Positions 1-64,000 of a stretch of 64,000 nt of DNA are shown here, piece by piece. Origin of the DNA: Prosthecomicrobium sp. N25. Its GTDB lineage: Bacteria; Pseudomonadota; Alphaproteobacteria; Rhizobiales; Ancalomicrobiaceae. Location of the stretch: positions 124,001-188,000 of the forward strand of contig NZ_JBBCAT010000004.1 in assembly GCF_037203705.1 (NCBI RefSeq). The letters run 5' to 3'. The translations under genes and the position numbers were made by a program. The notes beneath the pieces are model-generated. The model was given only the letters and a program-made list of their open reading frames with translations. It was not told the DNA's origin and ran no database searches. Numbering within the stretch: the first letter of the stretch is position 1; every line of letters begins with the position of its first letter.

Positions 1-1
1 C

Positions 2-403
2 AACGAGGCGCGGATGCGCATGGCGCGCATCCCGCAAGGCGCCGACCTGATCGAGAACAGGGTGTCCCGCGCGCCGGGCTTCCGGATCGGCAACGTCCAT
101 GTCATGGCCGGGGTGCCGAGCGTGCTGCAGGCCATGATGGACGCGGTGGCGCCGACCCTGAAGGGCGGGCGCCGGCTCCTCTCCGAGTCGATCGACACGC
201 GTCTCGGGGAAGGTACGATCGCGGCGGACCTGGGCGCCATCCAGAAGGCGCATCCGGGCACGATGATCGGCAGCTACCCCTATTTCGACGGCAGCCGGCA
301 CGCGACCAACGTGGTGGTGCGCGCCCGCGACCCCGACACCCTCGCGGCGGCGGCGGCCGAGGTGCGCGCCATGGTCGACCGCCTGAACGCCCCGAAACCC
401 TGA
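2..403 (+). CDS. Molybdopterin-binding (CinA/MoaB-like) domain protein, C-terminal part only
   Basis: The reading frame is already open at the left edge, so only about the last 133 residues are seen. They contain the glycine/proline-rich segment [14 protein letters not shown], typical of the MoCF_biosynth (MoaB/Mog) fold that also forms the N-terminal half of CinA. The protein ends shortly after this domain, so it is the stand-alone form rather than full CinA with its amidohydrolase domain. Such proteins are annotated as competence/damage-inducible protein A, but their substrate is usually unknown. It lies 28 bases before gpt on the same strand, and the two may be co-transcribed. The start is outside the window. 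Confidence 0.75.
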
Positions 404-431
404 ACCCTCGAGCCCGACAGGACGAGCGCCG

Positions 432-938
432 ATGTCGAATCCCGCCCAGCCGAAAGCCTTCCCGGTCTCCTGGGACCAGTTCCACCGCGACGCCCGCGCC
501 CTGGCGTGGCGGCTCTCCGGACAGGGCCAGTGGCAGGCCATCGTGGCGGTGACGCGGGGCGGGCTGGTGCCGGCTGCGATCGTGGCGCGGGAGCTCGACA
601 TCCGGGTGATCGAGACCGTCGGCATCGCCTCCTACCACGACTACAAGAACCAGAGCGAACTGAAGGTCATCAAGACCGTCTCGGAGAGGATCACCGAGCT
701 CGCCGGCGGCGAGGGGGCGGGGATCCTGATCGTCGACGACCTGGTCGACACCGGAAAGACCGCCAAGGTGGTCCGGGACATGATGCCCAAGGCCCACTTC
801 GCCACCGTGTACGCGAAGCCGATGGGACGCCCTCTGGTGGACACGTTCGTCACCGAGGTTTCCCAGGACACCTGGATCTACTTCCCGTGGGACATGGGCT
901 ACGCGTTCCAGCCCCCGATCCACGGCACCGGCGGCTGA
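432..938 (+). CDS. gpt: Xanthine phosphoribosyltransferase
   Basis: Purine salvage enzyme that joins PRPP to xanthine (and guanine) to give XMP or GMP; cytoplasmic. The 168-residue product has a type I phosphoribosyltransferase layout: the early RGG turn (residues 42-44), the PRPP-binding loop [10 protein letters not shown] (101-110), and a C-terminal WIYFPWD base-binding segment (148-154) characteristic of bacterial XGPRT. Its length agrees with the slightly extended alphaproteobacterial form rather than the 152-residue enterobacterial one. It follows a molybdopterin-domain gene and precedes a small acidic protein gene on the same strand. Confidence 0.93.
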
Positions 939-983
939 GGGCCGCGCGGCACGACAACCCGGACGCGACGAGGAGGTCCCGCG

Positions 984-1325
984 ATGGCGCGCTACGAGGA
1001 ACTCGGGTTCGAGTCCGAAGAGGAAATGGAGGAGTACGAGGCGGAGCAGGAGGAGCACGCCGACGAGATCCGCAACGCCGTGCTCGACTATGTCGAGGAG
1101 AACGACGTGCCGGAATCGACGGCCGTCTTCACGCTGCTGCAGCTGGCCGTCTCGATGCACATGTCGGGCTATCTCGGCGCGACCGAGAAGCCCTCGGCCC
1201 AGGGGCTGAAGATGGAGCTCGACCGTTTCGCCGGAGACTTCGCAGACATGGTCCGCGAGGCCAAGAAGGGCGCGGCCGAGTTCATCGAGGACTTCAAGGC
1301 GGCCTCCGAGGCCGAGCAGGAGTAG
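984..1325 (+). CDS. Small acidic protein of unknown function
   Basis: A 113-residue, strongly acidic protein. The first 35 residues are almost entirely Glu, Asp and Tyr, followed by an amphipathic helical middle part and another acidic C-terminus. There is no signal peptide or membrane segment. A clear ribosome binding site (GAGGAGG at 970-976) sits about eight bases before the ATG, which supports real translation. It follows gpt by 45 bases in the same direction and converges on the von Willebrand-domain gene. I do not recognise the family; the composition suggests a soluble helical protein. Confidence 0.7.
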   Translation: MARYEELGFESEEEMEEYEAEQEEHADEIRNAVLDYVEENDVPESTAVFTLLQLAVSMHMSGYLGATEKPSAQGLKMELDRFAGDFADMVREAKKGAAEFIEDFKAASEAEQE

Positions 1326-1383
1326 ATCCCGACCCGATCGGGACGGGGCGGACGGGCGGGGACGCCGCCCGTCCGCCGCCGGA

Positions 1384-2589
1384 TCAGCGGACCTGATCGC
1401 GGATGACGCCCTGCACGACCTCGTCGAAGCCGTCGCCCGCGCTCGCCCTCTTGGCCCGCTCCGTCGCCAGGGCGGCATCGCGCTTGGCGACAAGGCCGTC
1501 GAGCTCGTCCTGCAAGGCCTTCCGTTCCTTGACCTTCGCCTCGATAGCCGCCTTCCGGTCGGCCTCGGACAGGTCGCGGAGTTCGGGCGCCAGTTCCTCG
1601 CGCTTGATCTTGGAGGGGTCGGCGCGGCCGGCAGCCACGTCGGCGACGAGATCGCCCTCGCCGGTGATGACGGGTGCGGGGGGCGCCAGCGTGGCCGTCT
1701 GCGTGGTGGAGCCGGGGGGCGGGGCGGCCGGGCGCGGCGCGGCCCTGGCCAGGAAGCTCGCCATGTCGGAGGCCGCCGGGGCGGGCGCCGCCTCGCGGAG
1801 CCGGAGCTTCCCGTGCACCTCGTACTGCTGCCGCGCCGGCCCGTAGGGGAGCACCGTGCTGTTGAGCCTCAGTTGCAACTGCAGGATCTGCTGGTCGTAG
1901 GGCGTCTCGATCACAACCACGCCCCCCGATTGCGGGATCGGGATGTAGCGGCCCCGTCCGAGGGATGCGATCGTGCGCCAGACCAGGGCGGTATCCTGCG
2001 CCGCGCCGGCCTGGACGGCGTTGACCAGGATGCTGTCGCGCTCGGCGATCTTCAGCGTGTCGGTGAAGGGGATGTCCTGGGCATAGTCCATGTGAGGCGG
2101 GGCGTCGCCGACCAGGAAGACGATGCGGCGCGTCTCGGGCGTGCGCGTCCAGGCGAGGCGGGTGACCGCGACGTTCAGCGCCTCGTTGACGGATTCCGGC
2201 CAGTCGCCGCCGCCCTGGGCGCGAAACTCGATCAGCTTGCCGTAGACGGCGTGGATGTCGCTGGTCAGGTCCGTGACGGTGGTCACGTAGAGGTCGCCGC
2301 GGTCGCGATAGCCGACGAGGCCGAGGCGGATCTCGGCGTTGGGATTCGCCTTCCTGATCTCGTCGGCGATGCCCCAGATCTTCTTCTTGGCGCCGTCGAT
2401 CAGGCCGGACATGGAGCCGGTCGTGTCGAGGACGAAGACGACCTCGACGCGGGCCGCTCCGGGGAGCTCCGGGGCCACGGCCTGGCCCGGGGCGATCGGG
2501 GCGTCGTCGGCCGCGGCAGGCGTCCCGGGGCCGGCGAAAGCCGCCAGGGCCAGCGCGGCGAGCCCGGCCGCGCGTGAAATCATGATCAT
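1384..2589 (-). CDS. Secreted von Willebrand factor A domain protein
   Basis: A 401-residue protein with an N-terminal signal peptide (about residues 1-27, hydrophobic AAGLAALALAAF core followed by Ala-rich cleavage region). A VWA domain follows, carrying the metal-ion-dependent adhesion site DTTGS at residues 55-59. The domain runs to about residue 270 and includes the later MIDAS-type segment FLVGDAPPH. The C-terminal third is Ala/Pro-rich and then highly charged (Lys/Glu/Arg), probably helical. VWA proteins of this kind act in the periplasm in protein binding; the partner is not evident from neighbours. The gene is single, and converges with the small acidic protein gene. Confidence 0.8.
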   Translation of the reverse strand: MIMISRAAGLAALALAAFAGPGTPAAADDAPIAPGQAVAPELPGAARVEVVFVLDTTGSMSGLIDGAKKKIWGIADEIRKANPNAEIRLGLVGYRDRGDLYVTTVTDLTSDIHAVYGKLIEFRAQGGGDWPESVNEALNVAVTRLAWTRTPETRRIVFLVGDAPPHMDYAQDIPFTDTLKIAERDSILVNAVQAGAAQDTALVWRTIASLGRGRYIPIPQSGGVVVIETPYDQQILQLQLRLNSTVLPYGPARQQYEVHGKLRLREAAPAPAASDMASFLARAAPRPAAPPPGSTTQTATLAPPAPVITGEGDLVADVAAGRADPSKIKREELAPELRDLSEADRKAAIEAKVKERKALQDELDGLVAKRDAALATERAKRASAGDGFDEVVQGVIRDQVR

Positions 2590-2759
2590 GGAAACCTCCC
2601 CCTCGGCCGCGAACGGCCGGTCGCGTGAAGCCCCCCGAGCTCCCTCGACGGCCGAAGCTTGACCATGGATCGCGCTCGCGGTTCGGCCGGATGACGGCCG
2701 AATTCCGGCGGAAGAGCGCGAAGTGTGGCGACTTTGTCAGGTCTGCCGACGGGGGCGGC

Positions 2760-3467
2760 TCAGGAGCCGGCATCGGGGCGTGGGCGCCGGAAGCCCGCGA
2801 CCAGCCCGGCCACCGCCTTGTCCAGGTCGCGCCAGTCCGCCAGCAGCGGATAGCGGAAGCGGTAGGCGACCAGGAGCTTGTCCCCGAGGGCGATCTCGCG
2901 CAGGCATACCTCGGCCCGGCCGCTGTCGGTGGTGGCGAAGCAGCGGGCCGCGAAGGGCAGGGCCGCGTCTGCAGGGTCGAGGAACAGGATCTCGTCCTCG
3001 TAGCCGGAGCCGGGGGCCATGCGGCGGCCGACGAGGCCGGCAGGGCCCTCGATCTCCGGCCCGACGAAGAAGCGCCGGTAGACGGTGGCCACCCGACCGG
3101 AGGTGTCCGGCTCGCCATCCCGCGGCTCGATGGCGACGAAGACGACCGTGGAGGCGGGACCGAGCCGGTCCGTATCGGTGCTCGACTCCAGGCCCGCGGG
3201 CTCGAGGCTCGGCCAATCGACGGCGAGGTCGATGCGGCCGTGGGCGCCGGCGCGGCGCTGGTCGCCGAAGCGGATCAGGGGCCCGGGGATCGAGAGCGGC
3301 TCGCCGGCGACCGTCACCTCGGCCTTGTGGGGCGCGCCGGCGGCAGGCCGTTCGGCGAAAAGGTCGCCGAGCGCGTCCGGGCCGATCAGCGCCAGCCCGA
3401 TCCCCGCGGCCGCCACGATGAGGGCGGTCGACAGGGCGAGCGGTCCGATCCAGCTGCGCAGGTCCAT
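2760..3467 (-). CDS. Membrane-anchored periplasmic protein of unknown function
   Basis: A 235-residue protein beginning MDLRSWIGPLA. One N-terminal hydrophobic segment (about residues 6-30) probably anchors it, leaving about 200 residues in the periplasm. An upstream in-frame start at 3506 would add 13 charged residues before the anchor, so the internal ATG at 3467 is preferred. The mature part is beta-rich and carries two cysteines (in AARCFATT and AEVCLRE). The homology is not recognisable to me. It is transcribed divergently from the small membrane protein gene at 3603; the roughly 135 bases between them are AT-rich and probably hold both promoters. Confidence 0.65.
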   Translation of the reverse strand: MDLRSWIGPLALSTALIVAAAGIGLALIGPDALGDLFAERPAAGAPHKAEVTVAGEPLSIPGPLIRFGDQRRAGAHGRIDLAVDWPSLEPAGLESSTDTDRLGPASTVVFVAIEPRDGEPDTSGRVATVYRRFFVGPEIEGPAGLVGRRMAPGSGYEDEILFLDPADAALPFAARCFATTDSGRAEVCLREIALGDKLLVAYRFRYPLLADWRDLDKAVAGLVAGFRRPRPDAGS

Positions 3468-3602
3468 GGGGGCGGGCCTCTCCCGACTGATTCGGTATTT
3501 AACCAAAAATAAAGAGATCCGGCGCGGACGGGCAAACGACCGGGACAGCCGCGTGGCACGCGTGTTAAATCCTTAAGGGTTCGTTAACGGGGCGTGTAGC
3601 GT

Positions 3603-3932
3603 ATGCTCTTCCAGGTCATGGTCATCGTCTATGCGGTCGCCGCCGGGTTCGTCTCGGCGGGGGTTCTGGCGAGCTTCTACCAGCTCGTGACCGATCAGCC
3701 GCCGGCGTTCCTGCTCGACGGCGACGGCATCCTGGCCGGAATCGCGGCCATGCTGATCTGCGTCTTCGCGGGTCCTTTCATCATCATGCGCAACGCGATC
3801 CGGGGGCGGCTGATCGAGCGCCGGCCCTTCGGATGGCTGGCGGTCAGCGCCGGTATCGCGGCGGGGTGGAGCCTGTGCTCCGGCATCGTCGTGATCGAGT
3901 TCGCGCTTGCGATCGGACATTCGATCGCCTAA
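3603..3932 (+). CDS. Small integral membrane protein (DUF6949-like)
   Basis: A 109-residue hydrophobic protein with about three predicted membrane segments (residues 3-27, 42-62 and 82-105) separated by short charged loops, including RNAIRGRLIERRP. The pattern resembles small Rhizobiales membrane proteins filed under DUF6949; this assignment is from memory and moderate. No catalytic motif is visible. It stands alone, divergent from the anchored protein at 2760-3467 and 115 bases ahead of the gamma-carbonic anhydrase gene. The AT-rich stretch at 3500-3595 is a likely promoter. Confidence 0.65.
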   Translation: MLFQVMVIVYAVAAGFVSAGVLASFYQLVTDQPPAFLLDGDGILAGIAAMLICVFAGPFIIMRNAIRGRLIERRPFGWLAVSAGIAAGWSLCSGIVVIEFALAIGHSIA

Positions 3933-4047
3933 GGCCGGACGCGGGACCGGTCCCGCACCGAGCGGCTCGCGAGGTCCATCATTCGGCCCGACCCGGGGCC
4001 TCCGGCGGCGCGCCGCGGGGGCCCCTCGTCGTCTTGGGAGACCTCGG

Positions 4048-4584
4048 ATGCCCCTCTACGAACTCGACGGTGTCAGACCCGACCTTCCGCCGCGCGGCCA
4101 GTACTACGTGGCGCCCGACGCGGTGCTGATCGGGAAGGTAAGGCTCCTGCCGGGGGCGAGCGTCTGGTTCGGCGCCGTGCTGCGCGGCGACAACGAGTGG
4201 ATCGAGATCGGGCCGGAGTCCAACATCCAGGACCTCGCCTGCCTGCACACGGACCCGGGCTTTCCGCTGACGGTCGGCCGGGGCGTGACGGTCGGGCACT
4301 GCGCCATCCTGCATGGCTGCAAGGTGGGCGACGACAGCCTGATCGGCATGGGCGCGACGCTTCTCAACGGGTCGTCGGTGGCCGCCGAGTCGATCGTCGG
4401 CGCGAACGCGCTGGTGACCGAGGGCAAGAGCTTTCCGGCCCGGTCGCTGGTCGTGGGGGCGCCGGGCAAGGCGGTGCGCAGCCTCGACGACGGCGCCATC
4501 GAGGCCGTCCGCCGGGCCGCCGTGGTCTATTCCGACCGGGCCAGGCTCTATGCCGGGCGGCTCAAGGAAATCCAGCCGGACTGA
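4048..4584 (+). CDS. Gamma-class carbonic anhydrase family protein
   Basis: A 178-residue left-handed beta-helix protein of the gamma-carbonic anhydrase/YrdA/PaaY group. Hexapeptide repeats run through the middle, and the three conserved metal-ligand histidines are at residues 67 (CLHTDPG), 84 and 89 (GHCAILHGC). The C-terminal helix is intact. An earlier in-frame start at 3907 would add 47 Arg/Gly-rich residues unrelated to the family; the ATG at 4048 has a GGGAG element 8-12 bases upstream and gives the normal family length. Many members bind metal without strong anhydrase activity, so activity is not assured. A strong hairpin follows at 4605. Confidence 0.9.
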   Translation: MPLYELDGVRPDLPPRGQYYVAPDAVLIGKVRLLPGASVWFGAVLRGDNEWIEIGPESNIQDLACLHTDPGFPLTVGRGVTVGHCAILHGCKVGDDSLIGMGATLLNGSSVAAESIVGANALVTEGKSFPARSLVVGAPGKAVRSLDDGAIEAVRRAAVVYSDRARLYAGRLKEIQPD

Positions 4585-4604
4585 CCGACCCTCGAAAGCA
4601 ACGC

Positions 4605-4630
4605 GGGCCGGCGTCGGTGGACGCCGGCCC
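4605..4630. terminator. Hairpin between convergent genes
   Basis: A perfect 11-bp inverted repeat (GGGCCGGCGTC, then its complement after the loop GGTG). It lies between the carbonic anhydrase gene and the oppositely transcribed cysteine protease gene. There is no T-run, so it is a bidirectional hairpin that may end transcription from either side. Confidence 0.5.
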
Positions 4631-4777
4631 GGCTGCGCGCGGACCCGGTCTGGTGGGGACGGGGAGGGTGGGGACGCGACCGGGCCCGCGTGAGCGGATT
4701 GGTTCCCCCCGTCCCGGCAGAAGCGTCCCTGGAGACCCCCTGCCTCTTGCGGCGTCGCGGGCGGCGGCCCGCGAGGT

Positions 4778-5398
4778 TCAGCGCGAGGTCGACGCCACGA
4801 AGTCGGTGCGGCGATCCTCGATGGTTTCCCAGCGCGCCACGTCGTAGGGCGACTGGCGCTTCACGAAGCGGTACTCGGTCCGGCTCCAGGGCAGGACCTG
4901 CGGGTTCTGGTTGTCGAGCACGAAGTCGCCGCGGTCGGTGGAGACCGTCAGGACGGCGTGGCCCTGGTTCTTCGTATCGCGCACGACGGTGATGAGCAGG
5001 GCCGAAGCCGGCCAGCCATGGGACAGGAGCACCTTGCGCTTCTGCAGGACATAGTCCTCGCAGTCCCCCTTGCCGTTCGTGGGATAGGTCCACAGCTCGG
5101 CGACGCCGTAGAGTTCCTCATCGGTGACGGGCTCGATGGCCCGGTTCACGCTGCCGTTCACGGCGACCAGGTCGTCCCAGCGGGCCTTCGTCATGGCGAC
5201 GCGGCCGGGATTGGCGGAGCCGCCGACGCAGTCGGCAAGGTTCTTCCGGCAGAACTGGACGAAGCCGATCGGCGGGGACGTCGTCCCGCGGGTCTCCATG
5301 AAGACCGTGCCGTCGATCGCGGCGGCGCCCGTCATGGTCGCGCCGATGGCGCCCACCATCAGCAATGCCGCAGCATATCTTCCGAACTGCCAGGCCAT
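4778..5398 (-). CDS. Transglutaminase-like cysteine protease (BTLCP family)
   Basis: A 206-residue exported protein of the bacterial transglutaminase-like cysteine proteinase family (formerly DUF920). The first 27 residues form a signal peptide. The predicted triad is visible: Cys113 in GKGDCEDY, His147 in GHAVLTV and Asp162 in LDNQNP. In other bacteria members such as LapG cleave surface adhesins; here no lapD partner gene is adjacent, so the substrate is unknown. The gene is monocistronic, with an AT-rich upstream region that carries a 19-bp near-perfect palindrome at 5500-5518. Confidence 0.87.
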   Translation of the reverse strand: MAWQFGRYAAALLMVGAIGATMTGAAAIDGTVFMETRGTTSPPIGFVQFCRKNLADCVGGSANPGRVAMTKARWDDLVAVNGSVNRAIEPVTDEELYGVAELWTYPTNGKGDCEDYVLQKRKVLLSHGWPASALLITVVRDTKNQGHAVLTVSTDRGDFVLDNQNPQVLPWSRTEYRFVKRQSPYDVARWETIEDRRTDFVASTSR

Positions 5399-5499
5399 CC
5401 CCGCCTCCCTGTCCCTGGAGGCAATTGATAGCGCAAGGCTTTTTATTCGGATTGAAGTGGAATTCGGAGGTTTTACTAGAGTTCTTCGAAAACAAGACT

Positions 5500-5518
5500 C
5501 AAATGATCAGATCATTTG
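5500..5518. promoter_or_regulatory. Operator-like palindrome upstream of the cysteine protease gene
   Basis: CAAATGATC, one central A, then GATCATTTG: a 9+9 bp perfect inverted repeat about 105 bases upstream of the protease start. It sits in an AT-rich patch (5430-5560) that stands out from the 70% GC surroundings and is probably a regulated promoter. The binding protein is unknown. Confidence 0.45.
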
Positions 5519-5668
5519 ACTAAAATTGTAATCATCGGCAAATTCGTCAGGCAGCGCAATGGGTTGGCGTACGCGCCGGGGGACCCGCGGGCCGGCGTCG
5601 CGGCTTTGCGGCTCCTCGGCACGATCGGGAGAGGGTGAACCGGGGGTAAAGCGGGAGCGTGCGAACGG

Positions 5669-6289
5669 TCAGCCGAAATGGGCCGCGAGCGTGTCCTGCG
5701 CCTGGACGGCGGCGAACTCGATGGCGATGCCGTCCTCGAAGTGGCGCACCACGCGGCCCCTGATGGGACCGAGCACGACCGGGGACCCGACCGGCGGCCG
5801 CTCCGACACGATCACGGCGGCTCCCGAGAGGGAGACGTCGACGATCCGGCAGTTGACCTCCTTGCCGGTCGGCAGGACCAGCTTGGCGTGGGCGTGCTTG
5901 GGCACGTAGCGCTCGTGACGCCGGTCCTCGGGGAGGTTCAGCACGTGGCGGTTGGCGAGCCAGGTCAGCTGGGCGGCCAACTTGTCGCGCTTGCGCAGCG
6001 GCGCGTCGATTGTCATCGCGAAGCCGCCCTCGAGGAGGCGCGCGACATGGCCTTCGATGCGGCCGATGTGGTCGATATAGGCGACGACGCGCTCGCCCAC
6101 CTCGCCCTGCACGGGCGCGATCAGGGCAGCGCCGCCGGGCGACATGTTGAACACCTGGCAGGCGAATTCGCGCTTGTTGGAGAGCATGAACCGGCCGAGC
6201 AGGTTCACCTTCACGCGCTGATGCCGGCGCCGATCGGTGATCGGGGCCAGGAGGGCCGTGGCTCTCTGGGTTCGCGCTGCCTCTGCCAT
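5669..6289 (-). CDS. Tandem PilZ domain protein
   Basis: A 206-residue cytoplasmic protein with two PilZ-type beta-barrels. The first has the c-di-GMP contact pattern, an RxxxR-type cluster RRRHQR at residues 20-25 and NMSPGG at 48-53. The second has RRHER at about 123-127 and DVSLSG at 151-156. Both keep the (D/N)xSxxG turn, so both could bind c-di-GMP, although the arginine motifs are not perfectly spaced. No effector domain is attached, so it probably acts by contacting a partner such as a motility or polysaccharide component. It is a single gene upstream of the protease gene on the same strand. Confidence 0.85.
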   Translation of the reverse strand: MAEAARTQRATALLAPITDRRRHQRVKVNLLGRFMLSNKREFACQVFNMSPGGAALIAPVQGEVGERVVAYIDHIGRIEGHVARLLEGGFAMTIDAPLRKRDKLAAQLTWLANRHVLNLPEDRRHERYVPKHAHAKLVLPTGKEVNCRIVDVSLSGAAVIVSERPPVGSPVVLGPIRGRVVRHFEDGIAIEFAAVQAQDTLAAHFG

Positions 6290-6452
6290 GTCGGTCTCTG
6301 CTCGCAGAAGCCGTCCGCTGCCGCCGCGGACGGTTCGAAGAGCCTAGGGGCGCGATGGTTAAGGGAGGGTTCCCGGCCGCGCATTCCGGCGCGCCAAGGT
6401 GTCGAATTTCAATACACCCATGCTAGAAACTGTAAATTCTGGAATGCTTTGC

Positions 6453-7085
6453 TCAAAGCGGGGATTCCTCCGCGCGGCCCCCGTCATAGACCGTCAGGTG
6501 CGCCACCCTGCGGCGGTAGGCGCGGGCCACGGCGGCGCCGCCCTGGAAGATGTCGGCCTGATCGCCACGCTGGAGCCGGAACGGGCGTTCGTCCGGCCAG
6601 ATCAGCCGGAGGCTCGCGATGGTCTGCGACGCGAGCGGATGGATTCCGATCCAGTAGGGATCGTCGGCCGGCACGAAGCTGCCGAGGATGCGGCAGTTGC
6701 CCTGGCCGGCCTGGCGGACCGGCAGGAGCAGGCACTCGAAGGGCAGGTCGCGGCCGTGGCTGCTGGTGGCCTCCACGCCGATCACGGCGGCGGCCGAATC
6801 CTCCACCACGGCGGCCAGGAGAGTGGCGATGGCGTCGCGGTCCTTGCCCTTCCAGAAGGACAAGAACTCCTTGCCCTTCATCTCGCGCCCGTAGGCGGCG
6901 CAGACGCGGGTGCCCGCCAGGCGGTAGCGGTAGTCGTCGCGGGACACGACCTCGAGGATGAAGGTGTCGCCGAGCAGGCTGCGGATGTCGGCGGGCTCGA
7001 TGTCGCTACGCTCGGGCGCGGGCCGGTCGCCGCGCAGGCGCTGCCAGTAGTCGTAGAGGTCCCGCGTGTTCTTCTGTTTCATCAT
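6453..7085 (-). CDS. PAS domain protein (PAS_5 type)
   Basis: A 210-residue protein that is essentially one PAS fold of the alphaproteobacterial PAS_5 (PF07310) type. It begins with the helical segment LYDYWQRLRGDRPAPERSDI, followed by YRLAGTRVCAAYGREMKGKEF, which is the characteristic block of this family. It has no output domain, transmembrane segment or signal peptide. Genes of this sort are often close to PilZ genes, as here, but the sensed ligand is unknown. A GAGGTGC sequence just upstream of the doubled ATG serves as ribosome binding site. Confidence 0.83.
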   Translation of the reverse strand: MMKQKNTRDLYDYWQRLRGDRPAPERSDIEPADIRSLLGDTFILEVVSRDDYRYRLAGTRVCAAYGREMKGKEFLSFWKGKDRDAIATLLAAVVEDSAAAVIGVEATSSHGRDLPFECLLLPVRQAGQGNCRILGSFVPADDPYWIGIHPLASQTIASLRLIWPDERPFRLQRGDQADIFQGGAAVARAYRRRVAHLTVYDGGRAEESPL

Positions 7086-7390
7086 GCACCTCGGAGCCCG
7101 CCGGGCGGTCCGTCCAGCCGTGGCCGGTCCGGATGCCTCGCTGCGGCATTGTCGGAAGGCGGCTTTGCAGGGGGCGTGCCAGCGGGATCTGTGCCGAAGC
7201 AGGACGGCGGGGCCCGGAAGCGGGCCGCAAATTCGTTTACGTTAACGGCGGTGCCGGTCCGGGACGGCGGGGGGAGCGACGACTGTGCGGGGATGGGACT
7301 GCGGCGGGCAGCCGGGGTCGCGTTTCGCGCCGCGACAGCCTATGTGACTGGACGGCTCCGCAACCGCGGGCCCGAACGGGACCCGACCCG

Positions 7391-8137
7391 ATGACGCAAC
7401 ACTCCGGCCGCCGTGAGCCGCTCTTCAATCTTCCCGGCCCGGTGGTCGCCGCCTGCGCGGTCCTGATCGGCGTGCACCTGCTGCGGCTGGTCCTGACCCC
7501 GGAGCAGGACCTGGAGATCCTGGCGCGCTTCGCCTTCGTGCCCGATCGCCTCCAGGCCGTGGCCGAGCGGCAGTATCTCTACCCGGGCGGATCCTGGGCG
7601 GATGCGGCCAGCTTCGTCAGCTACGCGCTGCTGCATGCCGACATCTTCCACCTCGGGGTCAACCTCTCCTTCTTCGCCGCCTTCGGGGCGGTGATCGTGC
7701 GTCGCTTCGGCACGGTGCGGTTCGTGCTGCTGTGCCTCGTCAGCGCGATCGGCGCCGCGATGGCGCACTGGGCGGCCCATGTCGGGGAGGCGACGCCGGT
7801 CATCGGGGCTTCGGGGATCGTGTCCGGACTGATGGGCGCGCTCGCACGCTTCGGCTTCGAGCCCGGCGGGCCGATGCGCGTCGGTGGGCTGGGCGCCCGC
7901 GGGGCCGACGCGCTCGCGGCCGCCCGCGTGCCCGCGCCGGGACTGACGGCCAGCCTGACGGACGGGCGCGTCCTGCAGTTCGTCGCCGTGTTCCTGGTCA
8001 TGAACCTCGTCATCGTCTTCGGTGCCGAAGCCCTCACCGGCCCCGGCGGCGGGATCGCCTGGGAGGCCCATGTCGGCGGATTCATGACAGGATTCCTGGC
8101 CTTTTCTCTGCTCGACCCCGTCGACCCTCGCGGCTAG
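7391..8137 (+). CDS. Rhomboid family intramembrane serine protease
   Basis: A 248-residue polytopic membrane protein with about six hydrophobic segments. The catalytic dyad is visible: Ser141 in GASG and His227 in EAHVGGFMTGF. The oxyanion-type HxxxN region is present as HLGVN (His87, Asn91). Family members cleave transmembrane substrates inside the membrane. The ATG at 7391 gives a natural N-terminus; an earlier in-frame start at 7133 adds Arg-rich residues and is rejected. A hairpin at 8193 lies between it and the CBS-domain gene. Confidence 0.9.
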   Translation: MTQHSGRREPLFNLPGPVVAACAVLIGVHLLRLVLTPEQDLEILARFAFVPDRLQAVAERQYLYPGGSWADAASFVSYALLHADIFHLGVNLSFFAAFGAVIVRRFGTVRFVLLCLVSAIGAAMAHWAAHVGEATPVIGASGIVSGLMGALARFGFEPGGPMRVGGLGARGADALAAARVPAPGLTASLTDGRVLQFVAVFLVMNLVIVFGAEALTGPGGGIAWEAHVGGFMTGFLAFSLLDPVDPRG

Positions 8138-8192
8138 GGGCCCGAGTTCGCGCTTGCCGGCGCGGGCTGCGGACAGCATCATGTCATGGGAG

Positions 8193-8219
8193 GGGCGGGC
8201 TCTCAGGAGAGTCCCGCCC
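8193..8219. terminator. GC-rich hairpin between rhomboid and CBS genes
   Basis: GGGCGGG plus CTCTC pairs with GAGAG and CCCGCCC, with one bulged T on the right arm. It lies 55 bases after the rhomboid stop codon. No T-run follows, so it is a weak intrinsic terminator or an mRNA-stabilising hairpin. Confidence 0.4.
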
Positions 8220-8284
8220 GACCGGGCTCCGAGGGAGAGCGGAGCCGGCCATCGCGCCGAACCCAAGGAACGGGAGGTTGTGGC

Positions 8285-8716
8285 ATGACCGTCAAGGCGA
8301 TTCTGGCCGAAAAGGGCAGCAGGGTTCTGACCCTCACGCCCGAGCATACCCTTGCGGAGGCTTGCGAGATGCTTGCCGCCAACAAGATCGGCGCGGTCGT
8401 TCTGACCCACGCCGACGGGACGATCGCGGGCATTCTCTCCGAGCGGGACGTCGTGCGCGCCATCGCGCAGGAGGGGCCCGGCGCCATCGCGCAGAAATCG
8501 GGGTCCTACATGTCGCGGCACGTGGTCACATGCCGTGAGGAGGACACCATCCACGACGTGATGAGCCGGATGACGGCGGGTCGGTTCCGCCACATGCCGG
8601 TCATCCGGCATGGCAAGCTGATCGGCGTGGTCTCGATCGGCGACGTGGTGAAGCGGCGGATCGAAGTGGTCGAGCGCGAGGCCGACGAGATCCGTAGCTA
8701 TATCGCGAGCGCCTGA
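8285..8716 (+). CDS. Tandem CBS domain protein
   Basis: A 143-residue protein consisting of one CBS pair (Bateman module). The two repeats run about residues 8-60 (ending GILSERDVVRAI) and 76-130 (ending GVVSIGDVVKRRI), and each keeps the G(I/V)(L/V)SxxD signature. Stand-alone CBS pairs bind adenosyl compounds such as AMP, ATP or NAD and report energy state. A GGGAGG ribosome binding site lies about eight bases before the chosen ATG; the longer in-frame start at 8186 lacks one. The gene converges with hisI. Confidence 0.9.
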   Translation: MTVKAILAEKGSRVLTLTPEHTLAEACEMLAANKIGAVVLTHADGTIAGILSERDVVRAIAQEGPGAIAQKSGSYMSRHVVTCREEDTIHDVMSRMTAGRFRHMPVIRHGKLIGVVSIGDVVKRRIEVVEREADEIRSYIASA

Positions 8717-8754
8717 TCGCGGTTGCGGTCCTCAAGCGGCGAGGGGAGGGCGGA

Positions 8755-9249
8755 TCAGTCGTCCGACCTGTGGTCGTGCCCGTGGCCGCCCGGGTTCGGG
8801 CCGTAGACGGCTTCGGGGTCGAACAAGGGGGCGTCCTCCGCCCGGGCGAGCGGCGTCTCTGGTGCGGACCCGACCGCGATGCGCCGGTAGAAGCAGGAGC
8901 GGAAGCCGCGGTGACAGGCGGCTCCATGGCCCTCCGTGTCGACCATGAGCCAGACGGCGTCCTGGTCGCAGTCGACGCGCATCTCGCGGACGACCTGTCG
9001 GTTGCCGCTGGTCTCACCCTTGACCCAGATCGCCTGGCGGGACCGGCTCCAGAAGGTTGCGACGCCGGTCTCGATCGTGCGGGCGAGCGCCTCGGCGTTC
9101 ATGTGGGCGAGCATCAGGACCTCGCCGGTCGCTGCGTCGGTGACCACGGCGGTGATCAAGCCGTTCGCATCGAAGCGCGGGGTCAGCCGGGCTCCGAGTT
9201 CGAGGTCGTCATGGTGGCCGGGAGGCGGGAAGGCAGGGTCAGCGGTCAT
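8755..9249 (-). CDS. hisI: Phosphoribosyl-AMP cyclohydrolase
   Basis: Third step of histidine synthesis: hydrolytic opening of the adenine ring of phosphoribosyl-AMP. The 164-residue protein shows the family core: SRQAIWVKGETSGN, then the metal-binding VDCDQDAVW block and the ACHRGFRSCFYR block carrying the zinc cysteines. The alphaproteobacterial enzyme is a stand-alone HisI, not fused to HisE, as here. A His-rich C-terminal tail (HGHDH) is present. It sits tail-to-tail with the CBS gene and 53 bases downstream of folE on the same strand, so folE and hisI may share a transcript. Confidence 0.93.
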   Translation of the reverse strand: MTADPAFPPPGHHDDLELGARLTPRFDANGLITAVVTDAATGEVLMLAHMNAEALARTIETGVATFWSRSRQAIWVKGETSGNRQVVREMRVDCDQDAVWLMVDTEGHGAACHRGFRSCFYRRIAVGSAPETPLARAEDAPLFDPEAVYGPNPGGHGHDHRSDD

Positions 9250-9302
9250 GGCCCCGCGGGTTTAGGCCGCGGCGCCCCCCTGGGTCAACAGCACCCACCC
9301 GC

Positions 9303-9920
9303 TCAGCGGAAGCCGCGGACGAGGGTCATGAAGCGGACCTGCTCGGCCGGATCCTCGCGGAAGACGCCGGTGAACTGGGTCGTGATCGTCGAGACGCCGT
9401 CCTTCTGCACGCCGCGCATGGACATGCACATGTGCTCGGCCTCGACCAGCACGGCCACGCCGCGCGGCCGCAGGTGCTCGTCGATGGCGTTGGCGATTTG
9501 GGCCGTCATGCTCTCCTGCGTCTGCAGGCGGCGGGCGAAGACATCGACGAGCCGGGCGAGCTTGGAGAGCCCGACGACGCCCTTCGTCGGATAATAGGCG
9601 ATATGCGCCTTGCCCACGAAGGGGACCATGTGGTGCTCGCAATGCGAGTGAAACGGGATGTCGCGCACGAGCACGATGTCGCCGTAGCCCTCGACCTCCT
9701 CGAAGACCTTGGCGAGGACGTCGGCCTCGCTCTCGCGATAGCCGGCGAAGAGCTGCTCGTAGGCCTTCGTCACGCGCTTCGGGGTATCCAGGAGGCCTTC
9801 GCGCTCCGGATCGTCGCCGGCCCAGCGGATCAGCGTCCGAACCGCGGCTTCAGCCTCTTCGCGGCTCGGCCGGGCGGGGGCCGACGCGTCGCGCCGGTAC
9901 AGGCTGACGATGGCGTCCAT
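9303..9920 (-). CDS. folE: GTP cyclohydrolase I
   Basis: First step of tetrahydrofolate synthesis: GTP to dihydroneopterin triphosphate. The 205-residue product has the zinc/active-site block [14 protein letters not shown], the central [11 protein letters not shown] segment, and the second zinc cysteine in EHMCMSMRG, all conserved in type IA FolE. The ATG at 9920 has GAGAGGT about eight bases upstream and gives the standard length. Longer in-frame starts at 9959 and 10127 run into the divergent promoter and the iscU-like start and are less likely. It is divergent from the scaffold gene at 10114. Confidence 0.93.
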
Positions 9921-10037
9921 GGGGAAGACCTCTCGGCTTTCGATCGATTTCTTCAACATACGGCCCCGCTGGAGTTCCGGACCACTCGCGCCGACCGCTC
10001 GTATGGAAGAGCCGGGGATGTGAACAGCCTCGACCCC

Positions 10038-10049
10038 CACTATATAGTG
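10038..10049. promoter_or_regulatory. Palindromic AT-rich element between folE and the scaffold gene
   Basis: CACTATATAGTG is a perfect 12-bp palindrome in the intergenic region of the divergent folE and iscU-like genes. It contains TATA-type -10 hexamers on both strands, so it could serve as a shared -10 region or an operator. It is the only such AT-rich word in this intergenic region. Confidence 0.4.
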
Positions 10050-10113
10050 AGCCGGATCGGAAGGGTAAGGCACGCCCGCTGCGGCGCCGTGCCCCGAGGC
10101 GGGAAAGACGTCC

Positions 10114-10569
10114 ATGATCGACGACATCTACAACAAGAAGATTCTGGAGTTCGCCGGCAACATCCCCCGGCTCGGTCGCCTGCCGCAGCCCGACGCCACA
10201 GCGACCGCCCATTCCAAGCTTTGCGGTTCCACCGTCACGGTCGATCTCTCGGTGGACGGCGACGTGGTGACCGACTTCGCCCATGACGTGAAGGCTTGCG
10301 CGCTCGGACAGGCGTCCTCGTCCATCATGGCTCGGCACGTGATCGGGGCTCGCGCGGACGAGCTCAGAGCCCTGCGCGAGACGGTCAGGCGGATGCTGAA
10401 GGAGAACGGCGCGCCGCCCGAGGGGCGCTTCGAGGACGTCAAGTATCTGGAGCCCGTGCGGGACTACAAGGCCCGGCATGCCTCCACGCTCCTCACCTTC
10501 GACGCCGTCGTCTCGGCCCTGGACCAGATCGAGGCCAGGCGGACGTCGACCGCCGCGGCTGCCGGCTGA
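10114..10569 (+). CDS. IscU/NifU-like iron-sulfur cluster scaffold protein
   Basis: A 151-residue protein of the IscU/NifU N-terminal family (COG0822), on which Fe-S clusters are assembled before transfer. Two of the three usual cysteines are clear: Cys37 (SKLCGST) and Cys62 ([12 protein letters not shown]). At the third position the sequence reads RHAS (His122) instead of a cysteine. This variant occurs in Rhizobiales homologues to my knowledge, and raises doubt about whether it is a full scaffold. It is divergent from folE and followed by a highly structured intergenic region. Confidence 0.8.
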
Positions 10570-10628
10570 GCTGAAATTCTTTGGGGTCGGCTTTGAGCGG
10601 ACCCGCGCTGCGTGTATGATTTCGTCCA

Positions 10629-10837
10629 GGCATGAGGGTGGCCTCGCGGCCGCCCCCTGCCGGACTTACCGGACGATGGAGAGTGTCAGTCTCCGCCGTC
10701 CGAGCCGGAGGGTGATGGTCATTCTGAGCATGACCGTCACTCTCCCTCGCCGAAGAGTGTCGGCTTGCACACCCGACGAAGGTCGGGCGATGAACTCTGG
10801 CGGGAGAGCCGCGCGAACGTAAAGTCGTTCGTGCGGC
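10629..10837. ncRNA. Candidate structured RNA in a convergent intergenic region
   Basis: Between the scaffold gene and the HD-domain gene lie four consecutive stem-loops. They are at 10629-10662 (GGCA..GGGTGGCC with GGCCGCCC..TGCC), 10670-10702 (CGGACG/GGAGA arms), 10707-10745 (about 16 bp with two wobble pairs, loop TCTGAGC) and the terminator-like hairpin at 10808-10837. No open frame of family type crosses it. The series of strong stems suggests a non-coding RNA or complex 3-prime UTR. I cannot match it to RNase P RNA, tmRNA, SRP RNA, 6S RNA or a known riboswitch. Confidence 0.4.
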
Positions 10838-10840
10838 TTT
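10808..10840. terminator. Intrinsic terminator-like hairpin
   Basis: GCCGCGCGAACG pairs with CGTTCGTGCGGC (12 bp, one G-U pair) around the loop TAAAGT and is followed by TTT on the plus strand. It lies 20 bases from the end of the convergent HD-domain gene and probably terminates the upstream plus-strand transcript. Confidence 0.6.
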
Positions 10841-10856
10841 CCGCATCTATACGTTG

Positions 10857-11432
10857 TTATTTCGCACGCGGGGCCGCGGATGACGGACCATCGGCGAAGC
10901 GTCGGTCCGTTTCGGCGGCGATGCGGTCGAAGGTGTCCTCCAGGCGCGCATCGGTGCCGCGGATCCGGTCCACCACCTGGCGTGCCCAGGCGACGTAGTC
11001 GACCAGCCTTTCGTGCGGCCAGTCCTCCGGCGGCGCGTGGACCAGGGAGCGCACGTTCGAGGTCTTGTCGGCGATCTTGATCAGGCGCGCCTCGCGCGAC
11101 AGCGTCGGCGCGTGCTCGATCTGCAGGCGCTTGCGCTCGTCCTTGGGCAGGGACTTGTCGTCCGTGACCTCGGCCACGATATCGGCGACGCGCCGGCCGA
11201 AGCCGTGCACGAGGTCCTCGTGACTGACGGCCGTATCCTCGATCGTGTCGTGCAGGTAGGCCGCGGCGATCACTTCGGCGTCCGGTGCGGCATCGGCGGT
11301 GGCCACGTAGGCGGCGACCTCGGCGAGGTGGTTCATGTAGGGATCGTGGTCGGCCCCCTTGCGATGCTGGTCCTTGTGGTGGACGGCCGCGAAATGAACG
11401 GCGCGCGTGATCAGGAGGGCGTCGTTGGGCAT
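10857..11432 (-). CDS. MESH1-like HD-domain hydrolase (small alarmone hydrolase type)
   Basis: A 191-residue single-domain HD protein closest to the RelA/SpoT hydrolase domain. The metal and catalytic residues of that domain are visible: His35 (PYMNHLAEVA), His61-Asp62 followed by Glu (LHDTIEDT), and the late IADK (Asp122). No synthetase, TGS or ACT domain is present, so it matches small alarmone hydrolases (MESH1 type), which degrade (p)ppGpp or, in animals, NADPH. The substrate here is inferred only. It is a monocistronic gene converging on the structured region and divergent from yidD. Confidence 0.85.
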   Translation of the reverse strand: MPNDALLITRAVHFAAVHHKDQHRKGADHDPYMNHLAEVAAYVATADAAPDAEVIAAAYLHDTIEDTAVSHEDLVHGFGRRVADIVAEVTDDKSLPKDERKRLQIEHAPTLSREARLIKIADKTSNVRSLVHAPPEDWPHERLVDYVAWARQVVDRIRGTDARLEDTFDRIAAETDRRFADGPSSAAPRAK

Positions 11433-11489
11433 GGTCTCGCCTCGCGTGCTAGCGTGGTCTCAACGTCAATCAGGATACTCTGTTCCGGC

Positions 11490-11825
11490 ATGTGCCCGAC
11501 CTGCAGGCCGCCTCCGCCGTCGCGCCGCGGTCCCCAGGTCCTCGCGGCCCGGGGGCTGATCCGGCTCTACCGCTACACGCTCTCGGCCTTCATGGGCCGG
11601 ACGTGCCGCTACCTGCCGACCTGCTCCGAGTATACCGAAGAGGCGATCGCCCGCCATGGGCTGTGGGCCGGCGGGTGGATCGGGCTCGCCCGGATTCTCC
11701 GCTGCAATCCTTGGGGAGCCTCGGGAATCGACCCGGTTCCGGCCGAATTGCCTCCCCGGGCGCGCTGGTATATGCCCTGGCGCTACGGCCGGTGGACCGG
11801 CCGCCACATCGTCGACAGGCTCTGA
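11490..11825 (+). CDS. yidD: Membrane protein insertion efficiency factor
   Basis: A 111-residue protein with the YidD core: LIRLYRYTLSAFMGRTCRYLPTCSEYTEEAI, then GLARILRCNPWGASGIDPVP. The family has a conserved cysteine set (CRYLPTC and RCNPW) and an amphipathic N-terminal helix, all present. It helps the YidC insertase; here it is separate from rnpA and yidC, as in many alphaproteobacteria. A start at 11490 is chosen because it gives the usual length with a short Pro/Arg N-terminus; no strong ribosome binding site is visible, so the start is uncertain. Confidence 0.9.
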   Translation: MCPTCRPPPPSRRGPQVLAARGLIRLYRYTLSAFMGRTCRYLPTCSEYTEEAIARHGLWAGGWIGLARILRCNPWGASGIDPVPAELPPRARWYMPWRYGRWTGRHIVDRL

Positions 11826-11895
11826 GCCCTCGGCCTTGATCCATCCCCCATGGCTTACCCGGGTCGGTATCCGGGAGTGAGCAGGAGACGCAGAC

Positions 11896-13872
11896 ATGAT
11901 CCAGATCACGTTCCCGGACGGCGCGCACCGCAATTTCGAGGCCGGCGTCACGGGCCTGGCGGTCGCCGAGTCGATCGCCAAGTCGCTCGCCAAGAAGGCC
12001 GTCGCCATGAAGCTCGACGGCCGGCTGACCGACCTGCGCGATCCGATCATGAGCGACGCGCGGATCCAATTCCTGACCCGGGAGGATCCCGAGGCGCTGG
12101 AGCTGATCCGCCACGACTGCGCGCACGTGATGGCAGAGGCCGTCCAGGACCTCTATCCCGGCACGCAGGTCACGATCGGGCCCGTCATCGAGAACGGCTT
12201 CTATTACGACTTCTACCGGCCGGGGCAGCCCTTCACCCTGGAGGAGCTCGGCCGCATCGAACAGAAGATGCGCGAGATCATCGCCCGGAACCGGCCCTTC
12301 ACCAAGGAGGTCTGGAGCCGCGACAAGGCGCGCGACGTCTTCCAGTCGAAGGGCGAGGGGTTCAAGGTCGAACTCGTCGAGGCGATCCCGGCCGACCAGG
12401 ACCTGAAGATCTATTTCCAGGGCGACTGGTTCGACCTCTGCCGCGGGCCGCACATGGCGTCGACCGGGCAGATCGGCAATTCCTTCAAGCTCATGAAGGT
12501 GGCGGGCGCCTACTGGCGCGGCGATTCGGCCAAGCCCATGCTGTCGCGGATCTACGGCACCGCCTGGGCGAACGACGCCGACCTGCAGGCCTATACGACC
12601 ATGCTGGCCGAGGCCGAGAAGCGGGATCACCGCAAGCTCGGGCGCGAGATGGATCTCTTCCACTTCCAGGAGGAGGGGCCGGGCGTCGTCTTCTGGCACG
12701 CCAAAGGCTGGACCATCTTCCAGGAGCTGATCGCCTACATGCGCCGGCGCCTGCGGGCGGACTACATGGAGGTCAACGCCCCGCAGGTGCTCGACAAGGT
12801 GCTGTGGGAGACCTCCGGTCACTGGGGCTGGTACCGGGAGAACATGTTCGGGGTGCAGTCGGCCGGCGACGAGACGGAGGACAAGCGCCTCTTCGCGCTG
12901 AAGCCGATGAACTGCCCGGGGCATCTGCAGATCTTCAAGCACGGCCTGAAGAGCTACCGCGATCTTCCCATCCGCATGGCGGAATTCGGCGTGGTGCACC
13001 GCTACGAGGCGTCCGGCGCCATGCACGGGCTGATGCGGGTGCGCGGCTTCACGCAGGACGACGCGCACATCTTCTGCACCGAGGAGCAGATGGCGGCGGA
13101 GTGCCTGAAGATCAACGACCTGATCCTGTCCGTCTATGCCGACTTCGGTTTCGATGAGATCGAGGTGAAGCTCTCCACCCGGCCGGAGAAACGCGTCGGG
13201 TCCGACGAGCTCTGGGACCGGGCCGAGGCGATCATGATGCGGGTGCTCGACCAGATCGCCGAGCAGTCGGGCGGCCGCATCAAGGTGGCGCTGAACCCGG
13301 GCGAGGGGGCCTTCTACGGGCCCAAGTTCGAGTACACGCTCAAGGACGCGATCGGGCGCGACTGGCAGTGCGGGACGACCCAGGTCGACTTCAACCTGCC
13401 GGACCGGTTCGAGGCCTTCTACATCGACGCGGACGGATCGAAGAAGACGCCGGTGATGATCCATCGCGCCATCTGCGGCTCGCTGGAGCGCTTCACCGGC
13501 ATCCTGATCGAGAACTTCGCCGGCCATTTCCCGCTCTGGCTCGCCCCGGTCCAGGTGGTCGTCACCACGATCACCTCGGAGGCGGACGCCTATGCGGAGG
13601 CCGTGCAGAAGAAGCTCCTTCGCGCCGGGCTGCGGGCCGAGATCGACCTCCGGAACGAGAAGATCAACTACAAGGTCCGCGAGCACTCCCTTGCCAAGGT
13701 CCCGGTGATCCTCGTCTGCGGCAAGCGGGAGGCCGAGGAGGGCACGGTGGCGGTGCGCCGGCTCGGATCGAACGAGAACCGGGTCGTGCGGCTCGCCGAG
13801 GCGCTCGCGAGCCTGCAGGACGAGGCGACCCCGCCCGACATCAAGCGCGAGCGCGCCGAAGCGGCGGCGTGA
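11896..13872 (+). CDS. thrS: Threonyl-tRNA synthetase
   Basis: Charges tRNA-Thr with threonine; cytoplasmic class II synthetase. The 658 residues contain in order an N-terminal TGS domain (about 1-62), the editing domain with [12 protein letters not shown] (about residues 74-85), the catalytic core with the zinc cysteine in MNCPGH (Cys340), motif 2 [12 protein letters not shown], and [12 protein letters not shown]. The C-terminal anticodon-binding domain ends [22 protein letters not shown]. The family length is about 640-660. A short GC-rich inverted repeat (CCCGG...CCGGG) precedes the ribosome binding site and could be a leader hairpin. Confidence 0.97.
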
Positions 13873-13945
13873 CCGCAGGCCCGGGGCCGTTCCGGCGGCC
13901 CCGGCCCGTCGCGGCGGGCGGAGGCCGTCGGGCGGCCGAGCGGGG

Positions 13946-15106
13946 CTAGACGCCCAGCGGGCTCGTCGGCAGGTTCAGCATGCGAGTCCGGTAGGCCACC
14001 ATGCGGGAGACGACGAGGCACCGGTCGGACCGGGCGGCCTCGAGGCGGTCCGGCGTGAGGTCCGCGATGGTGGCGGCATGGTGGGGCATGTTCGCGTCGC
14101 GGACGTAAGCCTCGGCCTTCTTGCGGTCGGCGATGGGCAGGACCGGCACGTCGGCCAGCGTCGAGAAGATCAGGCAGTGCAGGCGGTTGGTGACCACCAG
14201 GGAGGCGGCCTTGAGTTCCGCGACGGTCTCCTGCCAGGTGAGTGGCGTCAGGTAGGGAATACCCTGCGCGGCCGCGAGGGGGCGGCAGACCGGGCCGTCC
14301 TCCAGATCGCAGGTCGACAGCAGCGCCAGGTCGGGGATCGCCGGCAGCAGCCGGGCGACGGCCGCGCCGAGGGCGGCCTCGAGCGGCTTGGCGCTTCCGG
14401 TCAGGACCAGGAGGGTCCGCCCGGCGCCGCGCCCGCGCGCGGGCGGGACGAGGCGGGCGAGCGGGAGCAGCGAATAGACGCAGTCGCCGGCATCTGCCGT
14501 CTCGAGGCCGAGGTCCCGGGCGACTTCGGCGGAGATGGTATCCCGGACGGGGAGCGGGCGGCGGATCAGGCCGAGGTGCCGGCCGAGCAGCGCGTCGCCG
14601 AGGGAGCGGCGGGCGCGCGGGTTGATCGAGAAGGGGTAGGCCCAAATCCGGTCGGTGCGCGCCGCCACGGCCTTGAGGGTGGCGAGCATCGTGAGGCCGA
14701 TGAAGCCGTTCCATTGGTCGCCGCCCGCCGTGAAGACGCCGGCGTAGCCGCCGAGAGTGCGGGCGACGGGGCGGGCTTCCTGTCGCACGGCCTGGAAGGC
14801 GAGGGCGCGCGCCAGCCTGCGGTAACCGCGGTCCGACAGGGTCTGGTGCCAGGCCGGCCTGGGCTGTGCGTCCAGGGGGCCGAGGATCTCGAAGGGGGGC
14901 GTGCCGGTGTCCCGGAAGGCGGAGAGGCGGGTGGCATCGCGGCTCAGATAGCGGTGCGGGTAGACGTGGAGGGGGTGACCCGGGAACCGGGCCTCCAGGT
15001 CGCGCAGCATCGCATGCAGGATCGCGAAGTCGCCGACGTTGCCCTTCAGGTTCGCGAAGAGGATGCCGACAGGGGGCGGGGAACGGCCGGCCTGCGTCAC
15101 CGGCAT
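13946..15106 (-). CDS. Polysaccharide pyruvyl transferase family protein
   Basis: A 386-residue protein of the polysaccharide pyruvyl transferase family, which adds a ketal-linked pyruvate to sugars of exopolysaccharide or cell-wall polymers. Visible landmarks are the N-terminal ANLKGNVGDFAIL glycine turn, the central GGDQWNGFIGLTM, and the C-terminal ASLVVTNRLHCLIFS, which is the family's RLH nucleotide-binding signature. The ATG at 15106 is preceded by GGAAGGG and removes a 75-residue low-complexity Arg/Pro extension. It lies downstream of the GT29-like gene on the same strand, suggesting a surface glycan function. Confidence 0.82.
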   Translation of the reverse strand: MPVTQAGRSPPPVGILFANLKGNVGDFAILHAMLRDLEARFPGHPLHVYPHRYLSRDATRLSAFRDTGTPPFEILGPLDAQPRPAWHQTLSDRGYRRLARALAFQAVRQEARPVARTLGGYAGVFTAGGDQWNGFIGLTMLATLKAVAARTDRIWAYPFSINPRARRSLGDALLGRHLGLIRRPLPVRDTISAEVARDLGLETADAGDCVYSLLPLARLVPPARGRGAGRTLLVLTGSAKPLEAALGAAVARLLPAIPDLALLSTCDLEDGPVCRPLAAAQGIPYLTPLTWQETVAELKAASLVVTNRLHCLIFSTLADVPVLPIADRKKAEAYVRDANMPHHAATIADLTPDRLEAARSDRCLVVSRMVAYRTRMLNLPTSPLGV

Positions 15107-15571
15107 AGGCCCTTCCGATCGAGGCCGAGGCCGGGATGCGCTCGTTTCATCGCTGCCCTCCCGATCCGCCGCGGTCCGCCCCGGTCTCCGGCAGGGTCCC
15201 GGGCGTGATGCTGGATGCCGATCGCCGCCTTCGATTCCGGACTGTGGACGGTCATCGGTCGGGCGATCCGAAAACGCGGCACACGCGCCGCAAGTGGCGA
15301 TCCGGGTACTCGCTCCCATGCAGGAGGGCAAGCCGGGAGGACTTCGGGTGCGTTGAGCCGTCCGGCGGGATCGACTCCCATCCGGGCGGGCCGACTTTTC
15401 CCGTTGCGGCCGCAGAGGCGGGGCCCGCGTCCGGAGACAGGGTCGTCCCTTCCTGCCATAGCCGGGCGCCCTCGGAGCCCGCCCCGTCGCTCCGACGTCC
15501 GCAATCCCGACTGTGCATGCGAGAGGCGCTCCGTGTGGCGGCGGCGGGAGGCCGACGTCGGCGTGATCCGT
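15107..15571. other. Gene-free spacer between two glycan genes
   Basis: About 465 bases of GC-rich sequence without a convincing reading frame, repeat or hairpin pair. It separates the GT29-like gene (ending at 15572) from the pyruvyl transferase gene and presumably includes the latter's promoter. I see nothing else in it. Confidence 0.5.
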
Positions 15572-16630
15572 TCAGGCGGGAGGAGGCACGGTCCGCGGGG
15601 GCGGTGCGGCGGGCTGATCGGCGGCGAGGATGTGCGTGCGGTAGTACAGAGCCTCGGCGTTCCAGTCGTGACGGCGGCCGGACTTTGCGGAGGGCTGGAA
15701 GTAATGCTTCACCTGACCGTCCGTCTGGTCGTCGAAGCGGAAGCCATACGCGTTCGTCCGGCCGTCGCCGACGGAGCCGCGTAACACGCGCAGCCAGTAG
15801 AGGACCGTCAGGCCCGCGCTGGGCGGGTGGTCCAGCTCGCGGGCGAGTTCCACGTAGAGGCGGGTCGGAAGGCAGGCGGGCCGGCCGCCGGCCTTCTCGG
15901 TCTCGATCAGGTCCCATGCCTGCTGGCCATGGAAGCGCCGATCGGGGCCGGAAAAGAGCGTGAAGTCGTAGAGCGCCGGGGGGCGGCGCCAGACATGCCG
16001 GTGGCTGCCGGCCCGGACCCATACGGTCGTGCGGCGACCGTAATCGGCGGCGTAGCGCTCGTCGTCGCTGAAGTCGTTGAAGCGTATGACGACGTCGTGG
16101 TCGTCGATCTCGCGTCCCAGTCCGCTCCCGAGGCCGACCGGCGCGTTGCCGACCACCGCGACGCGCTTCCGCGGGTCGGCGAGAAGGCTGACGAGGTCCG
16201 CGTCGTTGGCGGTCGAGCGGGCCATGACGGCGGAAGCATGTCGGAAGAGCCGATTGCGGGCGATTCCGAGATCGTGGAGGTGCGCAGCGCATGCCAGGCT
16301 CGCGTGGCGGCGGAAGGCCTCGCGGGACTTCCGCCAGACCCATTCCCCGTGGTCGGCTGCGGCGGCCCAGTCGCCGCACTCGCCGGAGGCCGAGGCGAGA
16401 ATGGAGCGGATGCCCGCTTTCGTCTCCGTGTTCGCCAGGGGTGTCCTTCGCAGGATACGCCGGATCTCCCGTCGGGTGTCGTCCCTCGGACCTTGGAAAT
16501 CGAAGAGGAGCTTGGCGTAGGCTTGAGCTTCCTTGGAATCGAGATAAATAGAATTTTTTCTATATATTCGGGCGAGAGACCGGATTCCTTCAGTTTGCAG
16601 GCGTCCGGCCCATCCTACATCTGCGTTCAT
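15572..16630 (-). CDS. Glycosyltransferase family 29-like (sialyltransferase-fold) protein
   Basis: A 352-residue protein. The C-terminal half resembles CAZy GT29. The large motif reads VAVVGNAPVGLGSGLG then DDHDVVIRFNDF, matching sialylmotif L; PPSAGLTVLYWLR matches sialylmotif S; VKHYFQ fits the late His/Tyr motif. The N-terminal third (residues 1-130) is helical and Arg-rich, with no signal peptide. Bacterial GT29-like proteins are sparse and their donor is often unproven, so transfer of sialic acid is inference. The start at 16630 (MNADVG) is tentative. The 5-prime part of the gene has AT-rich codons unlike its neighbours, which hints at transfer. Confidence 0.72.
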   Translation of the reverse strand: MNADVGWAGRLQTEGIRSLARIYRKNSIYLDSKEAQAYAKLLFDFQGPRDDTRREIRRILRRTPLANTETKAGIRSILASASGECGDWAAAADHGEWVWRKSREAFRRHASLACAAHLHDLGIARNRLFRHASAVMARSTANDADLVSLLADPRKRVAVVGNAPVGLGSGLGREIDDHDVVIRFNDFSDDERYAADYGRRTTVWVRAGSHRHVWRRPPALYDFTLFSGPDRRFHGQQAWDLIETEKAGGRPACLPTRLYVELARELDHPPSAGLTVLYWLRVLRGSVGDGRTNAYGFRFDDQTDGQVKHYFQPSAKSGRRHDWNAEALYYRTHILAADQPAAPPPRTVPPPA

Positions 16631-16787
16631 CGTCTTCGATCGCTTCGAACGAAGCTCTATTCTCCGCCGTCCGCAGCTGGAGGTCAACCTCGAATAACGT
16701 AACGTTACCCTTTGACCCGCGATCCGAAGCGGCTCCCCCCAGCGCTGGCGCCGCGTGGTGAAGTCCGATTTCCCTGATCCGGCCGCC

Positions 16788-17768
16788 CTACTGCGCCCGC
16801 GCCGGGTCCGCCAGGATCTCGAGCTCGCGGTCGTTGCCGGGGTCGACGGAGAAGTTGGTCGTGTAGACCTTGCCCTGATGCTTGGCGACGACCGAGTAGT
16901 CGCCTTCGGCCAGCACGAAGGCCGGGAAGGCGCCGACGTTTTCGGCGACCTGGTCGCCTGAGGGGCTGAGGACCAGCCAGTTCACTCCGGCGAGCGCCTC
17001 GCCGTTCTTCTCGGAGACGAGCTTGAGGGTGACCTTGGCGGCCTTGTGGTAGATGGTCGCCTCGGTCAGCTTGCCCGGGTTGACGTGGATCTCGGCGCGC
17101 ACGACGGCGTTCAGGTCGCCGTAGCGGCTGACGACGTAATAGGTGTCGGCATTCAGGCGGATGATCTTGCCCGGCTTGGCGCCGATCACCAGCGCCTGCC
17201 GGTCGCCGCGTTGGTCGGCGTCCTTGGAGTAGATGTCGAAGGAGACGCGCTCGGGGTCGACCGGCAGGTCCCCGACGACCGCGGCGGCGAGCCTCACGCC
17301 GCCCGCGTTCAGCACCAGGGTCTCGGTGCGCTCGGCCTTGTCGAGGGTGACGCGGGTCGTCGCGCCGGCCCGCCCGTAGGCGGCATGCACGATGTAGGAG
17401 CCGGGTTCGAGCTGGAAGACGGCTTCGCCGCCCGCCGAGGTGGCGACCAGCTTCATCTTGGTCTCGCCGTTCTCCTTGGCGTCCTGGAAAATGCGCCAGA
17501 CCAGTCCGGAGCGGATTGGCTTGCTGTCCTCGGTGACCAGCGCCTTCAGGTTCAGAACGGGCCGGATCTTCTGGGGCGACAGGATGTCGGGGACGGGACT
17601 GGGGGGCGGGTTGCCGGCGAAGGGCATCAGAGCGGGGTTCGCGGGGGCGGCGGTGCCGGCGGGCACCGTGGCGCCGGTCGCCGGTCCGGCCTTCTGGGCC
17701 GCGGCGGGGCCGGAGGCGGCCACGGCCAGGAGGACGAGGAGCGTGGAGGCGGCGGCGCGGAGCGTCAT
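16788..17768 (-). CDS. Exported protein with repeated beta-sandwich modules
   Basis: A 326-residue protein with a clear signal peptide (residues 1-25, LRAAASTLLVLLAVAASGPAAA) and a Pro/Ala-rich linker to about residue 60. Three or four modules of about 80 residues follow, each with a GxY(I/V)V strand pattern (PGSYIVHAAYG, ADTYYVVSRYG, EGDYSVVAKHQG). These resemble carboxypeptidase-regulatory-like or transthyretin-type folds. It is probably periplasmic; the function is not recognised. It is divergent from the nitroreductase gene. Confidence 0.75.
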   Translation of the reverse strand: MTLRAAASTLLVLLAVAASGPAAAQKAGPATGATVPAGTAAPANPALMPFAGNPPPSPVPDILSPQKIRPVLNLKALVTEDSKPIRSGLVWRIFQDAKENGETKMKLVATSAGGEAVFQLEPGSYIVHAAYGRAGATTRVTLDKAERTETLVLNAGGVRLAAAVVGDLPVDPERVSFDIYSKDADQRGDRQALVIGAKPGKIIRLNADTYYVVSRYGDLNAVVRAEIHVNPGKLTEATIYHKAAKVTLKLVSEKNGEALAGVNWLVLSPSGDQVAENVGAFPAFVLAEGDYSVVAKHQGKVYTTNFSVDPGNDRELEILADPARAQ

Positions 17769-17786
17769 GCGGCGTTCGGGCTCTCT

Positions 17787-17813
17787 CGGACTCGTCGGGC
17801 CGGACTCGTCGGG
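17787..17813 (+). repeat. Short tandem repeat
   Basis: CGGACTCGTCGGG occurs twice, one base apart (17787-17799 and 17801-17813), and is followed by two related TCGGACTGCG words at 17814 and 17829. It lies in the divergent region between the exported protein gene and the nitroreductase gene. It may be replication slippage or a regulator site. Confidence 0.5.
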
Positions 17814-18001
17814 TCGGACTGCGGCGATCGGACTGCGCGGCTCGGAGACGCTGGATCGGACCGGCGACCGCCGTCATCCGCGGTAAGCATGGCGGAATCG
17901 CGGCCGGTCGGCAACCGGCCCTGCGCAGGCGGGCGTTGACAAGGGCCGGCGCATGGGATCTCGATCCGCCGTCCTCCCGTCGCCCAACCGAGTTCCGACC
18001 G

Positions 18002-18571
18002 ATGCCCGACGCCCTCGACCTCCTGAAGACCCGCCGCACCGTCGCGGCCCTGCAGCTCGGCGACCCCGGCCCGAGCGAGGACGAGATCCGCGAGCTCGTC
18101 ACGATCGCGGCACGGGTGCCCGACCACGGCAAGCTCGCGCCGTGGCGGTTCGTCCTCTACCGGCGGGCGGACGGGCCCGCGCTCGCGGAGCGCCTGATGC
18201 CGCTCTACCACGCCCGCTTCCCCAACGCCGAGCCGGCCCGAGTCGAGCAGGAGCGAGGGCTCTTCGCGCGCTCGCCGATCACGATCGGGGTGATCTCGAA
18301 AGCCGGCGAACATCCGAAGATCCCGGAATGGGAGCAGGTGCTGTCGGGCGGGGCCTCGGCCATGAACCTCGTCATCGCCGCGCACGCGATGGGCTATGCG
18401 GCGCAGTGGCTGACCGGCTGGTGCGCCTACGACCCGGAGGCCGCCGCCATCCTGGGCGCGAAGGCGGGCGAGCGCTTCGTCGGCTTCGTCCACATCGGCA
18501 CGCCGAAGGAGAAACCCGCCGAGCGGCCGCGACCGGCGGTGGACGACGTGCTCACCGTGTGGAGCGCCTGA
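18002..18571 (+). CDS. Nitroreductase family protein (YdjA-like)
   Basis: A 189-residue FMN-dependent oxidoreductase of the small NfsB/YdjA type. Landmarks are the N-terminal LLKTRRTVAAL, the FMN phosphate-contact segment ARVPDHGKLAPWRF, and the dimer segment GGASAMNLVIAAHAMGYAAQW. YdjA-type members reduce nitro or quinone compounds with NAD(P)H; the physiological substrate is unknown. The ATG at 18002 is chosen as it gives the typical N-terminus. It overlaps functionally with the next gene, a flavin reductase-like protein four bases downstream, and the two are clearly co-transcribed. Confidence 0.88.
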   Translation: MPDALDLLKTRRTVAALQLGDPGPSEDEIRELVTIAARVPDHGKLAPWRFVLYRRADGPALAERLMPLYHARFPNAEPARVEQERGLFARSPITIGVISKAGEHPKIPEWEQVLSGGASAMNLVIAAHAMGYAAQWLTGWCAYDPEAAAILGAKAGERFVGFVHIGTPKEKPAERPRPAVDDVLTVWSA

Positions 18572-18575
18572 CGCT

Positions 18576-19184
18576 ATGTTCTACGAGACCGACGCAAGGC
18601 CCGCCCATCTCCTCCCGCACGATCCCTTCAAGGCCATCGTGGCCCCCCGGCCGATCGGCTGGATCTCGGCGGTCGATCGGGCCGGGCGGGTGAACCTGTC
18701 GCCCTACAGCTTCTTCAACGCGGTCGGCTCGCGGCCGCCGCTCGTCATGTTCTCCAGCGAGGGCATGAAGGACGCGGCGAGCTTCGTGGCCGAGACGATG
18801 GAGTTCGTCTGCAACCTCGCAACCTGGGACCTGCGCGACGCCATGAACGCCACCTCGGCCCCGTTGCCGCGCGGCACCAGCGAGTTCGGCATCGCGGGTC
18901 TGACGCCGGCCCCGTGCCGGCTGGTCAAGGCGCCGCGGGTCAAGGAGGCACCGGTCGCGCTCGAGTGCAAGGCGATCGAGGTGAAGGCGCTCGTCGACCT
19001 CGCCGGCCGGCCCATGGGCTCGCACATGGTGATCGGGCAGGTGGTGGGCGTGCATATCGACGAGGCGATGATCCGGGACGGGCGGTTCGACCTGACGCTG
19101 GCCCGGCCGATCGCGCGGTGCGGCTACAAGGACTACGCGGTGGTGACCGAGCTCTTCCAGATGGAGCGGCCGCCGGGGGGCTGA
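18576..19184 (+). CDS. Flavin reductase-like domain protein
   Basis: A 202-residue protein with the flavin reductase-like FMN-binding split barrel: PRPIGWISAVDRAGRVNLSPYSFFNAV near the N-terminus and ALECKAIEVKALVDLAGRP in the centre. Members bind FMN and supply reduced flavin or act as oxidoreductases themselves; this subgroup is usually annotated only as flavin reductase family. It begins four bases after the nitroreductase stop codon, so the two form a small flavin-dependent redox operon. Confidence 0.87.
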   Translation: MFYETDARPAHLLPHDPFKAIVAPRPIGWISAVDRAGRVNLSPYSFFNAVGSRPPLVMFSSEGMKDAASFVAETMEFVCNLATWDLRDAMNATSAPLPRGTSEFGIAGLTPAPCRLVKAPRVKEAPVALECKAIEVKALVDLAGRPMGSHMVIGQVVGVHIDEAMIRDGRFDLTLARPIARCGYKDYAVVTELFQMERPPGG

Positions 19185-19326
19185 GGCCGGCAGTTTCCGG
19201 CTCCACCGTGCGCGGGCGGCCGATCGCCGCGCGCGGGCCGGCTCGACCGTTCGGCTACTTGTGTTCGGACCGAAACCGGGTACACGCTTCGTCGATGCGC
19301 GACGCGCCCGCTTCGAGAAGGATCCG

Positions 19327-19905
19327 ATGCCGATGACCATGCTCGCCCAGGCCCAGCCCGGCCTCACCCGCAGCCTCGCCGCCGCCCCCGCATGGGCCAA
19401 GGTCGCGGCGGTCCTCGCCGGCACTGCGGTCCTGGCGGCCTCCGCGCGGATCACGGTGCCGATGTGGCCGGTGCCGATGACCATGCAGACCTATGCGCTC
19501 CTCGTCATCGGCGCGCTCTACGGGTCGCGCCTCGGCGCCGCGACCGTGCTCGCCTACCTGGCCGAAGGCGCGATCGGCCTGCCGGTCTTCGCGGCCGGCG
19601 GCGGCCTGCACCACTTCTTCGGCACGACGGGCGGATTCCTGCTCGGCTTTCCCCTAGTCGCCTTCCTCGCCGGCTTCTTCATGGAGCGCGGCTGGGGGCG
19701 GACCCTGCTCGGATCGGCCGCGGGCTTCACGATCGCGCATCTCGCCGTGTTCGTGACGGGCGTGCCCTTCCTCGCCGGGCTGATCGGCTGGGACAAGGCG
19801 ATCGCGCTCGGCTTCCTGCCCTTCGTGGCCGGCACGGTCGTGAAGACCGGCCTCGCCATGGCGACCTACGAGGTGGCGCTCAGGCTGCCGTCGCGGCGCG
19901 GCTGA
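19327..19905 (+). CDS. bioY: Biotin transporter S component
   Basis: A 192-residue membrane protein of the BioY family, the substrate-specific component of biotin ECF transporters. It has about six membrane helices and the family segments ARITVPMWPVPMTMQTYAL, YGSRLGAATVLAYLAEGAIGLPVFAAGGG and TTGGFLLGFP. Solitary BioY without adjacent bioMN is common in alphaproteobacteria and can transport biotin alone or use a shared energising module. The start is placed at the ATG at 19327, with GAGAAGG about six bases upstream; the earlier 19261 start adds a charged 22-residue extension. Confidence 0.92.
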   Translation: MPMTMLAQAQPGLTRSLAAAPAWAKVAAVLAGTAVLAASARITVPMWPVPMTMQTYALLVIGALYGSRLGAATVLAYLAEGAIGLPVFAAGGGLHHFFGTTGGFLLGFPLVAFLAGFFMERGWGRTLLGSAAGFTIAHLAVFVTGVPFLAGLIGWDKAIALGFLPFVAGTVVKTGLAMATYEVALRLPSRRG

Positions 19906-19999
19906 ACGCCCCCGTCACCGGGTTCGCCGAATTACCGTCTGTCGACCGCCGGCCGGGGCCTCGCCCCGGCCTTCGTCGTTCTCGGGGGGACGTTGTCGC

Positions 20000-20938
20000 C
20001 TACTTGGCGGTCGGCCCGGCCTCCGCGGCCGGCTGCTCCTGCTGGCGCTTCTCCTCGATGTTGACGCGGGTCCAGCTGGTCGGGATGCCGAGCGGGTAGA
20101 GGCAGAGGGCGACGAAGACGAGGGGCAGGACGATGCCGGCCGGGCGGCCGTCGGGCGGCGGCTTCGGGCCGGGGACGCGCTCGGCCGCGAAGGCCCAGAC
20201 GAGGCACCCGACGCCGACCAGGGCCATGACGATGTTGAAATACTGGCCCTGGCCGATGCCGAGCCAACCGCCCTCGTAGTCCCGGAAGAAGTCGATCAGG
20301 AAGCGCAGGCCGGCGTAGAGGACGAGGAACGCGCCCATGGCCACCCCGCGGCCGGCCGGAAAGCGCCGGAGCACGAGGGCTAGGATCGGCACCAGGAGGA
20401 GGTTCTTGCCGCCGTCGTAGAGGGCCACCGGATGCCGCGGTCCCTCGACGTTGGGGTAGATGAAGGCCCAGGGTACCCAGGTGACCGAGCCGATGACGCC
20501 GCCCTCGATGAAATTGCCGAGGCGCCCGACGCCCATCACGAAGGCGGCCGGTACGCTCAGCTCGTCGGCGGTCTTCACGAAGGGGTTTCCGGTCGCCCGG
20601 CAGAACAGGAAGATGCCCGTCATGCCGCCGAGCATCACCCCGTGCGACGCCATCCCGCCGCGCCACCAGTCGAGCGCCTGCCAGGGGGCGCCGCGGTAGT
20701 AGTCGAGCTCGTAGACCAGGATGTCAAAGATCCGGCCGCCGAGCATGATGCCCGTCGCCATGGCGATCGAGAAGAGGAGGACGTCCCGGAGCGACCAGCC
20801 GAGCCTGTGGCGCCGGAAGGCGAACCACGCGAAAACGCCGAGGAAGCCGACGGTGTAGACCGCTCCGTACCAGTAGATCGGCAGGCCCATCACGCGCCCG
20901 ATCTCGAGGTCGAAGTCGTGAACGATGCCGTTGGTCAT
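20000..20938 (-). CDS. lgt: Prolipoprotein diacylglyceryl transferase family protein
   Basis: Inner-membrane enzyme that attaches diacylglycerol to the lipobox cysteine of lipoprotein precursors. The 312-residue polytopic protein keeps the Lgt hallmark GRLGNFIEG (Arg and Asn essential in E. coli), the GMASHGVMLGG histidine region, and the late FLIDFFRD arginine. The N-terminus and the substrate-side PSQLYE motif (here HPVALYDG) diverge from the most common form, so this could be a second, specialised Lgt. It has a Gln/Glu-rich cytoplasmic tail. It is encoded just downstream of the lyase and hydratase genes on the same strand, without obvious metabolic linkage. Confidence 0.85.
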   Translation of the reverse strand: MTNGIVHDFDLEIGRVMGLPIYWYGAVYTVGFLGVFAWFAFRRHRLGWSLRDVLLFSIAMATGIMLGGRIFDILVYELDYYRGAPWQALDWWRGGMASHGVMLGGMTGIFLFCRATGNPFVKTADELSVPAAFVMGVGRLGNFIEGGVIGSVTWVPWAFIYPNVEGPRHPVALYDGGKNLLLVPILALVLRRFPAGRGVAMGAFLVLYAGLRFLIDFFRDYEGGWLGIGQGQYFNIVMALVGVGCLVWAFAAERVPGPKPPPDGRPAGIVLPLVFVALCLYPLGIPTSWTRVNIEEKRQQEQPAAEAGPTAK

Positions 20939-20996
20939 GGGGTCGGCCCTCCGCAGTCGATATTCACGATCTGCGAAGTGTCGACATTGACCCCGG

Positions 20997-21875
20997 TCAA
21001 CGGCCGCTGCGGCCCGCCCGCGCCAGGATGCGTTCCGCCTGCCTGAGATGCGGGCGGTCGACCATCTTGCCGGCGATGCCGATCACGCCGACGTCGCCGG
21101 CGGCCCGGAAGGCCTCGACGATCGCTTCGGCCTCGGCGACGGCCTCGGGGGAGGGCGTGAAGAGGGCGTTGATGACGGGCACCTGCGCGGGATGGATCGC
21201 CATCTTGGCGGTGAAGCCGTCCCGCACGGCGTCGCGGCACTCGGCCTCGAGGCCCGCTTCGTTGCGGAAATCGACAGTGACGGTGTCGACCGGGGCGACC
21301 TCGGCGGCGGCGGCGCCGAGGAGGGTCAGGCTGCGGGCGAGGCGGTAGGGCTCGAGCCACCGGCCGGCGGCGTCCCGGTTGGCGTGGGCGCCGAGATCGG
21401 CGGCGAGGTCCTCGCCGCCCCACGCCAGGCCCGCGAGCCGGGCCGAGGATCCGCGATAGGTGCCGCACTGGAAGACGGCCAGGGCCGTCTCGGTCACGAT
21501 GGGCAGGATCGCGACCCCGCCGTCCGGCCGGTCCGCCAGGGCCTCGCGCACCGCGATGCGGGCGTCGAGGCGGGCGACGTCCGGCCCGCCGGCAGCCTTC
21601 GGCAGGACGATGCCCTCGGCTCCGGCGGCCACCACGGTGTCGAGGTCGTCGTCGGTCAGGCCCGTGTCGAAGGCGTTGACGCGGACGAAGAGCCGGGGGC
21701 GTCCCGCGGCCGGGACGTTCGCCTTCAGGAACGCCGCGGTGGTGACGCGGGCGGCGGCCTTGGCAGCCGGGGCGACGGAATCCTCCAGGTCGACCAGGAG
21801 GACGTCGGCGCCGGAGGCCAGGGCCTTGTCGAGCTTGCGGGTGCTGTCGCCGGGGACGAAGAGGAGCGAGCGCAT
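20997..21875 (-). CDS. HpcH/HpaI-type CoA ester lyase (CitE-like)
   Basis: A 292-residue (beta-alpha)8 lyase of the CitE/malyl-CoA lyase family. Landmarks are the opening SLLFVPGDSTRKLDKALASG, the metal-binding VDLEDSV, the substrate-contact FVRVNAFDTGL, GIVLPKA, and PIVTETALAVF. Family members cleave malyl-CoA, citramalyl-CoA or beta-methylmalyl-CoA to acetyl- or propionyl-CoA and glyoxylate or pyruvate. The MaoC-type hydratase gene ends six bases upstream, so the pair probably processes an unsaturated C4/C5 CoA ester (mesaconyl-CoA-like). The exact substrate is inference. Confidence 0.87.
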   Translation of the reverse strand: MRSLLFVPGDSTRKLDKALASGADVLLVDLEDSVAPAAKAAARVTTAAFLKANVPAAGRPRLFVRVNAFDTGLTDDDLDTVVAAGAEGIVLPKAAGGPDVARLDARIAVREALADRPDGGVAILPIVTETALAVFQCGTYRGSSARLAGLAWGGEDLAADLGAHANRDAAGRWLEPYRLARSLTLLGAAAAEVAPVDTVTVDFRNEAGLEAECRDAVRDGFTAKMAIHPAQVPVINALFTPSPEAVAEAEAIVEAFRAAGDVGVIGIAGKMVDRPHLRQAERILARAGRSGR

Positions 21876-21881
21876 GCCGGG

Positions 21882-22349
21882 TCAGGCCTCGGGGGTCTCG
21901 GCCGGGCGCTTCTGCAGGAAGACCTGGCGCTTGCACTCGGCGACCAGGATGCCGTCCTGGTTCATGGCGCGATGCAGGAACTCGACGATGCCGGCGTCGG
22001 GCCGGGAGCGCGACTCGCGCTTCGACAGGCACTCGGTCTCGACCCGGATGGTGTCGCCGTGGAAGACCGGATGGGGAAAGCGGACATCGGTCATGCCGAG
22101 GTTGGCGACGATGGTGCCGAGTGTCGTCTCGTGCACGGAGATGCCGATGAGCAGACTGAGGGTGAAGAGCGAGTTGACCAGCGGCCGGCCCCACTCGCTC
22201 TTCGCGGCATAGTCGAAGTCGATGTGAAGGGGTTGAGGGTTGAAGGTGAGGCTGGAGAACAGGACGTTGTCCATCTCGGTCACGCTGCGGCGGATCGGAT
22301 GGCGGACGAGCTTCCCCACTTCCCATTCGTCGAAATAGAGACCGGGCAT
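21882..22349 (-). CDS. MaoC family (R)-hydratase
   Basis: A 155-residue hot-dog-fold hydratase. The N-terminal region has [27 protein letters not shown], containing the Asn-Pro-x-x-x-His-Asp-type catalytic segment of MaoC hydratases (NPQPLHID). The centre has [24 protein letters not shown]. Close relatives of this shape act on mesaconyl-CoA or related branched CoA esters. It starts the lyase pair, with the CitE-like gene six bases downstream on the minus strand; the start is preceded by GGAGCGA. Function beyond hydratase is inferred from the partner. Confidence 0.85.
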
Positions 22350-22431
22350 TCGCTCCTCCGTTCAGGTCGTTAACCCCGTCTTTACCGCGTTCGCAGAGGG
22401 TTAACGGATCGTTGATGCGTCCGGGCCCGCC

Positions 22432-23838
22432 ATGCAGATCGAGGGATCCACATCCGTCCAGCCGCGCGTGGCGGAGGCTCTCAGGGCCGCCAGCGAGACG
22501 ACGGGCACGTCCTTCGACTATCTCGTCTCGACCGCCTACCGGGAATCGACCTTCCGGCCCGAACTCCGCGCGACGACCTCGACGGCGACCGGGCTCTTCC
22601 AGTTCCCGGAACAGCCCTGGCTGGAGCTGATCAAGGAGGACGGGCCCTCGGTCGGGCTGGCGGCGGCCGCGTCGGCCATCGTGCGCGAGCCGAACGGCCG
22701 CTACACGGTCGCCGACCCGGCGACCAGACAACAGATCCTCGACCTGCGCAATGACCCGCTCGTCTCGTCCGTGATGGCGGGGCGCTTCACCCAGCGCAAC
22801 GCCGCCTCGCTCACCCAGTCGATCGGGCGCACGCCGAGCCAGCAGGATCTCTACGTCGCCCACGTGCTCGGGGCGACCGGCGGGGCGCGGCTGATCCGCA
22901 TGGCGGCGGAGACGCCGAACGCCGCCGCGGCGCCGGCCTTCCCGGCGGCGGCCGCCGCGAACGTCCCGATCTTCTACAACCGCGACGGCAGCGCCCGGAC
23001 CGCCGCCGAGGTCTACGGCTTTCTGGCGAAGGCCCATCCGACCGGGCCGCTGCCGCCCGCCGGGACGGCGACCGCGACGGCGCCCCGGGTGCCGCCCGCG
23101 GCGCTCGCCGACATGATCCGCGCGCAGGTGGCGGCCCGGGTCTCCGGCGAATCGGCGCTCGGCGGGTCGGGCGGGCAGGCCCTCCAGCGGTCGCTGTCGC
23201 AGACCACGCTCCCGGGCGAGGCGAGCGGCACGGCGCCGCCGACCGGCGCGGCCCTGCAGGGCTGGCGGGCGCGCATGCCGTCGGATGCCTTCTCGGCCCT
23301 GTTGCGCACCGACACGGCCGGCGGCCCCGGCCTCAATACGAGCGGGGCGCTCGGCTATGCCGATCCGGGCACCGCGCCGGCGACGCGGACCGCGCCGGCC
23401 CAGGCCGGCGGCCCCGGGGTCGGCCAGTTGCCCGTGGCGGGGGCGCTGGCAGCGCCGCGGCCGAGTCGGATGGCGATGGCAGCCCTCGCCGGCGGGGCGC
23501 CGCGGGCGCCGCTGCCCATGGTGACGTCTCCGCTCGGCGTCGCCCGGCCGAGCCGCTTCTCCATGGCCGCCCTGATGGACGGCGCGGGCAACGGGACCAC
23601 CGCCACGGACGCCCTGCGCGCGACGGCGCCGGCCGCGGCGGCTTCCCCGCCCAAGGCGGCCCTCGAGCCGCTCTCGATCCTGCCGCCCGCGGTCGCGGCC
23701 GCGGCCCCGGTCCGGGTGCGGACGGTCGCCGTCCAGCCCGCAGCCACCGCGACGGCAGTGCAAGGCGGGCCGGCCACGGTGCGGCCGCGCGCGCCCGGGC
23801 AGCCGCTCGACCTGACGCGCTACATGCCGCTGCGCTGA
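22432..23838 (+). CDS. Lytic transglycosylase-like (SLT domain) protein
   Basis: A 468-residue protein whose first 150 residues form a lysozyme-like fold: DYLVSTAYRESTFRPEL carries the likely catalytic Glu38, followed by TGLFQFPEQPWLEL. From about residue 160 the sequence becomes a long Ala/Pro/Gly-rich low-complexity tail with two similar words (PRPSRMAMAALAGGA and ARPSRFSMAALMDGA). There is no classical signal peptide, so export would need a specialised route such as the flagellar or another secretion apparatus. It precedes the DUF2336 gene on the same strand; both may be part of a cell-surface or motility-related group. Confidence 0.75.
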   Translation: MQIEGSTSVQPRVAEALRAASETTGTSFDYLVSTAYRESTFRPELRATTSTATGLFQFPEQPWLELIKEDGPSVGLAAAASAIVREPNGRYTVADPATRQQILDLRNDPLVSSVMAGRFTQRNAASLTQSIGRTPSQQDLYVAHVLGATGGARLIRMAAETPNAAAAPAFPAAAAANVPIFYNRDGSARTAAEVYGFLAKAHPTGPLPPAGTATATAPRVPPAALADMIRAQVAARVSGESALGGSGGQALQRSLSQTTLPGEASGTAPPTGAALQGWRARMPSDAFSALLRTDTAGGPGLNTSGALGYADPGTAPATRTAPAQAGGPGVGQLPVAGALAAPRPSRMAMAALAGGAPRAPLPMVTSPLGVARPSRFSMAALMDGAGNGTTATDALRATAPAAAASPPKAALEPLSILPPAVAAAAPVRVRTVAVQPAATATAVQGGPATVRPRAPGQPLDLTRYMPLR

Positions 23839-23941
23839 GCCGTAACCCCTAACGCTTCGCAAAAGAACGCGGTGAACGGATCGTTAAGCCTTCCCGTGCG
23901 AGCCTCGCCGGGAGGGCAATCCGGTCGAGAGAGTAGGCGAG

Positions 23942-25390
23942 ATGATCGTCGAGCAGTTCTTGAGATGGCTGACCACCGCCTCGGCGGAAGAACGGGCCGG
24001 CGCCGCGCGCCCGCTCGTCCGGGCGTGCCTGCACGCAGGCCTGGAGGGGCCGGACCGCGACACGCTCGAGGCGATCATGATGGTCTATCTCGACGATGGG
24101 GAGGCCTGCGTGCGCAAGGCGCTCGCCGAGGCGCTGGCCGCGGATCCGGCGGCGCCGCATCCGGTGGTCCTCACCCTGGCGCAGGACGAACCCGCGATCG
24201 CGGCGGCGGTCGTGGCCGCCTCGCCGGTGCTGCTCGACGCCGAACTGGTCGACCTCGTGGCGGGCGGGAGCCTGCCGGTCCAGATCGCCGCGGCGGCGCG
24301 GGAGGGCGTGAGCCCCGGCCTCGCGGCGGCGATCGCCGAGGTGGGCGAGCCTGCCGCCCTGGTCACGCTGCTCGGCAACCACGGGGCCGCCATCCCGGTC
24401 TTCAGCCTGAAGCGGATCGTGGAGCGGGCGGGGGACGACACGGACGTCCTCGAGGCGCTGCTCGAGCGTCCGGGGGTCCCGATCGGCATCCGGCAATCGC
24501 TCCTGGAAAGGCTGGCGGTCGCCTGCCACGACCTCGTGCTGATGCGCTCGACGCTGCGGGAGGACCGGGTCGAGGCGATCCTGCGCGAGGCGAAGGACAA
24601 GGCGACGCTCGCGCTCGCGGCCGGCGCGCGGGACGAGGAACTCCGCCCGCTCGCCGAGCACCTGCGCGAGACGGGCCAGCTCACCACGCTCCTCCTGATC
24701 CGTGCTGCTTGCACGGGTAACATCCGCTTCCTGCGGGAGGCGCTGGCGATCCTGTCCGGCGTGCCTCCGCACCGCGTCTCCGCGCTCCTGTCGGATCGGC
24801 GGGAGGGCGGGTTCCGGGCCCTCTACCGGAAGGCCGGGATGCCCGGGCGGGTCTATCCCGCGTTCCGGGCGGCCATCGAGGTCAATCGCGACCTGGCTGG
24901 GGGCGACGGGCCCGTCGACACCCACGCCTTCGCGCGCCGGGTGATCGACCGCATCCTGCAGCAGACCGGCACGGCCGATCCGGAGGTCGCCGACCTCATC
25001 GTGATCCTGCGACGCTTCTCGGCCGAGGCCGCGCGGGACGGGGCACGGCGGCTCGTGGCGGAGACGCTCCAGCAGCCGGCGGCGCTGCCGGGACCGGAGG
25101 GGGACGGCCTCGAGGACCTCGCGGAGGCGGCGCTCGCCGAAGAGATGGGGGTGGACCCGGAGGGGCTCGACGCGGCGGCGGACCTGGCCGTGCCGCCCTT
25201 CCCGGCGAACCGGGGCGAGGCCGATGGGGGCCGACCGGCGGCCGACGAGGCCCGGGCGGCGACATTCGAGCCCGAGGCGACCGAGCCGGCGGCCTGTGCG
25301 GGTGACGACCTCGGGAGCGTCGACGAGATCGGTCCGGACGAGGCGGAGGGCGTCGCGCCCGCTGACGGTGGAAACCGCCGGGCGGCCTGA
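23942..25390 (+). CDS. DUF2336 domain protein
   Basis: A 482-residue, largely helical protein. The start MIVEQFLRWLTTASAEERAGAARPLV and the following HEAT-like helical repeats (for example RDTLEAIMMVYLDDGEACVRKALAEAL) match DUF2336, an alphaproteobacterial family with several copies per genome. No catalytic motif is seen. The C-terminal 90 residues are acidic and low-complexity. DUF2336 proteins are often found near chemotaxis or c-di-GMP genes; here the adjacent convergent gene encodes an Hpt-domain protein, which supports a signalling role, but this is inference. Confidence 0.82.
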   Translation: MIVEQFLRWLTTASAEERAGAARPLVRACLHAGLEGPDRDTLEAIMMVYLDDGEACVRKALAEALAADPAAPHPVVLTLAQDEPAIAAAVVAASPVLLDAELVDLVAGGSLPVQIAAAAREGVSPGLAAAIAEVGEPAALVTLLGNHGAAIPVFSLKRIVERAGDDTDVLEALLERPGVPIGIRQSLLERLAVACHDLVLMRSTLREDRVEAILREAKDKATLALAAGARDEELRPLAEHLRETGQLTTLLLIRAACTGNIRFLREALAILSGVPPHRVSALLSDRREGGFRALYRKAGMPGRVYPAFRAAIEVNRDLAGGDGPVDTHAFARRVIDRILQQTGTADPEVADLIVILRRFSAEAARDGARRLVAETLQQPAALPGPEGDGLEDLAEAALAEEMGVDPEGLDAAADLAVPPFPANRGEADGGRPAADEARAATFEPEATEPAACAGDDLGSVDEIGPDEAEGVAPADGGNRRAA

Positions 25391-25424
25391 CCGCCGGGGG
25401 CGGCCACCGGGCCGGTCCCGCGCC

Positions 25425-25976
25425 TCAGAGCGCGCGAAGGCTCCGCAGGTAGTCGTCCGTGACCTCCTCCAGCCGCTCCGCCAGGCGGAGGGCGACCGGG
25501 GTCCCCTCGTCGCGGGCGTTCTCTGCGACCACGGCGCGGACCGCCTGGACGTGCTGGCGGACGAGGTCCGGGGGCAGGCGATCGGAGGGGCCTGCGTGGT
25601 CGAGCAGCAGGCAGAGGCTGCCGGCGATCCGGCCGGCGAGTGGGAAACCGAGGGTGGCGGCCTGGCCCTTGATGTCGTGGGCGGAGCGGTAGAGGTCGGC
25701 CCGGTCGTCCGCCGCGAAGCCGCTCGCCTCGGCCTTGCGGCCGGTCTCCGCGAGCGCCAGCGTCTCGTCCTCGATCCACATGGAGAAGGTCTTCTCCATC
25801 CGCTTCAGCGCGGCCTCGGCAGCCTGGACGGGGTCCTTCTCGCCCCGCTTCAGCTTGATCTCCTTGGCCTTGGAGCGCAGGTCGACCGGCGAGGCGATGC
25901 GCTCTCCGTCGCCGATCTCGAATTCGTCCACGACCTCGTCGTCGAAGGTCTCTTCCCTGGCCTTGGCGCGCGCCAT
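25425..25976 (-). CDS. Hpt (histidine phosphotransfer) domain protein
   Basis: A 183-residue cytoplasmic protein. The C-terminal 110 residues form a four-helix Hpt bundle with the phosphorylation signature SAHDIKGQAATLGF, the phosphoacceptor being His100. The N-terminal 60 residues are charged and probably disordered, containing the Lys-rich segment KAKEIKLKRGEKD. It lacks a kinase catalytic domain, so it would relay phosphate from a hybrid kinase to a response regulator. It converges with the DUF2336 gene. Confidence 0.85.
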   Translation of the reverse strand: MARAKAREETFDDEVVDEFEIGDGERIASPVDLRSKAKEIKLKRGEKDPVQAAEAALKRMEKTFSMWIEDETLALAETGRKAEASGFAADDRADLYRSAHDIKGQAATLGFPLAGRIAGSLCLLLDHAGPSDRLPPDLVRQHVQAVRAVVAENARDEGTPVALRLAERLEEVTDDYLRSLRAL

Positions 25977-26056
25977 CTCGTCCGATCCCGCCTGTTCGCC
26001 GGCGAGTCTGCGCGCTCCGCTTTAAGATTCAGTGTCCTGCGCGATTTTCGCAGCGG

Positions 26057-26839
26057 TCAGTACTGGAACTGCTCGGCCAGGATCCGCTCTTCCCAGTTGT
26101 GCTCGGGGTCGAACATGATCAGGCTCTCGGAGTGCCGGTCCTGCTTCACCGTGACCTCGACGACGTCGCGGATCTCGGTGTGGTCGGCGGCGGCGCCCAT
26201 CGGGCGCTTCTGCGGCTCGAGCACCTCGATGCGGATCAGGCAGCGGTCGGGAACGAGCGCGCCGCGCCAGCGGCGGGGACGGAAGGGGCTGATCGGGGTG
26301 ACGGCGAGCAGCGGCGCGCCGAGCGGGATGATCGGCCCGTGCGCCGAAAGGTTGTAGGCCGTGGAGCCGGCCGGGGTGGCGACGATGACGCCGTCGCAGG
26401 CGAGGTCGGGCAGGCGCTCGACGCCGTCGATGACCAGCTTCAGCCGCCCCGCCTGGTAGGTCTGCCGCCAGAGCGAGACCTCGTTGAAGGCGCGCGCCTC
26501 GTGCTTGCCGCCCCCGGCGTCGGTGGCCCGCATGAGGAGGGGCCGGATCGAGGAGGACTCCGCGACGGCCAGCCGGTCCAGGAGGCCGTCCGGCTTGTAC
26601 TCGTTCATCAGGAACCCGACCGTGCCGCGGTGCATGCCGTAGATCGGCTTGCCGGTGTTCATGAAGCGGTGCAGCGTCTGGAGCATGAAGCCGTCGCCGC
26701 CGAGGGCGACGATGACGTCGGCCTGGTCGGGCGGCGCGGAGCCGTAGACATGGGAGAGCCTGCGCCGGGCAGCCTCGGCCTCCTCGGAGGGGCTCGCCAC
26801 GAAGCAGATGTTGTCGAGCCTGGGGCGTTCGCGGGTCAT
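26057..26839 (-). CDS. nadK: NAD kinase
   Basis: Phosphorylates NAD to NADP. The 260-residue protein has the family motif GGDG at residues 47-50 ([12 protein letters not shown]), the [11 protein letters not shown] segment, AFNEVSL with the catalytic-area Asn-Glu, and [21 protein letters not shown]. It lacks the N-terminal extension of eukaryotic enzymes. The ATG at 26839 is preceded by GGAAGG; a longer frame starting at 26890 runs into the divergent cutA promoter. It is a single gene divergent from cutA. Confidence 0.95.
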
Positions 26840-26918
26840 GTCGGCCTTCCGGGAACTTCGGCGAGTATCACGGGCTTCGGCGCCCGACAAGCAGACGGCG
26901 CGTCACGGGAGGTGACCC

Positions 26919-27275
26919 ATGGCAGTGGAACTCCATCGCGGCGAGGAACTCGTGGTCGTCTACGCGACCTTTCCGGACCTGCCGGGCGCCCAGGCGGCGG
27001 CGCGCGGTCTCGTGGAGGGCGGGCTCGCGGCCTGCGTCAACATGATCCCGGGCATGGTGTCGGTCTATGCCTGGAAGGGAACCCTCGAGACCGCCGGCGA
27101 GGTCGTCTTCCTGGCCAAGACCCGGGGGCGGCTGGCCGAGGCCGTCATGGGGGCGATCGCGGCGGTGCACCCCTACGAGACGCCGGCGCTGATGGTCCTG
27201 CCGGTCGAGGCGGCGAGCCGGGCCTACGGGGACTGGATCGTGGCCGAGACGCAGCCGGGCGTGCGGGACGGATAG
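26919..27275 (+). CDS. cutA: Divalent cation tolerance protein
   Basis: A 118-residue trimeric ferredoxin-like-fold protein of the CutA1 family. Landmarks are VVVYATFPDLPGAQAAARGLVEGGLAACVN, the metal-site region NMIPGMVSVYAWKG, and the C-terminal VHPYETPALMVLPVE. CutA has been linked to copper tolerance, but the mechanism remains unclear. It is divergent from nadK and convergent with the diheme cytochrome gene. Confidence 0.93.
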   Translation: MAVELHRGEELVVVYATFPDLPGAQAAARGLVEGGLAACVNMIPGMVSVYAWKGTLETAGEVVFLAKTRGRLAEAVMGAIAAVHPYETPALMVLPVEAASRAYGDWIVAETQPGVRDG

Positions 27276-27333
27276 GGGAGTCCCGGCAGCGGTTTGCGGC
27301 CGGGCCTTCAGGCGGCGAGTCAGGCTGACCCCG

Positions 27334-28245
27334 CTACTGCTTGGGGCGGGGCGGCACCGCCTTCAGGTAGGCCGCGATGGCGTTGCGGTCTTCCGCCGGC
27401 AGCTTCGCCATGTTGTCGACCACGGTCGCCATCGGGCCGCCGACCGAATCGCCGTCCGGGGTGAGGCCGCTCTCCAGGTAGTAGGCGATGTCCTTGGCGG
27501 ACCATCCGCCGAGGGCGGACGTGTCGGGGGTGATGTTGGGGATCTTGCCGTCGCCCTCGAGCGCCTTCGCGCCGGCGAGCCATCGGCTCCTGTCCGGACC
27601 GCCGATCGCGTTGCGGGGCGTGTGGCATTCGCCGCAGTGGCCGGCGCCTTCGACGATATGCCGGCCGCGCTGGATTTCCGCGGGAGCGTCGGGGGCGAGC
27701 GCCGTGACGGGGGCGGGGTCGAGGTAGAGCAGCTTCCAGAGCCCGAGGCCGCGGCGGATGTTGAAGGGGAAGGGCAGGTCGTGGGGCTTCGAGGGCTCCG
27801 AGACGGCCGGCAGAGACTTCAGGAACGCCGCGAGGTCGACGACGTCCTCGGTCTTCATGCGCACATAGGAGCCGTAGGGGAAGGCCGGATAGTAGTGCCG
27901 GCCCTCGGGCGATACGCCGCGCTGCATGGCGTTGACGAGGTCCAGTTCGCTCCAGCGGCCGATGCCGGCCACGGGATCGGGCGAGATGTTCGGGGCGTAG
28001 AAGGTGCCGAACGGGGTCGCGAAGGCCTGGCCGCCGCCGAGCTTCAGGCGATCCGCGTCCTTGGCACCCTTGGCGGCGTGGCAGGAGGCGCAGCCGCCCG
28101 TCCAGAACACCCGCTCGCCGTTCGCCGGATCCGCCTTGTGGGCCGGCAGCGCGGCGGCGGCGAGCGGCTTCGGGGCGGTCAGGATCCAGACGACGGCCCC
28201 GGCTGCCAGGGCGAGGACGACGAGGACGAGGAGGATGCGCTTCAT
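27334..28245 (-). CDS. Membrane-anchored diheme cytochrome c
   Basis: A 303-residue protein with one N-terminal membrane anchor (residues 4-24) and two covalent heme sites: CASCH at 52-56 and CGECH at 204-208. Each is followed by a cytochrome c domain with a likely methionine ligand downstream. This layout matches the cytochrome subunits of gluconate/alcohol-type dehydrogenases or the thiosulfate-type family, which pass electrons from periplasmic dehydrogenases to the terminal oxidase. No dehydrogenase gene is adjacent, so the donor is unknown. The cytochrome c-prime gene lies 143 bases upstream on the same strand with a hairpin in between. Confidence 0.85.
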   Translation of the reverse strand: MKRILLVLVVLALAAGAVVWILTAPKPLAAAALPAHKADPANGERVFWTGGCASCHAAKGAKDADRLKLGGGQAFATPFGTFYAPNISPDPVAGIGRWSELDLVNAMQRGVSPEGRHYYPAFPYGSYVRMKTEDVVDLAAFLKSLPAVSEPSKPHDLPFPFNIRRGLGLWKLLYLDPAPVTALAPDAPAEIQRGRHIVEGAGHCGECHTPRNAIGGPDRSRWLAGAKALEGDGKIPNITPDTSALGGWSAKDIAYYLESGLTPDGDSVGGPMATVVDNMAKLPAEDRNAIAAYLKAVPPRPKQ

Positions 28246-28289
28246 CGCAGGGGAGCTCCAGGGGGACGGGGCGGGCGATCAACGCGAGA

Positions 28290-28316
28290 GGCCCCGGAGC
28301 GTTCGACTCCGGGGCC
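28290..28316 (-). terminator. Hairpin after the cytochrome c-prime gene
   Basis: GGCCCCGGAG pairs perfectly with CTCCGGGGCC (10 bp) around a 7-base loop. It lies between the cytochrome c-prime gene and the diheme cytochrome gene, both transcribed leftwards. No T-run is visible on the minus strand, so termination would be partial. Confidence 0.45.
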
Positions 28317-28388
28317 GCAGGGACCTCGCAAGGGCCGCGGTCTCCGCCCGCCTTGGGCGATGCGGGGACCAGGCCGGCAGGGGTCGGG

Positions 28389-28838
28389 TCAGCTCTTCTT
28401 CAGGCGATAGTCGTCGTGGCACCCCTTGCAGGCGCCGCCGAGGGCGCCCACCGAGGCCTTCAGGCCGTCGAGGTCCTTGCCGGCGGTCGCCGCCTGGGCG
28501 CCGGCGGTCTGCTCGAGCTTGGCGAGGGCCGCCTTGAAGCCGTTCGGATCTGCCCAGATCTTCGGGGCCGCCGCGGTTTCGGCGCCGGTCTCCGAGCCCT
28601 TCGGGAAGAGCGCGTCGAAGCCCTTGGCGCGGGCGGCGATCGTCTCCACCGCAGCCTTGGCCTTGGCCGCATCATAGGGCTCCTCGCCCTTGAGCATCTT
28701 GGCCATGCCGCCCATGGCGCCGCCGATGGCCTTCATGGTCTCCTGGCGCTGCTTGATCGCGTCAGCTTGCGCGAGGGCGGTGCCCCCGAGCGCGACCACG
28801 CCGGCCGCGACGGCCAGCCACTTCAATCCAGACTTCAT
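28389..28838 (-). CDS. Cytochrome c-prime
   Basis: A 149-residue periplasmic cytochrome c-prime: a signal peptide (residues 1-24, ending ALAQA), a four-helix bundle starting KQRQETMKAIGGAMGGMAKML, and the C-terminal heme site CKGCH at 137-141, four residues before a Lys-rich end. Placement of the heme motif near the C-terminus is diagnostic. The five-coordinate heme binds NO, and members protect against nitrosative stress. It precedes the diheme cytochrome gene, though a hairpin separates them. Confidence 0.92.
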   Translation of the reverse strand: MKSGLKWLAVAAGVVALGGTALAQADAIKQRQETMKAIGGAMGGMAKMLKGEEPYDAAKAKAAVETIAARAKGFDALFPKGSETGAETAAAPKIWADPNGFKAALAKLEQTAGAQAATAGKDLDGLKASVGALGGACKGCHDDYRLKKS

Positions 28839-29051
28839 CCGGTGTCTCCCACCCGTTCGTCACTCGTCAATCGAGCCGAGAGCGCCAGAGCCCCTTCCTG
28901 CCAGCGCCCTCGAACCAAGGGGACGATGACCGTCAGGCAACCGACTGACCACTCACACGTACGTGATTCCCAGGGGGGTGAACTCAGTGTTCACGGGGGT
29001 GAAACAGTCCGGCCTTCCTCAACGGCACTTCCGGCCAGGGGGGTGCCACCT

Positions 29052-29480
29052 TCAGGTGCCGACCTGACGAAGCCATTCCTGCAGGTCGTACCAGTCGGTG
29101 ACCCGGGCGATCCTCTCGTCGCGGATCTCGAAAAGCGCGCGGCCGCGGATGCGGTAGCTCTGGCCGCGGGCTTCGGGCAGCTCGATTTCGGACGGGTGGT
29201 GCCGGTCGGTCTCCATGTACCGGCCCTCCACCACGAACTCCGCGGCCGCGTTGTCGCCGCTGTCGGTCGCCATGATCACGAGGTCGAGCACCTGTTCGCG
29301 ATAGCACCGGTTCATCCGGTCCACGCAGACGGCGAACTGGTCGAGGCCGTGTTCACGCTCGCCCTGGCTCACGTCGTGGATGACGTCGGGGGTCAGCAGC
29401 GCGAGGGTCCCAGGGATGTCGCGGCGATTGAAGCAGTCGTAGTAGGCGCGTACGAGTTCGAGCGTTTCCATGCGGGCCAT
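29052..29480 (-). CDS. SnoaL-like / nuclear transport factor 2-like protein
   Basis: A 142-residue alpha+beta cone-fold protein (SnoaL/ketosteroid isomerase-like superfamily). It opens METLELVRAYYDCFNRRDIPGTLALLTPDVIHDVSQGE, the characteristic helix followed by the pocket strand, and ends with IRDERIARVTDWYDLQEWL. Small-molecule isomerases, hydrolases and binding proteins share this fold, so the substrate cannot be read off. The start at 29480 is preceded by GAGGGAAA. It is divergent from the sarcosine oxidase operon, and may be regulated with it; this is inference from position only. Confidence 0.82.
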   Translation of the reverse strand: MARMETLELVRAYYDCFNRRDIPGTLALLTPDVIHDVSQGEREHGLDQFAVCVDRMNRCYREQVLDLVIMATDSGDNAAAEFVVEGRYMETDRHHPSEIELPEARGQSYRIRGRALFEIRDERIARVTDWYDLQEWLRQVGT

Positions 29481-29766
29481 GGCGGTTTCCCTCGTGCGGC
29501 GGCTTTGCCGCGGTGGCCTTCTGGCGGGCCTGAAAGAGAACCCATAGACCGCATTCCGCCCGGCTTCAAAGCGTCGGCACGCCGCAGGCCTTGCATTCGT
29601 CCGCCGCTTCGGCCACCCAGACTTCCGGTGCGGACAGGGCCGGAGTCTTGTCGGAAACCGACGGGACGGGCGTCGCATCGACACAAGACCTGGACTGCGC
29701 CGCGTGCGGTTATCCGCCCGTGGCGGAGGGTGCCGTCCCGGGCGCCCCGACCGGAGGGTAAGGCCC

Positions 29767-31017
29767 TTGCGCTTTTCGCTGTTTTCGCTCGTCCGCAATG
29801 CCTTCTCGGCCCATCGCGACTGGCCCGAGCAATGGCGGTCGCCGGAGCCGAAGGCCGCCTACGACGTGGTGGTGATCGGGGCCGGCGGGCACGGTCTCGC
29901 CACGGCCTACTACCTGGCGGCCGAGCACGGGATCACTAATGTGGCCGTCCTGGAGAAAGGGTGGCTCGGCGGCGGCAACACGGGCCGGAACACCACCATC
30001 ATCCGCTCCAACTACCTCTGGGAGGAGTCGGAGGCGCTCTACGACCACGCGCTCGACCTGTGGCAGGACCTCAGCCAGGTGCTGAACTACAACGTCATGT
30101 ACTCGCCGCGCGGGGTCATGATGCTGGCCCACACGGTCCACGACGTGCAGGTGTCCAAGCGCCACGTGCACGCCAACCGGCTCGCCGGGATCCAGAACGA
30201 GTGGTTGACGCCCGAGCAGGCGAAGGACTTCTGCCCGCCGCTCAACATCTCGCAGGACATCCGATACCCGGTGATGGGGGCGGCCCTGCAGCGCAAGGGC
30301 GGGGTGGCGCGGCACGACGCGGTGGCCTGGGGCTATGCGCGAGCGGCCTCGGCGCTCGGCGTCGACATCATCCAGAATTGCGAGGTGAAGGCGATCCGGC
30401 GCGACGCGTCCGGCGCGGTCGAGGCGGTCGAGACGACCCGGGGCGCGATCCGCACCAAGAAGATCGGCGTGGTGGCGGCCGGGCACACGTCGGTGGTGAT
30501 GGGCATGGCGGGCGTGCGCATGCCGCTCGAGAGCTATCCGCTGCAGGCGCTCGTGTCGGAGCCCCTGAAGCCGGTCTTCCCCTGCGTGGTGATGTCCAAC
30601 ACCATCCACGCCTACATCTCCCAGTCCGACAAGGGCGATCTGGTGATCGGGGCGGGGACGGACCAGTACGTCTCCTACTCGCAGACGGGCGGGCTGCATA
30701 TCACCACCCACACGCTCGACGCCATCTGCGAGCTGTTCCCCATGTTCAGGCGCGTGCGGATGCTGCGGAACTGGGGCGGCATCGTCGACGTGACGCCGGA
30801 CCGTTCGCCGATCCTCGCCAAGACCCCGGTCCCCGGGCTCTACGTGAACTGCGGCTGGGGCACGGGCGGGTTCAAGGCGACGCCCGGCTCCGGCCACGTC
30901 TTCGCCCACACCATCGCGCGCGACGAGCCGCACCCGAAGAACGCGGCCTTCACCCTGGAGCGGTTCCGGGACGGACGGCTCATCGACGAGGCGGCCGCCG
31001 CGGCCGTCGCGCACTGA
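29767..31017 (+). CDS. soxB: Sarcosine oxidase subunit beta
   Basis: FAD/FMN-bearing catalytic subunit of heterotetrameric sarcosine oxidase, which oxidises N-methylglycine to glycine with C1 transfer to tetrahydrofolate. The 416 residues start [18 protein letters not shown], then the FAD-binding [13 protein letters not shown] and [15 protein letters not shown], the conserved FMN attachment region of the family. No ATG fits: the TTG at 29767 is used, with GGAGGG nine bases upstream, and restores the known N-terminus. It is first in a soxB-D-A-G-sdaA operon. Confidence 0.96.
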
Positions 31018-31037
31018 CATCTCCGAGGCGCAAGCGC

Positions 31038-31352
31038 ATGCTGCTCATCACCTGCCCCGTCTGCGGGCCACGGCCCGAGATCGAGTTCCGCAACATGGGC
31101 GAGGCCCATGTGGCCCGGCCCGCGCCGGATGCCGCCACGGACCAGGACATGGCCGCGTTCCTGTATCTCCGCTCGAACCCGAAGGGCCTCATCGCCGAGC
31201 GCTGGCGGCATGTGCACGGCTGCGCGCGCTTCTTCAACGCGGTCCGGCACACGGTCACCGACAAGTTCGTGACGACCTACCCGGCGGGCTCGCCGGCGCC
31301 CGACCTCGCGGCGCTCGCGGCCGAACTGGCCGAGCGGGAGGCCGCCCGATGA
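31038..31352 (+). CDS. soxD: Sarcosine oxidase subunit delta
   Basis: A 104-residue subunit that binds a structural zinc between the alpha and beta subunits. The zinc ligands are visible as Cys6 and Cys9 (TCPVCG) plus His58 and Cys62 (RHVHGC). The family-typical RSNPKGLIAERW is present. It starts 20 bases after soxB stops, and its last codons overlap the soxA start by four bases (ATGA), so translation is coupled. Confidence 0.95.
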   Translation: MLLITCPVCGPRPEIEFRNMGEAHVARPAPDAATDQDMAAFLYLRSNPKGLIAERWRHVHGCARFFNAVRHTVTDKFVTTYPAGSPAPDLAALAAELAEREAAR

Positions 31353-34348
31353 ACGCCTTCCGCACGGCAGAAGGGGGCCGCATCCGCCGGCAGAAGCCGG
31401 TCCGCTTCAATTTCGACGGCCGGGAGCACATGGGCTACGAGGGCGACACGCTCGCCTCGGCGCTGATCGCCAACGGCGTCCACCTGGTCGCCCGCTCGTT
31501 CAAGTACCATCGTCCGCGCGGCATCATTACGGCCGGCGCGGAGGAGATGAACGCGCTCGTGACGGTCCGGCGGGACCGGGCGAGGGAGACGCCGAACCTG
31601 CGCGCCACGCAGGTGGAGGTCTACGAGGGGCTCGCGGCGGAGAGCCAGAACCGTTGGCCGAGCCTCGGCTTCGACGCCGGCGCGGTCAACGACCTGATGT
31701 CGCCGATCTTCGTGTCCGGCTTCTACTACAAGACCTTCATGTGGCCGAAGGGCTTCTGGGAAAAGGTCTACGAGCCGAAGATCCGCGCCGCCGCGGGCCT
31801 CGGCAAGGCGCCGGAACTGCCCGACCCGGACCGCTACCAGACCCGCTTCGCCCATTGCGACGTGCTCGTCGTCGGCGCGGGGCCGGCCGGGCTCGCGGCG
31901 GCGGTCGCCGCCATGGAGGCGGGCGCGCGGGTGATCCTGGTCGACGAGCAGGCGGAGTTCGGCGGCTCGCTCCTGCACGAGGCCGGGGCGACCATCGAGG
32001 GCCAGCCCGCCCTCAAGTGGGCGTCGGACCTGATCCTGGCGCTCGCGTTGTCCGACCGGGTGACCTGCCTGACCCGGACCACCGCCTTCGGCTACTTCGC
32101 CGACAACTTCGTGGCGCTGGCCGAGCGGATCACCGACCACCTCGCCGCCCCGTCCGAGCATCTGCCGCGCGAGCGGCTGTGGCAGGTCAGGGCCAAGGAG
32201 GTGGTGATCGCCGGCGGGGCGATCGAGCGGCCGCTGGTATTCCCGGAGAACGACCGGCCGGGCATCCTGCTCGCCGATGCGGGGCGGACCTACCTCAACC
32301 GCTACGGCGCCCTGGTGGGCCGCAGGGTCGTGGTGGCGACCGCCTGCGACAGCGCCTACCTGGCGGCGCGCGACCTGAAGCGGGCCGGCGCCGAGGTGCC
32401 GGCGATCCTGGACCTCAGGACGGAGCCGGGCGCGGCGGCGGAGATCGCCCGGGAGGCCGGGATCCGGGTCGAGGCCGGGGCGACGGTCGTCGGCACGGCC
32501 GGGCGGCTCCGGGTGAAGTCGGTGAAGGCCGGCAAGGTCGGGCCCGACGGGTCGGTCCGCAAGTCCGAGTCGATCGGCTGCGACGCGCTCCTGATGTCGG
32601 GCGGCTGGACGCCGACGCTGCACCTGTTCTCCCAGTCGCGCGGCAAGCTGCGCTGGGACGCCGAACGGGGCACCTTCCTGCCGGGCCGGTCGGCCGAGCG
32701 GGAGCGCTCGGCAGGCGCCGCCAACGGGACCTTCGACCTCGGCGCGGTGCTCGACGAGGGCTACGCGGCCGGCGCGGCGGCGGCGCGGGCGGCCGGGCTT
32801 TCCCCGCGGGGCGCCAAGACCTTCTCGGTCGCGGGCGCCACGAGCCCCTCGGGGCACACGCTCGGGGCGCTGCCGCACCACCGCAACGCGGCGCGCGTGA
32901 AGGCCTTCGTGGACTTCCAGCACGACGTCACGGCCAAGGACATCAAGCTCGCCGTGCGTGAGGGCTTCCGGTCGATCGAGCACGTCAAGCGCTACACGAC
33001 GACCGGCATGGCGACCGACCAGGGCAAGACCTCGAACATGAATGCCCTGGCGATCGCGGCGGGGCAGCTCGGCAACTCGATCCCGGAGGTGGGCCTCACC
33101 ACCTTCCGCATGCCCTACACCCCGACCACCTTCGGCATTTTCGCCAACACGTCGCGGGGCGATCTCTTCGATCCCGTCCGCAAGACGCCCATGCACGGCT
33201 GGGCGGAGGCGCAAGGGGCGGTCTTCGAGAATGTCGGCCAATGGAAGCGGGCCTGGTACTTCCCGCGGGCCGGGGAGACTATGCACCAGGCGGTCGACCG
33301 GGAGTGCCGGACGGTGCGCGCGGCGGTCGGGATGTTCGACGCCTCGACTCTCGGCAAGATCGAGGTGGTCGGGCCGGACGCGGCCGAGTTCCTGAACCGG
33401 ATGTACGTCAACCCGTTCCTGAAGCTCGAGCCGGGGCGGCTGCGCTACGGAATCATGACCCGCGACGACGGCTTCGTTTACGACGACGGCGTCATCGGCC
33501 GGGTGGCGGAGGACCGGTTCCACGTCACCACGACGACGGGCGGCGCGCCGCGCGTGCTGTCGCTCATGGAGGACTACCTGCAGACCGAGTGGCCGGGCCT
33601 GAGGGTCTGGCTCACCTCCACGACGGAGCAGTGGGCGGTCATCGCCGTGCAGGGCCCGAAAGCGCGCGAGGTGCTGATGCCGCTCGTCGAGGGGATCGAC
33701 CTGTCGCGGTCGGCGATGCCCCACATGAGCGCCCGCGAGGGGATGATCTGCGGCATCCCGTGCCGGCTCTGGCGGGTCAGCTTCACGGGGGAGCTCGGCT
33801 TTGAGATCAACGTGCCGTCGAGCTTTGGGCGGGGCGTCTGGGACCTCGTCTGGCGCGAGGTCGAGAAGCACGGGGGCTGCGCCTACGGCACGGAGGCGAT
33901 GCACGTGCTGCGCGCCGAGAAGGGCTACATCATCGTTGGCCAAGACACCGACGGCACGGTGACGCCGGACGAGGCCGGGGTCGGCTGGGCGGTCGGCAAG
34001 GCCAAGGCGGACTTCGTCGGCAAGCGCGGGCTGGCGCGGGCGGACCTGAAGCACCCGGACCGCAAGCAGCTGGTGGGGCTGGCCACGGCGGACCCGGCGG
34101 TGGTGCTGGAGGAGGGGGCGCAGATCACGCCCATGCAGAACCCGCCGGCGCGGACCCATGCCATCGGGCACGTCACGTCGTCCTACGCCTCGCCCACGGT
34201 CGGCCGGTCGATCGCGCTGGCGCTGGTGGAGCGGGGCCGGTCCCGGATGGGCGAGACCCTCTATGTGCCGATGCCGAACGGCTCGATCCCAGTCACGGTG
34301 GTCGATCCCGTCTTCTACGACAAGGAGGGTGCTCGCCTTGACCCTTGA
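31349..34348 (+). CDS. soxA: Sarcosine oxidase subunit alpha
   Basis: The 999-residue NAD- and folate-binding subunit of heterotetrameric sarcosine oxidase. The N-terminal domain carries ARSFKYHRPRGI, as in the ferredoxin-like domain of the family. A dinucleotide-binding domain follows with GAGPAGLAAAVAAMEAG (about residues 174-190), then the C-terminal GcvT-like tetrahydrofolate domain (from about residue 610, GEMH-type region and GELGFEINVPSS). Formaldehyde from the demethylation is captured here as methylene-H4folate. It overlaps soxD by four bases and soxG by eleven. Confidence 0.96.
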   Translation: MNAFRTAEGGRIRRQKPVRFNFDGREHMGYEGDTLASALIANGVHLVARSFKYHRPRGIITAGAEEMNALVTVRRDRARETPNLRATQVEVYEGLAAESQNRWPSLGFDAGAVNDLMSPIFVSGFYYKTFMWPKGFWEKVYEPKIRAAAGLGKAPELPDPDRYQTRFAHCDVLVVGAGPAGLAAAVAAMEAGARVILVDEQAEFGGSLLHEAGATIEGQPALKWASDLILALALSDRVTCLTRTTAFGYFADNFVALAERITDHLAAPSEHLPRERLWQVRAKEVVIAGGAIERPLVFPENDRPGILLADAGRTYLNRYGALVGRRVVVATACDSAYLAARDLKRAGAEVPAILDLRTEPGAAAEIAREAGIRVEAGATVVGTAGRLRVKSVKAGKVGPDGSVRKSESIGCDALLMSGGWTPTLHLFSQSRGKLRWDAERGTFLPGRSAERERSAGAANGTFDLGAVLDEGYAAGAAAARAAGLSPRGAKTFSVAGATSPSGHTLGALPHHRNAARVKAFVDFQHDVTAKDIKLAVREGFRSIEHVKRYTTTGMATDQGKTSNMNALAIAAGQLGNSIPEVGLTTFRMPYTPTTFGIFANTSRGDLFDPVRKTPMHGWAEAQGAVFENVGQWKRAWYFPRAGETMHQAVDRECRTVRAAVGMFDASTLGKIEVVGPDAAEFLNRMYVNPFLKLEPGRLRYGIMTRDDGFVYDDGVIGRVAEDRFHVTTTTGGAPRVLSLMEDYLQTEWPGLRVWLTSTTEQWAVIAVQGPKAREVLMPLVEGIDLSRSAMPHMSAREGMICGIPCRLWRVSFTGELGFEINVPSSFGRGVWDLVWREVEKHGGCAYGTEAMHVLRAEKGYIIVGQDTDGTVTPDEAGVGWAVGKAKADFVGKRGLARADLKHPDRKQLVGLATADPAVVLEEGAQITPMQNPPARTHAIGHVTSSYASPTVGRSIALALVERGRSRMGETLYVPMPNGSIPVTVVDPVFYDKEGARLDP

Positions 34349-34907
34349 GATCGCGGAGCGCCGCGGCGCGCTCGACGGCCTGCCGCCCTTTCCGAAGACC
34401 CCGCGGGTGACCCTCGTCGGGGTCGGGCCGCTGACGCGCTTCCTGGTGCGCGGCTCGCCCGCCGCGGCGGCGCAGCTGTCGCGCGCCTTCGGGCCGGTCC
34501 TGTCGGCCGAACCGCTCAGGGCCAACGACGCCGGGGGCCGCGCGGCGCTCTGGCTGGGGCCGGACGAATGGCTGCTCCTCGCCCGGGACGGGGAGGGGCC
34601 GGCGATCCTCAGCGTGATCGGCACCATGCTGACCGAGCCGATCAGCCTCGTGGACGTGTCGAGCCGCAACACCGGGATGCTGCTGTCGGGATCGCGCGCC
34701 ACCGACGTGCTGGCGGCGGGCTGCCCGCTCGACCTGCACGAGACGGCCTTCCCCAAAGGCATGTGTACCCGTACGCTCTACGGCAAGGCCGAGATCGTGC
34801 TCTGGCGGCAGGCCGCGGACCGGTACCACATCGAGTGCTGGCGCAGCTTCGTGCCCTACGTTCACGGGCTCATGGCCGAGGCGGCGCGGGAATACCTGGC
34901 GGGGTAG
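34338..34907 (+). CDS. soxG: Sarcosine oxidase subunit gamma
   Basis: A 189-residue subunit with the GcvT-like fold that packs against the alpha subunit. The sequence has LGPDEWLLLARDG, the typical SoxG segment, and VDVSSRNTGMLLSG. The start is best placed at TTG 34338, because AAGGAGGG lies about eight bases upstream; GTG at 34329 is too close to that site. Together with soxB this means two of four sox genes use TTG, a likely translational tuning. It overlaps the end of soxA and precedes sdaA. Confidence 0.92.
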   Translation: MTLEIAERRGALDGLPPFPKTPRVTLVGVGPLTRFLVRGSPAAAAQLSRAFGPVLSAEPLRANDAGGRAALWLGPDEWLLLARDGEGPAILSVIGTMLTEPISLVDVSSRNTGMLLSGSRATDVLAAGCPLDLHETAFPKGMCTRTLYGKAEIVLWRQAADRYHIECWRSFVPYVHGLMAEAAREYLAG

Positions 34908-34957
34908 GGCGCTTCCCGATCGGCGGGGGCGGGGCGCCGAAGCGAACGGACGGGCGG

Positions 34958-36322
34958 ATGATCAGCGTCTTCGACCTCTTCAAGATCGGTATCGGCCCGT
35001 CGTCGTCGCACACGGTCGGCCCGATGCGCGCCGGCAAGGCCTTCGTGGACGGGCTCGGACCGGATCTCGGCCGGGTGGCGCGGATCGAGGTGCGCCTCTT
35101 CGGATCACTCGCCTGGACCGGCAAGGGCCACGGGACCGACAAGGCCGTCATGCTAGGGCTCGCCGGGGAGGTGCCGGACACGGTCGATCCGGACCGGGCG
35201 AACGCGATCCCGGCCGCCCTCGCCGCCGAGCGACGGCTCCGCCTACCGGGCGGCCGGACGATCGACTTCGACCCGGGGCGGGACATCGTCTTCGACATGG
35301 TGACCCCCACCGACGGGCACCCGAACACGCTCGCCTTCGCGGCCTATGCGGCGGACGGCGCGACGCTCCGGGGCGAGACCTGGTACTCGATCGGCGGCGG
35401 CTTCGTGGTGCGCGAGGGGGAGGCGCTGGTCGACGAGAGCGAGGCGGCCGCGCTGCCGTTCCCCTACCGGTCGGGGGCGGACCTGCTCGCCATGGGGGCC
35501 GCGTCCGGGCTCTCCTTCGCCGACATGGTCCGGGCCAACGAGGCGGTCTGGCGCGACGAGGCCGCCGTCCTCGCCCATCTCGACCGCGTGATCGACACGA
35601 TGATGCTGTGCATCGACCGCGGCATGCGGACGGACGGCGAGCTGCCCGGCGGGCTCAGGCTGAAGCGGCGGGCGAAGCCGCTCCTGGACGGGCTCGAAGC
35701 CGACCGGGCGCGGAACCTGCGCCTGCCGCACGAGGTGATGGACTGGATCAGCCTGTTCGCGCTCGCCGTCAACGAGGAGAATGCCGCGGGCGGCCGGGTC
35801 GTCACCGCGCCGACCAACGGGGCGGCGGGCGTGGTCCCGGCGGTGCTGCGCTACTACCGCGACTTCTGCCCGGGCGCGAACCGGGCCGGCATGCACGTCT
35901 TCCTCCTGACCGCAACGGCGATCGGCGGGCTCTTCAAGATGAACGCCTCGATCTCGGGCGCCGAGGTCGGCTGCCAGGGCGAGGTCGGGGTCGCCTGCTC
36001 GATGGCCTCGGCGGGGCTCGCCGCCGCGCTCGGGGGCTCGAACGCCCAGGTGGAGAACGCCGCCGAGATCGGCATGGAGCACCATCTCGGCATGACCTGC
36101 GACCCGATCGGCGGCCTGGTCCAGATCCCCTGCATCGAGCGCAACGCCTTCGGGGCCGTCAAGGCGATCAACGCCGCCTCCATGGCGCTCAGGGGCGACG
36201 GCACCCACAAGGTCAGCCTCGACCAGGTGATCGCGACCATGCACCAGACGGGCCGCGACATGGCCTCGAAGTACAAGGAGACGTCCCAGGGCGGGCTCGC
36301 CGTCAACGTGCCAGAGTGCTGA
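34958..36322 (+). CDS. sdaA: L-serine ammonia-lyase (iron-sulfur type)
   Basis: Converts L-serine to pyruvate and ammonia using a [4Fe-4S] cluster. The 454-residue single-chain enzyme starts [20 protein letters not shown] (substrate-binding domain) and carries the cluster cysteines in [17 protein letters not shown] and [18 protein letters not shown]. It begins 50 bases after soxG on the same strand. This continues the route from sarcosine: glycine plus methylene-H4folate gives serine via GlyA (not in this window), then pyruvate. The length equals that of the fused alpha+beta enterobacterial type. Confidence 0.95.
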
Positions 36323-36399
36323 TCGCAAGAAACACCGGCGAAACAGCGCGGTGCTAGGGCAGCGCTCCTGCTCGTCTCCGATCCGGCCGGTCGCGTCCC

Positions 36400-37140
36400 A
36401 TGCTCTATCTCCGCGCCTTCCTCGCCGGCCTGGCGGCCGCCGTCCTCTGCTACGGGGCGGCGGTCGGGGGCGGGCTCGTGCTGGCGGAGTGGCTGAGGGT
36501 CTCCGACCACGAGGGCGGGCTGGGGCTCGGGCTCGCCTTCTTCGTCGGGCCTTCGGCGGCCCTCCTCGGCATGGTGGTGGCGATCCCGCTGGCGCTGCGC
36601 TGGCGCGGCGAGGTGCGGGGCTTCTTCGCCACCCTGTGGCGGACGGTCGTGGTCGGGGCGGCGGTGCTGGCGGTCGTGCCGGCCGGGATCCTGGGCTACG
36701 AGCTCCTCACCCCCTCGACCTACATCACGACGAGCGGTCCCGAGCCGCTCCTCGACCTGGAGATCCGGCTGCCGCCGGATGCCTTCGTGCCCGCCGACCC
36801 GAAGCTGGTGACGATCCGCCTCGACACCGACAAGAGCCAGCACGACGCGGTGCTGCAGGAGGGCTGGAGGCGGAGCGAGGACGGGCGGATCGTCCTCTCC
36901 GGGCAGATCCCCATGTACTTCCGCACCGCCCAGCGCTTCGTCAGCCTGCGCCTGCCGCTCACGCCTGACCGGGTCTTTCCCCTGAAGCTCCGCGCCGACC
37001 CGCGCGGCGCGACGGAGTTCGGCCCCTGGCAGGCCGCCGTCGAGGTGTTCGATCCGGGCGCGGAGCGGGGCCGCAAGCCGAAGCCCGAGGAGGCGGCCGA
37101 GATCCGCTACCGGGTGGTACCCCGCTGGCGGCCGTCCTGA
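36400..37140 (+). CDS. Membrane protein of unknown function
   Basis: A 246-residue protein with two or three N-terminal hydrophobic segments (residues 4-30, 45-66 and 82-105). A soluble, beta-rich C-terminal part of about 140 residues follows, rich in Pro and charged residues. No motif is recognised. It follows sdaA by 78 bases on the same strand but with an intervening start region, so co-transcription is uncertain. Confidence 0.65.
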   Translation: MLYLRAFLAGLAAAVLCYGAAVGGGLVLAEWLRVSDHEGGLGLGLAFFVGPSAALLGMVVAIPLALRWRGEVRGFFATLWRTVVVGAAVLAVVPAGILGYELLTPSTYITTSGPEPLLDLEIRLPPDAFVPADPKLVTIRLDTDKSQHDAVLQEGWRRSEDGRIVLSGQIPMYFRTAQRFVSLRLPLTPDRVFPLKLRADPRGATEFGPWQAAVEVFDPGAERGRKPKPEEAAEIRYRVVPRWRPS

Positions 37141-37294
37141 CGACCGGCTAACAAGCTGAAGGCATGGCGGTTTCTTCCCGGCGATGCCGCGTTCGTGATG
37201 GCTGCGGTGGAACTCGTGCGGTGCCGGGACGTTGGTCCGATATCACCGGATGCGCAGACCGCATCCCCACCCATTCCAACCGGAGGGACTTCCG

Positions 37295-37486
37295 ATGGGC
37301 AGCATGACCGACAAAGCCAAGGGCCTGGCCAACGAGGCGGCCGGCAACGTGAAGCAGGGCCTGGGCCGCGCCATGGACGACAAGAACATGGAGGCCGAGG
37401 GTTTCGTGCAGGAGCGCAAGGGCGAGGCCCAGCAGACGATCGGCGAGGGCAAGGACAAGATCAAGCGCGCGGTCGACAAGATCTGA
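37295..37486 (+). CDS. CsbD family stress protein
   Basis: A 63-residue hydrophilic helical protein matching the CsbD family: DKAKGLANEAAGNVKQGLGRA and then GEAQQTIGEGKDKIKRAVDKI. CsbD-type proteins are induced by general stress (envelope, osmotic, heat) in many bacteria; the molecular action is unknown. A strong ribosome binding site (GGAGGGA) precedes the ATG. It ends in a strong intrinsic terminator and is therefore transcribed alone. Confidence 0.9.
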   Translation: MGSMTDKAKGLANEAAGNVKQGLGRAMDDKNMEAEGFVQERKGEAQQTIGEGKDKIKRAVDKI

Positions 37487-37527
37487 CGCGACGATCGCAT
37501 CCGAGCCTTCGGGCAGGATGATTGAGA

Positions 37528-37558
37528 GGGGTGCCGGCGCGAGCCGGCGCCCCTTTTT
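37528..37558 (+). terminator. Strong intrinsic terminator after the CsbD gene
   Basis: GGGGTGCCGGC pairs with GCCGGCGCCCC (11 bp, one G-U pair) around the loop GCGA and is followed directly by TTTTT. It is a textbook Rho-independent terminator, 42 bases after the CsbD stop codon. Confidence 0.85.
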
Positions 37559-37645
37559 CGTCGCCTGAAGGGTGCTCGATGAAGTCCGGAACCGGATGCA
37601 CCCGCTGGCGCTTCTTGAACCGACGATCATCCGGAGGACCGACCC

Positions 37646-38290
37646 ATGCCGAAGCGGGCATTCCTGGCGCTCCTGTCCCTGGCGGTGGCCCTTGCCGGCA
37701 CTGCCCCCTCGCGCGCCCAGGCCCCGATCCAGGAGCAGGCCGAACCGGCCGATTCGGGCGGTCCGATGCGGCCCCCGGCGGAGCGGCGGAGCGAGCCGCC
37801 CCGGCCGTCGGACTCGGGCGAGGAACCGCCCGCACGACGCGACACGGCGGCCGCGACGGACGATCCCAGAGACGTCCGGGACTGGGTCACCTACCGCAAC
37901 CCTCGCTACGGGTTCCGCTTCGAGTACCCGGCCGATTTCTTCGTCTCCGACGTGGTCCTGCCCGACGACGCGGGCGAGACGTTCCGGGGTGGCGACGGGT
38001 CCTCGCGGCTCGCCACCTTCGCGCTGCCGAACCCGCAGGGGCTGTCGCTCGCGCGCGTCGCGGCCAACTACCTCAGGGAGGCGGGAGACCCGGTAGTCAC
38101 CTACCGGCGGCGCACCCGCAACGGCCACCTGGTGATCTCCGGCAACCGGGGTCCTGACGTCTTCTACCTGCGCATCGCCTACGGCCGCGGCGGGGTGCAG
38201 GGGGTCGAGCTCTCGTATCCCGGCGAACGGGAGCGCGCCTTCGATCGGCTGGTGTCGCGGGTGTCGCTCAGCTTCAGGCCGGGGCGGTGA
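37646..38290 (+). CDS. Exported protein of unknown function
   Basis: A 214-residue protein with a signal peptide (residues 1-24, LLSLAVALAGTAPSRAQA). A Pro/Glu-rich disordered linker extends to about residue 75. The compact C-terminal domain starts DWVTYRNPRYGFRFEYPADFF, a phrase common in lipoprotein or periplasmic domains that bind or act as adaptors, and ends FDRLVSRVSLSFRPG. It is probably periplasmic. I do not recognise the family by name. It lies among small stress-protein genes. Confidence 0.7.
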   Translation: MPKRAFLALLSLAVALAGTAPSRAQAPIQEQAEPADSGGPMRPPAERRSEPPRPSDSGEEPPARRDTAAATDDPRDVRDWVTYRNPRYGFRFEYPADFFVSDVVLPDDAGETFRGGDGSSRLATFALPNPQGLSLARVAANYLREAGDPVVTYRRRTRNGHLVISGNRGPDVFYLRIAYGRGGVQGVELSYPGERERAFDRLVSRVSLSFRPGR

Positions 38291-38358
38291 CGCGGCGCGG
38301 GAACGATCGGGCCCGCCGGCGGTTCTCCCTGACCAAGGTTTACCGAACGGAGGGTCGC

Positions 38359-38529
38359 ATGAACACGCAGGACAAGACGCGGCAGGACGACAAGGTCGAG
38401 CAGGTCCCGCTCGAGGAGAAGCCGAAGTCGTCGGACCTGAAGCACAAGACCGACGAGCGGTTGGACGAGGGCGTCGAGGAGAGCTTCCCGGCGAGCGACC
38501 CCGTCTCCGTCTCGATCACCAAGATCTGA
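38359..38529 (+). CDS. Small hydrophilic protein with EESFPASDP motif
   Basis: A 56-residue, Lys/Asp/Glu-rich protein ending in the segment RLDEGVEESFPASDPVSVSI. The SFPASDPxS tail motif occurs in many small alphaproteobacterial proteins of unknown role, often stress-related. A hairpin follows immediately at 38551. The gene starts after an AGGGTCGC stretch. Confidence 0.75.
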   Translation: MNTQDKTRQDDKVEQVPLEEKPKSSDLKHKTDERLDEGVEESFPASDPVSVSITKI

Positions 38530-38550
38530 GCCCGACGATCCTGTCCAGGC

Positions 38551-38571
38551 GGGCCGGCGCTGCGCCGGCCC
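38551..38571. terminator. Hairpin after the small hydrophilic protein gene
   Basis: GGGCCGGCGC and GCGCCGGCCC form a 10-bp perfect inverted repeat around one base, effectively an 8-bp stem with a five-base loop, 21 bases after the stop codon. There is no T-run. Confidence 0.5.
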
Positions 38572-38578
38572 CATTCGC

Positions 38579-38905
38579 ATGGGGGCCAACCCGATGATGA
38601 ACGATCCGACCCGGCCGCGCCGCGACGAGGCCGATCCGACCCGGCCCGACTCGCCGATGGAGCCGGGAGACGCGGAGCTCTTCGAGACCCCCTTCGGCCG
38701 CGAGGACGACCACGGCACCATCGCGGGGTCGCGGGCCGAGGCGGAGATCGAGGACATCGACGTCCATGCCCGGCCGGCGAGCGAGGTGACCGGCGCCCAC
38801 GACGCCGGCGGCGCGAACGAGACGGTCGACGGCCTCGACGAGGCCGAGGAGGCGGTGCGCCGGATGGCCGAGGACCAGGTGGAGGGCGGGCCGGAGCTTC
38901 TCTGA
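38579..38905 (+). CDS. Small acidic protein of unknown function
   Basis: A 108-residue very acidic protein: many Asp/Glu and Pro residues, and no hydrophobic core. The first start at 38579 or the ATG at 38594 is possible. It sits directly after the hairpin of the previous small gene. Nothing is recognised; expression is plausible because of regular codon usage and position, but it remains hypothetical. Confidence 0.5.
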   Translation: MGANPMMNDPTRPRRDEADPTRPDSPMEPGDAELFETPFGREDDHGTIAGSRAEAEIEDIDVHARPASEVTGAHDAGGANETVDGLDEAEEAVRRMAEDQVEGGPELL

Positions 38906-38984
38906 CCCCCCGCCACATTCCGGTCGTGCGGACCGGCTGGTTTGGTACGACGTCGTCCTCCCGCGTTTCCGCCCGGAGGGCCCG

Positions 38985-39146
38985 ATGCCGATCCGCGATT
39001 CCATCCTGCCCGGCTTCGATCCGGACCCCTCGATCGCGCGGGTCGGCGAAGACCACTCCGGCGCCGCCCGACCGGATCGCTCCGACATGGTGCATTCACC
39101 TCCGGCTCACGACAACTTGCGGCGGACGGTCTCCGATCCGGTGTAG
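38985..39146 (+). pseudogene. Remnant of a GH43 glycoside hydrolase (5-prime end only)
   Basis: A short frame with a good ribosome binding site (CGGAGGG) starting MPIRDSILPGFDPDPSIARVGEDH. The phrase ILPGFDPDPSIxRVGEDxY is the N-terminal signature of GH43 beta-xylosidases and arabinofuranosidases. After residue 24 the expected YIATSTFEW is missing, and the frame drifts into unrelated sequence and stops at residue 53. The rest of the enzyme (normally about 500 residues) is absent from the window, so this is the stub of a deleted gene. It directly precedes the amidase gene. Confidence 0.75.
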
Positions 39147-39283
39147 CATTTGCCCAGTCGAGCGACGGAGCCGATCCGACCAGCACTTGACACCGTTCTG
39201 CAGAGTCGTGCCGGCGGAAGGACAGATGACTTTTCACTGACGAATTCTGTTTCCGGTCTCTCGATCGAAGGGGAGACATCCGC

Positions 39284-40222
39284 GTGGAAGCCTTTTTCGA
39301 TCCCGCTACAGGACGGCCCGTCGAGACGCTCGACATCAAGCAGGGCGAGACCAGGATCCTCGGCGTGAAGAAGTTCACGATCGGCGAGGTCGCCTATCGG
39401 ACGGACGACTTCAAGACCGCTTTCGTGGACCTGGTCATCCATCTCAGGAAGCCGAAGGTCAAGTACGACGACCATTACAACCTGCACGAGGTCGCGAGCG
39501 ACAGCGTCCCGGTCGAGCAGAAGGGGCACTACTTCTTCCAGATCTGCGGCAACAACCCGGGGACGACCCAGTTCGTCGCCAACAGGATCGCCGGCAACAC
39601 GCCCTATGCGCGCCCGGTCTCGATCCGGGTGGCGGCGGATCCCAAGCTGCTGGTCTTCCACCCCTCCATGCCGTTCGACGTGCTCTGGGCGAACCACCCG
39701 CTGAACCCGGCCAACCGGACGCTCTACCCGCGCAAGAAGCCCGACGAATTCGACGACTACGACCCCAGCCACCCGTGCCAGGAGGCGAAGTGGCTCGCGG
39801 GGCAGTGCATGGTCCGCTTCTGCGTCATGCTGGAGAAGAGCGGGATCACCTTCGACGGACTCCATGGCGGCAAGTGCGGGATCGGCGGCAAGCAGCACTT
39901 CCACCACTTCGTCAACCCCTACGACTTCGAGTCGTGGAAGGGCCTCAAGCGGGCCTACGTGTTCGAGGCCAAGCCCCCGTACCGTCCGGAGCCGATGCCC
40001 GGCATCGCAGCCTACTATTTCTGCTGGCAGCGGCGGGGCGTGATCCTCTTCTGGAACTACTTCCCGACCGGCAAGGAGAAGAAGGACATGTTCGGCGGTC
40101 ACATCGACCTGTGGAACCGCGACCGGATGGGCAACACCTACGCGATGCCGGACCCGAACGCCGGCCTCGCCGCCTTCGCGCGCGCCCGCAAGATCGTGTT
40201 CTGGCCGCTGGAGAGCGTTTAG
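39284..40222 (+). CDS. Tae4-like peptidoglycan amidase with N-terminal Ig-like domain
   Basis: A 312-residue protein starting at GTG, with GAAGGGGAG about eight bases before. Residues 1-118 form a beta-rich, Ig-like domain. Residues 140-312 match the type VI amidase effector Tae4: Cys175 in GQCMVRFCVMLEKSG, a GKCGI stretch, RGVILFW, and His273 in GGHIDLWN, then the late IVFWPL. In Tae4 this Cys/His pair cleaves the gamma-D-Glu-mDAP bond of peptidoglycan. There is no signal peptide, and no immunity (Tai4-like) gene or secretion gene is nearby. The assignment is from motifs seen; toxicity is inference. Confidence 0.72.
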   Translation: MEAFFDPATGRPVETLDIKQGETRILGVKKFTIGEVAYRTDDFKTAFVDLVIHLRKPKVKYDDHYNLHEVASDSVPVEQKGHYFFQICGNNPGTTQFVANRIAGNTPYARPVSIRVAADPKLLVFHPSMPFDVLWANHPLNPANRTLYPRKKPDEFDDYDPSHPCQEAKWLAGQCMVRFCVMLEKSGITFDGLHGGKCGIGGKQHFHHFVNPYDFESWKGLKRAYVFEAKPPYRPEPMPGIAAYYFCWQRRGVILFWNYFPTGKEKKDMFGGHIDLWNRDRMGNTYAMPDPNAGLAAFARARKIVFWPLESV

Positions 40223-40235
40223 GGCGCCCCCGTCC

Positions 40236-43200
40236 TCACTCGGCCCGGCCATATCCTCCCGCGGTCGGGGTGACGACGGTGATCGCCTCGCCGGGCTCCA
40301 GGATGGTCTGGCCGCAGCCGCCGAGGTCGTCGACGTGGCCGTCCTTGCGGCGAACCAGGTTGGCGCCGAGTTCGCCGGGCTCGCCGCCGGCCATGCCGAA
40401 GGGACGGACGCGGCGGTGGCCGGAGAGGACGGCGCAGTCCATCCGTTCCAGGAAGCGGATCGTGCGGCGCGTGCCGTCGCCGGCATGGTGCGCCCCCTTG
40501 CCGCCGGATCCGCGTCGGATGACGAATTCCTCAAGGACCACGGGGAAGCGCGTCTCCAGGATCTCCGGGTCGGTCAGGCGCGAGTTGGTCATGTGGACGT
40601 GGACCGCCGAGGCGCCGTCCCAGGTCGGACCCGCCGGCGAGCCGGAGCAAATCGTCTCGTAGTACTGGTAGCGATCGTTGCCGAAGGTCAGGTTGTTCAT
40701 CGTCCCCTGGCTGCAGGACATGGCCCGAAGCGCGCCGAAGAGGGCGTTGGTCACGGCCTGGCTGACCTCGACATTGCCGGCGACCACGGCGGCCGGGTAG
40801 GCCGGGGTGAGCATGGTCCCGTCGGGGACCACGATCTCGATGGGCCGGAGGCAGCCGGCGTTCATCGGGATGTCGTCGTCGACCATGACGCGGAAGACGT
40901 AGAGCACGGCGGCGCGTGTGACGGGGGCGGGGGCGTTGAAGTTGTCGTCGCGCTGGGGGCTGGTGCCGGTGAAGTCGACGGTCGCCTTGCGGGCGGCCTT
41001 GTCGATCGAGATCTTCACGCGGATGACGCAGCCCTGGTCCATCTCCAGGGCGAAGTCCCCGTCCGACATTCGGTCGAGCACGCGGCGGACGCTCTCGGCG
41101 GCGTTGTCCTGGACGTGGCCCATATAGGCCTGCACGACGTCGAGCCCGAAATGGGCGATCATCTTCCTCAGTTCCGCCACGCCCTTCTCGTTGGCGGCGA
41201 TCTGGGCCTTCAGGTCGTTGACGTTCTGGACGACGTTGCGGACGGGGTAGGGGCCGCCGGTCAGGAGCTCGACCAGGGCCTGCTCGCGGAAGCGGCCGCG
41301 GTCGACGAGCTTGAAGTTGTCGATGTAGACGCCTTCCTCCTCGATCCGGGTGGCGCGCGGGCTCATGGAGCCGGGCGCGATGCCGCCGACGTCGGCGTGG
41401 TGACCGCGGCTCGCGACCCAGAACAGGATCCGCTCGCCCGCGTCGTCGAAGACGGGCGTGCAGACGGTGATGTCGGGCAGGTGGGTGCCGCCGTTGTAGG
41501 GGGCGTTCAGGGCGAAGACGTCGCCGGGGCGGATGACCGGGTTCTGGCGGATGACCGTCTCGACCGACTTGTCCATCGAGCCGAGGTGGACCGGCATGTG
41601 GGGCGCGTTGGCGACGAGCTGGGCGTCGGCGTCGAAGACCGCGCAGGAGAAGTCCAGCCGTTCCTTGATGTTGACCGAATAGGCCGTGTTCTGGAGCGTC
41701 ACGCCCATCTGCTCGGCGATGGACATGAAGAGATTGTTGAAGATCTCCAGCATCACCGGGTCGGCCGTCGTGCCGATGGCGGTGCGGGCGGGGAGGGGGA
41801 CCGTGCGGGTCAGCACGAGGTGGTCGCGGCCGGTCAGCCGGGCCTGCCAGCCGTCCTCCACCACGATGGTCTGGTTGCGCTCGATGACGATCGCGGGGCC
41901 CTCGACCGTGTGGCCGGGGGCGAGCGCCTCGCGGCGGTACACCTGCGCGTCGCGCCAGGCGCCGCGGCTGAAGAAGCGGGCCGCCCGCGCGGCCTCGGGG
42001 GCGCCCTCGGCCGCCTCGGGCGCCTCGGGCTCCACGAAGGCGGCGGCGCCGCCGATCGCCTCGACCGACACGGCATCGACCACGAGCGGCTTCTCCTCGT
42101 CGACGAAACCGAAGCGGGCCTTGTGGGCGGCCATGAAGGCCTCGCGCATGCGCGGCCGGTGATCCGCGGTGCGGACCCCGGCCTTCCCGTCATAGGCGGG
42201 CACCTCGAGGGCCGTGTCGGTGCCCTGGTAGCGGATGTGGGCGCGGACGTGGGTGGTCGTCTCGGCCGGATCCACGCCCTGGCCGGCGAGCTCGGCGCGG
42301 CAGACGTCGCCGAGGCGCTCGCCCAGCGCCTCGATGCCCGCATCGGCTACCTCCAGGGCGTCCCCGAGGGCCTGGACGCGGGTCGCGCGGATGTCGGCGA
42401 GGCCCATCCCGTAGGCGGACAGGAGCCCGGAAAGGGGATGGATCAGCACCTTCGTCATGCCGAGCGCATCGGCGACCAGGCAGGCATGCTGGCCGCCGGC
42501 GCCGCCGAAGCAGTTCAGCGCGTAGCCGGTGACGTCGTAGCCGCGCTGGACGGAGATCTGCTTGATCGCCTCGGCCATGTTGGCGATGGCGATTTGAATG
42601 AAGCCGTCGGCGACCTCCTCGGGGCTGCGGCCGTCGCCGACTTCGGCGGCGAGCGCGGCGAACCTCGCACGGACGGCGTCCGCGTCGAGCGGCTGGTCCT
42701 GGCCGGGGCCGAAGATGGCGGGGAAGTAGTCGGGGATCAGCTTGCCGACCATGACGTTGGCGTCGGTCACCGCGAGCGGGCCGCCGCGGCGGTAGCAGGC
42801 GGGGCCCGGGTTGGCGCCGGCGGAATCCGGGCCGACGCGGAAGCGGCTGCCGTCGAAATGCAGGATCGAGCCGCCACCGGCCGCGACCGTGTGGATGAGC
42901 AGCATGGGCGCGCGGATGCGGACGCCGGCGACCTCCGTGTCGAAGGCGCGCTCGTAGGTGCCGTCGTAGTGGGCGACGTCCGTGGAAGTGCCGCCCATGT
43001 CGAAGCCGATGACCTCGCCGAAGCCGGCGGACCGGCCCGTCTCGGCGAGGCCGACGACGCCGCCGGCCGGGCCGGAGAGGATCGCGTCCTTCCCCTGGAA
43101 GAGGTCGGCGGCGGTCAGCCCGCCGGAGGACATCATGAACATCAGGCGGGCGCCGGTGCGCGCGACGTCGAGCTCCTCGGCGACCTGACGGACGTAGCGG

Positions 43201-43859
43201 GCGAGGATCGGCGATAGATAGGCGTCGACCACGGTGGTGTCGCCGCGGCCGACCAGCTTGACGAGGGGGGAGACCTCGTGGCCGACCGAGACCTGGGCGA
43301 AGCCTATCTCGCGGGCGAGCGCGGCGAGGGCCTGCTCGTGGGCCGGATACCGGTAGGCGTGCATGAGCGAGATCGCGACCGCGTCGAAGCCTTCGGCCCG
43401 GGCGGCCAACAGGTCGCGGCGGGCGGCGGCGAGGTCGAGCGGACGCTCGACGGTGCCGTCCGCCAGGATGCGCTCGTCGGCCTCGATCACGCGCTCGTAG
43501 AGCTGTTCCGGCTTGACGATCGCCTTGGCGAAGATGTCGGGTCGGTCCTGGTAGGCGATCTCGAGGCTGTCCCGGAACCCGCGGGTGGTGACGAGCAGCG
43601 TGCGCTCGCCCTTGCGTTCGAGGAGGGCGTTGGTGGCGACGGTGGTGCCCATGCGGACTTCGCCCACCGCGCCGGCCGGAATCGGGTCGCGAGGCCCCAG
43701 CCCGAGGAGCGCGCGGATGCCCGCGACCGCGGCGTCGCGATAGGCCTCGGGATTCTCGGACAGGAGCTTGCGGGCGTGGAGCCTGCCGGCGGGGTCGCGG
43801 CCGATCACGTCCGTGAAGGTGCCGCCGCGGTCGATCCAGAAGTCCCAGGCGGTGGTCAT
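40236..43859 (-). CDS. oplAH: 5-oxoprolinase / hydantoinase A+B fusion protein
   Basis: A 1207-residue ATP-dependent 5-oxoprolinase, opening 5-oxo-L-proline to L-glutamate. The N-terminal half (residues 1-680) is hydantoinase A ([43 protein letters not shown]). The C-terminal half (from about 700) is hydantoinase B ([16 protein letters not shown]-type segment, [22 protein letters not shown]). The ATG at 43859 is preceded by GGAGG. A hydantoinase with another substrate is possible, but the fused form and length favour 5-oxoprolinase. It is divergent from a TRAP transporter operon. Confidence 0.9.
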
Positions 43860-43912
43860 CGCGTATTCCTCCAACGGAAATCGTTTCGAGATCGACGATA
43901 TTATGTCGGTAA

Positions 43913-43922
43913 TTTGTTGACA
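43913..43922. promoter_or_regulatory. Operator-like inverted repeat and -35 box
   Basis: In the divergent region between the oxoprolinase gene and the TRAP operon, TTGTTGACAA contains a TTGT-NN-ACAA inverted repeat, and within it TTGACA (43916-43921), a perfect -35 hexamer for the plus strand. It lies in an AT-rich patch. It resembles GntR-type sites in form; the binding protein is unknown, but the MarR-like gene at the end of the TRAP operon is a candidate. Confidence 0.4.
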
Positions 43923-43992
43923 AGACGAAGGCCTGATGAAATCGTCATCCCATTGGACGCCGAGCGGTCGGCATCCCCCGATGGAGGATCTC

Positions 43993-44967
43993 ATGAAAGC
44001 GTGGATTTCCGCCGCAGTCGCCGGCGCCTTGAGCCTTTCGCTGGCCACCTCCGCCGTCGCGCAGACCAAGTGGGACATGCCCACCCCCTATCCCGACGGC
44101 AACTTCCACACGATCAACAACCGCCAGTTCGTCGACGAAGTCGCCAAGGCAACCGGCGGACGCCTGCAGATCACCATCCACTCCAACGCGTCGCTCCTGA
44201 AGCTGCCGGAGATCAAGCGCGGCGTTCAGACGGGCTCGGTGCAGATCGGCGAGTTCCTCGTTTCCACCCTCGGCAACGAGGATGCCGTGTTCGCCTTCGA
44301 CAGCGTGCCCGGCCTCGCCACCTCGTACGACAAGGCGAAGAAGCTTTGGGCCGCCGCGAAGCCCTACGTGGCCGCACGGCTGGAGAAGCAGGGCATGGTC
44401 CTGCTCTATTCCGTCGCCTGGCCGCCGCAGGGCGTCTACGCCAAGAAGGAACTCACCGCCCTCGCCGACCTGAAGGGCATGAAGTTCCGCGCCTACAACC
44501 CGGCGACCGCCCGCTTCGCGCAGATCCTGGGCGCCAGCCCGGTGACGATCCAGCAGGCAGAGGTGCCGCAGGCGTTCCGGGCCGGCCTCGCCGACGCGAT
44601 GATCACCTCGGGGGCGACCGGCGTCGACACGCAGGCCTGGGACTATCTCACCCACTACTACGACGCGCAGGCGTTCCTGCCGCAGAACATCGTCTTCGCC
44701 AACAAGGCTGCCTTCGACGGGCTGCCGGAAGCCGATCGGAAGGCCGTGATGGCGGCCGCCGAGGCTGCCGAGGCGCGCGGCTGGGCCGAATCCGAGAAGC
44801 TCAACGAGGGCTTCAAGAAGACCATGGCCGAGAAGGGGATCAAGGTTGCGGCGCCGACCGCCGCGATGAGCCAGGAGCTCGCCAAGGTCGGCGAGACGAT
44901 GGCGGCCGAATGGGTCGAGAAGGCCGGGCCGGACGGCAAGGCGATCATCGACGCCTACCGGAAGTGA
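43993..44967 (+). CDS. dctP: TRAP transporter substrate-binding protein (DctP type)
   Basis: A 324-residue periplasmic binding protein. The signal peptide is residues 1-23 ([19 protein letters not shown]). The body has the DctP family layout, including [39 protein letters not shown] with the Arg that clamps carboxylates, and [10 protein letters not shown]. The substrate is probably a carboxylate; the divergent oxoprolinase suggests 5-oxoproline or a hydantoin derivative, which is inference. A GGAGG site precedes the ATG at 43993. It is the first gene of dctP-dctQ-dctM-marR. Confidence 0.93.
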
Positions 44968-45043
44968 CCCGAGGCGGGCCGGGGCGTCAGGCTCCGGCCC
45001 ATCCTTCCAGGTAACCCCGAGACTTGCCAGGGAGCCCCGGCGC

Positions 45044-45577
45044 GTGACCAAGAGCCCCTTCTCCCCTCTCTACGTCCTGATGGAGATCCTTTCCGGCCTG
45101 GCGCTGATCGGCATCGCGGGCGTGATCCTCGCCGACGTCGGGCTTCGCTTCGTCGGCGGTCAGGTCCCGGCTTCGGACGACTTCTCGGGCTACGGGCTGG
45201 TCGCCGTGCTGTTCCTCGGCTTGGCGCCGGCCTACCGGCGCGGCGAGCACATCCGGGTCGGCCTTCTCGTCGACCGGCTCGGCGGGCCGGTGCGGCACGG
45301 GCTCGAGGTGGTGCTCCTCGGCCTTGCGACGGTCGGGATCACCTGGGCCGCCTTCTGGTCGGGACGGCTGGCGTACGATTCCTGGCGCTTCCACGACGTG
45401 GCGCAGGGGCTCGTGCCGGTGCCGCTCTGGATGCCGCAGCTCTCGATGGTCGTCGGGCTCACGGTCTTCGCCCTGGCGCTTGCCGAGGACCTCCTGCGGG
45501 CCGCGAAGGGCGGCACGCCCTCGCACCTCGCGCAAGCGGCCTTGGCGGCCGATGCGGCTCCGACCTTCGAACGCTGA
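45044..45577 (+). CDS. dctQ: TRAP transporter small permease (DctQ type)
   Basis: A 177-residue membrane protein with four hydrophobic segments (about 10-32, 46-64, 88-108 and 130-150). It matches DctQ, which stabilises the large permease. It starts with GTG at 45044, with GGGAG upstream. It is located 76 bases after the binding-protein gene and 12 bases before dctM, all co-transcribed. Confidence 0.9.
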   Translation: MTKSPFSPLYVLMEILSGLALIGIAGVILADVGLRFVGGQVPASDDFSGYGLVAVLFLGLAPAYRRGEHIRVGLLVDRLGGPVRHGLEVVLLGLATVGITWAAFWSGRLAYDSWRFHDVAQGLVPVPLWMPQLSMVVGLTVFALALAEDLLRAAKGGTPSHLAQAALAADAAPTFER

Positions 45578-45589
45578 GGAGAGGGCGCC

Positions 45590-46897
45590 ATGGACCCCAC
45601 CACCGTTGCGATCGTCCTCACCATCTGTCTCTTCGGTTTCCTGGCGGGAGGGCTCTGGATCGGCATGGCGCTGGCCGGGGTCGGCTGGGTCGCCATCGAG
45701 TTCTTCACCACCCGCCCGGCAGGCCTGATGTTCGGGCAGACCACCTGGGGCGCCAGCAACTCGTGGTCCCTGACGGCGCTGCCGATGTTCATCTGGATGG
45801 GCGAGATCCTCTTCCGCTCCCGGCTCGCCGAGGACATGTTCAAGGGCCTGGCGCCGTGGATGCAGCGGCTGCCCGGGCGGCTCCTGCACACCAACGTCTA
45901 CGGCTGCGGAATCTTCGCCGCGATTTCCGGCTCGTCGGCCGCGACGGCCGCCACCATCGGCAAGATGACGATCCCGGAGCTTCGCCGGCGGGGTTACGAC
46001 GACTTCATGGTCGTGGGGTCGCTGGCCGGGTCGGGCACGCTCGGGCTGCTCATTCCGCCCTCGATCATCATGATCGTCTACGGGGTGGCCGCGCAGGTCT
46101 CCATCGCGCGGCTCTTCATCGCCGGGGTGATCCCCGGCATCCTGCTCATGCTGGTCTTCTCCGGCATCGTCGTGGCCTACGCGCTCCTGTGGCCGAACCG
46201 GATCCCGCCCGCCGACGCGCCAATGCCGTTCCTGCGCAAGCTCGACGAATCCCGCCGGCTCATCCCGACCGTGCTGCTCATCGTGCTGGTGCTCGGGTCG
46301 ATCTACGGGGGCTATGCCACGCCGACCGAATCGGCCGTGCTCGGCGTGGTCGGCTCGCTCTTGCTGGCGCTCGCCACCGGCGGGCTCACGGCGGAGACCT
46401 TCTGGCAGAGCGTCACCGGCGCCGTCCGCACCTCCTGCATGATCGGCCTCATCCTGTCCGGTGCGGCCTTCATGTCGACCGCCATGGGGCTGACGGGCCT
46501 GCCGCGGCTCTTCGCGGACTGGATCTCCCACATGCAGCTCAGCCAGGCGGCGCTCATCGCGGCGCTGACGGTGGTGTTCATCATCATGGGCTGCTTCATC
46601 GACGGCATCTCCATGGTGGTGCTGACCACCTCGGTGATCCTCCCCGCCGTGCAGGCGGCGGGCATCGACCTCCTGTGGTTCGGGATCTTCATCGTGCTCG
46701 TGGTCGAGATGGCGCAGATCACGCCGCCGGTCGGCTTCAATCTCTACGTCCTGCAATCGCTGGCGAGGAAAACCATGGGCTACGTAGCATTGGCCTCGCT
46801 GCCCTTCTTCGTCGGCATGCTGCTGATGGTCGCCCTGGTGACCGCCGTCCCGGAGGTCGTCACGTGGCTGCCGAACCAGATGCTGGGGGCGAAATGA
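45590..46897 (+). CDS. dctM: TRAP transporter large permease (DctM type)
   Basis: A 435-residue polytopic protein with about 12 membrane segments, the channel-forming subunit that couples solute uptake to sodium. Family segments are GRLLHTNVYGCGIFAAISGSSAATAATIG, the conserved GSLAGSGTLGLLIPPSI, and near the C-terminus PPVGFNLYVLQS. The last base group overlaps the marR-like start (ATGA), indicating translational coupling. Confidence 0.94.
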   Translation: MDPTTVAIVLTICLFGFLAGGLWIGMALAGVGWVAIEFFTTRPAGLMFGQTTWGASNSWSLTALPMFIWMGEILFRSRLAEDMFKGLAPWMQRLPGRLLHTNVYGCGIFAAISGSSAATAATIGKMTIPELRRRGYDDFMVVGSLAGSGTLGLLIPPSIIMIVYGVAAQVSIARLFIAGVIPGILLMLVFSGIVVAYALLWPNRIPPADAPMPFLRKLDESRRLIPTVLLIVLVLGSIYGGYATPTESAVLGVVGSLLLALATGGLTAETFWQSVTGAVRTSCMIGLILSGAAFMSTAMGLTGLPRLFADWISHMQLSQAALIAALTVVFIIMGCFIDGISMVVLTTSVILPAVQAAGIDLLWFGIFIVLVVEMAQITPPVGFNLYVLQSLARKTMGYVALASLPFFVGMLLMVALVTAVPEVVTWLPNQMLGAK

Positions 46898-47433
46898 GCG
46901 GCGGCGACAACGAAGCCTGGGGCCGTGCCGACCTCGGGCCCATCGTCTCCTCCGGCCACCTCGCGGCCGGCGCCATGCCGGCACTGTCGGAGATCGAGTT
47001 CGCCATGGTCATGTACGCGAACGCCTTCCAGCGCTGGATCGTGCGCTGCATGGCCGCCGCGGGCGTGCCGGACCTGTCGGTGCTCGACATCCTCGTGCTG
47101 CACAACGTCAACCACCGGGGCAAGCCGAAGACGCTCTCCGACATCTGCCTCGTCCTCAACATCGAGGACACGCACACGGTCGCGTATGCGCTGAAGAAGC
47201 TGGAACGGCTCAAGCTCGTGAAGAGCGGGCGGCGCGGGAAGGAGAAACTCTCCCATATCACCCCCGCGGGCGAGGCGGCGTGCAAGCGCTACGCCGAGGT
47301 GCGCGAAACCCTGCTGGTCGATTCCGTGCTGTCGTCGGGCCTCAAGGGCGAGGTCCTGTCGGAGGTCGCCAAGCGGATCCGGTCGCTGTCGGGCCACTAC
47401 GACCAGGCGGCGCGCGCGGCGGCGTCGCTCTGA
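46894..47433 (+). CDS. MarR-like winged-helix regulator
   Basis: A 179-residue regulator. The middle part carries a winged helix (DLSVLDILVLHNVNHRGKPKTLSDICLVL, then TVAYALKKLERLKLVKSGRRG) typical of MarR-like proteins. It overlaps the dctM stop codon by four bases, so it is the last gene of the TRAP operon and probably controls that operon. The operator-like TTGTTGACAA at 43913 is a possible target. The ligand could be the transported substrate. Confidence 0.8.
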   Translation: MSGGDNEAWGRADLGPIVSSGHLAAGAMPALSEIEFAMVMYANAFQRWIVRCMAAAGVPDLSVLDILVLHNVNHRGKPKTLSDICLVLNIEDTHTVAYALKKLERLKLVKSGRRGKEKLSHITPAGEAACKRYAEVRETLLVDSVLSSGLKGEVLSEVAKRIRSLSGHYDQAARAAASL

Positions 47434-47464
47434 TGGCGAGGCCGCCAGTCGCGATGCGTCGGCC

Positions 47465-48364
47465 TTAGGCGACGGCCGCCTCGGGGGTGGGCTCGGCGGC
47501 GAGGAGGCGGATGCGGTTCCCCGAGGGGTCGAGGACACAGTCCCCGTCGGTCTCGTAGCCGGCCGCGGCCAGGCGGGCGAGGGCGGCCGCGACCGCTCGT
47601 GTGTCGCCGAGCACCAGGGTGGCGGCGGCGAGGCCGAGGGTCGGGGCGGGCCGCGGGCGCCCGCGGCTCTGCCAGGTGTTGAGGCCCAGGTGGTGGTGAT
47701 AGCCGCCGGCGGCCACGAACAGGGCCCCGGGATAGGTTTCGACCATCGGCTCCAGGCCGAGCGCGTCGACATAGAAGCGGCGGCTGTCGGCGATGTCGGC
47801 GACCTTCAGATGAACGTGGCCGACCGTGGTGCCGGCGGGCAGGCCCTCGAAGGCCGGCGCGGCCGTCCCCTCGGCCAGGATGCCGCGGATGTCGGCGGGC
47901 AGGGTGTCGATCTTGAGCCGGCCGGCTTCGTGGGGCCATTCCGGGCGGGTCCGGTCGCGGTAGACCTCGATGCCGTTGCCCTCCGGGTCCGAAAGGTAGA
48001 AGGCCTCGCTGACCAGATGGTCGGAGGCTCCCTCGATCGCGATCCGGCGGGCGGCCACGTGGGCGACCCAGCGGGCGAGCTCGCGGCGGGAGGGCATCAG
48101 GTAGGCGACGTGAAAGAGCCCGGCGCGGCGCGGGTCGTCGGCCGGCAGGTCCGGCCGGCCCTGAAGGACCAGCAGGGCGCGCCCGTCGGCGGCGCCGAGC
48201 ACGGCCTTGTCGGGCCGCTCGAGCAGGACCTGCATGCCGAGGACGGTCCGGTACCAGCGGACGAGACCGGGAAGGTCCCGGACCGCCAGGGTGACGGGCC
48301 CCACGTGGCTCGCGGCGGGCAGGGCGGCGGGCGCGACGACGGACGCGGACGGATCGATGGACAT
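47465..48364 (-). CDS. VOC family extradiol dioxygenase-like protein
   Basis: A 299-residue protein with two vicinal-oxygen-chelate modules. The N-terminal unit starts VGPVTLAVRDLPGLVRWYRTVLGM; the second starts GHVHLKVADIADSRRFYVDALGLEP. The metal ligands appear as His in FHVAYLMPS, His in GHVHLK and Glu in the YHHHLGL/SGNRIRL region, matching catechol-2,3-dioxygenase (CatE-like) proteins. The substrate is unknown and glyoxalase-type activity cannot be excluded. The start at 48364 is chosen since the upstream frame is Pro/Arg-rich. It lies downstream of hutF on the same strand. Confidence 0.82.
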   Translation of the reverse strand: MSIDPSASVVAPAALPAASHVGPVTLAVRDLPGLVRWYRTVLGMQVLLERPDKAVLGAADGRALLVLQGRPDLPADDPRRAGLFHVAYLMPSRRELARWVAHVAARRIAIEGASDHLVSEAFYLSDPEGNGIEVYRDRTRPEWPHEAGRLKIDTLPADIRGILAEGTAAPAFEGLPAGTTVGHVHLKVADIADSRRFYVDALGLEPMVETYPGALFVAAGGYHHHLGLNTWQSRGRPRPAPTLGLAAATLVLGDTRAVAAALARLAAAGYETDGDCVLDPSGNRIRLLAAEPTPEAAVA

Positions 48365-48491
48365 CGCAAGAGACTCCGGCCGGACCGGCCAGGGCGGTCC
48401 GCGTCCTCCACTTGGCGGCTCCTTGCGCGGAATGCCAGGGGCTGCGGCGGCGATGGATCGTTCGACGATCGGGAACGATGGCCCGCCCGCC

Positions 48492-49853
48492 TCAGGCGCT
48501 CGCGGCGAGACGCTCCATGACGGCGCCGAAGCGGCGGCCGATCCGCTCCCGCTCGCGGTGCCGGCCGTCCTCGACCAGCCGCACGCCGCGGACCCAGACC
48601 TTGTCGACCGCGACCGTGCCGGGCGCGAAGATCCAGGCGTCGAGCAGGGCGTCGCCGTCGGGCAGGTCGGTGCCCGGGCGGGCCGGGGAGAGGGCAACGA
48701 GGTCGGCCGGCGCGCCGGGGGCGATCTCGGACGGCCCGGCGCCGAGCGCCCGGGCGCCGCCGGCGAGCGCGGCGGCGAAGAGGCTGAGGCCGGTCGAGCC
48801 TTCCGGCGGGGCGAGAACGTTGCGCGCCCGGTCGCGCAGGCGCTGGGAGTATTCCAGCATGCGCAGCTCCGCGCCGAGGCCGATCTCGACGTTGGAATCC
48901 GAGCCGATGCCGAAGGCCCCTCCGGCGGCGCGGAAGTCCGCGGCGGGGAAGATGCCGTCGCCGAGGTTGGCCTCGGTCAGGGGGCAGAGGCCGGCGACCG
49001 CGCCGGTCGCCGCGAGGGCGGCGGTTTCGCGCGCGTCCATGTGGGTGGCGTGGACGAGGCACCAGCGTGGGTCGACCGGGGCATGGTCGAGGAGCCAGGC
49101 GACTGGGCGGGCGCCCGACCAGGCGAGGCAATCTTCCACCTCCCGGGTCTGCTCGGCGACGTGGATGTGGACCGGCCCGCCGGCCGCGAGCGCCACGGCG
49201 GCCTCGAGCTCGTCCGGGGTGACCGCCCTCAGCGAATGCGGCGCGACGCCGAGCACACTTCCGGGCAGCGCCGCCAGGGCGCGGCTGGCCGCCTCGTGCA
49301 GGCGGGCGAAACCGGCAGGGTCGTTGACGAAGCGGCGCTGGGCCGTCCCCGCCGGGGCGCCGCCGAAGCCTGCGCGGGCGTAGAGGACGGGGAGCAGGGT
49401 GAGGCCGATGCCGGTCTCGGCCGCCGCCGCGGCGATGCGGACGGCCATCTCGGCCGGATCCTCGTAGGGGTGCCCGTCCGGGGCGTGGTGCAGGTAGTGG
49501 AACTCGCCGACGCGGGTGAAGCCGGCCTCGAGCATCTCGACCTGGAGCTCGGCCGCGACGGCCTCCACGTCGTCGGGCGACATGGCGAGCGCGAAGCGGT
49601 ACATGAGGTCGCGCCAGCTCCAGAAGCTGTCGTTGCCCGGCCCGCGCCGCTCGGTCAGGCCCGCCATCGCACGCTGGAAGGCGTGGCTGTGCAGGTCGGG
49701 CATGCCGGGCAGGAGACAGGCGACGCGCTCGTCCCCGGGGGCCGCGCCGGCGGACGCCTCTACGGCGACGATGCGGCCGTCCGCGAGGGTGAGCCTCACC
49801 TCGGCGGCCCAGCCCTCCGGCAGCAGGGCCCGCCCGGCATGAAGATGCGCCAT
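48492..49853 (-). CDS. hutF: Formimidoylglutamate deiminase
   Basis: A 453-residue metal-dependent amidohydrolase of histidine degradation: N-formimino-L-glutamate to N-formyl-L-glutamate plus ammonia. The metal site HSH (residues 55-57 in MPDLHSHAFQRAMAGL) and the segment NDSFWSWRDLMYRF are highly characteristic of HutF, as is EFHYLHH. The later HIHVAEQ histidines and GSDSNVEI aspartate complete the active site. The other hut genes are outside the window. It is on the same strand as the VOC gene downstream. Confidence 0.93.
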   Translation of the reverse strand: MAHLHAGRALLPEGWAAEVRLTLADGRIVAVEASAGAAPGDERVACLLPGMPDLHSHAFQRAMAGLTERRGPGNDSFWSWRDLMYRFALAMSPDDVEAVAAELQVEMLEAGFTRVGEFHYLHHAPDGHPYEDPAEMAVRIAAAAAETGIGLTLLPVLYARAGFGGAPAGTAQRRFVNDPAGFARLHEAASRALAALPGSVLGVAPHSLRAVTPDELEAAVALAAGGPVHIHVAEQTREVEDCLAWSGARPVAWLLDHAPVDPRWCLVHATHMDARETAALAATGAVAGLCPLTEANLGDGIFPAADFRAAGGAFGIGSDSNVEIGLGAELRMLEYSQRLRDRARNVLAPPEGSTGLSLFAAALAGGARALGAGPSEIAPGAPADLVALSPARPGTDLPDGDALLDAWIFAPGTVAVDKVWVRGVRLVEDGRHRERERIGRRFGAVMERLAASA

Positions 49854-49984
49854 GTCCGCCTCCGTGGTCTGATATGACTATACATATCCAGGCGTCCGGG
49901 GGGAAGCGGCCCTGACGGGTGTCTCGCCGGTGGATGTGGCCGATCCGCCACTGTTCCAGGGCAATGCGCGTATTCCGTCAGGTG

Positions 49985-50104
49985 ATATGAGGAATCTCGC
50001 ATTGATAGAAGGCGCGTGCTTCCCTACGAGGAAGAGGCTGAGCGATCGGCGTTGCATTCCTCCCTTTGACTTGGGCCGCTCCTGACCGGGGCGGTCTTCT
50101 TTTT
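49985..50104 (+). ncRNA. Candidate alphar15/AbcR-type small RNA, copy 1
   Basis: About 120 bases with a stem-loop in the first half (CTTCC...GGAAG). A single-stranded GTTGCATTCCTCCC follows (50051-50064), containing the anti-Shine-Dalgarno CCTCC, and then an intrinsic terminator. Alphaproteobacterial AbcR1/AbcR2 (alphar15) RNAs come as tandem pairs in one intergenic region, carry just such anti-SD motifs and repress ABC-transporter mRNAs. The exact 5-prime end is estimated. No coding potential fits. Confidence 0.6.
50073..50104 (+). terminator. Intrinsic terminator of sRNA copy 1
   Basis: CCGCTCC pairs with GGGGCGG around TGACC, followed by TCTTCTTTTT. It is a good Rho-independent terminator on the plus strand. 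Confidence 0.75.
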
Positions 50105-50177
50105 CGGGCGCGTGTGAAGAGACCCCGATCCCGGGTCGGCCTCGACGTCGGGGTCGAAGGGTCGCGGGCCAGCGTCT

Positions 50178-50297
50178 GGTATGGGTTTCTTCGAATTGTT
50201 GGGTGCGGGCGACTCGCTCTACGGTAGCCATGTCGCCTCGGCGACGGTTGCATTCCTCCCATGACCTCGGACCGCCCGCTCCGCCGGGCGGTTTTTC
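50178..50297 (+). ncRNA. Candidate alphar15/AbcR-type small RNA, copy 2
   Basis: A second unit of about 120 bases. It has a small hairpin (GTCGC CTCG GCGAC) just upstream of the identical 14-mer GTTGCATTCCTCCC at 50247-50260, and then a perfect intrinsic terminator. The shared 14-mer, its position before the terminator, and similar flanking bases (TGAC, CGGACC/GGGCCG) show the two units are paralogues, as for AbcR1 and AbcR2. The rest has diverged. The 5-prime end is estimated. Confidence 0.6.
50272..50296 (+). terminator. Intrinsic terminator of sRNA copy 2
   Basis: CCGCCCG pairs perfectly with CGGGCGG around CTCCGC and is followed by TTTTTC. A strong Rho-independent terminator. Confidence 0.85.
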
Positions 50298-50384
50298 TTT
50301 GCCCGGTCCGCAATCGGACGCCGCGGAACCCCGGCGGGGGCTTGGCGGTTCGTGTCCCGAAAGGCAACCCGAGGGAGACGCCCC

Positions 50385-50777
50385 ATGGACAGACTTGCAC
50401 CCGACGGCTCGGTCGCCGAGGCCCACAGCCCGCGTGCTGACCTTCTCGTCTTCGAAATCCGCGCCCGCATCACCAAGCCCGACATGGAATGGATGGCGCG
50501 GCTGGTCGAGGAGGCGTTCGACCGCCATGAGGCCGTCGACATGCTGGTCGTGATGCGCAACTACCAGGGCGCCGACTGGGGCGCGGTGCTCGACGCCGAA
50601 TTCGCCAAGGCTCAGGCCCGCGCCACGAACCACGTCCGCCGCTACGCCGTCGTCGGCGCCCCCGCCTGGGCGCGCGCGATGATCGAGGTCGCCGACGTCT
50701 TCTCCCCCGTGGACGCCAAGACCTTCGCGCTCGAGGAAGAAGCCGAAGCCTGGGCCTGGGTCAACGGCGCCGCGTGA
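50385..50777 (+). CDS. SpoIIAA/STAS-like protein
   Basis: A 130-residue protein of the SpoIIAA-like (DUF3478, STAS/CRAL-TRIO-like) group: it contains RARITKPDMEWMARLVEEAFDRHEAVDMLVVMRNYQGADWGA and ends with FALEEEAEAWAWV, the usual layout. The biochemical role is unknown; relatives bind small hydrophobic ligands or act as regulators. A GAGGGAG ribosome binding site precedes the ATG at 50385. It is the last chromosomal gene before the attachment site. Confidence 0.83.
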   Translation: MDRLAPDGSVAEAHSPRADLLVFEIRARITKPDMEWMARLVEEAFDRHEAVDMLVVMRNYQGADWGAVLDAEFAKAQARATNHVRRYAVVGAPAWARAMIEVADVFSPVDAKTFALEEEAEAWAWVNGAA

Positions 50778-50824
50778 CACCCGCCCGCCGCGCGGCCCCG
50801 AGGCCCTGCCGGGCCGGGGGCCCG

Positions 50825-50869
<45 letters not shown>

Positions 50870-50990
50870 TCGGATAATACAACCGTACGTTGAGCGAGCA
50901 GGTACTTGCGCGACACGATGAGCGACCGATGCGGATTTGCGAGGATCCGATCTCGGTGCTCAGGACGGTGCTCGCCAAGGAATTTGTCGA

Positions 50991-52184
50991 ATGGCTTCCC
51001 TCAATCTCACGGAGTCCCGCATCCGGGAACTCCCCCTCGGCTCCGGCATCTGGCGCGACCAACAGGTCAAGGGGCTGCTGGTCATCTGCCATGCAACCAC
51101 GAAGACCTACTCGGTGCAAGGCGACGTCCGCAGGAACGGCCGGCACGTCCGCACCGTGCGGGTCAAGATCGACCGCGTGGACCGGATCGGCCTGCGCGAG
51201 GCCCGCAATAAGGCCCGCGAGCTGATGTCGCAGATCCAGTCCGGCATCGACCCCACGGCGAAGCAGGAGGCGAGCACCATCACGGTCGCCGAAGCCCTGG
51301 AGGTCCACCTCGGCGAGCGCACTTTCCGCAAGGCGACCGTGGACAGCTACCGCTACAACGTCGACCACTACCTCGCCCGCATCAGGAATCGACCGATCGT
51401 CGACCTGAGCCGGCCCATGGTGCGGGACATCTACGAGAAGCTCCGCACCAACTCCGGGCAGACGACCGCGACCGGCGTGATGCGCGTCCTTCGCGCGATC
51501 ATCAACACCGCCATGCGGATGGACATCACCATCACCGACAACCCGGTCTGCGCCCTTCGCCTGCCCATGCCGCCGGACCGGAGGGTCGACGCGCTCGACC
51601 TCATGGAATGGTGGGAGCTGACGGAGGAGCTTCCGCCGATCCGGCGCGACCTCCACCGCGCCATGATGCTCACGGGCGCCCGGCGGTCGTCGATCCTCAA
51701 CCTGAAGCGCGCCGACGTGGACCTCGGCCGCAGGATCCTGCGCTTCACCCACATGAAGACGGGCGGGCAGATGCTGTTCCCCATGGGCGACTTCCTCACC
51801 GCCATGGTCGAGGAGCGGATGCGCGCCGACCTGCCGCTCAACAATCCCTGGCTCTGGCCGTCGCCCGTGAGCGGCATCGGCTGCACCACCGAGCCGAAGG
51901 AGAAGCGGCGCGGCCTGCCGAGCCCGCACGAGTACCGCCACCACGCCCGCACGCTCTTCATCGCGGCCGGCGTGCCCTACGCCGAGAGCGCGCTCCTCCT
52001 CGGCCAGCGGCTTCCCGGTGCCTCCGGCGGATACGTCCACGCCGAGCACCTCGTCGAGCACTTGCGCCCGCACGCGCAGGCGCTGGAGACGAAGATCCTG
52101 GCGGCGCGGGTCGGCGGCCTGATCCTGCCGCCCGCCGACGACCTCTCGGACGAGGAGGACGGCGACGATGCCGAGGCCGCTTAA
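50991..52184 (+). CDS. int: Tyrosine recombinase (site-specific integrase)
   Basis: A 397-residue phage-type integrase with an N-terminal arm-binding domain (residues 1-90, with RVDRIGLREARNKARELM), a core-binding domain (about 95-190) and the catalytic domain. Catalytic residues: Arg231/232 (LTGARRSSILNL), Lys256 (THMKTGG), His313 and Arg316 (HEYRHHARTLF), and Tyr348 (GASGGYVHAE). At the usual LLGH position the sequence is LLGQR (Gln339). AAGGAA precedes the ATG at 50991. It sits next to the tRNA-derived attachment site it presumably uses. Confidence 0.93.
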   Translation: MASLNLTESRIRELPLGSGIWRDQQVKGLLVICHATTKTYSVQGDVRRNGRHVRTVRVKIDRVDRIGLREARNKARELMSQIQSGIDPTAKQEASTITVAEALEVHLGERTFRKATVDSYRYNVDHYLARIRNRPIVDLSRPMVRDIYEKLRTNSGQTTATGVMRVLRAIINTAMRMDITITDNPVCALRLPMPPDRRVDALDLMEWWELTEELPPIRRDLHRAMMLTGARRSSILNLKRADVDLGRRILRFTHMKTGGQMLFPMGDFLTAMVEERMRADLPLNNPWLWPSPVSGIGCTTEPKEKRRGLPSPHEYRHHARTLFIAAGVPYAESALLLGQRLPGASGGYVHAEHLVEHLRPHAQALETKILAARVGGLILPPADDLSDEEDGDDAEAA

Positions 52185-52590
52185 GTCGAGCGCATCGAGG
52201 CCGAAGCCCCACTCGCCGGTCCCGCTCCAGTCGCCGCGTCCGGCCAAGAAGAAGGGGCCGGTCACGGTGGAGGACGTCGAGCTGCTGGTGCGCTGGCTCA
52301 TCGAGACGCACCGCTACACGCCCTGGTTCGACACGGAGGCGGCGGCCGCCTACCTCCGCCGCGAGCCGGGGACGCTGAAGGGCTGGCGCTCCAAGGGGGA
52401 GGGCCCGCGCTTCTACCTCGTGAACGAGCAGTTCATCCGCTACCACATCGACGACCTCGACGCCTTCGTGCGGGGCAGCCGCCGACGCATTCCGAAGTGG
52501 CTGCTGGACAAGGCGGCGGCGCAGGCGGCGGCCGGATGCCTCCCCGAGCCGTCCCCGTCGCCCCGGCTCAGGGGCGACGAGAAACGTTGA
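52168..52590 (+). CDS. Excisionase-like HTH protein 1
   Basis: A 140-residue protein. A MerR/excisionase-like winged HTH occupies about residues 50-100: WFDTEAAAAYLRREPGTLKGWRSKGEGPRFYLV, then RYHIDDLDAFV. The N-terminal 30 residues are Lys/Pro-rich, and the last 40 are Ala/Pro-rich. The start has GAGGAGG upstream and overlaps the integrase stop by 17 bases, so the two are translationally coupled. It probably controls excision (directionality factor) or transcription. A homologous gene follows. Confidence 0.8.
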   Translation: MPRPLKSSASRPKPHSPVPLQSPRPAKKKGPVTVEDVELLVRWLIETHRYTPWFDTEAAAAYLRREPGTLKGWRSKGEGPRFYLVNEQFIRYHIDDLDAFVRGSRRRIPKWLLDKAAAQAAAGCLPEPSPSPRLRGDEKR

Positions 52591-52747
52591 TGTCGCTCTC
52601 CGCGGCAGCGTGATGATTAGACGACGCGCGCCTCGAGGAGCCGGAATTCCGGCGGGCGCGCGGTCGGTTCACCCGGCCCTCCTCAGACAGAAACCCTGGT
52701 CTGAACCGGCCCGCGGCGAAGCCGCCGGCCGCATGGAGGTCGATACG

Positions 52748-52978
52748 ATGAACGATGCGCCGAAGCACGACGCGCGGGGCGACACCGCCGCCCGCGCCGT
52801 CACGAGCCCCTGGCTCGACACCGAGGCGGCCGCCGCCTACCTCTCCTGCTCGCCCGGAACGCTCCGCTCCTGGCGGGCGCGGGGGCAGGGACCGCGCTAC
52901 CGCGTGATCCACGACAAGATCGTCCGCTACCACCGCGACGACCTCGACGGCTTCGTGCTCGGGGAGGGCGGCCGATGA
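52748..52978 (+). CDS. Excisionase-like HTH protein 2
   Basis: A 76-residue protein consisting mainly of the same HTH: WLDTEAAAAYLSCSPGTLRSWRARGQGPRYRV, then RYHRDDLDGFV. It is clearly a paralogue of the preceding gene. GGAGG is eight bases upstream of the ATG at 52748, so this start is preferred to the ATG at 52733. It overlaps the primase start by four bases (ATGA), consistent with one early operon int-HTH1-HTH2-primase. Confidence 0.8.
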   Translation: MNDAPKHDARGDTAARAVTSPWLDTEAAAAYLSCSPGTLRSWRARGQGPRYRVIHDKIVRYHRDDLDGFVLGEGGR

Positions 52979-55248
52979 GCGCCCTCAGCCACAATGAAGA
53001 CGGGCGCGCCGAGGGGATCGGCGCGCCCGCGAGGTGCCTGGAGAAGAGCGTCGAGTTCGACTTCGACGGACATGAGGATACCGCCCCGGCGCTCCTCGAC
53101 ACGCCGTCGAAGCACGACCCCGACGCCCTGAACGCCCACGCCTCTGCCGGTCACGACCTGATCCCGCTCGACGGCAAGCGGCCGGTCGAGCGGGGGTGGC
53201 GGCGTGCCGCTCCCCTGTCGCTCGCAAGGGCGAAGTCTCGCCTGAAGGCAAGCGCCAATGTCGGTGTTCGCCTGCGCGACACCGACCTGGTCGTCGACGT
53301 CGACCCCCGGCACTGCGTCACCGGCGACGATCCGTTCGCCCGCCTCAAGAAGGATTTCCGTCTGCCTGACGCCCCGTTCGTCAGGACCGGAGGGGGCGGC
53401 TGGCACCACTACTATCGGAAGCCCGCCGACGTGGCCGTGGTCGACGGTCTCGACGGCTATGCCGGCGTGGAGTTCAAGTCGCTCGGCCGCCAGGTCGTCG
53501 CCGCCGGTTCGATCCACCCCGACACCGGTCGGCCGTACGGCCTCGACGGCGATCCGCTGGCACTGTCGTTGTCCGAAGCGCCCGAAGCGACCACGGCTCT
53601 CCTGGACGCGATCCGGAAGGCGCCGAGGCCGAGCACGGTCGACGCTGCCGAGATCGCGCCCGAGCTGCTCGCCGACTGGCTCGCTCTCGTCACCGTGGAG
53701 GACTACCGCGAAGAGCTGAAGTGGCGGGAGCTGATGATGGCCTGCCACGCGGCGACCGGCGGGAACGGCGTCGAAGAATTTGTCGCCTGGTCGACGTCGG
53801 ACCCTGCCTACGCCGACCACGGCGAGAAGATCCGCACCCGCTGGAACTCGCTCGAGACGAAGCCGGGCGCGATCACCGCAAGGACGCTGATCGCCGCCCT
53901 GCCGAAGGAGAGGCGGCAGGAGGCGACCGAGGCGCTCGGGCGGTCGGCACCCGAGGAGGACTTCCCGGCCGACATCGAGGCCGAGCCGCCGAAGAGGCGG
54001 TCGATGGCGGTCTGGAACGACTGGGTCTGGGTGGTCGAGCCCTACCAGTTCGTCCGGCGCTCGGACACGCGCAAGTACCGCACCGAGCAGTGGAAGTCGG
54101 TCTTCGCCAACCTCAAGCCGGACGGCGACGTGCTCGGCGCGATCTGGAAGGGGAACCTGCCGATGCGCAAGTTCGAGGCTCTCGTCTACCTGCCCGAGGC
54201 GGACGAGTTCCCGGACGGCGAGGACGGCGGCCGCTACAACATCTGGCGGAAGTCCGGCGTGGAGGCGGTGCCCGGCGACGTGTCGGTCTTCCTCGACCAC
54301 ATGGCCTACCTCTTCCCCGACGAGTCCGAGCGCGCCCACGTGCTCGACTACCTCGCCCTGCTCGTCCAGCGCCCCGCCGACAAGATCCACTTCGCCCTGC
54401 TGGTCCGCGGGACGCAGGGGACCGGCAAGAGCTGGATCGGCAACCTGATGGAGCGGATCGTCGGCAGCCGCAACACGGTCAGGCCGTCGAACGACGAGGT
54501 CACGTCGCGCTGGACGGCCTGGATGGAGGGCGCGCAGCTCGCCGTCATCGAGGAGCTGATGACGCTCGGGCGGCGGGAGGTGGCGAACCGGCTGAAGCCG
54601 GCGATCACCGACCCGACGCTCAGGATCGAGGAGAAGAACTGCTCCATCTACTCGATCCCGAACTGCCTGAACTTCCTCTGCTTCACCAACCACGAGGACG
54701 CCCTGCCGATCGAGCACGGCGACCGGCGCTGGCTCGTCGTCTTCTCGCCCGCCGCCAAGCGGGACGAGGACTACTACCGCCGCCTGTTCGGCTACCTCGC
54801 CGGGGGCGGCGCGGCCCACGTCAAGCACTGGCTGGCGGAGCGGCGGGTCGCCCTCAACCCGCTCGGCGTGGCGCCGGCCACGGTCGGCAAGGAGGCGATG
54901 CGCCGTCTCGGCATGGGCGACGCCGAAGCCTTCCTCCTCGACCTCTTCGAGGCCGGCGAGCCGCCCTTCGACTTCGACCTGGTGCGGGTGGACGACGTGG
55001 TCGACGCCGTGCCGCCGGCGCTGCGTGGACGCTCGAACCTGCGCGCCCGCGCGACGAAGGTGCTCAAGGGCGAGATCGGCGCCGTCGAGCACACCCGCTA
55101 CACCAAGGGGGACGGTAGTCGGCCGGCGTTCCACCTCTGGTCCGTGCGCGACCACGGCCGTTGGCGGGACCTCGGGGCGGCGGGGCGGATCGACGCGTTC
55201 ACGGCGTTTCGCACCCTCGACAGCCTCGACCTGTCGCCCAGGCGGTAG
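52975..55248 (+). CDS. Primase-polymerase / DUF5906 helicase fusion
   Basis: A 757-residue replication protein. The N-terminal part (residues 50-200) is a bifunctional primase/polymerase (Prim-Pol) domain: LVVDVD metal-binding Asp at 107-110, GGWHHYYRK, and GVEFKSLGRQVVAAGSIHPDTG. From about residue 440 it has a P-loop helicase of the DUF5906/VapE type with the Walker A motif GTQGTGKS at 479-486. A C-terminal region with LLDLFEAGEPP follows. It would start replication of the element on its own origin. It overlaps the HTH2 stop by four bases and is followed by an iteron-like region. Confidence 0.88.
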   Translation: MSALSHNEDGRAEGIGAPARCLEKSVEFDFDGHEDTAPALLDTPSKHDPDALNAHASAGHDLIPLDGKRPVERGWRRAAPLSLARAKSRLKASANVGVRLRDTDLVVDVDPRHCVTGDDPFARLKKDFRLPDAPFVRTGGGGWHHYYRKPADVAVVDGLDGYAGVEFKSLGRQVVAAGSIHPDTGRPYGLDGDPLALSLSEAPEATTALLDAIRKAPRPSTVDAAEIAPELLADWLALVTVEDYREELKWRELMMACHAATGGNGVEEFVAWSTSDPAYADHGEKIRTRWNSLETKPGAITARTLIAALPKERRQEATEALGRSAPEEDFPADIEAEPPKRRSMAVWNDWVWVVEPYQFVRRSDTRKYRTEQWKSVFANLKPDGDVLGAIWKGNLPMRKFEALVYLPEADEFPDGEDGGRYNIWRKSGVEAVPGDVSVFLDHMAYLFPDESERAHVLDYLALLVQRPADKIHFALLVRGTQGTGKSWIGNLMERIVGSRNTVRPSNDEVTSRWTAWMEGAQLAVIEELMTLGRREVANRLKPAITDPTLRIEEKNCSIYSIPNCLNFLCFTNHEDALPIEHGDRRWLVVFSPAAKRDEDYYRRLFGYLAGGGAAHVKHWLAERRVALNPLGVAPATVGKEAMRRLGMGDAEAFLLDLFEAGEPPFDFDLVRVDDVVDAVPPALRGRSNLRARATKVLKGEIGAVEHTRYTKGDGSRPAFHLWSVRDHGRWRDLGAAGRIDAFTAFRTLDSLDLSPRR

Positions 55249-55470
55249 ACCGGTGGACTGGTCGGTGGACGAGTGCTCTCGTCCACCGACTAGCGCAGCG
55301 ATTTCAGCAGCTTAAGCCATAGGTAGACCGGTAGACCGGCACTTTTTCAGTTTCAGAGGATCAGGCTCTTTCAGAGAGAGACGCTTGGACGTTGGGACCG
55401 GTCGGAGGCGACGGACCGAGCGTTTTAAAACTCGAACGAAGCGAAAGCTCGGTCTACCGGTCTATCCCCG
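55245..55470. other. Iteron-like, AT-rich region behind the primase: candidate replication origin
   Basis: GTAGACCGGT-type words occur at 55245-55254, 55323-55330 and 55331-55340, with the reverse form GGTCTACCGGTCTAT at 55451-55465. TTTCAG is repeated four times (55302, 55345, 55351 and 55369). GACCGAGC and GCTCGGTC flank an AT-rich spacer that holds the palindrome GTTTTAAAAC (55422-55431). Directly repeated sites plus an AT-rich segment next to a primase/helicase gene is the layout of plasmid and satellite origins. No reading frame is convincing here. Confidence 0.5.
55261..55290. repeat. Perfect 13-bp inverted repeat
   Basis: GTCGGTGGACGAG, loop TGCT, CTCGTCCACCGAC: a perfect 13-bp stem located 13 bases after the primase stop. 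It could be the operon terminator, although no T-run follows, or part of the origin-like region. Confidence 0.6.
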
Positions 55471-56032
55471 AGACCACACGAGCCTGGCGCGTCCGACCTG
55501 AGGTCGGTCGGCATCACGTCAGACCAGCTCACAGCGTGGCCGACGGTGGCGCTCGCCTCGCAGACCCTGCGGCTCTCGCGCGTGAGGCCCAGGCAGTCAG
55601 CCGGGCGGAGGCAGAGGCCAAGGGCCAGGACCGGGCCGCCGGGGCGCTCGACGGCGGCGCGGCGACGGCGGGCATGGGCGGCGGGCGCCTAAGACCTGGA
55701 CGACGGCGCCGGCGTGGGACCGAACTCGTGACCCACTGATTTCGTGTCAGAGGGTCGAGGGAGAGAAGGCGAGCCGGCGCAAGGGCATGCCTGGGGCGAG
55801 CCGCCCAAACACCGGCCCGAGCACCGGCAAGGGGTCCGGGGCAAAACAACCCACTTCCATTCGCCGAGGCGGCGGCGTCCTGGGGCGTCCGCAGGCCCTA
55901 CGGCCTCCCCTGGATGGAACAGGTCCGTGGGGCTGAACTCCAAAATTTGTGCGAGGTCGTTTCGATGGCTCCCCGCACGTCCCGCACGCCACATCGTCGC
56001 AAGCACGCAATCAAGAGGCGGGGCTGCAGGCC
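55471..56032. other. Gene-free spacer in the element
   Basis: About 560 bases without a convincing gene. At 55716-55755 the minus strand shows a tRNA-like piece (anticodon-arm-like CTGACACGAAATCAG and a degenerate T-arm GAGTTCGGTC), which may be a decayed tRNA fragment. Otherwise I see only low-complexity GC-rich sequence and a run of Ala/Gly-rich codons in one frame that may be the rest of a deleted phage gene. Confidence 0.4.
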
Positions 56033-56539
56033 ATGACCGACAGGACGAACGAGAAGCGGGCGGTGCGCCGCCCCGCCATGGACCGGCGCTGGTCGCCGGC
56101 CATAGAGGCGCGAGTCTTGGACATCGTCGCGAGGACCGGTTCGCCGAAGATGGCGTCCGAGGCCGTGGGCGTCTCGGTCGCGACCATCCACGACCACCGC
56201 AGGCGCGACACCGACTTCGGCGCGAGGTACGGCGCCGCGATGGACACCGCCTTCCATCAGGTGCTGTCGAAGGCATTCGAGCGGTCCATGGCCGACGAGG
56301 AGCCTTCGGACCGGCTGATCGAGGTTCTGCTCAAGTTTCGGTGGCCCGAACGGCTCAACGGCTTCCTCGCCTTCACCGCCGAGGGCGGCTCGGCGGCGAC
56401 GGCGCCCGCCGGTCTCGACCCGCGTGTCATCGCAAGGATGGAGCCGGCCGACAGGGCGGCCCTGATCGAGCTCCTGGGCCGATACTTGGTCGCAGAGACG
56501 GAGGCGAAGGGCGATGCCGCGCTCCTCCTCATCAACTGA
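56033..56539 (+). CDS. Phage HTH protein, possibly small terminase subunit
   Basis: A 168-residue protein with an HTH near the N-terminus: ARVLDIVARTGSPKMASEAVGVSVATIHDHRRRDTDFG. This recalls the homeodomain-like N-terminus of small terminase subunits, followed by helical segments with RFRWPERL-type residues and an acidic tail. Small terminases recognise the pac/cos site during DNA packaging. No large terminase is found after it. Confidence in the family is moderate because only the HTH is distinctive. Confidence 0.5.
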   Translation: MTDRTNEKRAVRRPAMDRRWSPAIEARVLDIVARTGSPKMASEAVGVSVATIHDHRRRDTDFGARYGAAMDTAFHQVLSKAFERSMADEEPSDRLIEVLLKFRWPERLNGFLAFTAEGGSAATAPAGLDPRVIARMEPADRAALIELLGRYLVAETEAKGDAALLLIN

Positions 56540-56783
56540 CATCGTCGCGACCATGCTGCGCGACCTCATCGCCGCCGAGGCGCTAGCTGGCGCGCTCGCC
56601 GCAACGGCACCGCTGACCGTCGCGGCGGCGGGCGGCGCTCAGGCGCTCGTCGCTCAGCGTGGCCGTCCGACCGGCGCTTGGTTCTGGTCGATCTCGCCTG
56701 TCCCGGACTCGCTTTGGGAGTCAATGGCGGACGAGCATCAGCGGCCGCACCGGTCGAACCCTGGCGACGACGAGCCGGCCTAG
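56514..56783 (+). CDS. Small hypothetical protein
   Basis: An 89-residue Ala-rich product; a short hydrophobic stretch (AAEALAGALAATAPLTVAAAGG) could be one membrane segment. Its start overlaps the previous gene by 26 bases, with GAAGGGCG just upstream. The codon use is GC-rich like its neighbours, but no family is recognised. It could be a spurious frame. Confidence 0.35.
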   Translation: MPRSSSSTDIVATMLRDLIAAEALAGALAATAPLTVAAAGGAQALVAQRGRPTGAWFWSISPVPDSLWESMADEHQRPHRSNPGDDEPA

Positions 56784-56963
56784 ATCGCCTTCACGAAATA
56801 AAATTGCTATTGGGCCTAGGCCAGATTGTTCGTTTCGGAACGTTGGGCCATGGCCACGTTTAGACGAAAATTGTTATTTGTTCAGAGCAGTTTACAGGCA
56901 GCCCCGCCTCAGTGATCCTTTCCCTCGGTGCGCACCAATCCTCTCAAAACAGGAGCACCGAGA

Positions 56964-57395
56964 ATGAGTACTTTCGATCTTTCCATCTGGCGCAGCCAGA
57001 ACGTCGTCTCCGTCACCGACGATCACGTCGATCGTGCGATCCGCGCCCACGCCTGCCTGATGACCGAGGCCGAGGTGAAGAAGCTTCCCCTCGACAGCGT
57101 CCTCATGGCCGCCGAGGTGATCGCACACGTCGAGTCTTTCCGGATCGCCTCCGGAGACGGTCGCCTGCTGTCCATGCTGGTCGCGAACGAGATCGGTCTC
57201 GACCTGCGCAGGTGGATGGTGGAGGGCTGCGGCATGGTCGATCCCAACGACCCCGCTCGGAAGCGCGCCGAGCGGGAGGCCGCAGAGCGCAAGCAGGAGC
57301 GGGCGAACCGTCTCGCCAACGCGAGGGCCAACCGTGCCAACAGGCGTGCAGATGCGATCGAGGCGGCCGTCATCGATCGCCTCAAGGCGGCCTGA
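56964..57395 (+). CDS. Hypothetical element protein with basic helical tail
   Basis: A 143-residue protein. An N-terminal region (STFDLSIWRSQNVVSVTDDHVDRAIRAH) is followed by helices, and the last 45 residues are a highly charged basic helix (KRAEREAAERKQERANRL...). AGGAG lies nine bases before the ATG. Upstream (56784-56963) is an AT-rich stretch with two 10-bp palindromes, GGCCTAGGCC (56813-56822) and GGCCATGGCC (56846-56855), probably a promoter region. The function is unknown; the basic tail might bind nucleic acid. Confidence 0.6.
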   Translation: MSTFDLSIWRSQNVVSVTDDHVDRAIRAHACLMTEAEVKKLPLDSVLMAAEVIAHVESFRIASGDGRLLSMLVANEIGLDLRRWMVEGCGMVDPNDPARKRAEREAAERKQERANRLANARANRANRRADAIEAAVIDRLKAA

Positions 57396-57412
57396 GCGGA
57401 GGGGGACGAGCC

Positions 57413-57631
57413 ATGAAGACTGGTATCTCCATCAAGCCGTCGAAGGACGACCTGCGGCGCTTCGACGGGTTCGGCACCGATCGGGCGCAGCTCGCGGCAG
57501 CGACGGTGTGGGCTGGGCTTCGGATCCTTCAGGAGGAGACGGGGCCGGGTCACGTCGCCCTCGACCTTCTCGCGAGTGGGATGACCGAGGCCTACCGGCG
57601 CAATTGGGCGAAGAAGCAGCTCGGCGCCTGA
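57413..57631 (+). CDS. Small hypothetical element protein
   Basis: A 72-residue mixed helical protein, beginning 17 bases after the previous stop codon. GGAGGGGG upstream of the ATG supports translation. There is no recognisable domain. It is probably co-transcribed with the preceding gene. Confidence 0.55.
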   Translation: MKTGISIKPSKDDLRRFDGFGTDRAQLAAATVWAGLRILQEETGPGHVALDLLASGMTEAYRRNWAKKQLGA

Positions 57632-57826
57632 GCGTCACGAACGGGTCGGCGCGGACTGCTGGTCTGCGCCGATCGTCCGTCGACGCATCCTGATCGCGTC
57701 TACGGGCTGGCCGATGGGCCGGTCCGGTCACCCCGATGGGGGTGGACGCTCAACGGCGGGCTGTGTCCCGCGCCAAGGTCCTCCGACCTGGTCGAGCGTG
57801 ACGCGCGACCACGAAGGAGACGGCCG

Positions 57827-58558
57827 ATGGCACAGAAGAAGTCCCCGCCCACCCTGACGAAGCCCTGGCGGTCCGTGACGGACCTGAAGGCCTCGCTCAC
57901 GCGGGCACGGGAGCTGCACCAGGAGAGCGCCAAGCGCCTCTCCGAGATGAACGAGCAGGTGGCGAAGCGCCGGGAAGAGCTGCGCGCCAACCTGCACGAC
58001 CTCTCCCCATCCCAACAGTCGATGATCCTCGGCCGCGCCCTCGGCGGGCTCCGCGCCGAGCTGAAGCGCGCCAGCCTCGACGCCCGAACGGCGCGGCTGC
58101 GCGAACTCGACGCGCTCCGCCGACAGGCCGAGGACGCCGCCGCCCACTACGCCAGCCCCATGCAGATGCTGATGCGCGACTCGCTCGGCAGCGAGCGGCG
58201 CTCGCGCCTGATCGGTCAGCTCGAGCACGCCGGCCAGGTCGAGCTCGCGAGCCTCGCGGCGCTCGCCGTGTCCACCAAGGACCGGGAGCTTGGCGCCGTC
58301 CTTGCCTCCCGCGTCGGCCAGATGCCCCACCGCGAGCGGCCGTTCTCGCCGCACGAGTTGGCGGACCACCTTATAGGCGAGGAGCACCGGGCGGTGCAGG
58401 CCGCGATCATGGAGGTCGGCGAGCTCGCGCAGCGCGCCCTCCTCGACGACCGCGAGTTCGAGACCGGCCGGCCCGCCGACCGCGTCGGCCTCGCGCTCCG
58501 CGCCCGCGACCGCGCCGCGCTGGACGCAGGCGAAATCCCCGACACTGAAGAGGAGTGA
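57827..58558 (+). CDS. Coiled-coil element protein
   Basis: A 243-residue protein, mostly alpha-helical. Residues 20-115 are rich in Arg/Glu/Leu/Ala heptads (LTRARELHQESAKRLSEMNEQVAKRREELRANL) and are likely coiled coil, followed by a more globular C-terminal half and an acidic end. No family is recognised. It begins a tight group of four plus-strand genes that ends with a tail-type protein, so it may belong to the phage morphogenesis remnant. Confidence 0.6.
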   Translation: MAQKKSPPTLTKPWRSVTDLKASLTRARELHQESAKRLSEMNEQVAKRREELRANLHDLSPSQQSMILGRALGGLRAELKRASLDARTARLRELDALRRQAEDAAAHYASPMQMLMRDSLGSERRSRLIGQLEHAGQVELASLAALAVSTKDRELGAVLASRVGQMPHRERPFSPHELADHLIGEEHRAVQAAIMEVGELAQRALLDDREFETGRPADRVGLALRARDRAALDAGEIPDTEEE

Positions 58559-58562
58559 CAAC

Positions 58563-58829
58563 ATGCCGACCTACGCCTTCTTTCCCGCCCGCGAGGACCA
58601 GCGCCGCGCCGACCAGCTGAACTTCGCCGTCGCCGTGGGCGCCACCGCCACCGCCGCCCGCATCGACGCCGAGGTGCTGCTCGGCGAGCCGAACGCGCTG
58701 CTCGGCTGGACCGCCGTCGACCTCACCGCTGCCCCAGCCGCCTTCGTCTCGGGCCGGCCGGTCGGGTCGAGGACCGGCACCGTCTGGCCGCGGCTCGACC
58801 GCGGCGGCTCGTTCCTCAAGGGGGTCTGA
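58563..58829 (+). CDS. Small element protein
   Basis: An 88-residue protein starting four bases after the coiled-coil gene. It has an N-terminal PTYAFFPAREDQRRAD and an Ala-rich middle. Tight spacing to both neighbours shows it is in their operon. The function is unknown; a small head or tail accessory protein is possible by context. Confidence 0.5.
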   Translation: MPTYAFFPAREDQRRADQLNFAVAVGATATAARIDAEVLLGEPNALLGWTAVDLTAAPAAFVSGRPVGSRTGTVWPRLDRGGSFLKGV

Positions 58830-58831
58830 CC

Positions 58832-59173
58832 ATGGCCGCCATCACCGACGACATCCTGCGGGAGCTCCTGGCCGGCGTCCTCGCGACGACGCCGTCCGAG
58901 CTCTGGCTGATGCTGCACGGCGCCAGGGTCGCCTGCGTCGGCGCGCGGCAGAAGGCCTGCGAGCAGGCGCTCGCCCGGCTCGGCTACCGCAAGGTGCCGG
59001 TCCATCCGCTCCGTCTCAGCCGCGACGGCTTCGAGTGGCAGCGCGACCCCTGGCCGTCCGACGACCGCTGGCCGGACCTCTCCGACGACCCGGTCCTGCT
59101 GGAGATCGTCGAGCGCTACATCGTCTGGCGCATCGCCAGCAGCGCCGGGGAGGCTGGCCATGGCCGGACTTGA
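58832..59173 (+). CDS. Element protein upstream of the tail protein
   Basis: A 113-residue protein starting two bases after the previous gene and overlapping the next one by 14 bases. It has a central RLGYRKVPVHPLRLSRDG and a Trp/Asp-rich part (WPSDDRWPDLSDDP). No family is recognised. Genes just before gp10-like proteins in phages are usually head-tail connectors, but similarity is not visible. Confidence 0.5.
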   Translation: MAAITDDILRELLAGVLATTPSELWLMLHGARVACVGARQKACEQALARLGYRKVPVHPLRLSRDGFEWQRDPWPSDDRWPDLSDDPVLLEIVERYIVWRIASSAGEAGHGRT

Positions 59174-59600
59174 CGAGCTCGCAAAGCGGCTCGACCGCAT
59201 CGCGGTCGAGGTCGAGGGCAACGTCGAGCGGGCGGTCAAGGACTGCGCCGGGGCCGTCCTTCGCTCCGTGGTCGATGCGACGCCAGTCGACACCGGCTAT
59301 GCCCGCTCGAATTGGACGCCCGAGCTCGATCGGGCGTTCGAGGGGCTGTTCCCCGCGAGGGTACCGGGTAAGGCGGGCTCGACGGCGGAGGCGACCGCCG
59401 CCGCGACCGTGGAGGCCGGATTGCCGACCATCGAGGCATTCGACTTGAGCCGGAACGCCGAGATCCACATCACGAACAACGCGCCGCACATCGGCGCGCT
59501 CAACGACGGTCACTCGCGCCAGGCGCCGGCCGACTTCGTCCGGCTCGCGGTGCTCGACGGCCTCGCGGCCGTCCGCGGCGCACGGGTGCTGCCGGACTGA
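59160..59600 (+). CDS. HK97-gp10-like tail/neck protein
   Basis: A 146-residue protein with features of the HK97 gp10 (tail completion) family: an N-terminal helix (LAKRLDRIAVEVEGNVERAVK), the signature VDATPVDTGYARSNW with the Pro-Val-Asp-Thr-Gly turn, and the later ITNNAPHIGALNDGHSRQAPADFV. In phages this protein links head and tail. It is the clearest phage-structural gene in the element, yet no capsid or portal gene accompanies it. Confidence 0.75.
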   Translation: MAGLDELAKRLDRIAVEVEGNVERAVKDCAGAVLRSVVDATPVDTGYARSNWTPELDRAFEGLFPARVPGKAGSTAEATAAATVEAGLPTIEAFDLSRNAEIHITNNAPHIGALNDGHSRQAPADFVRLAVLDGLAAVRGARVLPD

Positions 59601-59834
59601 TCAGTCCTCGAGCTCGGCGGCCTCGATCAGGGCGAGCCGGTCTTCGTCCGCGTCGGTGACGAACCGCACCTCCGCGACGTCGTGCGTAACGATGCCGGAA
59701 GGCCGCGCCGCGTAGGAGAGGAGCCGGAGCACCTTCGGCTCGCCGAGCAGGGCGCGCAGGCGGTCGCGGAGGTCGTCGATCGGCGTGTCGTGGCCGGTCG
59801 CGATCACGGCGTAGCAGGTCTTCGGCAGGGCCAT
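59601..59834 (-). CDS. Small hypothetical element protein
   Basis: A 77-residue protein (MALPKTCYAVIATGHDTP...) on the opposite strand to its neighbours, with GGAG upstream of its start. It reads like a small alpha/beta domain with a conserved-looking AELED end. It is tail-to-tail with the gp10-like gene, with no gap. The function is unknown. Confidence 0.5.
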   Translation of the reverse strand: MALPKTCYAVIATGHDTPIDDLRDRLRALLGEPKVLRLLSYAARPSGIVTHDVAEVRFVTDADEDRLALIEAAELED

Positions 59835-59985
59835 CGGCGGTCTCCTTCGGGTCCGATCTCCCTCCATCGTGTCGCGGTCCGGAGCCGCCGCGAGCCCCCT
59901 CAATCCGAAGAATTCTCCGCTCGCGGACCCCTCGGATCGCGGCACGCTGGTCTCCATCGGCATCCCGCCGAAGGAGGACCGGGCC

Positions 59986-60426
59986 ATGGCCCATGCGAAG
60001 GAGCTGCCGCTCGTCAGGCGGCGCGTCGAGGCGCTTCTGTCGAAGACGGTGGCGAACGGCTGCACCGCCGGCGAGGCCGCCGCCGCGCTCGAGAAGGCGG
60101 AGGAGCTCGTCGCCAAGTACGAGCTCGATCCGGGCCAGTTCCGGTGGCCGCCGAGGCCTTCGACGATCTTCGGCTCGGCGACGTCAGGCCCGAGCGCCTC
60201 GAGGCCGCCACGGGCCGCCGGATCGGGCCGGGGCCGGGGCATCGGGGCCATGGCCGAGGCGCTGATCGCCGAGCATCCGGACTGGACGTACACGGCGGTC
60301 GCGGCAGAGGTGAACCGGCGGATCGAGGGGGCGCGGGCAAGTGAGAAGTCGGTGCGGTGGTACGCCAGCCGGATGCGGCGGCGCGGGGATGCTGTGCCGC
60401 GCAGGCGGAGGCGCATCACCGACTGA
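59986..60426 (+). CDS. DUF2786-like protein
   Basis: A 146-residue protein. The N-terminal segment (RRRVEALLSKTVANGCTAGEAAAALEKAEELVAKYELD) resembles the DUF2786 helical pair found in phage and plasmid proteins. A basic Arg-rich C-terminal part follows (ARASEKSVRWYASRMRRRG), possibly DNA-binding. AAGGAGG precedes the ATG at 59986. It converges with the XRE repressor gene. Confidence 0.6.
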   Translation: MAHAKELPLVRRRVEALLSKTVANGCTAGEAAAALEKAEELVAKYELDPGQFRWPPRPSTIFGSATSGPSASRPPRAAGSGRGRGIGAMAEALIAEHPDWTYTAVAAEVNRRIEGARASEKSVRWYASRMRRRGDAVPRRRRRITD

Positions 60427-60642
60427 TCAATCCCTAGGGGTGAGCAGCGCCGCGGGCGTGGTCTTCAGGGCCTCGGCGAGCCGGGCGAGCAGGTCGACCG
60501 ACGGGTTCCGCTTCCCCCGCTCTATGCCGGAGATGTAGGTCCGGTCGATCTTCGCCTCGTCGGCGAGCGCCTCCTGCGACAGGTCGAGGAGGTCCCTCGC
60601 CGCCTTCACGTTCTCCGCTAGGATTCGCCGATAGTCCGCCAT
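60427..60642 (-). CDS. XRE-type repressor
   Basis: A 71-residue single-domain HTH_XRE protein: NVKAARDLLDLSQEALADEAKIDRTYISGIERGKRNPSVDLLARLAEALKTTPAALL covers the classic five-helix lambda-repressor-like fold. The ATG at 60642 gives a normal N-terminus; an alternative GTG at 60678 would add 12 residues. It is divergent from the membrane protein gene, and a 20-bp palindrome in between is its probable operator. It lacks the C-terminal domain of lambda CI, so it cannot self-cleave. Confidence 0.88.
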   Translation of the reverse strand: MADYRRILAENVKAARDLLDLSQEALADEAKIDRTYISGIERGKRNPSVDLLARLAEALKTTPAALLTPRD

Positions 60643-60661
60643 GCCGGTATGGGACGAAGCT

Positions 60662-60736
60662 GTGGACTGAGCGTCCACGGACTCATCGTCACAAAGTTCG
60701 GCTGCGCGATTCGGTTCTGTCGACTATAGTCGACAG
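60662..60736. promoter_or_regulatory. Operator region for the XRE repressor
   Basis: CTGTCGACTATAGTCGACAG at 60717-60736 is a perfect 20-bp palindrome ending two bases before the ATG of the divergent gene, so a bound repressor would block it. The centre CTATAG doubles as a TATAGT -10-like hexamer on both strands. A second inverted repeat, GTGGAC-N5-GTCCAC, lies at 60662-60678 near the repressor start. The two repeats differ in sequence. Confidence 0.65.
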
Positions 60737-60738
60737 CC

Positions 60739-61068
60739 ATGGAGACCTTCCACGCCGCCGTCCTCTGGCTCTACAAGGCCCTGGCCACCTGGTACGTGGC
60801 CGGGATCGTCGGCGGCCTGCTGATCCTGGCGATGGAGCGGTGGGACCGCCGTAAGGAGCCGACCGACGAGGACGTCCGTCGCGCCGCCCGAGAGTACCTC
60901 CGCTACTACGGCCGCGAGGCCCAGCGGGTCGTCGGCGACCACATGCTCGGAGCCTCCTTCGCGCCAGACGGCCGGCACCGGCAGTTCCTCAAGCGGGTCG
61001 CCGCCGAGCTGCTGGCGACGGCCGTCACCGAAGAGGACCGCGCACGACTGCCCTTAGAAAAAAGGTAG
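60739..61068 (+). CDS. Small single-pass membrane protein under repressor control
   Basis: A 109-residue protein with one N-terminal hydrophobic segment (about residues 6-30, AVLWLYKALATWYVAGIVGGLLILAM) and a charged cytoplasmic part with many Arg/Glu/Asp residues. It starts two bases after the 20-bp palindrome, leaving almost no 5-prime leader, so the mRNA may be leaderless. It is the last gene before the defence operon, with a 195-base gap. The function is unknown; in mobile elements such genes are sometimes toxins or holin-like. Confidence 0.6.
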   Translation: METFHAAVLWLYKALATWYVAGIVGGLLILAMERWDRRKEPTDEDVRRAAREYLRYYGREAQRVVGDHMLGASFAPDGRHRQFLKRVAAELLATAVTEEDRARLPLEKR

Positions 61069-61263
61069 CCTCTTCGTCGCCCGAGCGAAAACTCGGCATT
61101 ATGCAGTTCGACCGATGCGCATAGGCAGAGCGCGTGACCCGTCCAATTCCAGTGACGGCACAGGTAACATGATCAGCCTTTACCGCAGGTAGATTTGTGC
61201 TTAAGATGCAGCTTAAGCGATAAGCGACTGAAGTCGTACGATACCATGTGGGAGGGCTAACGC

Positions 61264-63576
61264 ATGCACGTCCATTCCGTAGCCTTCAAGAATTTTCGGC
61301 GCTTGAAAGATGCACGGATAGACTTTTCAGAAGAATTGACAATCTTTGTCGGCGCAAACAATAGTGGAAAGACGTCCGCCACACATGCGATAGAACTTTT
61401 CCTCTCCGGCTCCAAAGAGAAGTTCACGATCCACGATTTTTGTGCGGATTGCTGGACGGCGTTTGAGAAGATGCCATCCGACAGCGCAGACGCAGCGGAT
61501 TTCCGACTTCCGCACATTTCGCTAGACGTTTGGATCGCCGTCGATGCCGACAACTTGTATCGCGTCGTAGAGCTTCTTCCGCGTGCGGCTTGGGAAGGGT
61601 CACTCGTCGGCCTGAGGATTGAATTCGCTGCTAAAGATGCTGCCCAGACACTTGCCAGATATAGAGGCAAGGCCGCCGATGCCTCGAAGTTCGCTCAGAC
61701 GAAGGCGAAAGATGGACAGGACTATAGCCCATGGCCGCGCAACATGCGGGATTACCTGTCACGGGAACTAAAAAACGAATATGTGCTTCGCTACTTCATT
61801 CTGGACGAAGCGGAACTCAATCCGGGGGCGACCGGAGTGGTGCATATGCCAAAGGAGATTGTTGGCGATACCGAGCGATCGGGGCACTCGATCATCAACT
61901 CGCTCATCAAGGTTGATTTCCTTAGCGCACAGCGCCATTTGAGCGACGGTAATGCACAGTCGCGGACCGAAGATCTATCTCGGCGGCTAAGTCGCTTCTA
62001 CACTCGCAAGCAGAAGAAGCGTGACGATGATCATAACGCATTAAGGGCTCTTGCTCTATCCGAGGATCAACTTACCAAGCACTTCTCAGACGTTTTCAGT
62101 GATACCTTCAGATCGCTCCGGAAGCTCGGGTATCCGGGACTTGCTAACCCCTCACTAGAAATTCGCGCAGCACTTAAAATTGAAAGGCTGATGGGAGACC
62201 ACCAGACGAAGGTTCACTACCTTCTAGAGGAAGCGACCGCCGAAGCCGAAGCACTGATGCTTCCCGACAACTACAACGGATTGGGTTTCAAAAACCTGAT
62301 TTACATGGGCGTCGAACTGCTCGATCTCCATTCGGCCTGGGCCACGACCGAAGAAGGCGAGGAAGATAAGCGCCAGCCAATCCATTTGGTTTTTATTGAG
62401 GAGCCGGAGGCCCACATGCATGCCCAGCTCCAGCAAGCATTCGTGCGCAAACTTACAGACTTGATCCCGCCGCGAGGCAAGGACGGGTACTCGACGCAAT
62501 TCGTTATCACAACCCATTCGGCCCATATTTTATACGAGCGAGGATTCAGGCCGATACGTTACTTCCGAAGATCAAGCGAGACGGGCTCAAGGCAAAATTC
62601 GAATATATTCAATCTCTCTGTATTCTATGACCGGAATGAGCCTGACCGCGACTTTCTAGAGCGTTATATGAAGCTCACGCACTGTGACATGTTTTTTGCG
62701 GATGCAGCAATTCTGGTTGAGGGGAACGTTGAAAGGCTGGTACTCCCGCTTATGATTGCACAAAGCGCGAAGAAACTTGGCGCCGCGTACCTAAGTATCC
62801 TGGAAGTCGGTGGCGCTTTTGCCTTCCGCTTCCGTCGGCTGATTGAGTTCTTGGGCCTACCCACGTTGATCATCACGGACTTAGATAGCGTTTATCCAGT
62901 GCCGTCGAAGTTGGAGGGCGAGGACGCAGTCAAGGCTGCCGATGCTGCGGAGTCGAGCGACGATGAAGATGAGGAGGACGAACCCGACGCAAAACAAGAA
63001 GCAGATGGCAGTCCCAAACCGAGACCTCGTTCAAAGTGCCCGGCTACAACACCGGGTGCAGTGACCGCGAACCAAACGCTGCGACAATGGCTCCCCGGAA
63101 AGACGTCTGTCGAAGACCTGCTTGCGGCTGAAATAGAGGAGCGAGTCCAGGCCCCGACGAAGGACGGTGGAGCTCATGTCATGGTGACTTACCAATGCCC
63201 TGTCAAGGCAACTTGGGGAACTACCACCCTCGAGCTCAAGAGCCGCACCCTTGAAGAAGCTTTCGCATATGAAAACCTATCGTGGTGCCAGAAAATGGAG
63301 AATCAAAGCGTTGGATTACGTTGGAAAAAATCAGGAACAATGACTCTAGGCGTCCTTGCCGCGAAAATTCATGCGCGGGTGAAGGGCGAAAGCTTCAACA
63401 AAACGAATTTTGCCCTCGGCCTCTTAGCCAGCACAGACGCAAGTTGGGTGGTTCCAGCCTACATTCGGTCAGGGCTAGATTGGCTAGCAACGCATTTGGC
63501 TATCGCCGAAGGCACGCTGGATTCACCAGTTTCAACAGCTGTTTCCGCGCCCAAAGCGGTGGAGGTAGCTCAATGA
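61264..63576 (+). CDS. gajA: GajA-like OLD-family ATPase/nuclease (Gabija)
   Basis: A 770-residue class 2 OLD protein. The ABC-type ATPase half has Walker A GANNSGKT (residues 30-37), FIEEPEAH (acidic 379-382) and the H-loop THSAHIL (His418). A TOPRIM nuclease domain follows with LVEGNVE (Glu486/490), ILEVGG and ITDLDS (Asp539/541). The partner UvrD-type gene overlaps by four bases, the Gabija arrangement. It is about 190 residues longer than the best-known GajA, with an acidic loop (S564-D575) after the TOPRIM. Codons are AT-richer than the host's. An S-D site (GGGAGGG) precedes the ATG. Confidence 0.82.
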   Translation: MHVHSVAFKNFRRLKDARIDFSEELTIFVGANNSGKTSATHAIELFLSGSKEKFTIHDFCADCWTAFEKMPSDSADAADFRLPHISLDVWIAVDADNLYRVVELLPRAAWEGSLVGLRIEFAAKDAAQTLARYRGKAADASKFAQTKAKDGQDYSPWPRNMRDYLSRELKNEYVLRYFILDEAELNPGATGVVHMPKEIVGDTERSGHSIINSLIKVDFLSAQRHLSDGNAQSRTEDLSRRLSRFYTRKQKKRDDDHNALRALALSEDQLTKHFSDVFSDTFRSLRKLGYPGLANPSLEIRAALKIERLMGDHQTKVHYLLEEATAEAEALMLPDNYNGLGFKNLIYMGVELLDLHSAWATTEEGEEDKRQPIHLVFIEEPEAHMHAQLQQAFVRKLTDLIPPRGKDGYSTQFVITTHSAHILYERGFRPIRYFRRSSETGSRQNSNIFNLSVFYDRNEPDRDFLERYMKLTHCDMFFADAAILVEGNVERLVLPLMIAQSAKKLGAAYLSILEVGGAFAFRFRRLIEFLGLPTLIITDLDSVYPVPSKLEGEDAVKAADAAESSDDEDEEDEPDAKQEADGSPKPRPRSKCPATTPGAVTANQTLRQWLPGKTSVEDLLAAEIEERVQAPTKDGGAHVMVTYQCPVKATWGTTTLELKSRTLEEAFAYENLSWCQKMENQSVGLRWKKSGTMTLGVLAAKIHARVKGESFNKTNFALGLLASTDASWVVPAYIRSGLDWLATHLAIAEGTLDSPVSTAVSAPKAVEVAQ

Positions 63577-64000
63577 CAAGCCGCGTAGGCAAGCCGGATA
63601 CGCCAGCCGATGTCCAACTTCGAGCACTCCTCGATGCCGGTGCATCTACAGGCTTCGTGATGGTCGCGGGCGCAGGCTCGGGAAAGACGACGTCCATTGT
63701 CAAGGCGCTCGACCATCTACGAGTTACGCGTGGTTCCCTTCTCCGCCAGCGCTCACAAAAAATAGCATGTATAACGTACACCGAACTCGCGGTTGCCGAG
63801 ATTTGGGGGGATGTCGGCAACGACCCGTTATTCCACGTTTCAACCATCCATAGCTTTCTGTGGACCGCCTTGAAGCCGTTCCAGGCGGACATCGCGCTTT
63901 GGGTGGACAGACGCTTGGATCAGAAGATCGAAGACACGGAACAGAAGATTGCCGCATTCACTACTCGAACGCAAGCGAAGACGAGGATCCAAGCGGCAGG
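63573..64000 (+). CDS. gajB: GajB-like UvrD/Rep-type helicase, N-terminal part
   Basis: The frame begins with ATGA overlapping the gajA stop and is open to the window edge (142 codons). The start shows superfamily 1 helicase motifs: motif I GAGSGKTT (33-40), motif Ia CITYTELAVAEI and motif Ic VSTIHSFLW. In Gabija, GajB is the UvrD/PcrA-like subunit that works with the GajA nuclease to sense phage replication. The C-terminal helicase motifs (II-VI) are outside the window. Confidence 0.82.
   Translation, partial: MTSRVGKPDTPADVQLRALLDAGASTGFVMVAGAGSGKTTSIVKALDHLRVTRGSLLRQRSQKIACITYTELAVAEIWGDVGNDPLFHVSTIHSFLWTALKPFQADIALWVDRRLDQKIEDTEQKIAAFTTRTQAKTRIQAA

What the first reader, a model, noticed from the sequence alone, without database searches (positions are those of the whole stretch)
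61264..64000. Gabija-type anti-phage defence pair as cargo of a tRNA-Thr island
The order OLD-nuclease then UvrD-type helicase with an ATGA overlap, the Walker A/H-loop and TOPRIM motifs in the first gene and motifs I/Ia/Ic in the second are the Gabija arrangement. They sit at the end of an integrated element with a lower-GC composition than the host.
Basis: partly seen in the sequence, partly recalled or inferred. Interest (0 to 1): 0.75.

Follow-up and report, generated by a model that had tools for sequence, protein, structure and literature searches.

The report
Gabija defence genes on tRNA island
A bacterial mobile element sitting in a threonine tRNA gene carries a two-gene anti-virus system of the known Gabija type; the defence pair is ordinary, but the element looks unusual because it leaves the host tRNA gene in two pieces and brings a complete replacement copy.

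Summary
GajA-like gene: window 61264-63576 (770 aa). GajB-like gene: starts at 63573 in an ATGA overlap and runs past the window to 65474 (633 aa) with UvrD motifs I-VI. Both match PADLOC Gabija models end to end (913.5 and 797.8 bits; PARIS AriA 189.7, Old 89.6). In 78 of 80 relatives the helicase lies directly downstream; in the other two the GajA gene is short or broken. Similarity to the well-studied B. cereus Gabija is weak, so this is a long-protein branch whose activity is inferred, not tested. The island is real: 14,987 bp between two cores in the anticodon loop of tRNA-Thr(UGU). Two corrections: only the Gabija cargo is low in GC (0.53), the backbone (0.70) is like the host; and the island does not rebuild the host tRNA gene but leaves both halves and carries its own complete tRNA-Thr, the only one a pattern search found in the genome. 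A sister element has the same tRNA arrangement and a related backbone, with an Eco29kI-type restriction-modification system in the cargo position. New member of a known kind; modest interest, mostly for the element.

The parts
61264..63576 (+). gajA: OLD-family ATPase/TOPRIM nuclease, 770 aa
63573..64000 (+). gajB: UvrD/Rep-like SF1A helicase, 633 aa; runs past the window end to window coordinate 65474 (read from G000:C4, L002:14573-16474). Beyond it, also outside the window: complete tRNA-Thr(UGU) at 65675-65749 (-) and the 5' half of the host tRNA-Thr at 65850-65886 (-), whose core 65850-65856 is the right end of the element
   Evidence: gajB; tRNA parts:
62890..63036 (+). acidic insertion (residues 543-591), mostly of low model confidence, in the GajA TOPRIM domain just after the catalytic DxD
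61069..61263 (.). intergenic stretch upstream of gajA where GC drops from 0.70 to 0.54: left edge of the cargo
50825..50869 (-). 3' half of the host tRNA-Thr; left end of the element (core TTACAAA 50863-50869)
50937..52184 (+). tyrosine-recombinase integrase next to the left end
   Evidence: PF00589, PF13356
52168..52978 (+). two small HTH_17 proteins (52168-52590, 52610-52978), possible excisionase or regulators
   Evidence: PF12728
52975..55248 (+). primase-helicase (Prim-Pol, PriCT-2, DUF5906)
55949..56539 (+). small terminase-like protein (weak: 39.6 bits)
   Evidence: phrog_4044
59160..59600 (+). HK97-gp10-like / Neck1 connector protein
   Evidence: PF04883, just above its cutoff; phrog_169, 107 bits; below the NCBIfam cutoff
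59869..60426 (+). DUF2786 protein; end of the stretch shared with the sister element
60427..60678 (-). HTH repressor-like protein

Best explanation
A Gabija system (class 2 OLD nuclease GajA plus UvrD-like helicase GajB) of a long-protein branch, carried as exchangeable defence cargo by a 15-kb integrative, phage-derived element in tRNA-Thr(UGU). Shown here: the genes, their motifs, the family match, operon coupling in relatives, the element's ends, and one sister element with other defence genes in the same position. Inferred from published work on B. cereus and P. aeruginosa Gabija: GajA and GajB form one complex in which the helicase ATPase and the GajA TOPRIM site together cut or block incoming phage DNA. 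I think it most likely (about 55%) that the trigger is phage DNA ends free of RecBCD/AddAB-type repair enzymes, with nucleotide depletion as the main alternative; this step is not shown for this branch.
For: End-to-end PADLOC GajA and GajB matches. TOPRIM residues E486, G516, D539 and D541 align with GajA E379, G409, D432 and D434 (profile alignment; residue roles from passages of PMC10781630); E486, D539 and D541 are kept in 78 of 78 aligned sequences and G516 in 76 of 78. GajB residues checked in motifs I, Ia, II, III, IV and VI are kept in 67 of 67; in motif V K530 and G531 in 67, G528 in 65, E533 in 50. Helicase directly downstream on the same strand in 78 of 80 relatives. GajA and GajB distances correlate, r = 0.93 over 67 loci, maximum of 1000 permutations 0.13. 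In 77 IMG/VR loci a GajB-profile ORF lies next to the GajA homologue in 19 of 20 (300 bits or more), 12 of 14 (100-300) and 33 of 43 (under 100). The four best Foldseek matches of the GajA model are solved GajA chains. Sister element with restriction-modification cargo.
Against: Single-sequence similarity to the experimentally studied B. cereus proteins is weak (GajA 28 bits, GajB 24 bits) and the proteins are longer (770 and 633 aa against chains of 578 and 494). By profile, Thermus class 1 OLD (68.9 bits) scores slightly above GajA (63.7). The Foldseek superpositions on GajA are poor as a whole (query TM 0.33-0.34, rmsd 13.6-15.1 for the top four), and by VIA-align the GajA model ties with SMC heads (18.7) and the retron Eco8 effector (17.4) at Z 18.2. 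The helicase model, made from the 75.5% identical L052 protein, resembles UvrD (Z 25.1) more than GajB (Z 16.6). No activity was tested. The left flank of the island is not next to tRNA-Thr in G001, G002 or G007.
Confidence: 0.88

Rival explanations
1. The OLD protein belongs to another OLD system (PARIS AriA, retron Eco8/PtuA effector, or a stand-alone class 1 OLD) and the helicase neighbour is incidental.
For: AriA, Old, PtuA and Eco8 models do match above noise; the Eco8 effector aligns from end to end of the model with a tied Z; Thermus class 1 OLD is the best PDB profile hit by a small margin.
Against: GajA models lead by more than 700 bits; PtuA and Eco8 scores are far below their cutoffs; the helicase is coupled in 78 of 80 relatives; ATPase and TOPRIM are in one protein, unlike PARIS; apart from the pair no ORF of 150 aa or more lies between 60427 and the tRNA, so there is no room for a reverse transcriptase.
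Confidence: 0.03
2. The pair is a chromosomal DNA-repair module (OLD-like nuclease plus Rep/UvrD helicase), not a defence system.
For: The helicase model fits UvrD well; an archaeal OLD class apparently without a defence role exists (PMC12796447, abstract start and passages).
Against: Patchy distribution: 8 of 385 sampled genomes of the class and 13 of 398 of the phylum at E <= 1e-60, own genome included; 100 plasmid records carry relatives, 66 of them predicted conjugative; island cargo of foreign GC; the sister element has another defence system in the same position.
Confidence: 0.06
3. A Gabija-type pair that no longer works in this host (decaying passenger).
For: Some relatives look broken: L058 (helicase ORF of 102 aa), L129 (GajA ORF of 297 aa), L125 (GajA ORF of 482 aa).
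Against: Both genes here are open over their full length with all catalytic residues checked.
Confidence: 0.1

Closest known systems
Gabija of Bacillus cereus VD045 (GajA 8sm3_A/8jq9, GajB 8sm3_B)
   Same: Fused ABC ATPase-TOPRIM nuclease followed by an SF1A helicase; same TOPRIM catalytic residues and DESQD box; GajA fold aligned from model residue 1 to 744 with chain residues 1 to 575 (Z 18.2, 428 residues, rmsd 5.9, 8x5i_C).
   Different: Longer proteins (770 and 633 aa); only 28 and 24 bits by phmmer; acidic insertion after the DxD; helicase model closer to UvrD than to the 494-aa GajB.
Gabija of Pseudomonas aeruginosa PA14 on island PAPI-1 (preprint PMC12407980; abstract, section 5 and passages read)
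   Same: A gajA-gajB operon carried by a mobile island.
   Different: A 115-gene conjugative element; I did not compare the sequences.
Defence hotspots of P4-like satellites and P2-like phages (PMC9122126, passages)
   Same: A small slot beside conserved element genes that holds different defence systems in different copies.
   Different: I did not compare the backbones; the exchange seen here rests on two elements; a satellite lifestyle is not shown.
tRNA-targeting genomic islands of the Islander type (PMC4383910, passages)
   Same: Tyrosine integrase, crossover in the anticodon loop, direct repeat made of tRNA sequence.
   Different: Those restore the target gene and leave one fragment; here the target is left as two halves and a complete tRNA-Thr lies about 100 bp inside the right end, in two elements.

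Membership tests
Gabija (class 2 OLD + UvrD-like helicase) | GajA: N-terminal ABC ATPase fused to OLD-type TOPRIM domain | tested here: met
   PF13175 161.2 bits over 1-422, PF20469 64.8 bits over 477-541
Gabija (class 2 OLD + UvrD-like helicase) | Best and full-length match to GajA and GajB models rather than to other defence families | tested here: met
   PDLC00095 913.5 bits, PDLC00143 797.8 bits; best non-Gabija AriA 189.7 and RTasHel 70.0
Gabija (class 2 OLD + UvrD-like helicase) | Complete TOPRIM active site (E, G, DxD) | tested here: met
   E486, G516, D539, D541 align to GajA E379, G409, D432, D434 (roles from PMC10781630 passages); conserved in 78, 76, 78, 78 of 78
Gabija (class 2 OLD + UvrD-like helicase) | GajB with Walker A, DExQD box and the other SF1A motifs | tested here: met
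   Motifs I-VI found in P0001, conserved in 67 relatives, E533 of motif V in 50 of them
Gabija (class 2 OLD + UvrD-like helicase) | gajA directly upstream of gajB, inherited together | tested here: met
   78 of 80 relatives; distance correlation 0.93 over 67 loci
Gabija (class 2 OLD + UvrD-like helicase) | Fold specific to GajA/GajB as opposed to other OLD or UvrD proteins | tested here: inconclusive
   GajA chains lead Foldseek, with low TM, but VIA Z is tied with SMC heads and Eco8; GajB 8sm3_B Z 16.6 against UvrD 25.1
Gabija (class 2 OLD + UvrD-like helicase) | 4:4 GajA-GajB complex and phage protection needing both genes | not testable with these tools
   needs biochemistry and plaque assays
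PARIS (OLD class 4) | ATPase (AriA) and TOPRIM nuclease (AriB) as separate proteins | tested here: not met
   Both domains are in one 770-aa protein; the partner is a helicase
Retron OLD effectors (Eco8, PtuA) | Score above the family cutoff | tested here: not met
   PtuA 66 of 500 needed, Eco8 37.7 of 250 needed
tRNA-targeted integrative element | Tyrosine integrase and flanking direct repeats inside a tRNA gene | tested here: met
   PF00589; TTTGTAA cores 14,987 bp apart; joined halves 74 of 75 identical to tRNA-Thr of G001 and G002
tRNA-targeted integrative element | Target tRNA rebuilt with one displaced fragment (Islander rule) | tested here: not met
   Two halves plus a separate complete tRNA-Thr, also in the sister element
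Phage satellite | Replication/packaging genes without a full set of virion genes | tested here: inconclusive
   Primase, small terminase-like and gp10-like hits; no capsid, portal, large terminase or tail-fibre hit among the 13 ORFs between 50937 and 61068 scanned in one or more; not every ORF was scanned, and mobilisation was not tested

The most novel reading that the evidence does not exclude
The host element belongs to a family that breaks the cell's only tRNA-Thr(UGU) gene at the anticodon loop without rebuilding it and pays for this with a complete tRNA-Thr gene of its own. Loss of the element by anything but exact excision would then remove an essential tRNA, so the replacement tRNA would act as a retention device for whatever defence system sits beside it (Gabija here, restriction-modification in the sister). 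The anatomy is shown in two elements; the retention role is inferred.
Probability: 0.35. Interest if true: 0.6.

Novelty: new member of a known kind. Interest (0 to 1): 0.33.

Why it matters
Gabija is common and Gabija on mobile islands is known, so the pair itself adds one more case, though of a long-protein branch for which the PDB searches here found only distant solved relatives. More useful is the element: two copies with related backbones and different defence cargo suggest that the slot beside the tRNA is exchanged, and the whole-tRNA replacement offers a simple way to keep such an element, and its defence genes, in a lineage.

Tried and rejected
PARIS, retron and class 1 OLD identities were tested and rejected on scores, domain fusion and partner gene. 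Structure comparison was meant to settle GajA against other OLD proteins but did not: Z values are tied. The single-protein scan of genome contigs found no relative (probably its peptide patterns were too specific); the alignment query worked. The viral-contig scan with the primase found no relative. The primase search over 297 genomes of the order found only the own genome, and the integrase search over 385 genomes of the class found two further genomes at 60 and 63% identity; in the stretches taken around them no tRNA-Thr was found and they were not pursued. Synteny of the left flank was tested and not confirmed: the matching stretch lies elsewhere in G001, G002 and G007, so the empty site rests on the joined tRNA halves and on the right flank, which does lie next to tRNA-Thr in relatives.

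A regulatory role for the acidic insertion was considered: 67 of 78 sequences have an insertion of 20 or more residues and 62 of 78 a net acidic excess of 5 or more; its median excess of 10 is the highest of 12 segments compared. But the C-terminal tail is acidic too (median excess 6), and Thermus class 1 OLD has a charged stretch at the same place, so I do not build on it. Tandem-tRNA or two-island histories for the tRNA pieces were considered; I see no simple one that leaves a 5' half outside a complete gene in two separate elements, while each of the 15 loci of relatives scanned for tRNAs (loci of 2.5-4.2 kb) has a single tRNA-Thr. Low GC is only a weak sign of transfer for this family: in 74 relatives with enough flank the pair was lower in GC than its flanks in 48, by a median of 0.03 over all 74; here the gap is about 0.17 to the backbone.

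Rows dropped: of the 80 relatives, L111, L125 and L129 are not in alignment A3 (77 relatives plus the window protein), and L051, L058, L074, L079, L101, L102, L106, L108, L111, L117, L125, L128 and L129 are not in A4 (67). In the IMG/VR test a partner had to be a GajB-profile ORF at E <= 1e-5 on the same strand within -300 to +400 bases; the three misses at 100 bits or more end at a contig edge, the ten misses below 100 bits were not examined.

Full report
What is there. The window is G000:C4:124001-188000. The first gene, 61264-63576, encodes 770 residues; the second starts at 63573 in an ATGA overlap and, read from the assembly beyond the window, ends at 65474 with 633 residues. Pfam finds AAA_15, OLD-like_TOPRIM and UvrD-helicase. 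The helicase has motifs I, Ia, Ib/c, II, III, IV, V and VI (motif names recalled).

Family. PADLOC gives GajA PDLC00095 913.5 bits over residues 1-751 and GajB PDLC00143 797.8 bits over 1-625; PARIS AriA has 189.7, Old 89.6. NCBIfam retron effectors score far below their cutoffs. The TOPRIM residues that passages of PMC10781630 name as the GajA active site (E379, G409, D432, D434) align with E486, G516, D539 and D541 and are kept in 78, 76, 78 and 78 of 78 aligned sequences.

Coupling. Of 80 relatives from titled genome records (the best of 468 found), 78 have the helicase downstream on the same strand, with the ORF starts from 326 bases before to 3 bases after the end of gajA; 47 of the 78 have the same 4-base overlap when the first start codon is taken. 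The exceptions are L125 (GajA ORF of 482 aa, contig ending 189 bases later) and L129 (GajA ORF of 297 aa); in L058 the helicase ORF is only 102 aa. Pairwise distances of the two proteins correlate with r = 0.93 over 67 loci against at most 0.13 in 1000 permutations; common descent of whole operons is enough to explain this. In 77 IMG/VR loci the helicase sits next to the GajA homologue in 19 of 20, 12 of 14 and 33 of 43 loci by falling score.

Distance from studied Gabija. phmmer gives only 28 bits to B. cereus GajA and 24 to GajB. The AlphaFold2 model of GajA (mean pLDDT 79.2) has solved GajA chains as its four best Foldseek matches, with low TM-scores (0.33-0.34 of the query); VIA-align gives Z 18.2 over 428 residues to 8x5i_C, but SMC heads (up to 18.7, ATPase part only) and retron Eco8 (17.4) are tied. 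The helicase was modelled from L052 (75.5% identical; pLDDT 92.4) and resembles UvrD (Z 25.1) more than GajB (16.6). Passages of PMC10681800 report that B. cereus GajB lacks UvrD elements and did not unwind DNA; whether the longer helicase does is open.

Distribution. Relatives at E <= 1e-60 occur in 8 of 385 sampled genomes of the class and 13 of 398 of the phylum, the own genome included in both, in 100 of 72,556 plasmid records at E <= 1e-30 and 2 of 50,697 phage records at E <= 1e-10. The titles of the 80 relatives name genera of Proteobacteria, Bacteroidota and Actinomycetota (phyla from recall). This is the spread one expects of a mobile defence system.

The island. The left end holds a 3' half of tRNA-Thr and the right end, beyond the window, a 5' half; the cores TTACAAA lie at 50863 and 65850, 14,987 bp apart. 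Joined, the halves give a 75-base tRNA-Thr identical at 74 positions to the one of G001 and of G002. The core is the anticodon loop, TTTGTAA, between the arms CGGT and ACCG; the element's own sides read CCGA and TCGG. The sister's own sides show no such pair of arms. Between the halves, 100 bp from the right core, lies a complete tRNA-Thr(UGU) with 69 of 75 positions equal to the host gene. A pattern for tRNA-Thr(UGU) finds only this gene and the left fragment in the genome; a deviating gene could escape it.

Backbone and cargo. From the left: integrase, two HTH proteins, primase, small terminase-like, gp10-like, DUF2786, a repressor-like HTH. The backbone has GC 0.698, gajA 0.529, gajB 0.523; third positions are 0.92-0.94 in integrase and primase against 0.55-0.57 in the pair. 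I infer that the pair came to the element separately, from a lower-GC source.

Sister element. An IMG/VR record carries an integrase 87% identical; five DNA pieces at 75-82% identity cover 5,866 of the 9,613 bases between window 50799 and 60411. It too has a complete tRNA-Thr inside, 100 bp from the core, and a tRNA half at either end. In the cargo position it has Vsr, a C5 methyltransferase and an Eco29kI-type restriction enzyme. Two elements are few, but they show one position with two defence systems.

Mechanism. Shown: genes, motifs, coupling, element ends, different cargo in the sister. Inferred: that GajA and GajB act together on phage DNA, as reported for other Gabija systems. The abstract of the preprint PMC12407980 proposes that Gabija acts on linear DNA devoid of RecBCD; the abstract of PMC8136825, seen only in a listing, describes a sequence-specific nicking nuclease, and its title a nucleotide-sensing one. 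I favour the first because the helicase here keeps its motifs, but this is a preference, not a result.

Prior art. PMC4383910 (passages) and PMC8371274 (section 18 read) state that integration into tRNA genes restores an intact copy of the target; the arrangement here departs from that. Searches showed, by titles, abstract starts and the passages read, no paper on whole-tRNA replacement by such an element, but these were three searches of open-access text; tycheposons, which by my recollection carry tRNA genes, may be related. Defence slots in satellites (PMC9122126, passages) and Gabija on an island (PMC12407980, section 5) are known. One search for Gabija subtypes found no described long branch under the terms used.

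Noticed in passing
window 50825-50869, and beyond the window at 65675-65886: The element leaves both halves of the host tRNA-Thr(UGU) gene apart and carries a complete replacement tRNA-Thr, the only complete one found in the genome by pattern.
   Followed up: yes
L213:963-16353 (IMG/VR 2751185632_000005): Sister element with a related backbone and the same tRNA arrangement; cargo is Vsr, C5 methyltransferase and an Eco29kI-type restriction enzyme, plus a 221-aa ORF with an HATPase domain.
   Followed up: yes
window 62890-63036: Acidic, mostly low-confidence insertion right after the TOPRIM DxD, kept in charge but not in sequence in most long GajA relatives (62 of 78 with a net excess of 5 or more).
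   Followed up: partly
window 60739-61068: 109-aa ORF between the backbone and the cargo without a match in NCBIfam, PADLOC or Pfam; it lies outside the stretch shared with the sister element.
   Followed up: partly
window 48400-50826: The left flank of the island lies elsewhere in two genomes of the same genus and one of the same family, so there has been a rearrangement at this end in one lineage or another.
   Followed up: partly
L058, L125, L129, L035: Broken or shortened copies of the pair in relatives: helicase ORF of 102 aa, GajA ORFs of 482 and 297 aa, and a GajA match lacking the first 76 residues.
   Followed up: no
phage records MT835554.1 and OR790969.1: Distant GajA relatives (27.6-29.3% identity) in a faecal phage record and in Pseudomonas phage PfAC02b, the latter annotated with an endonuclease and a helicase under the match.
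   Followed up: no
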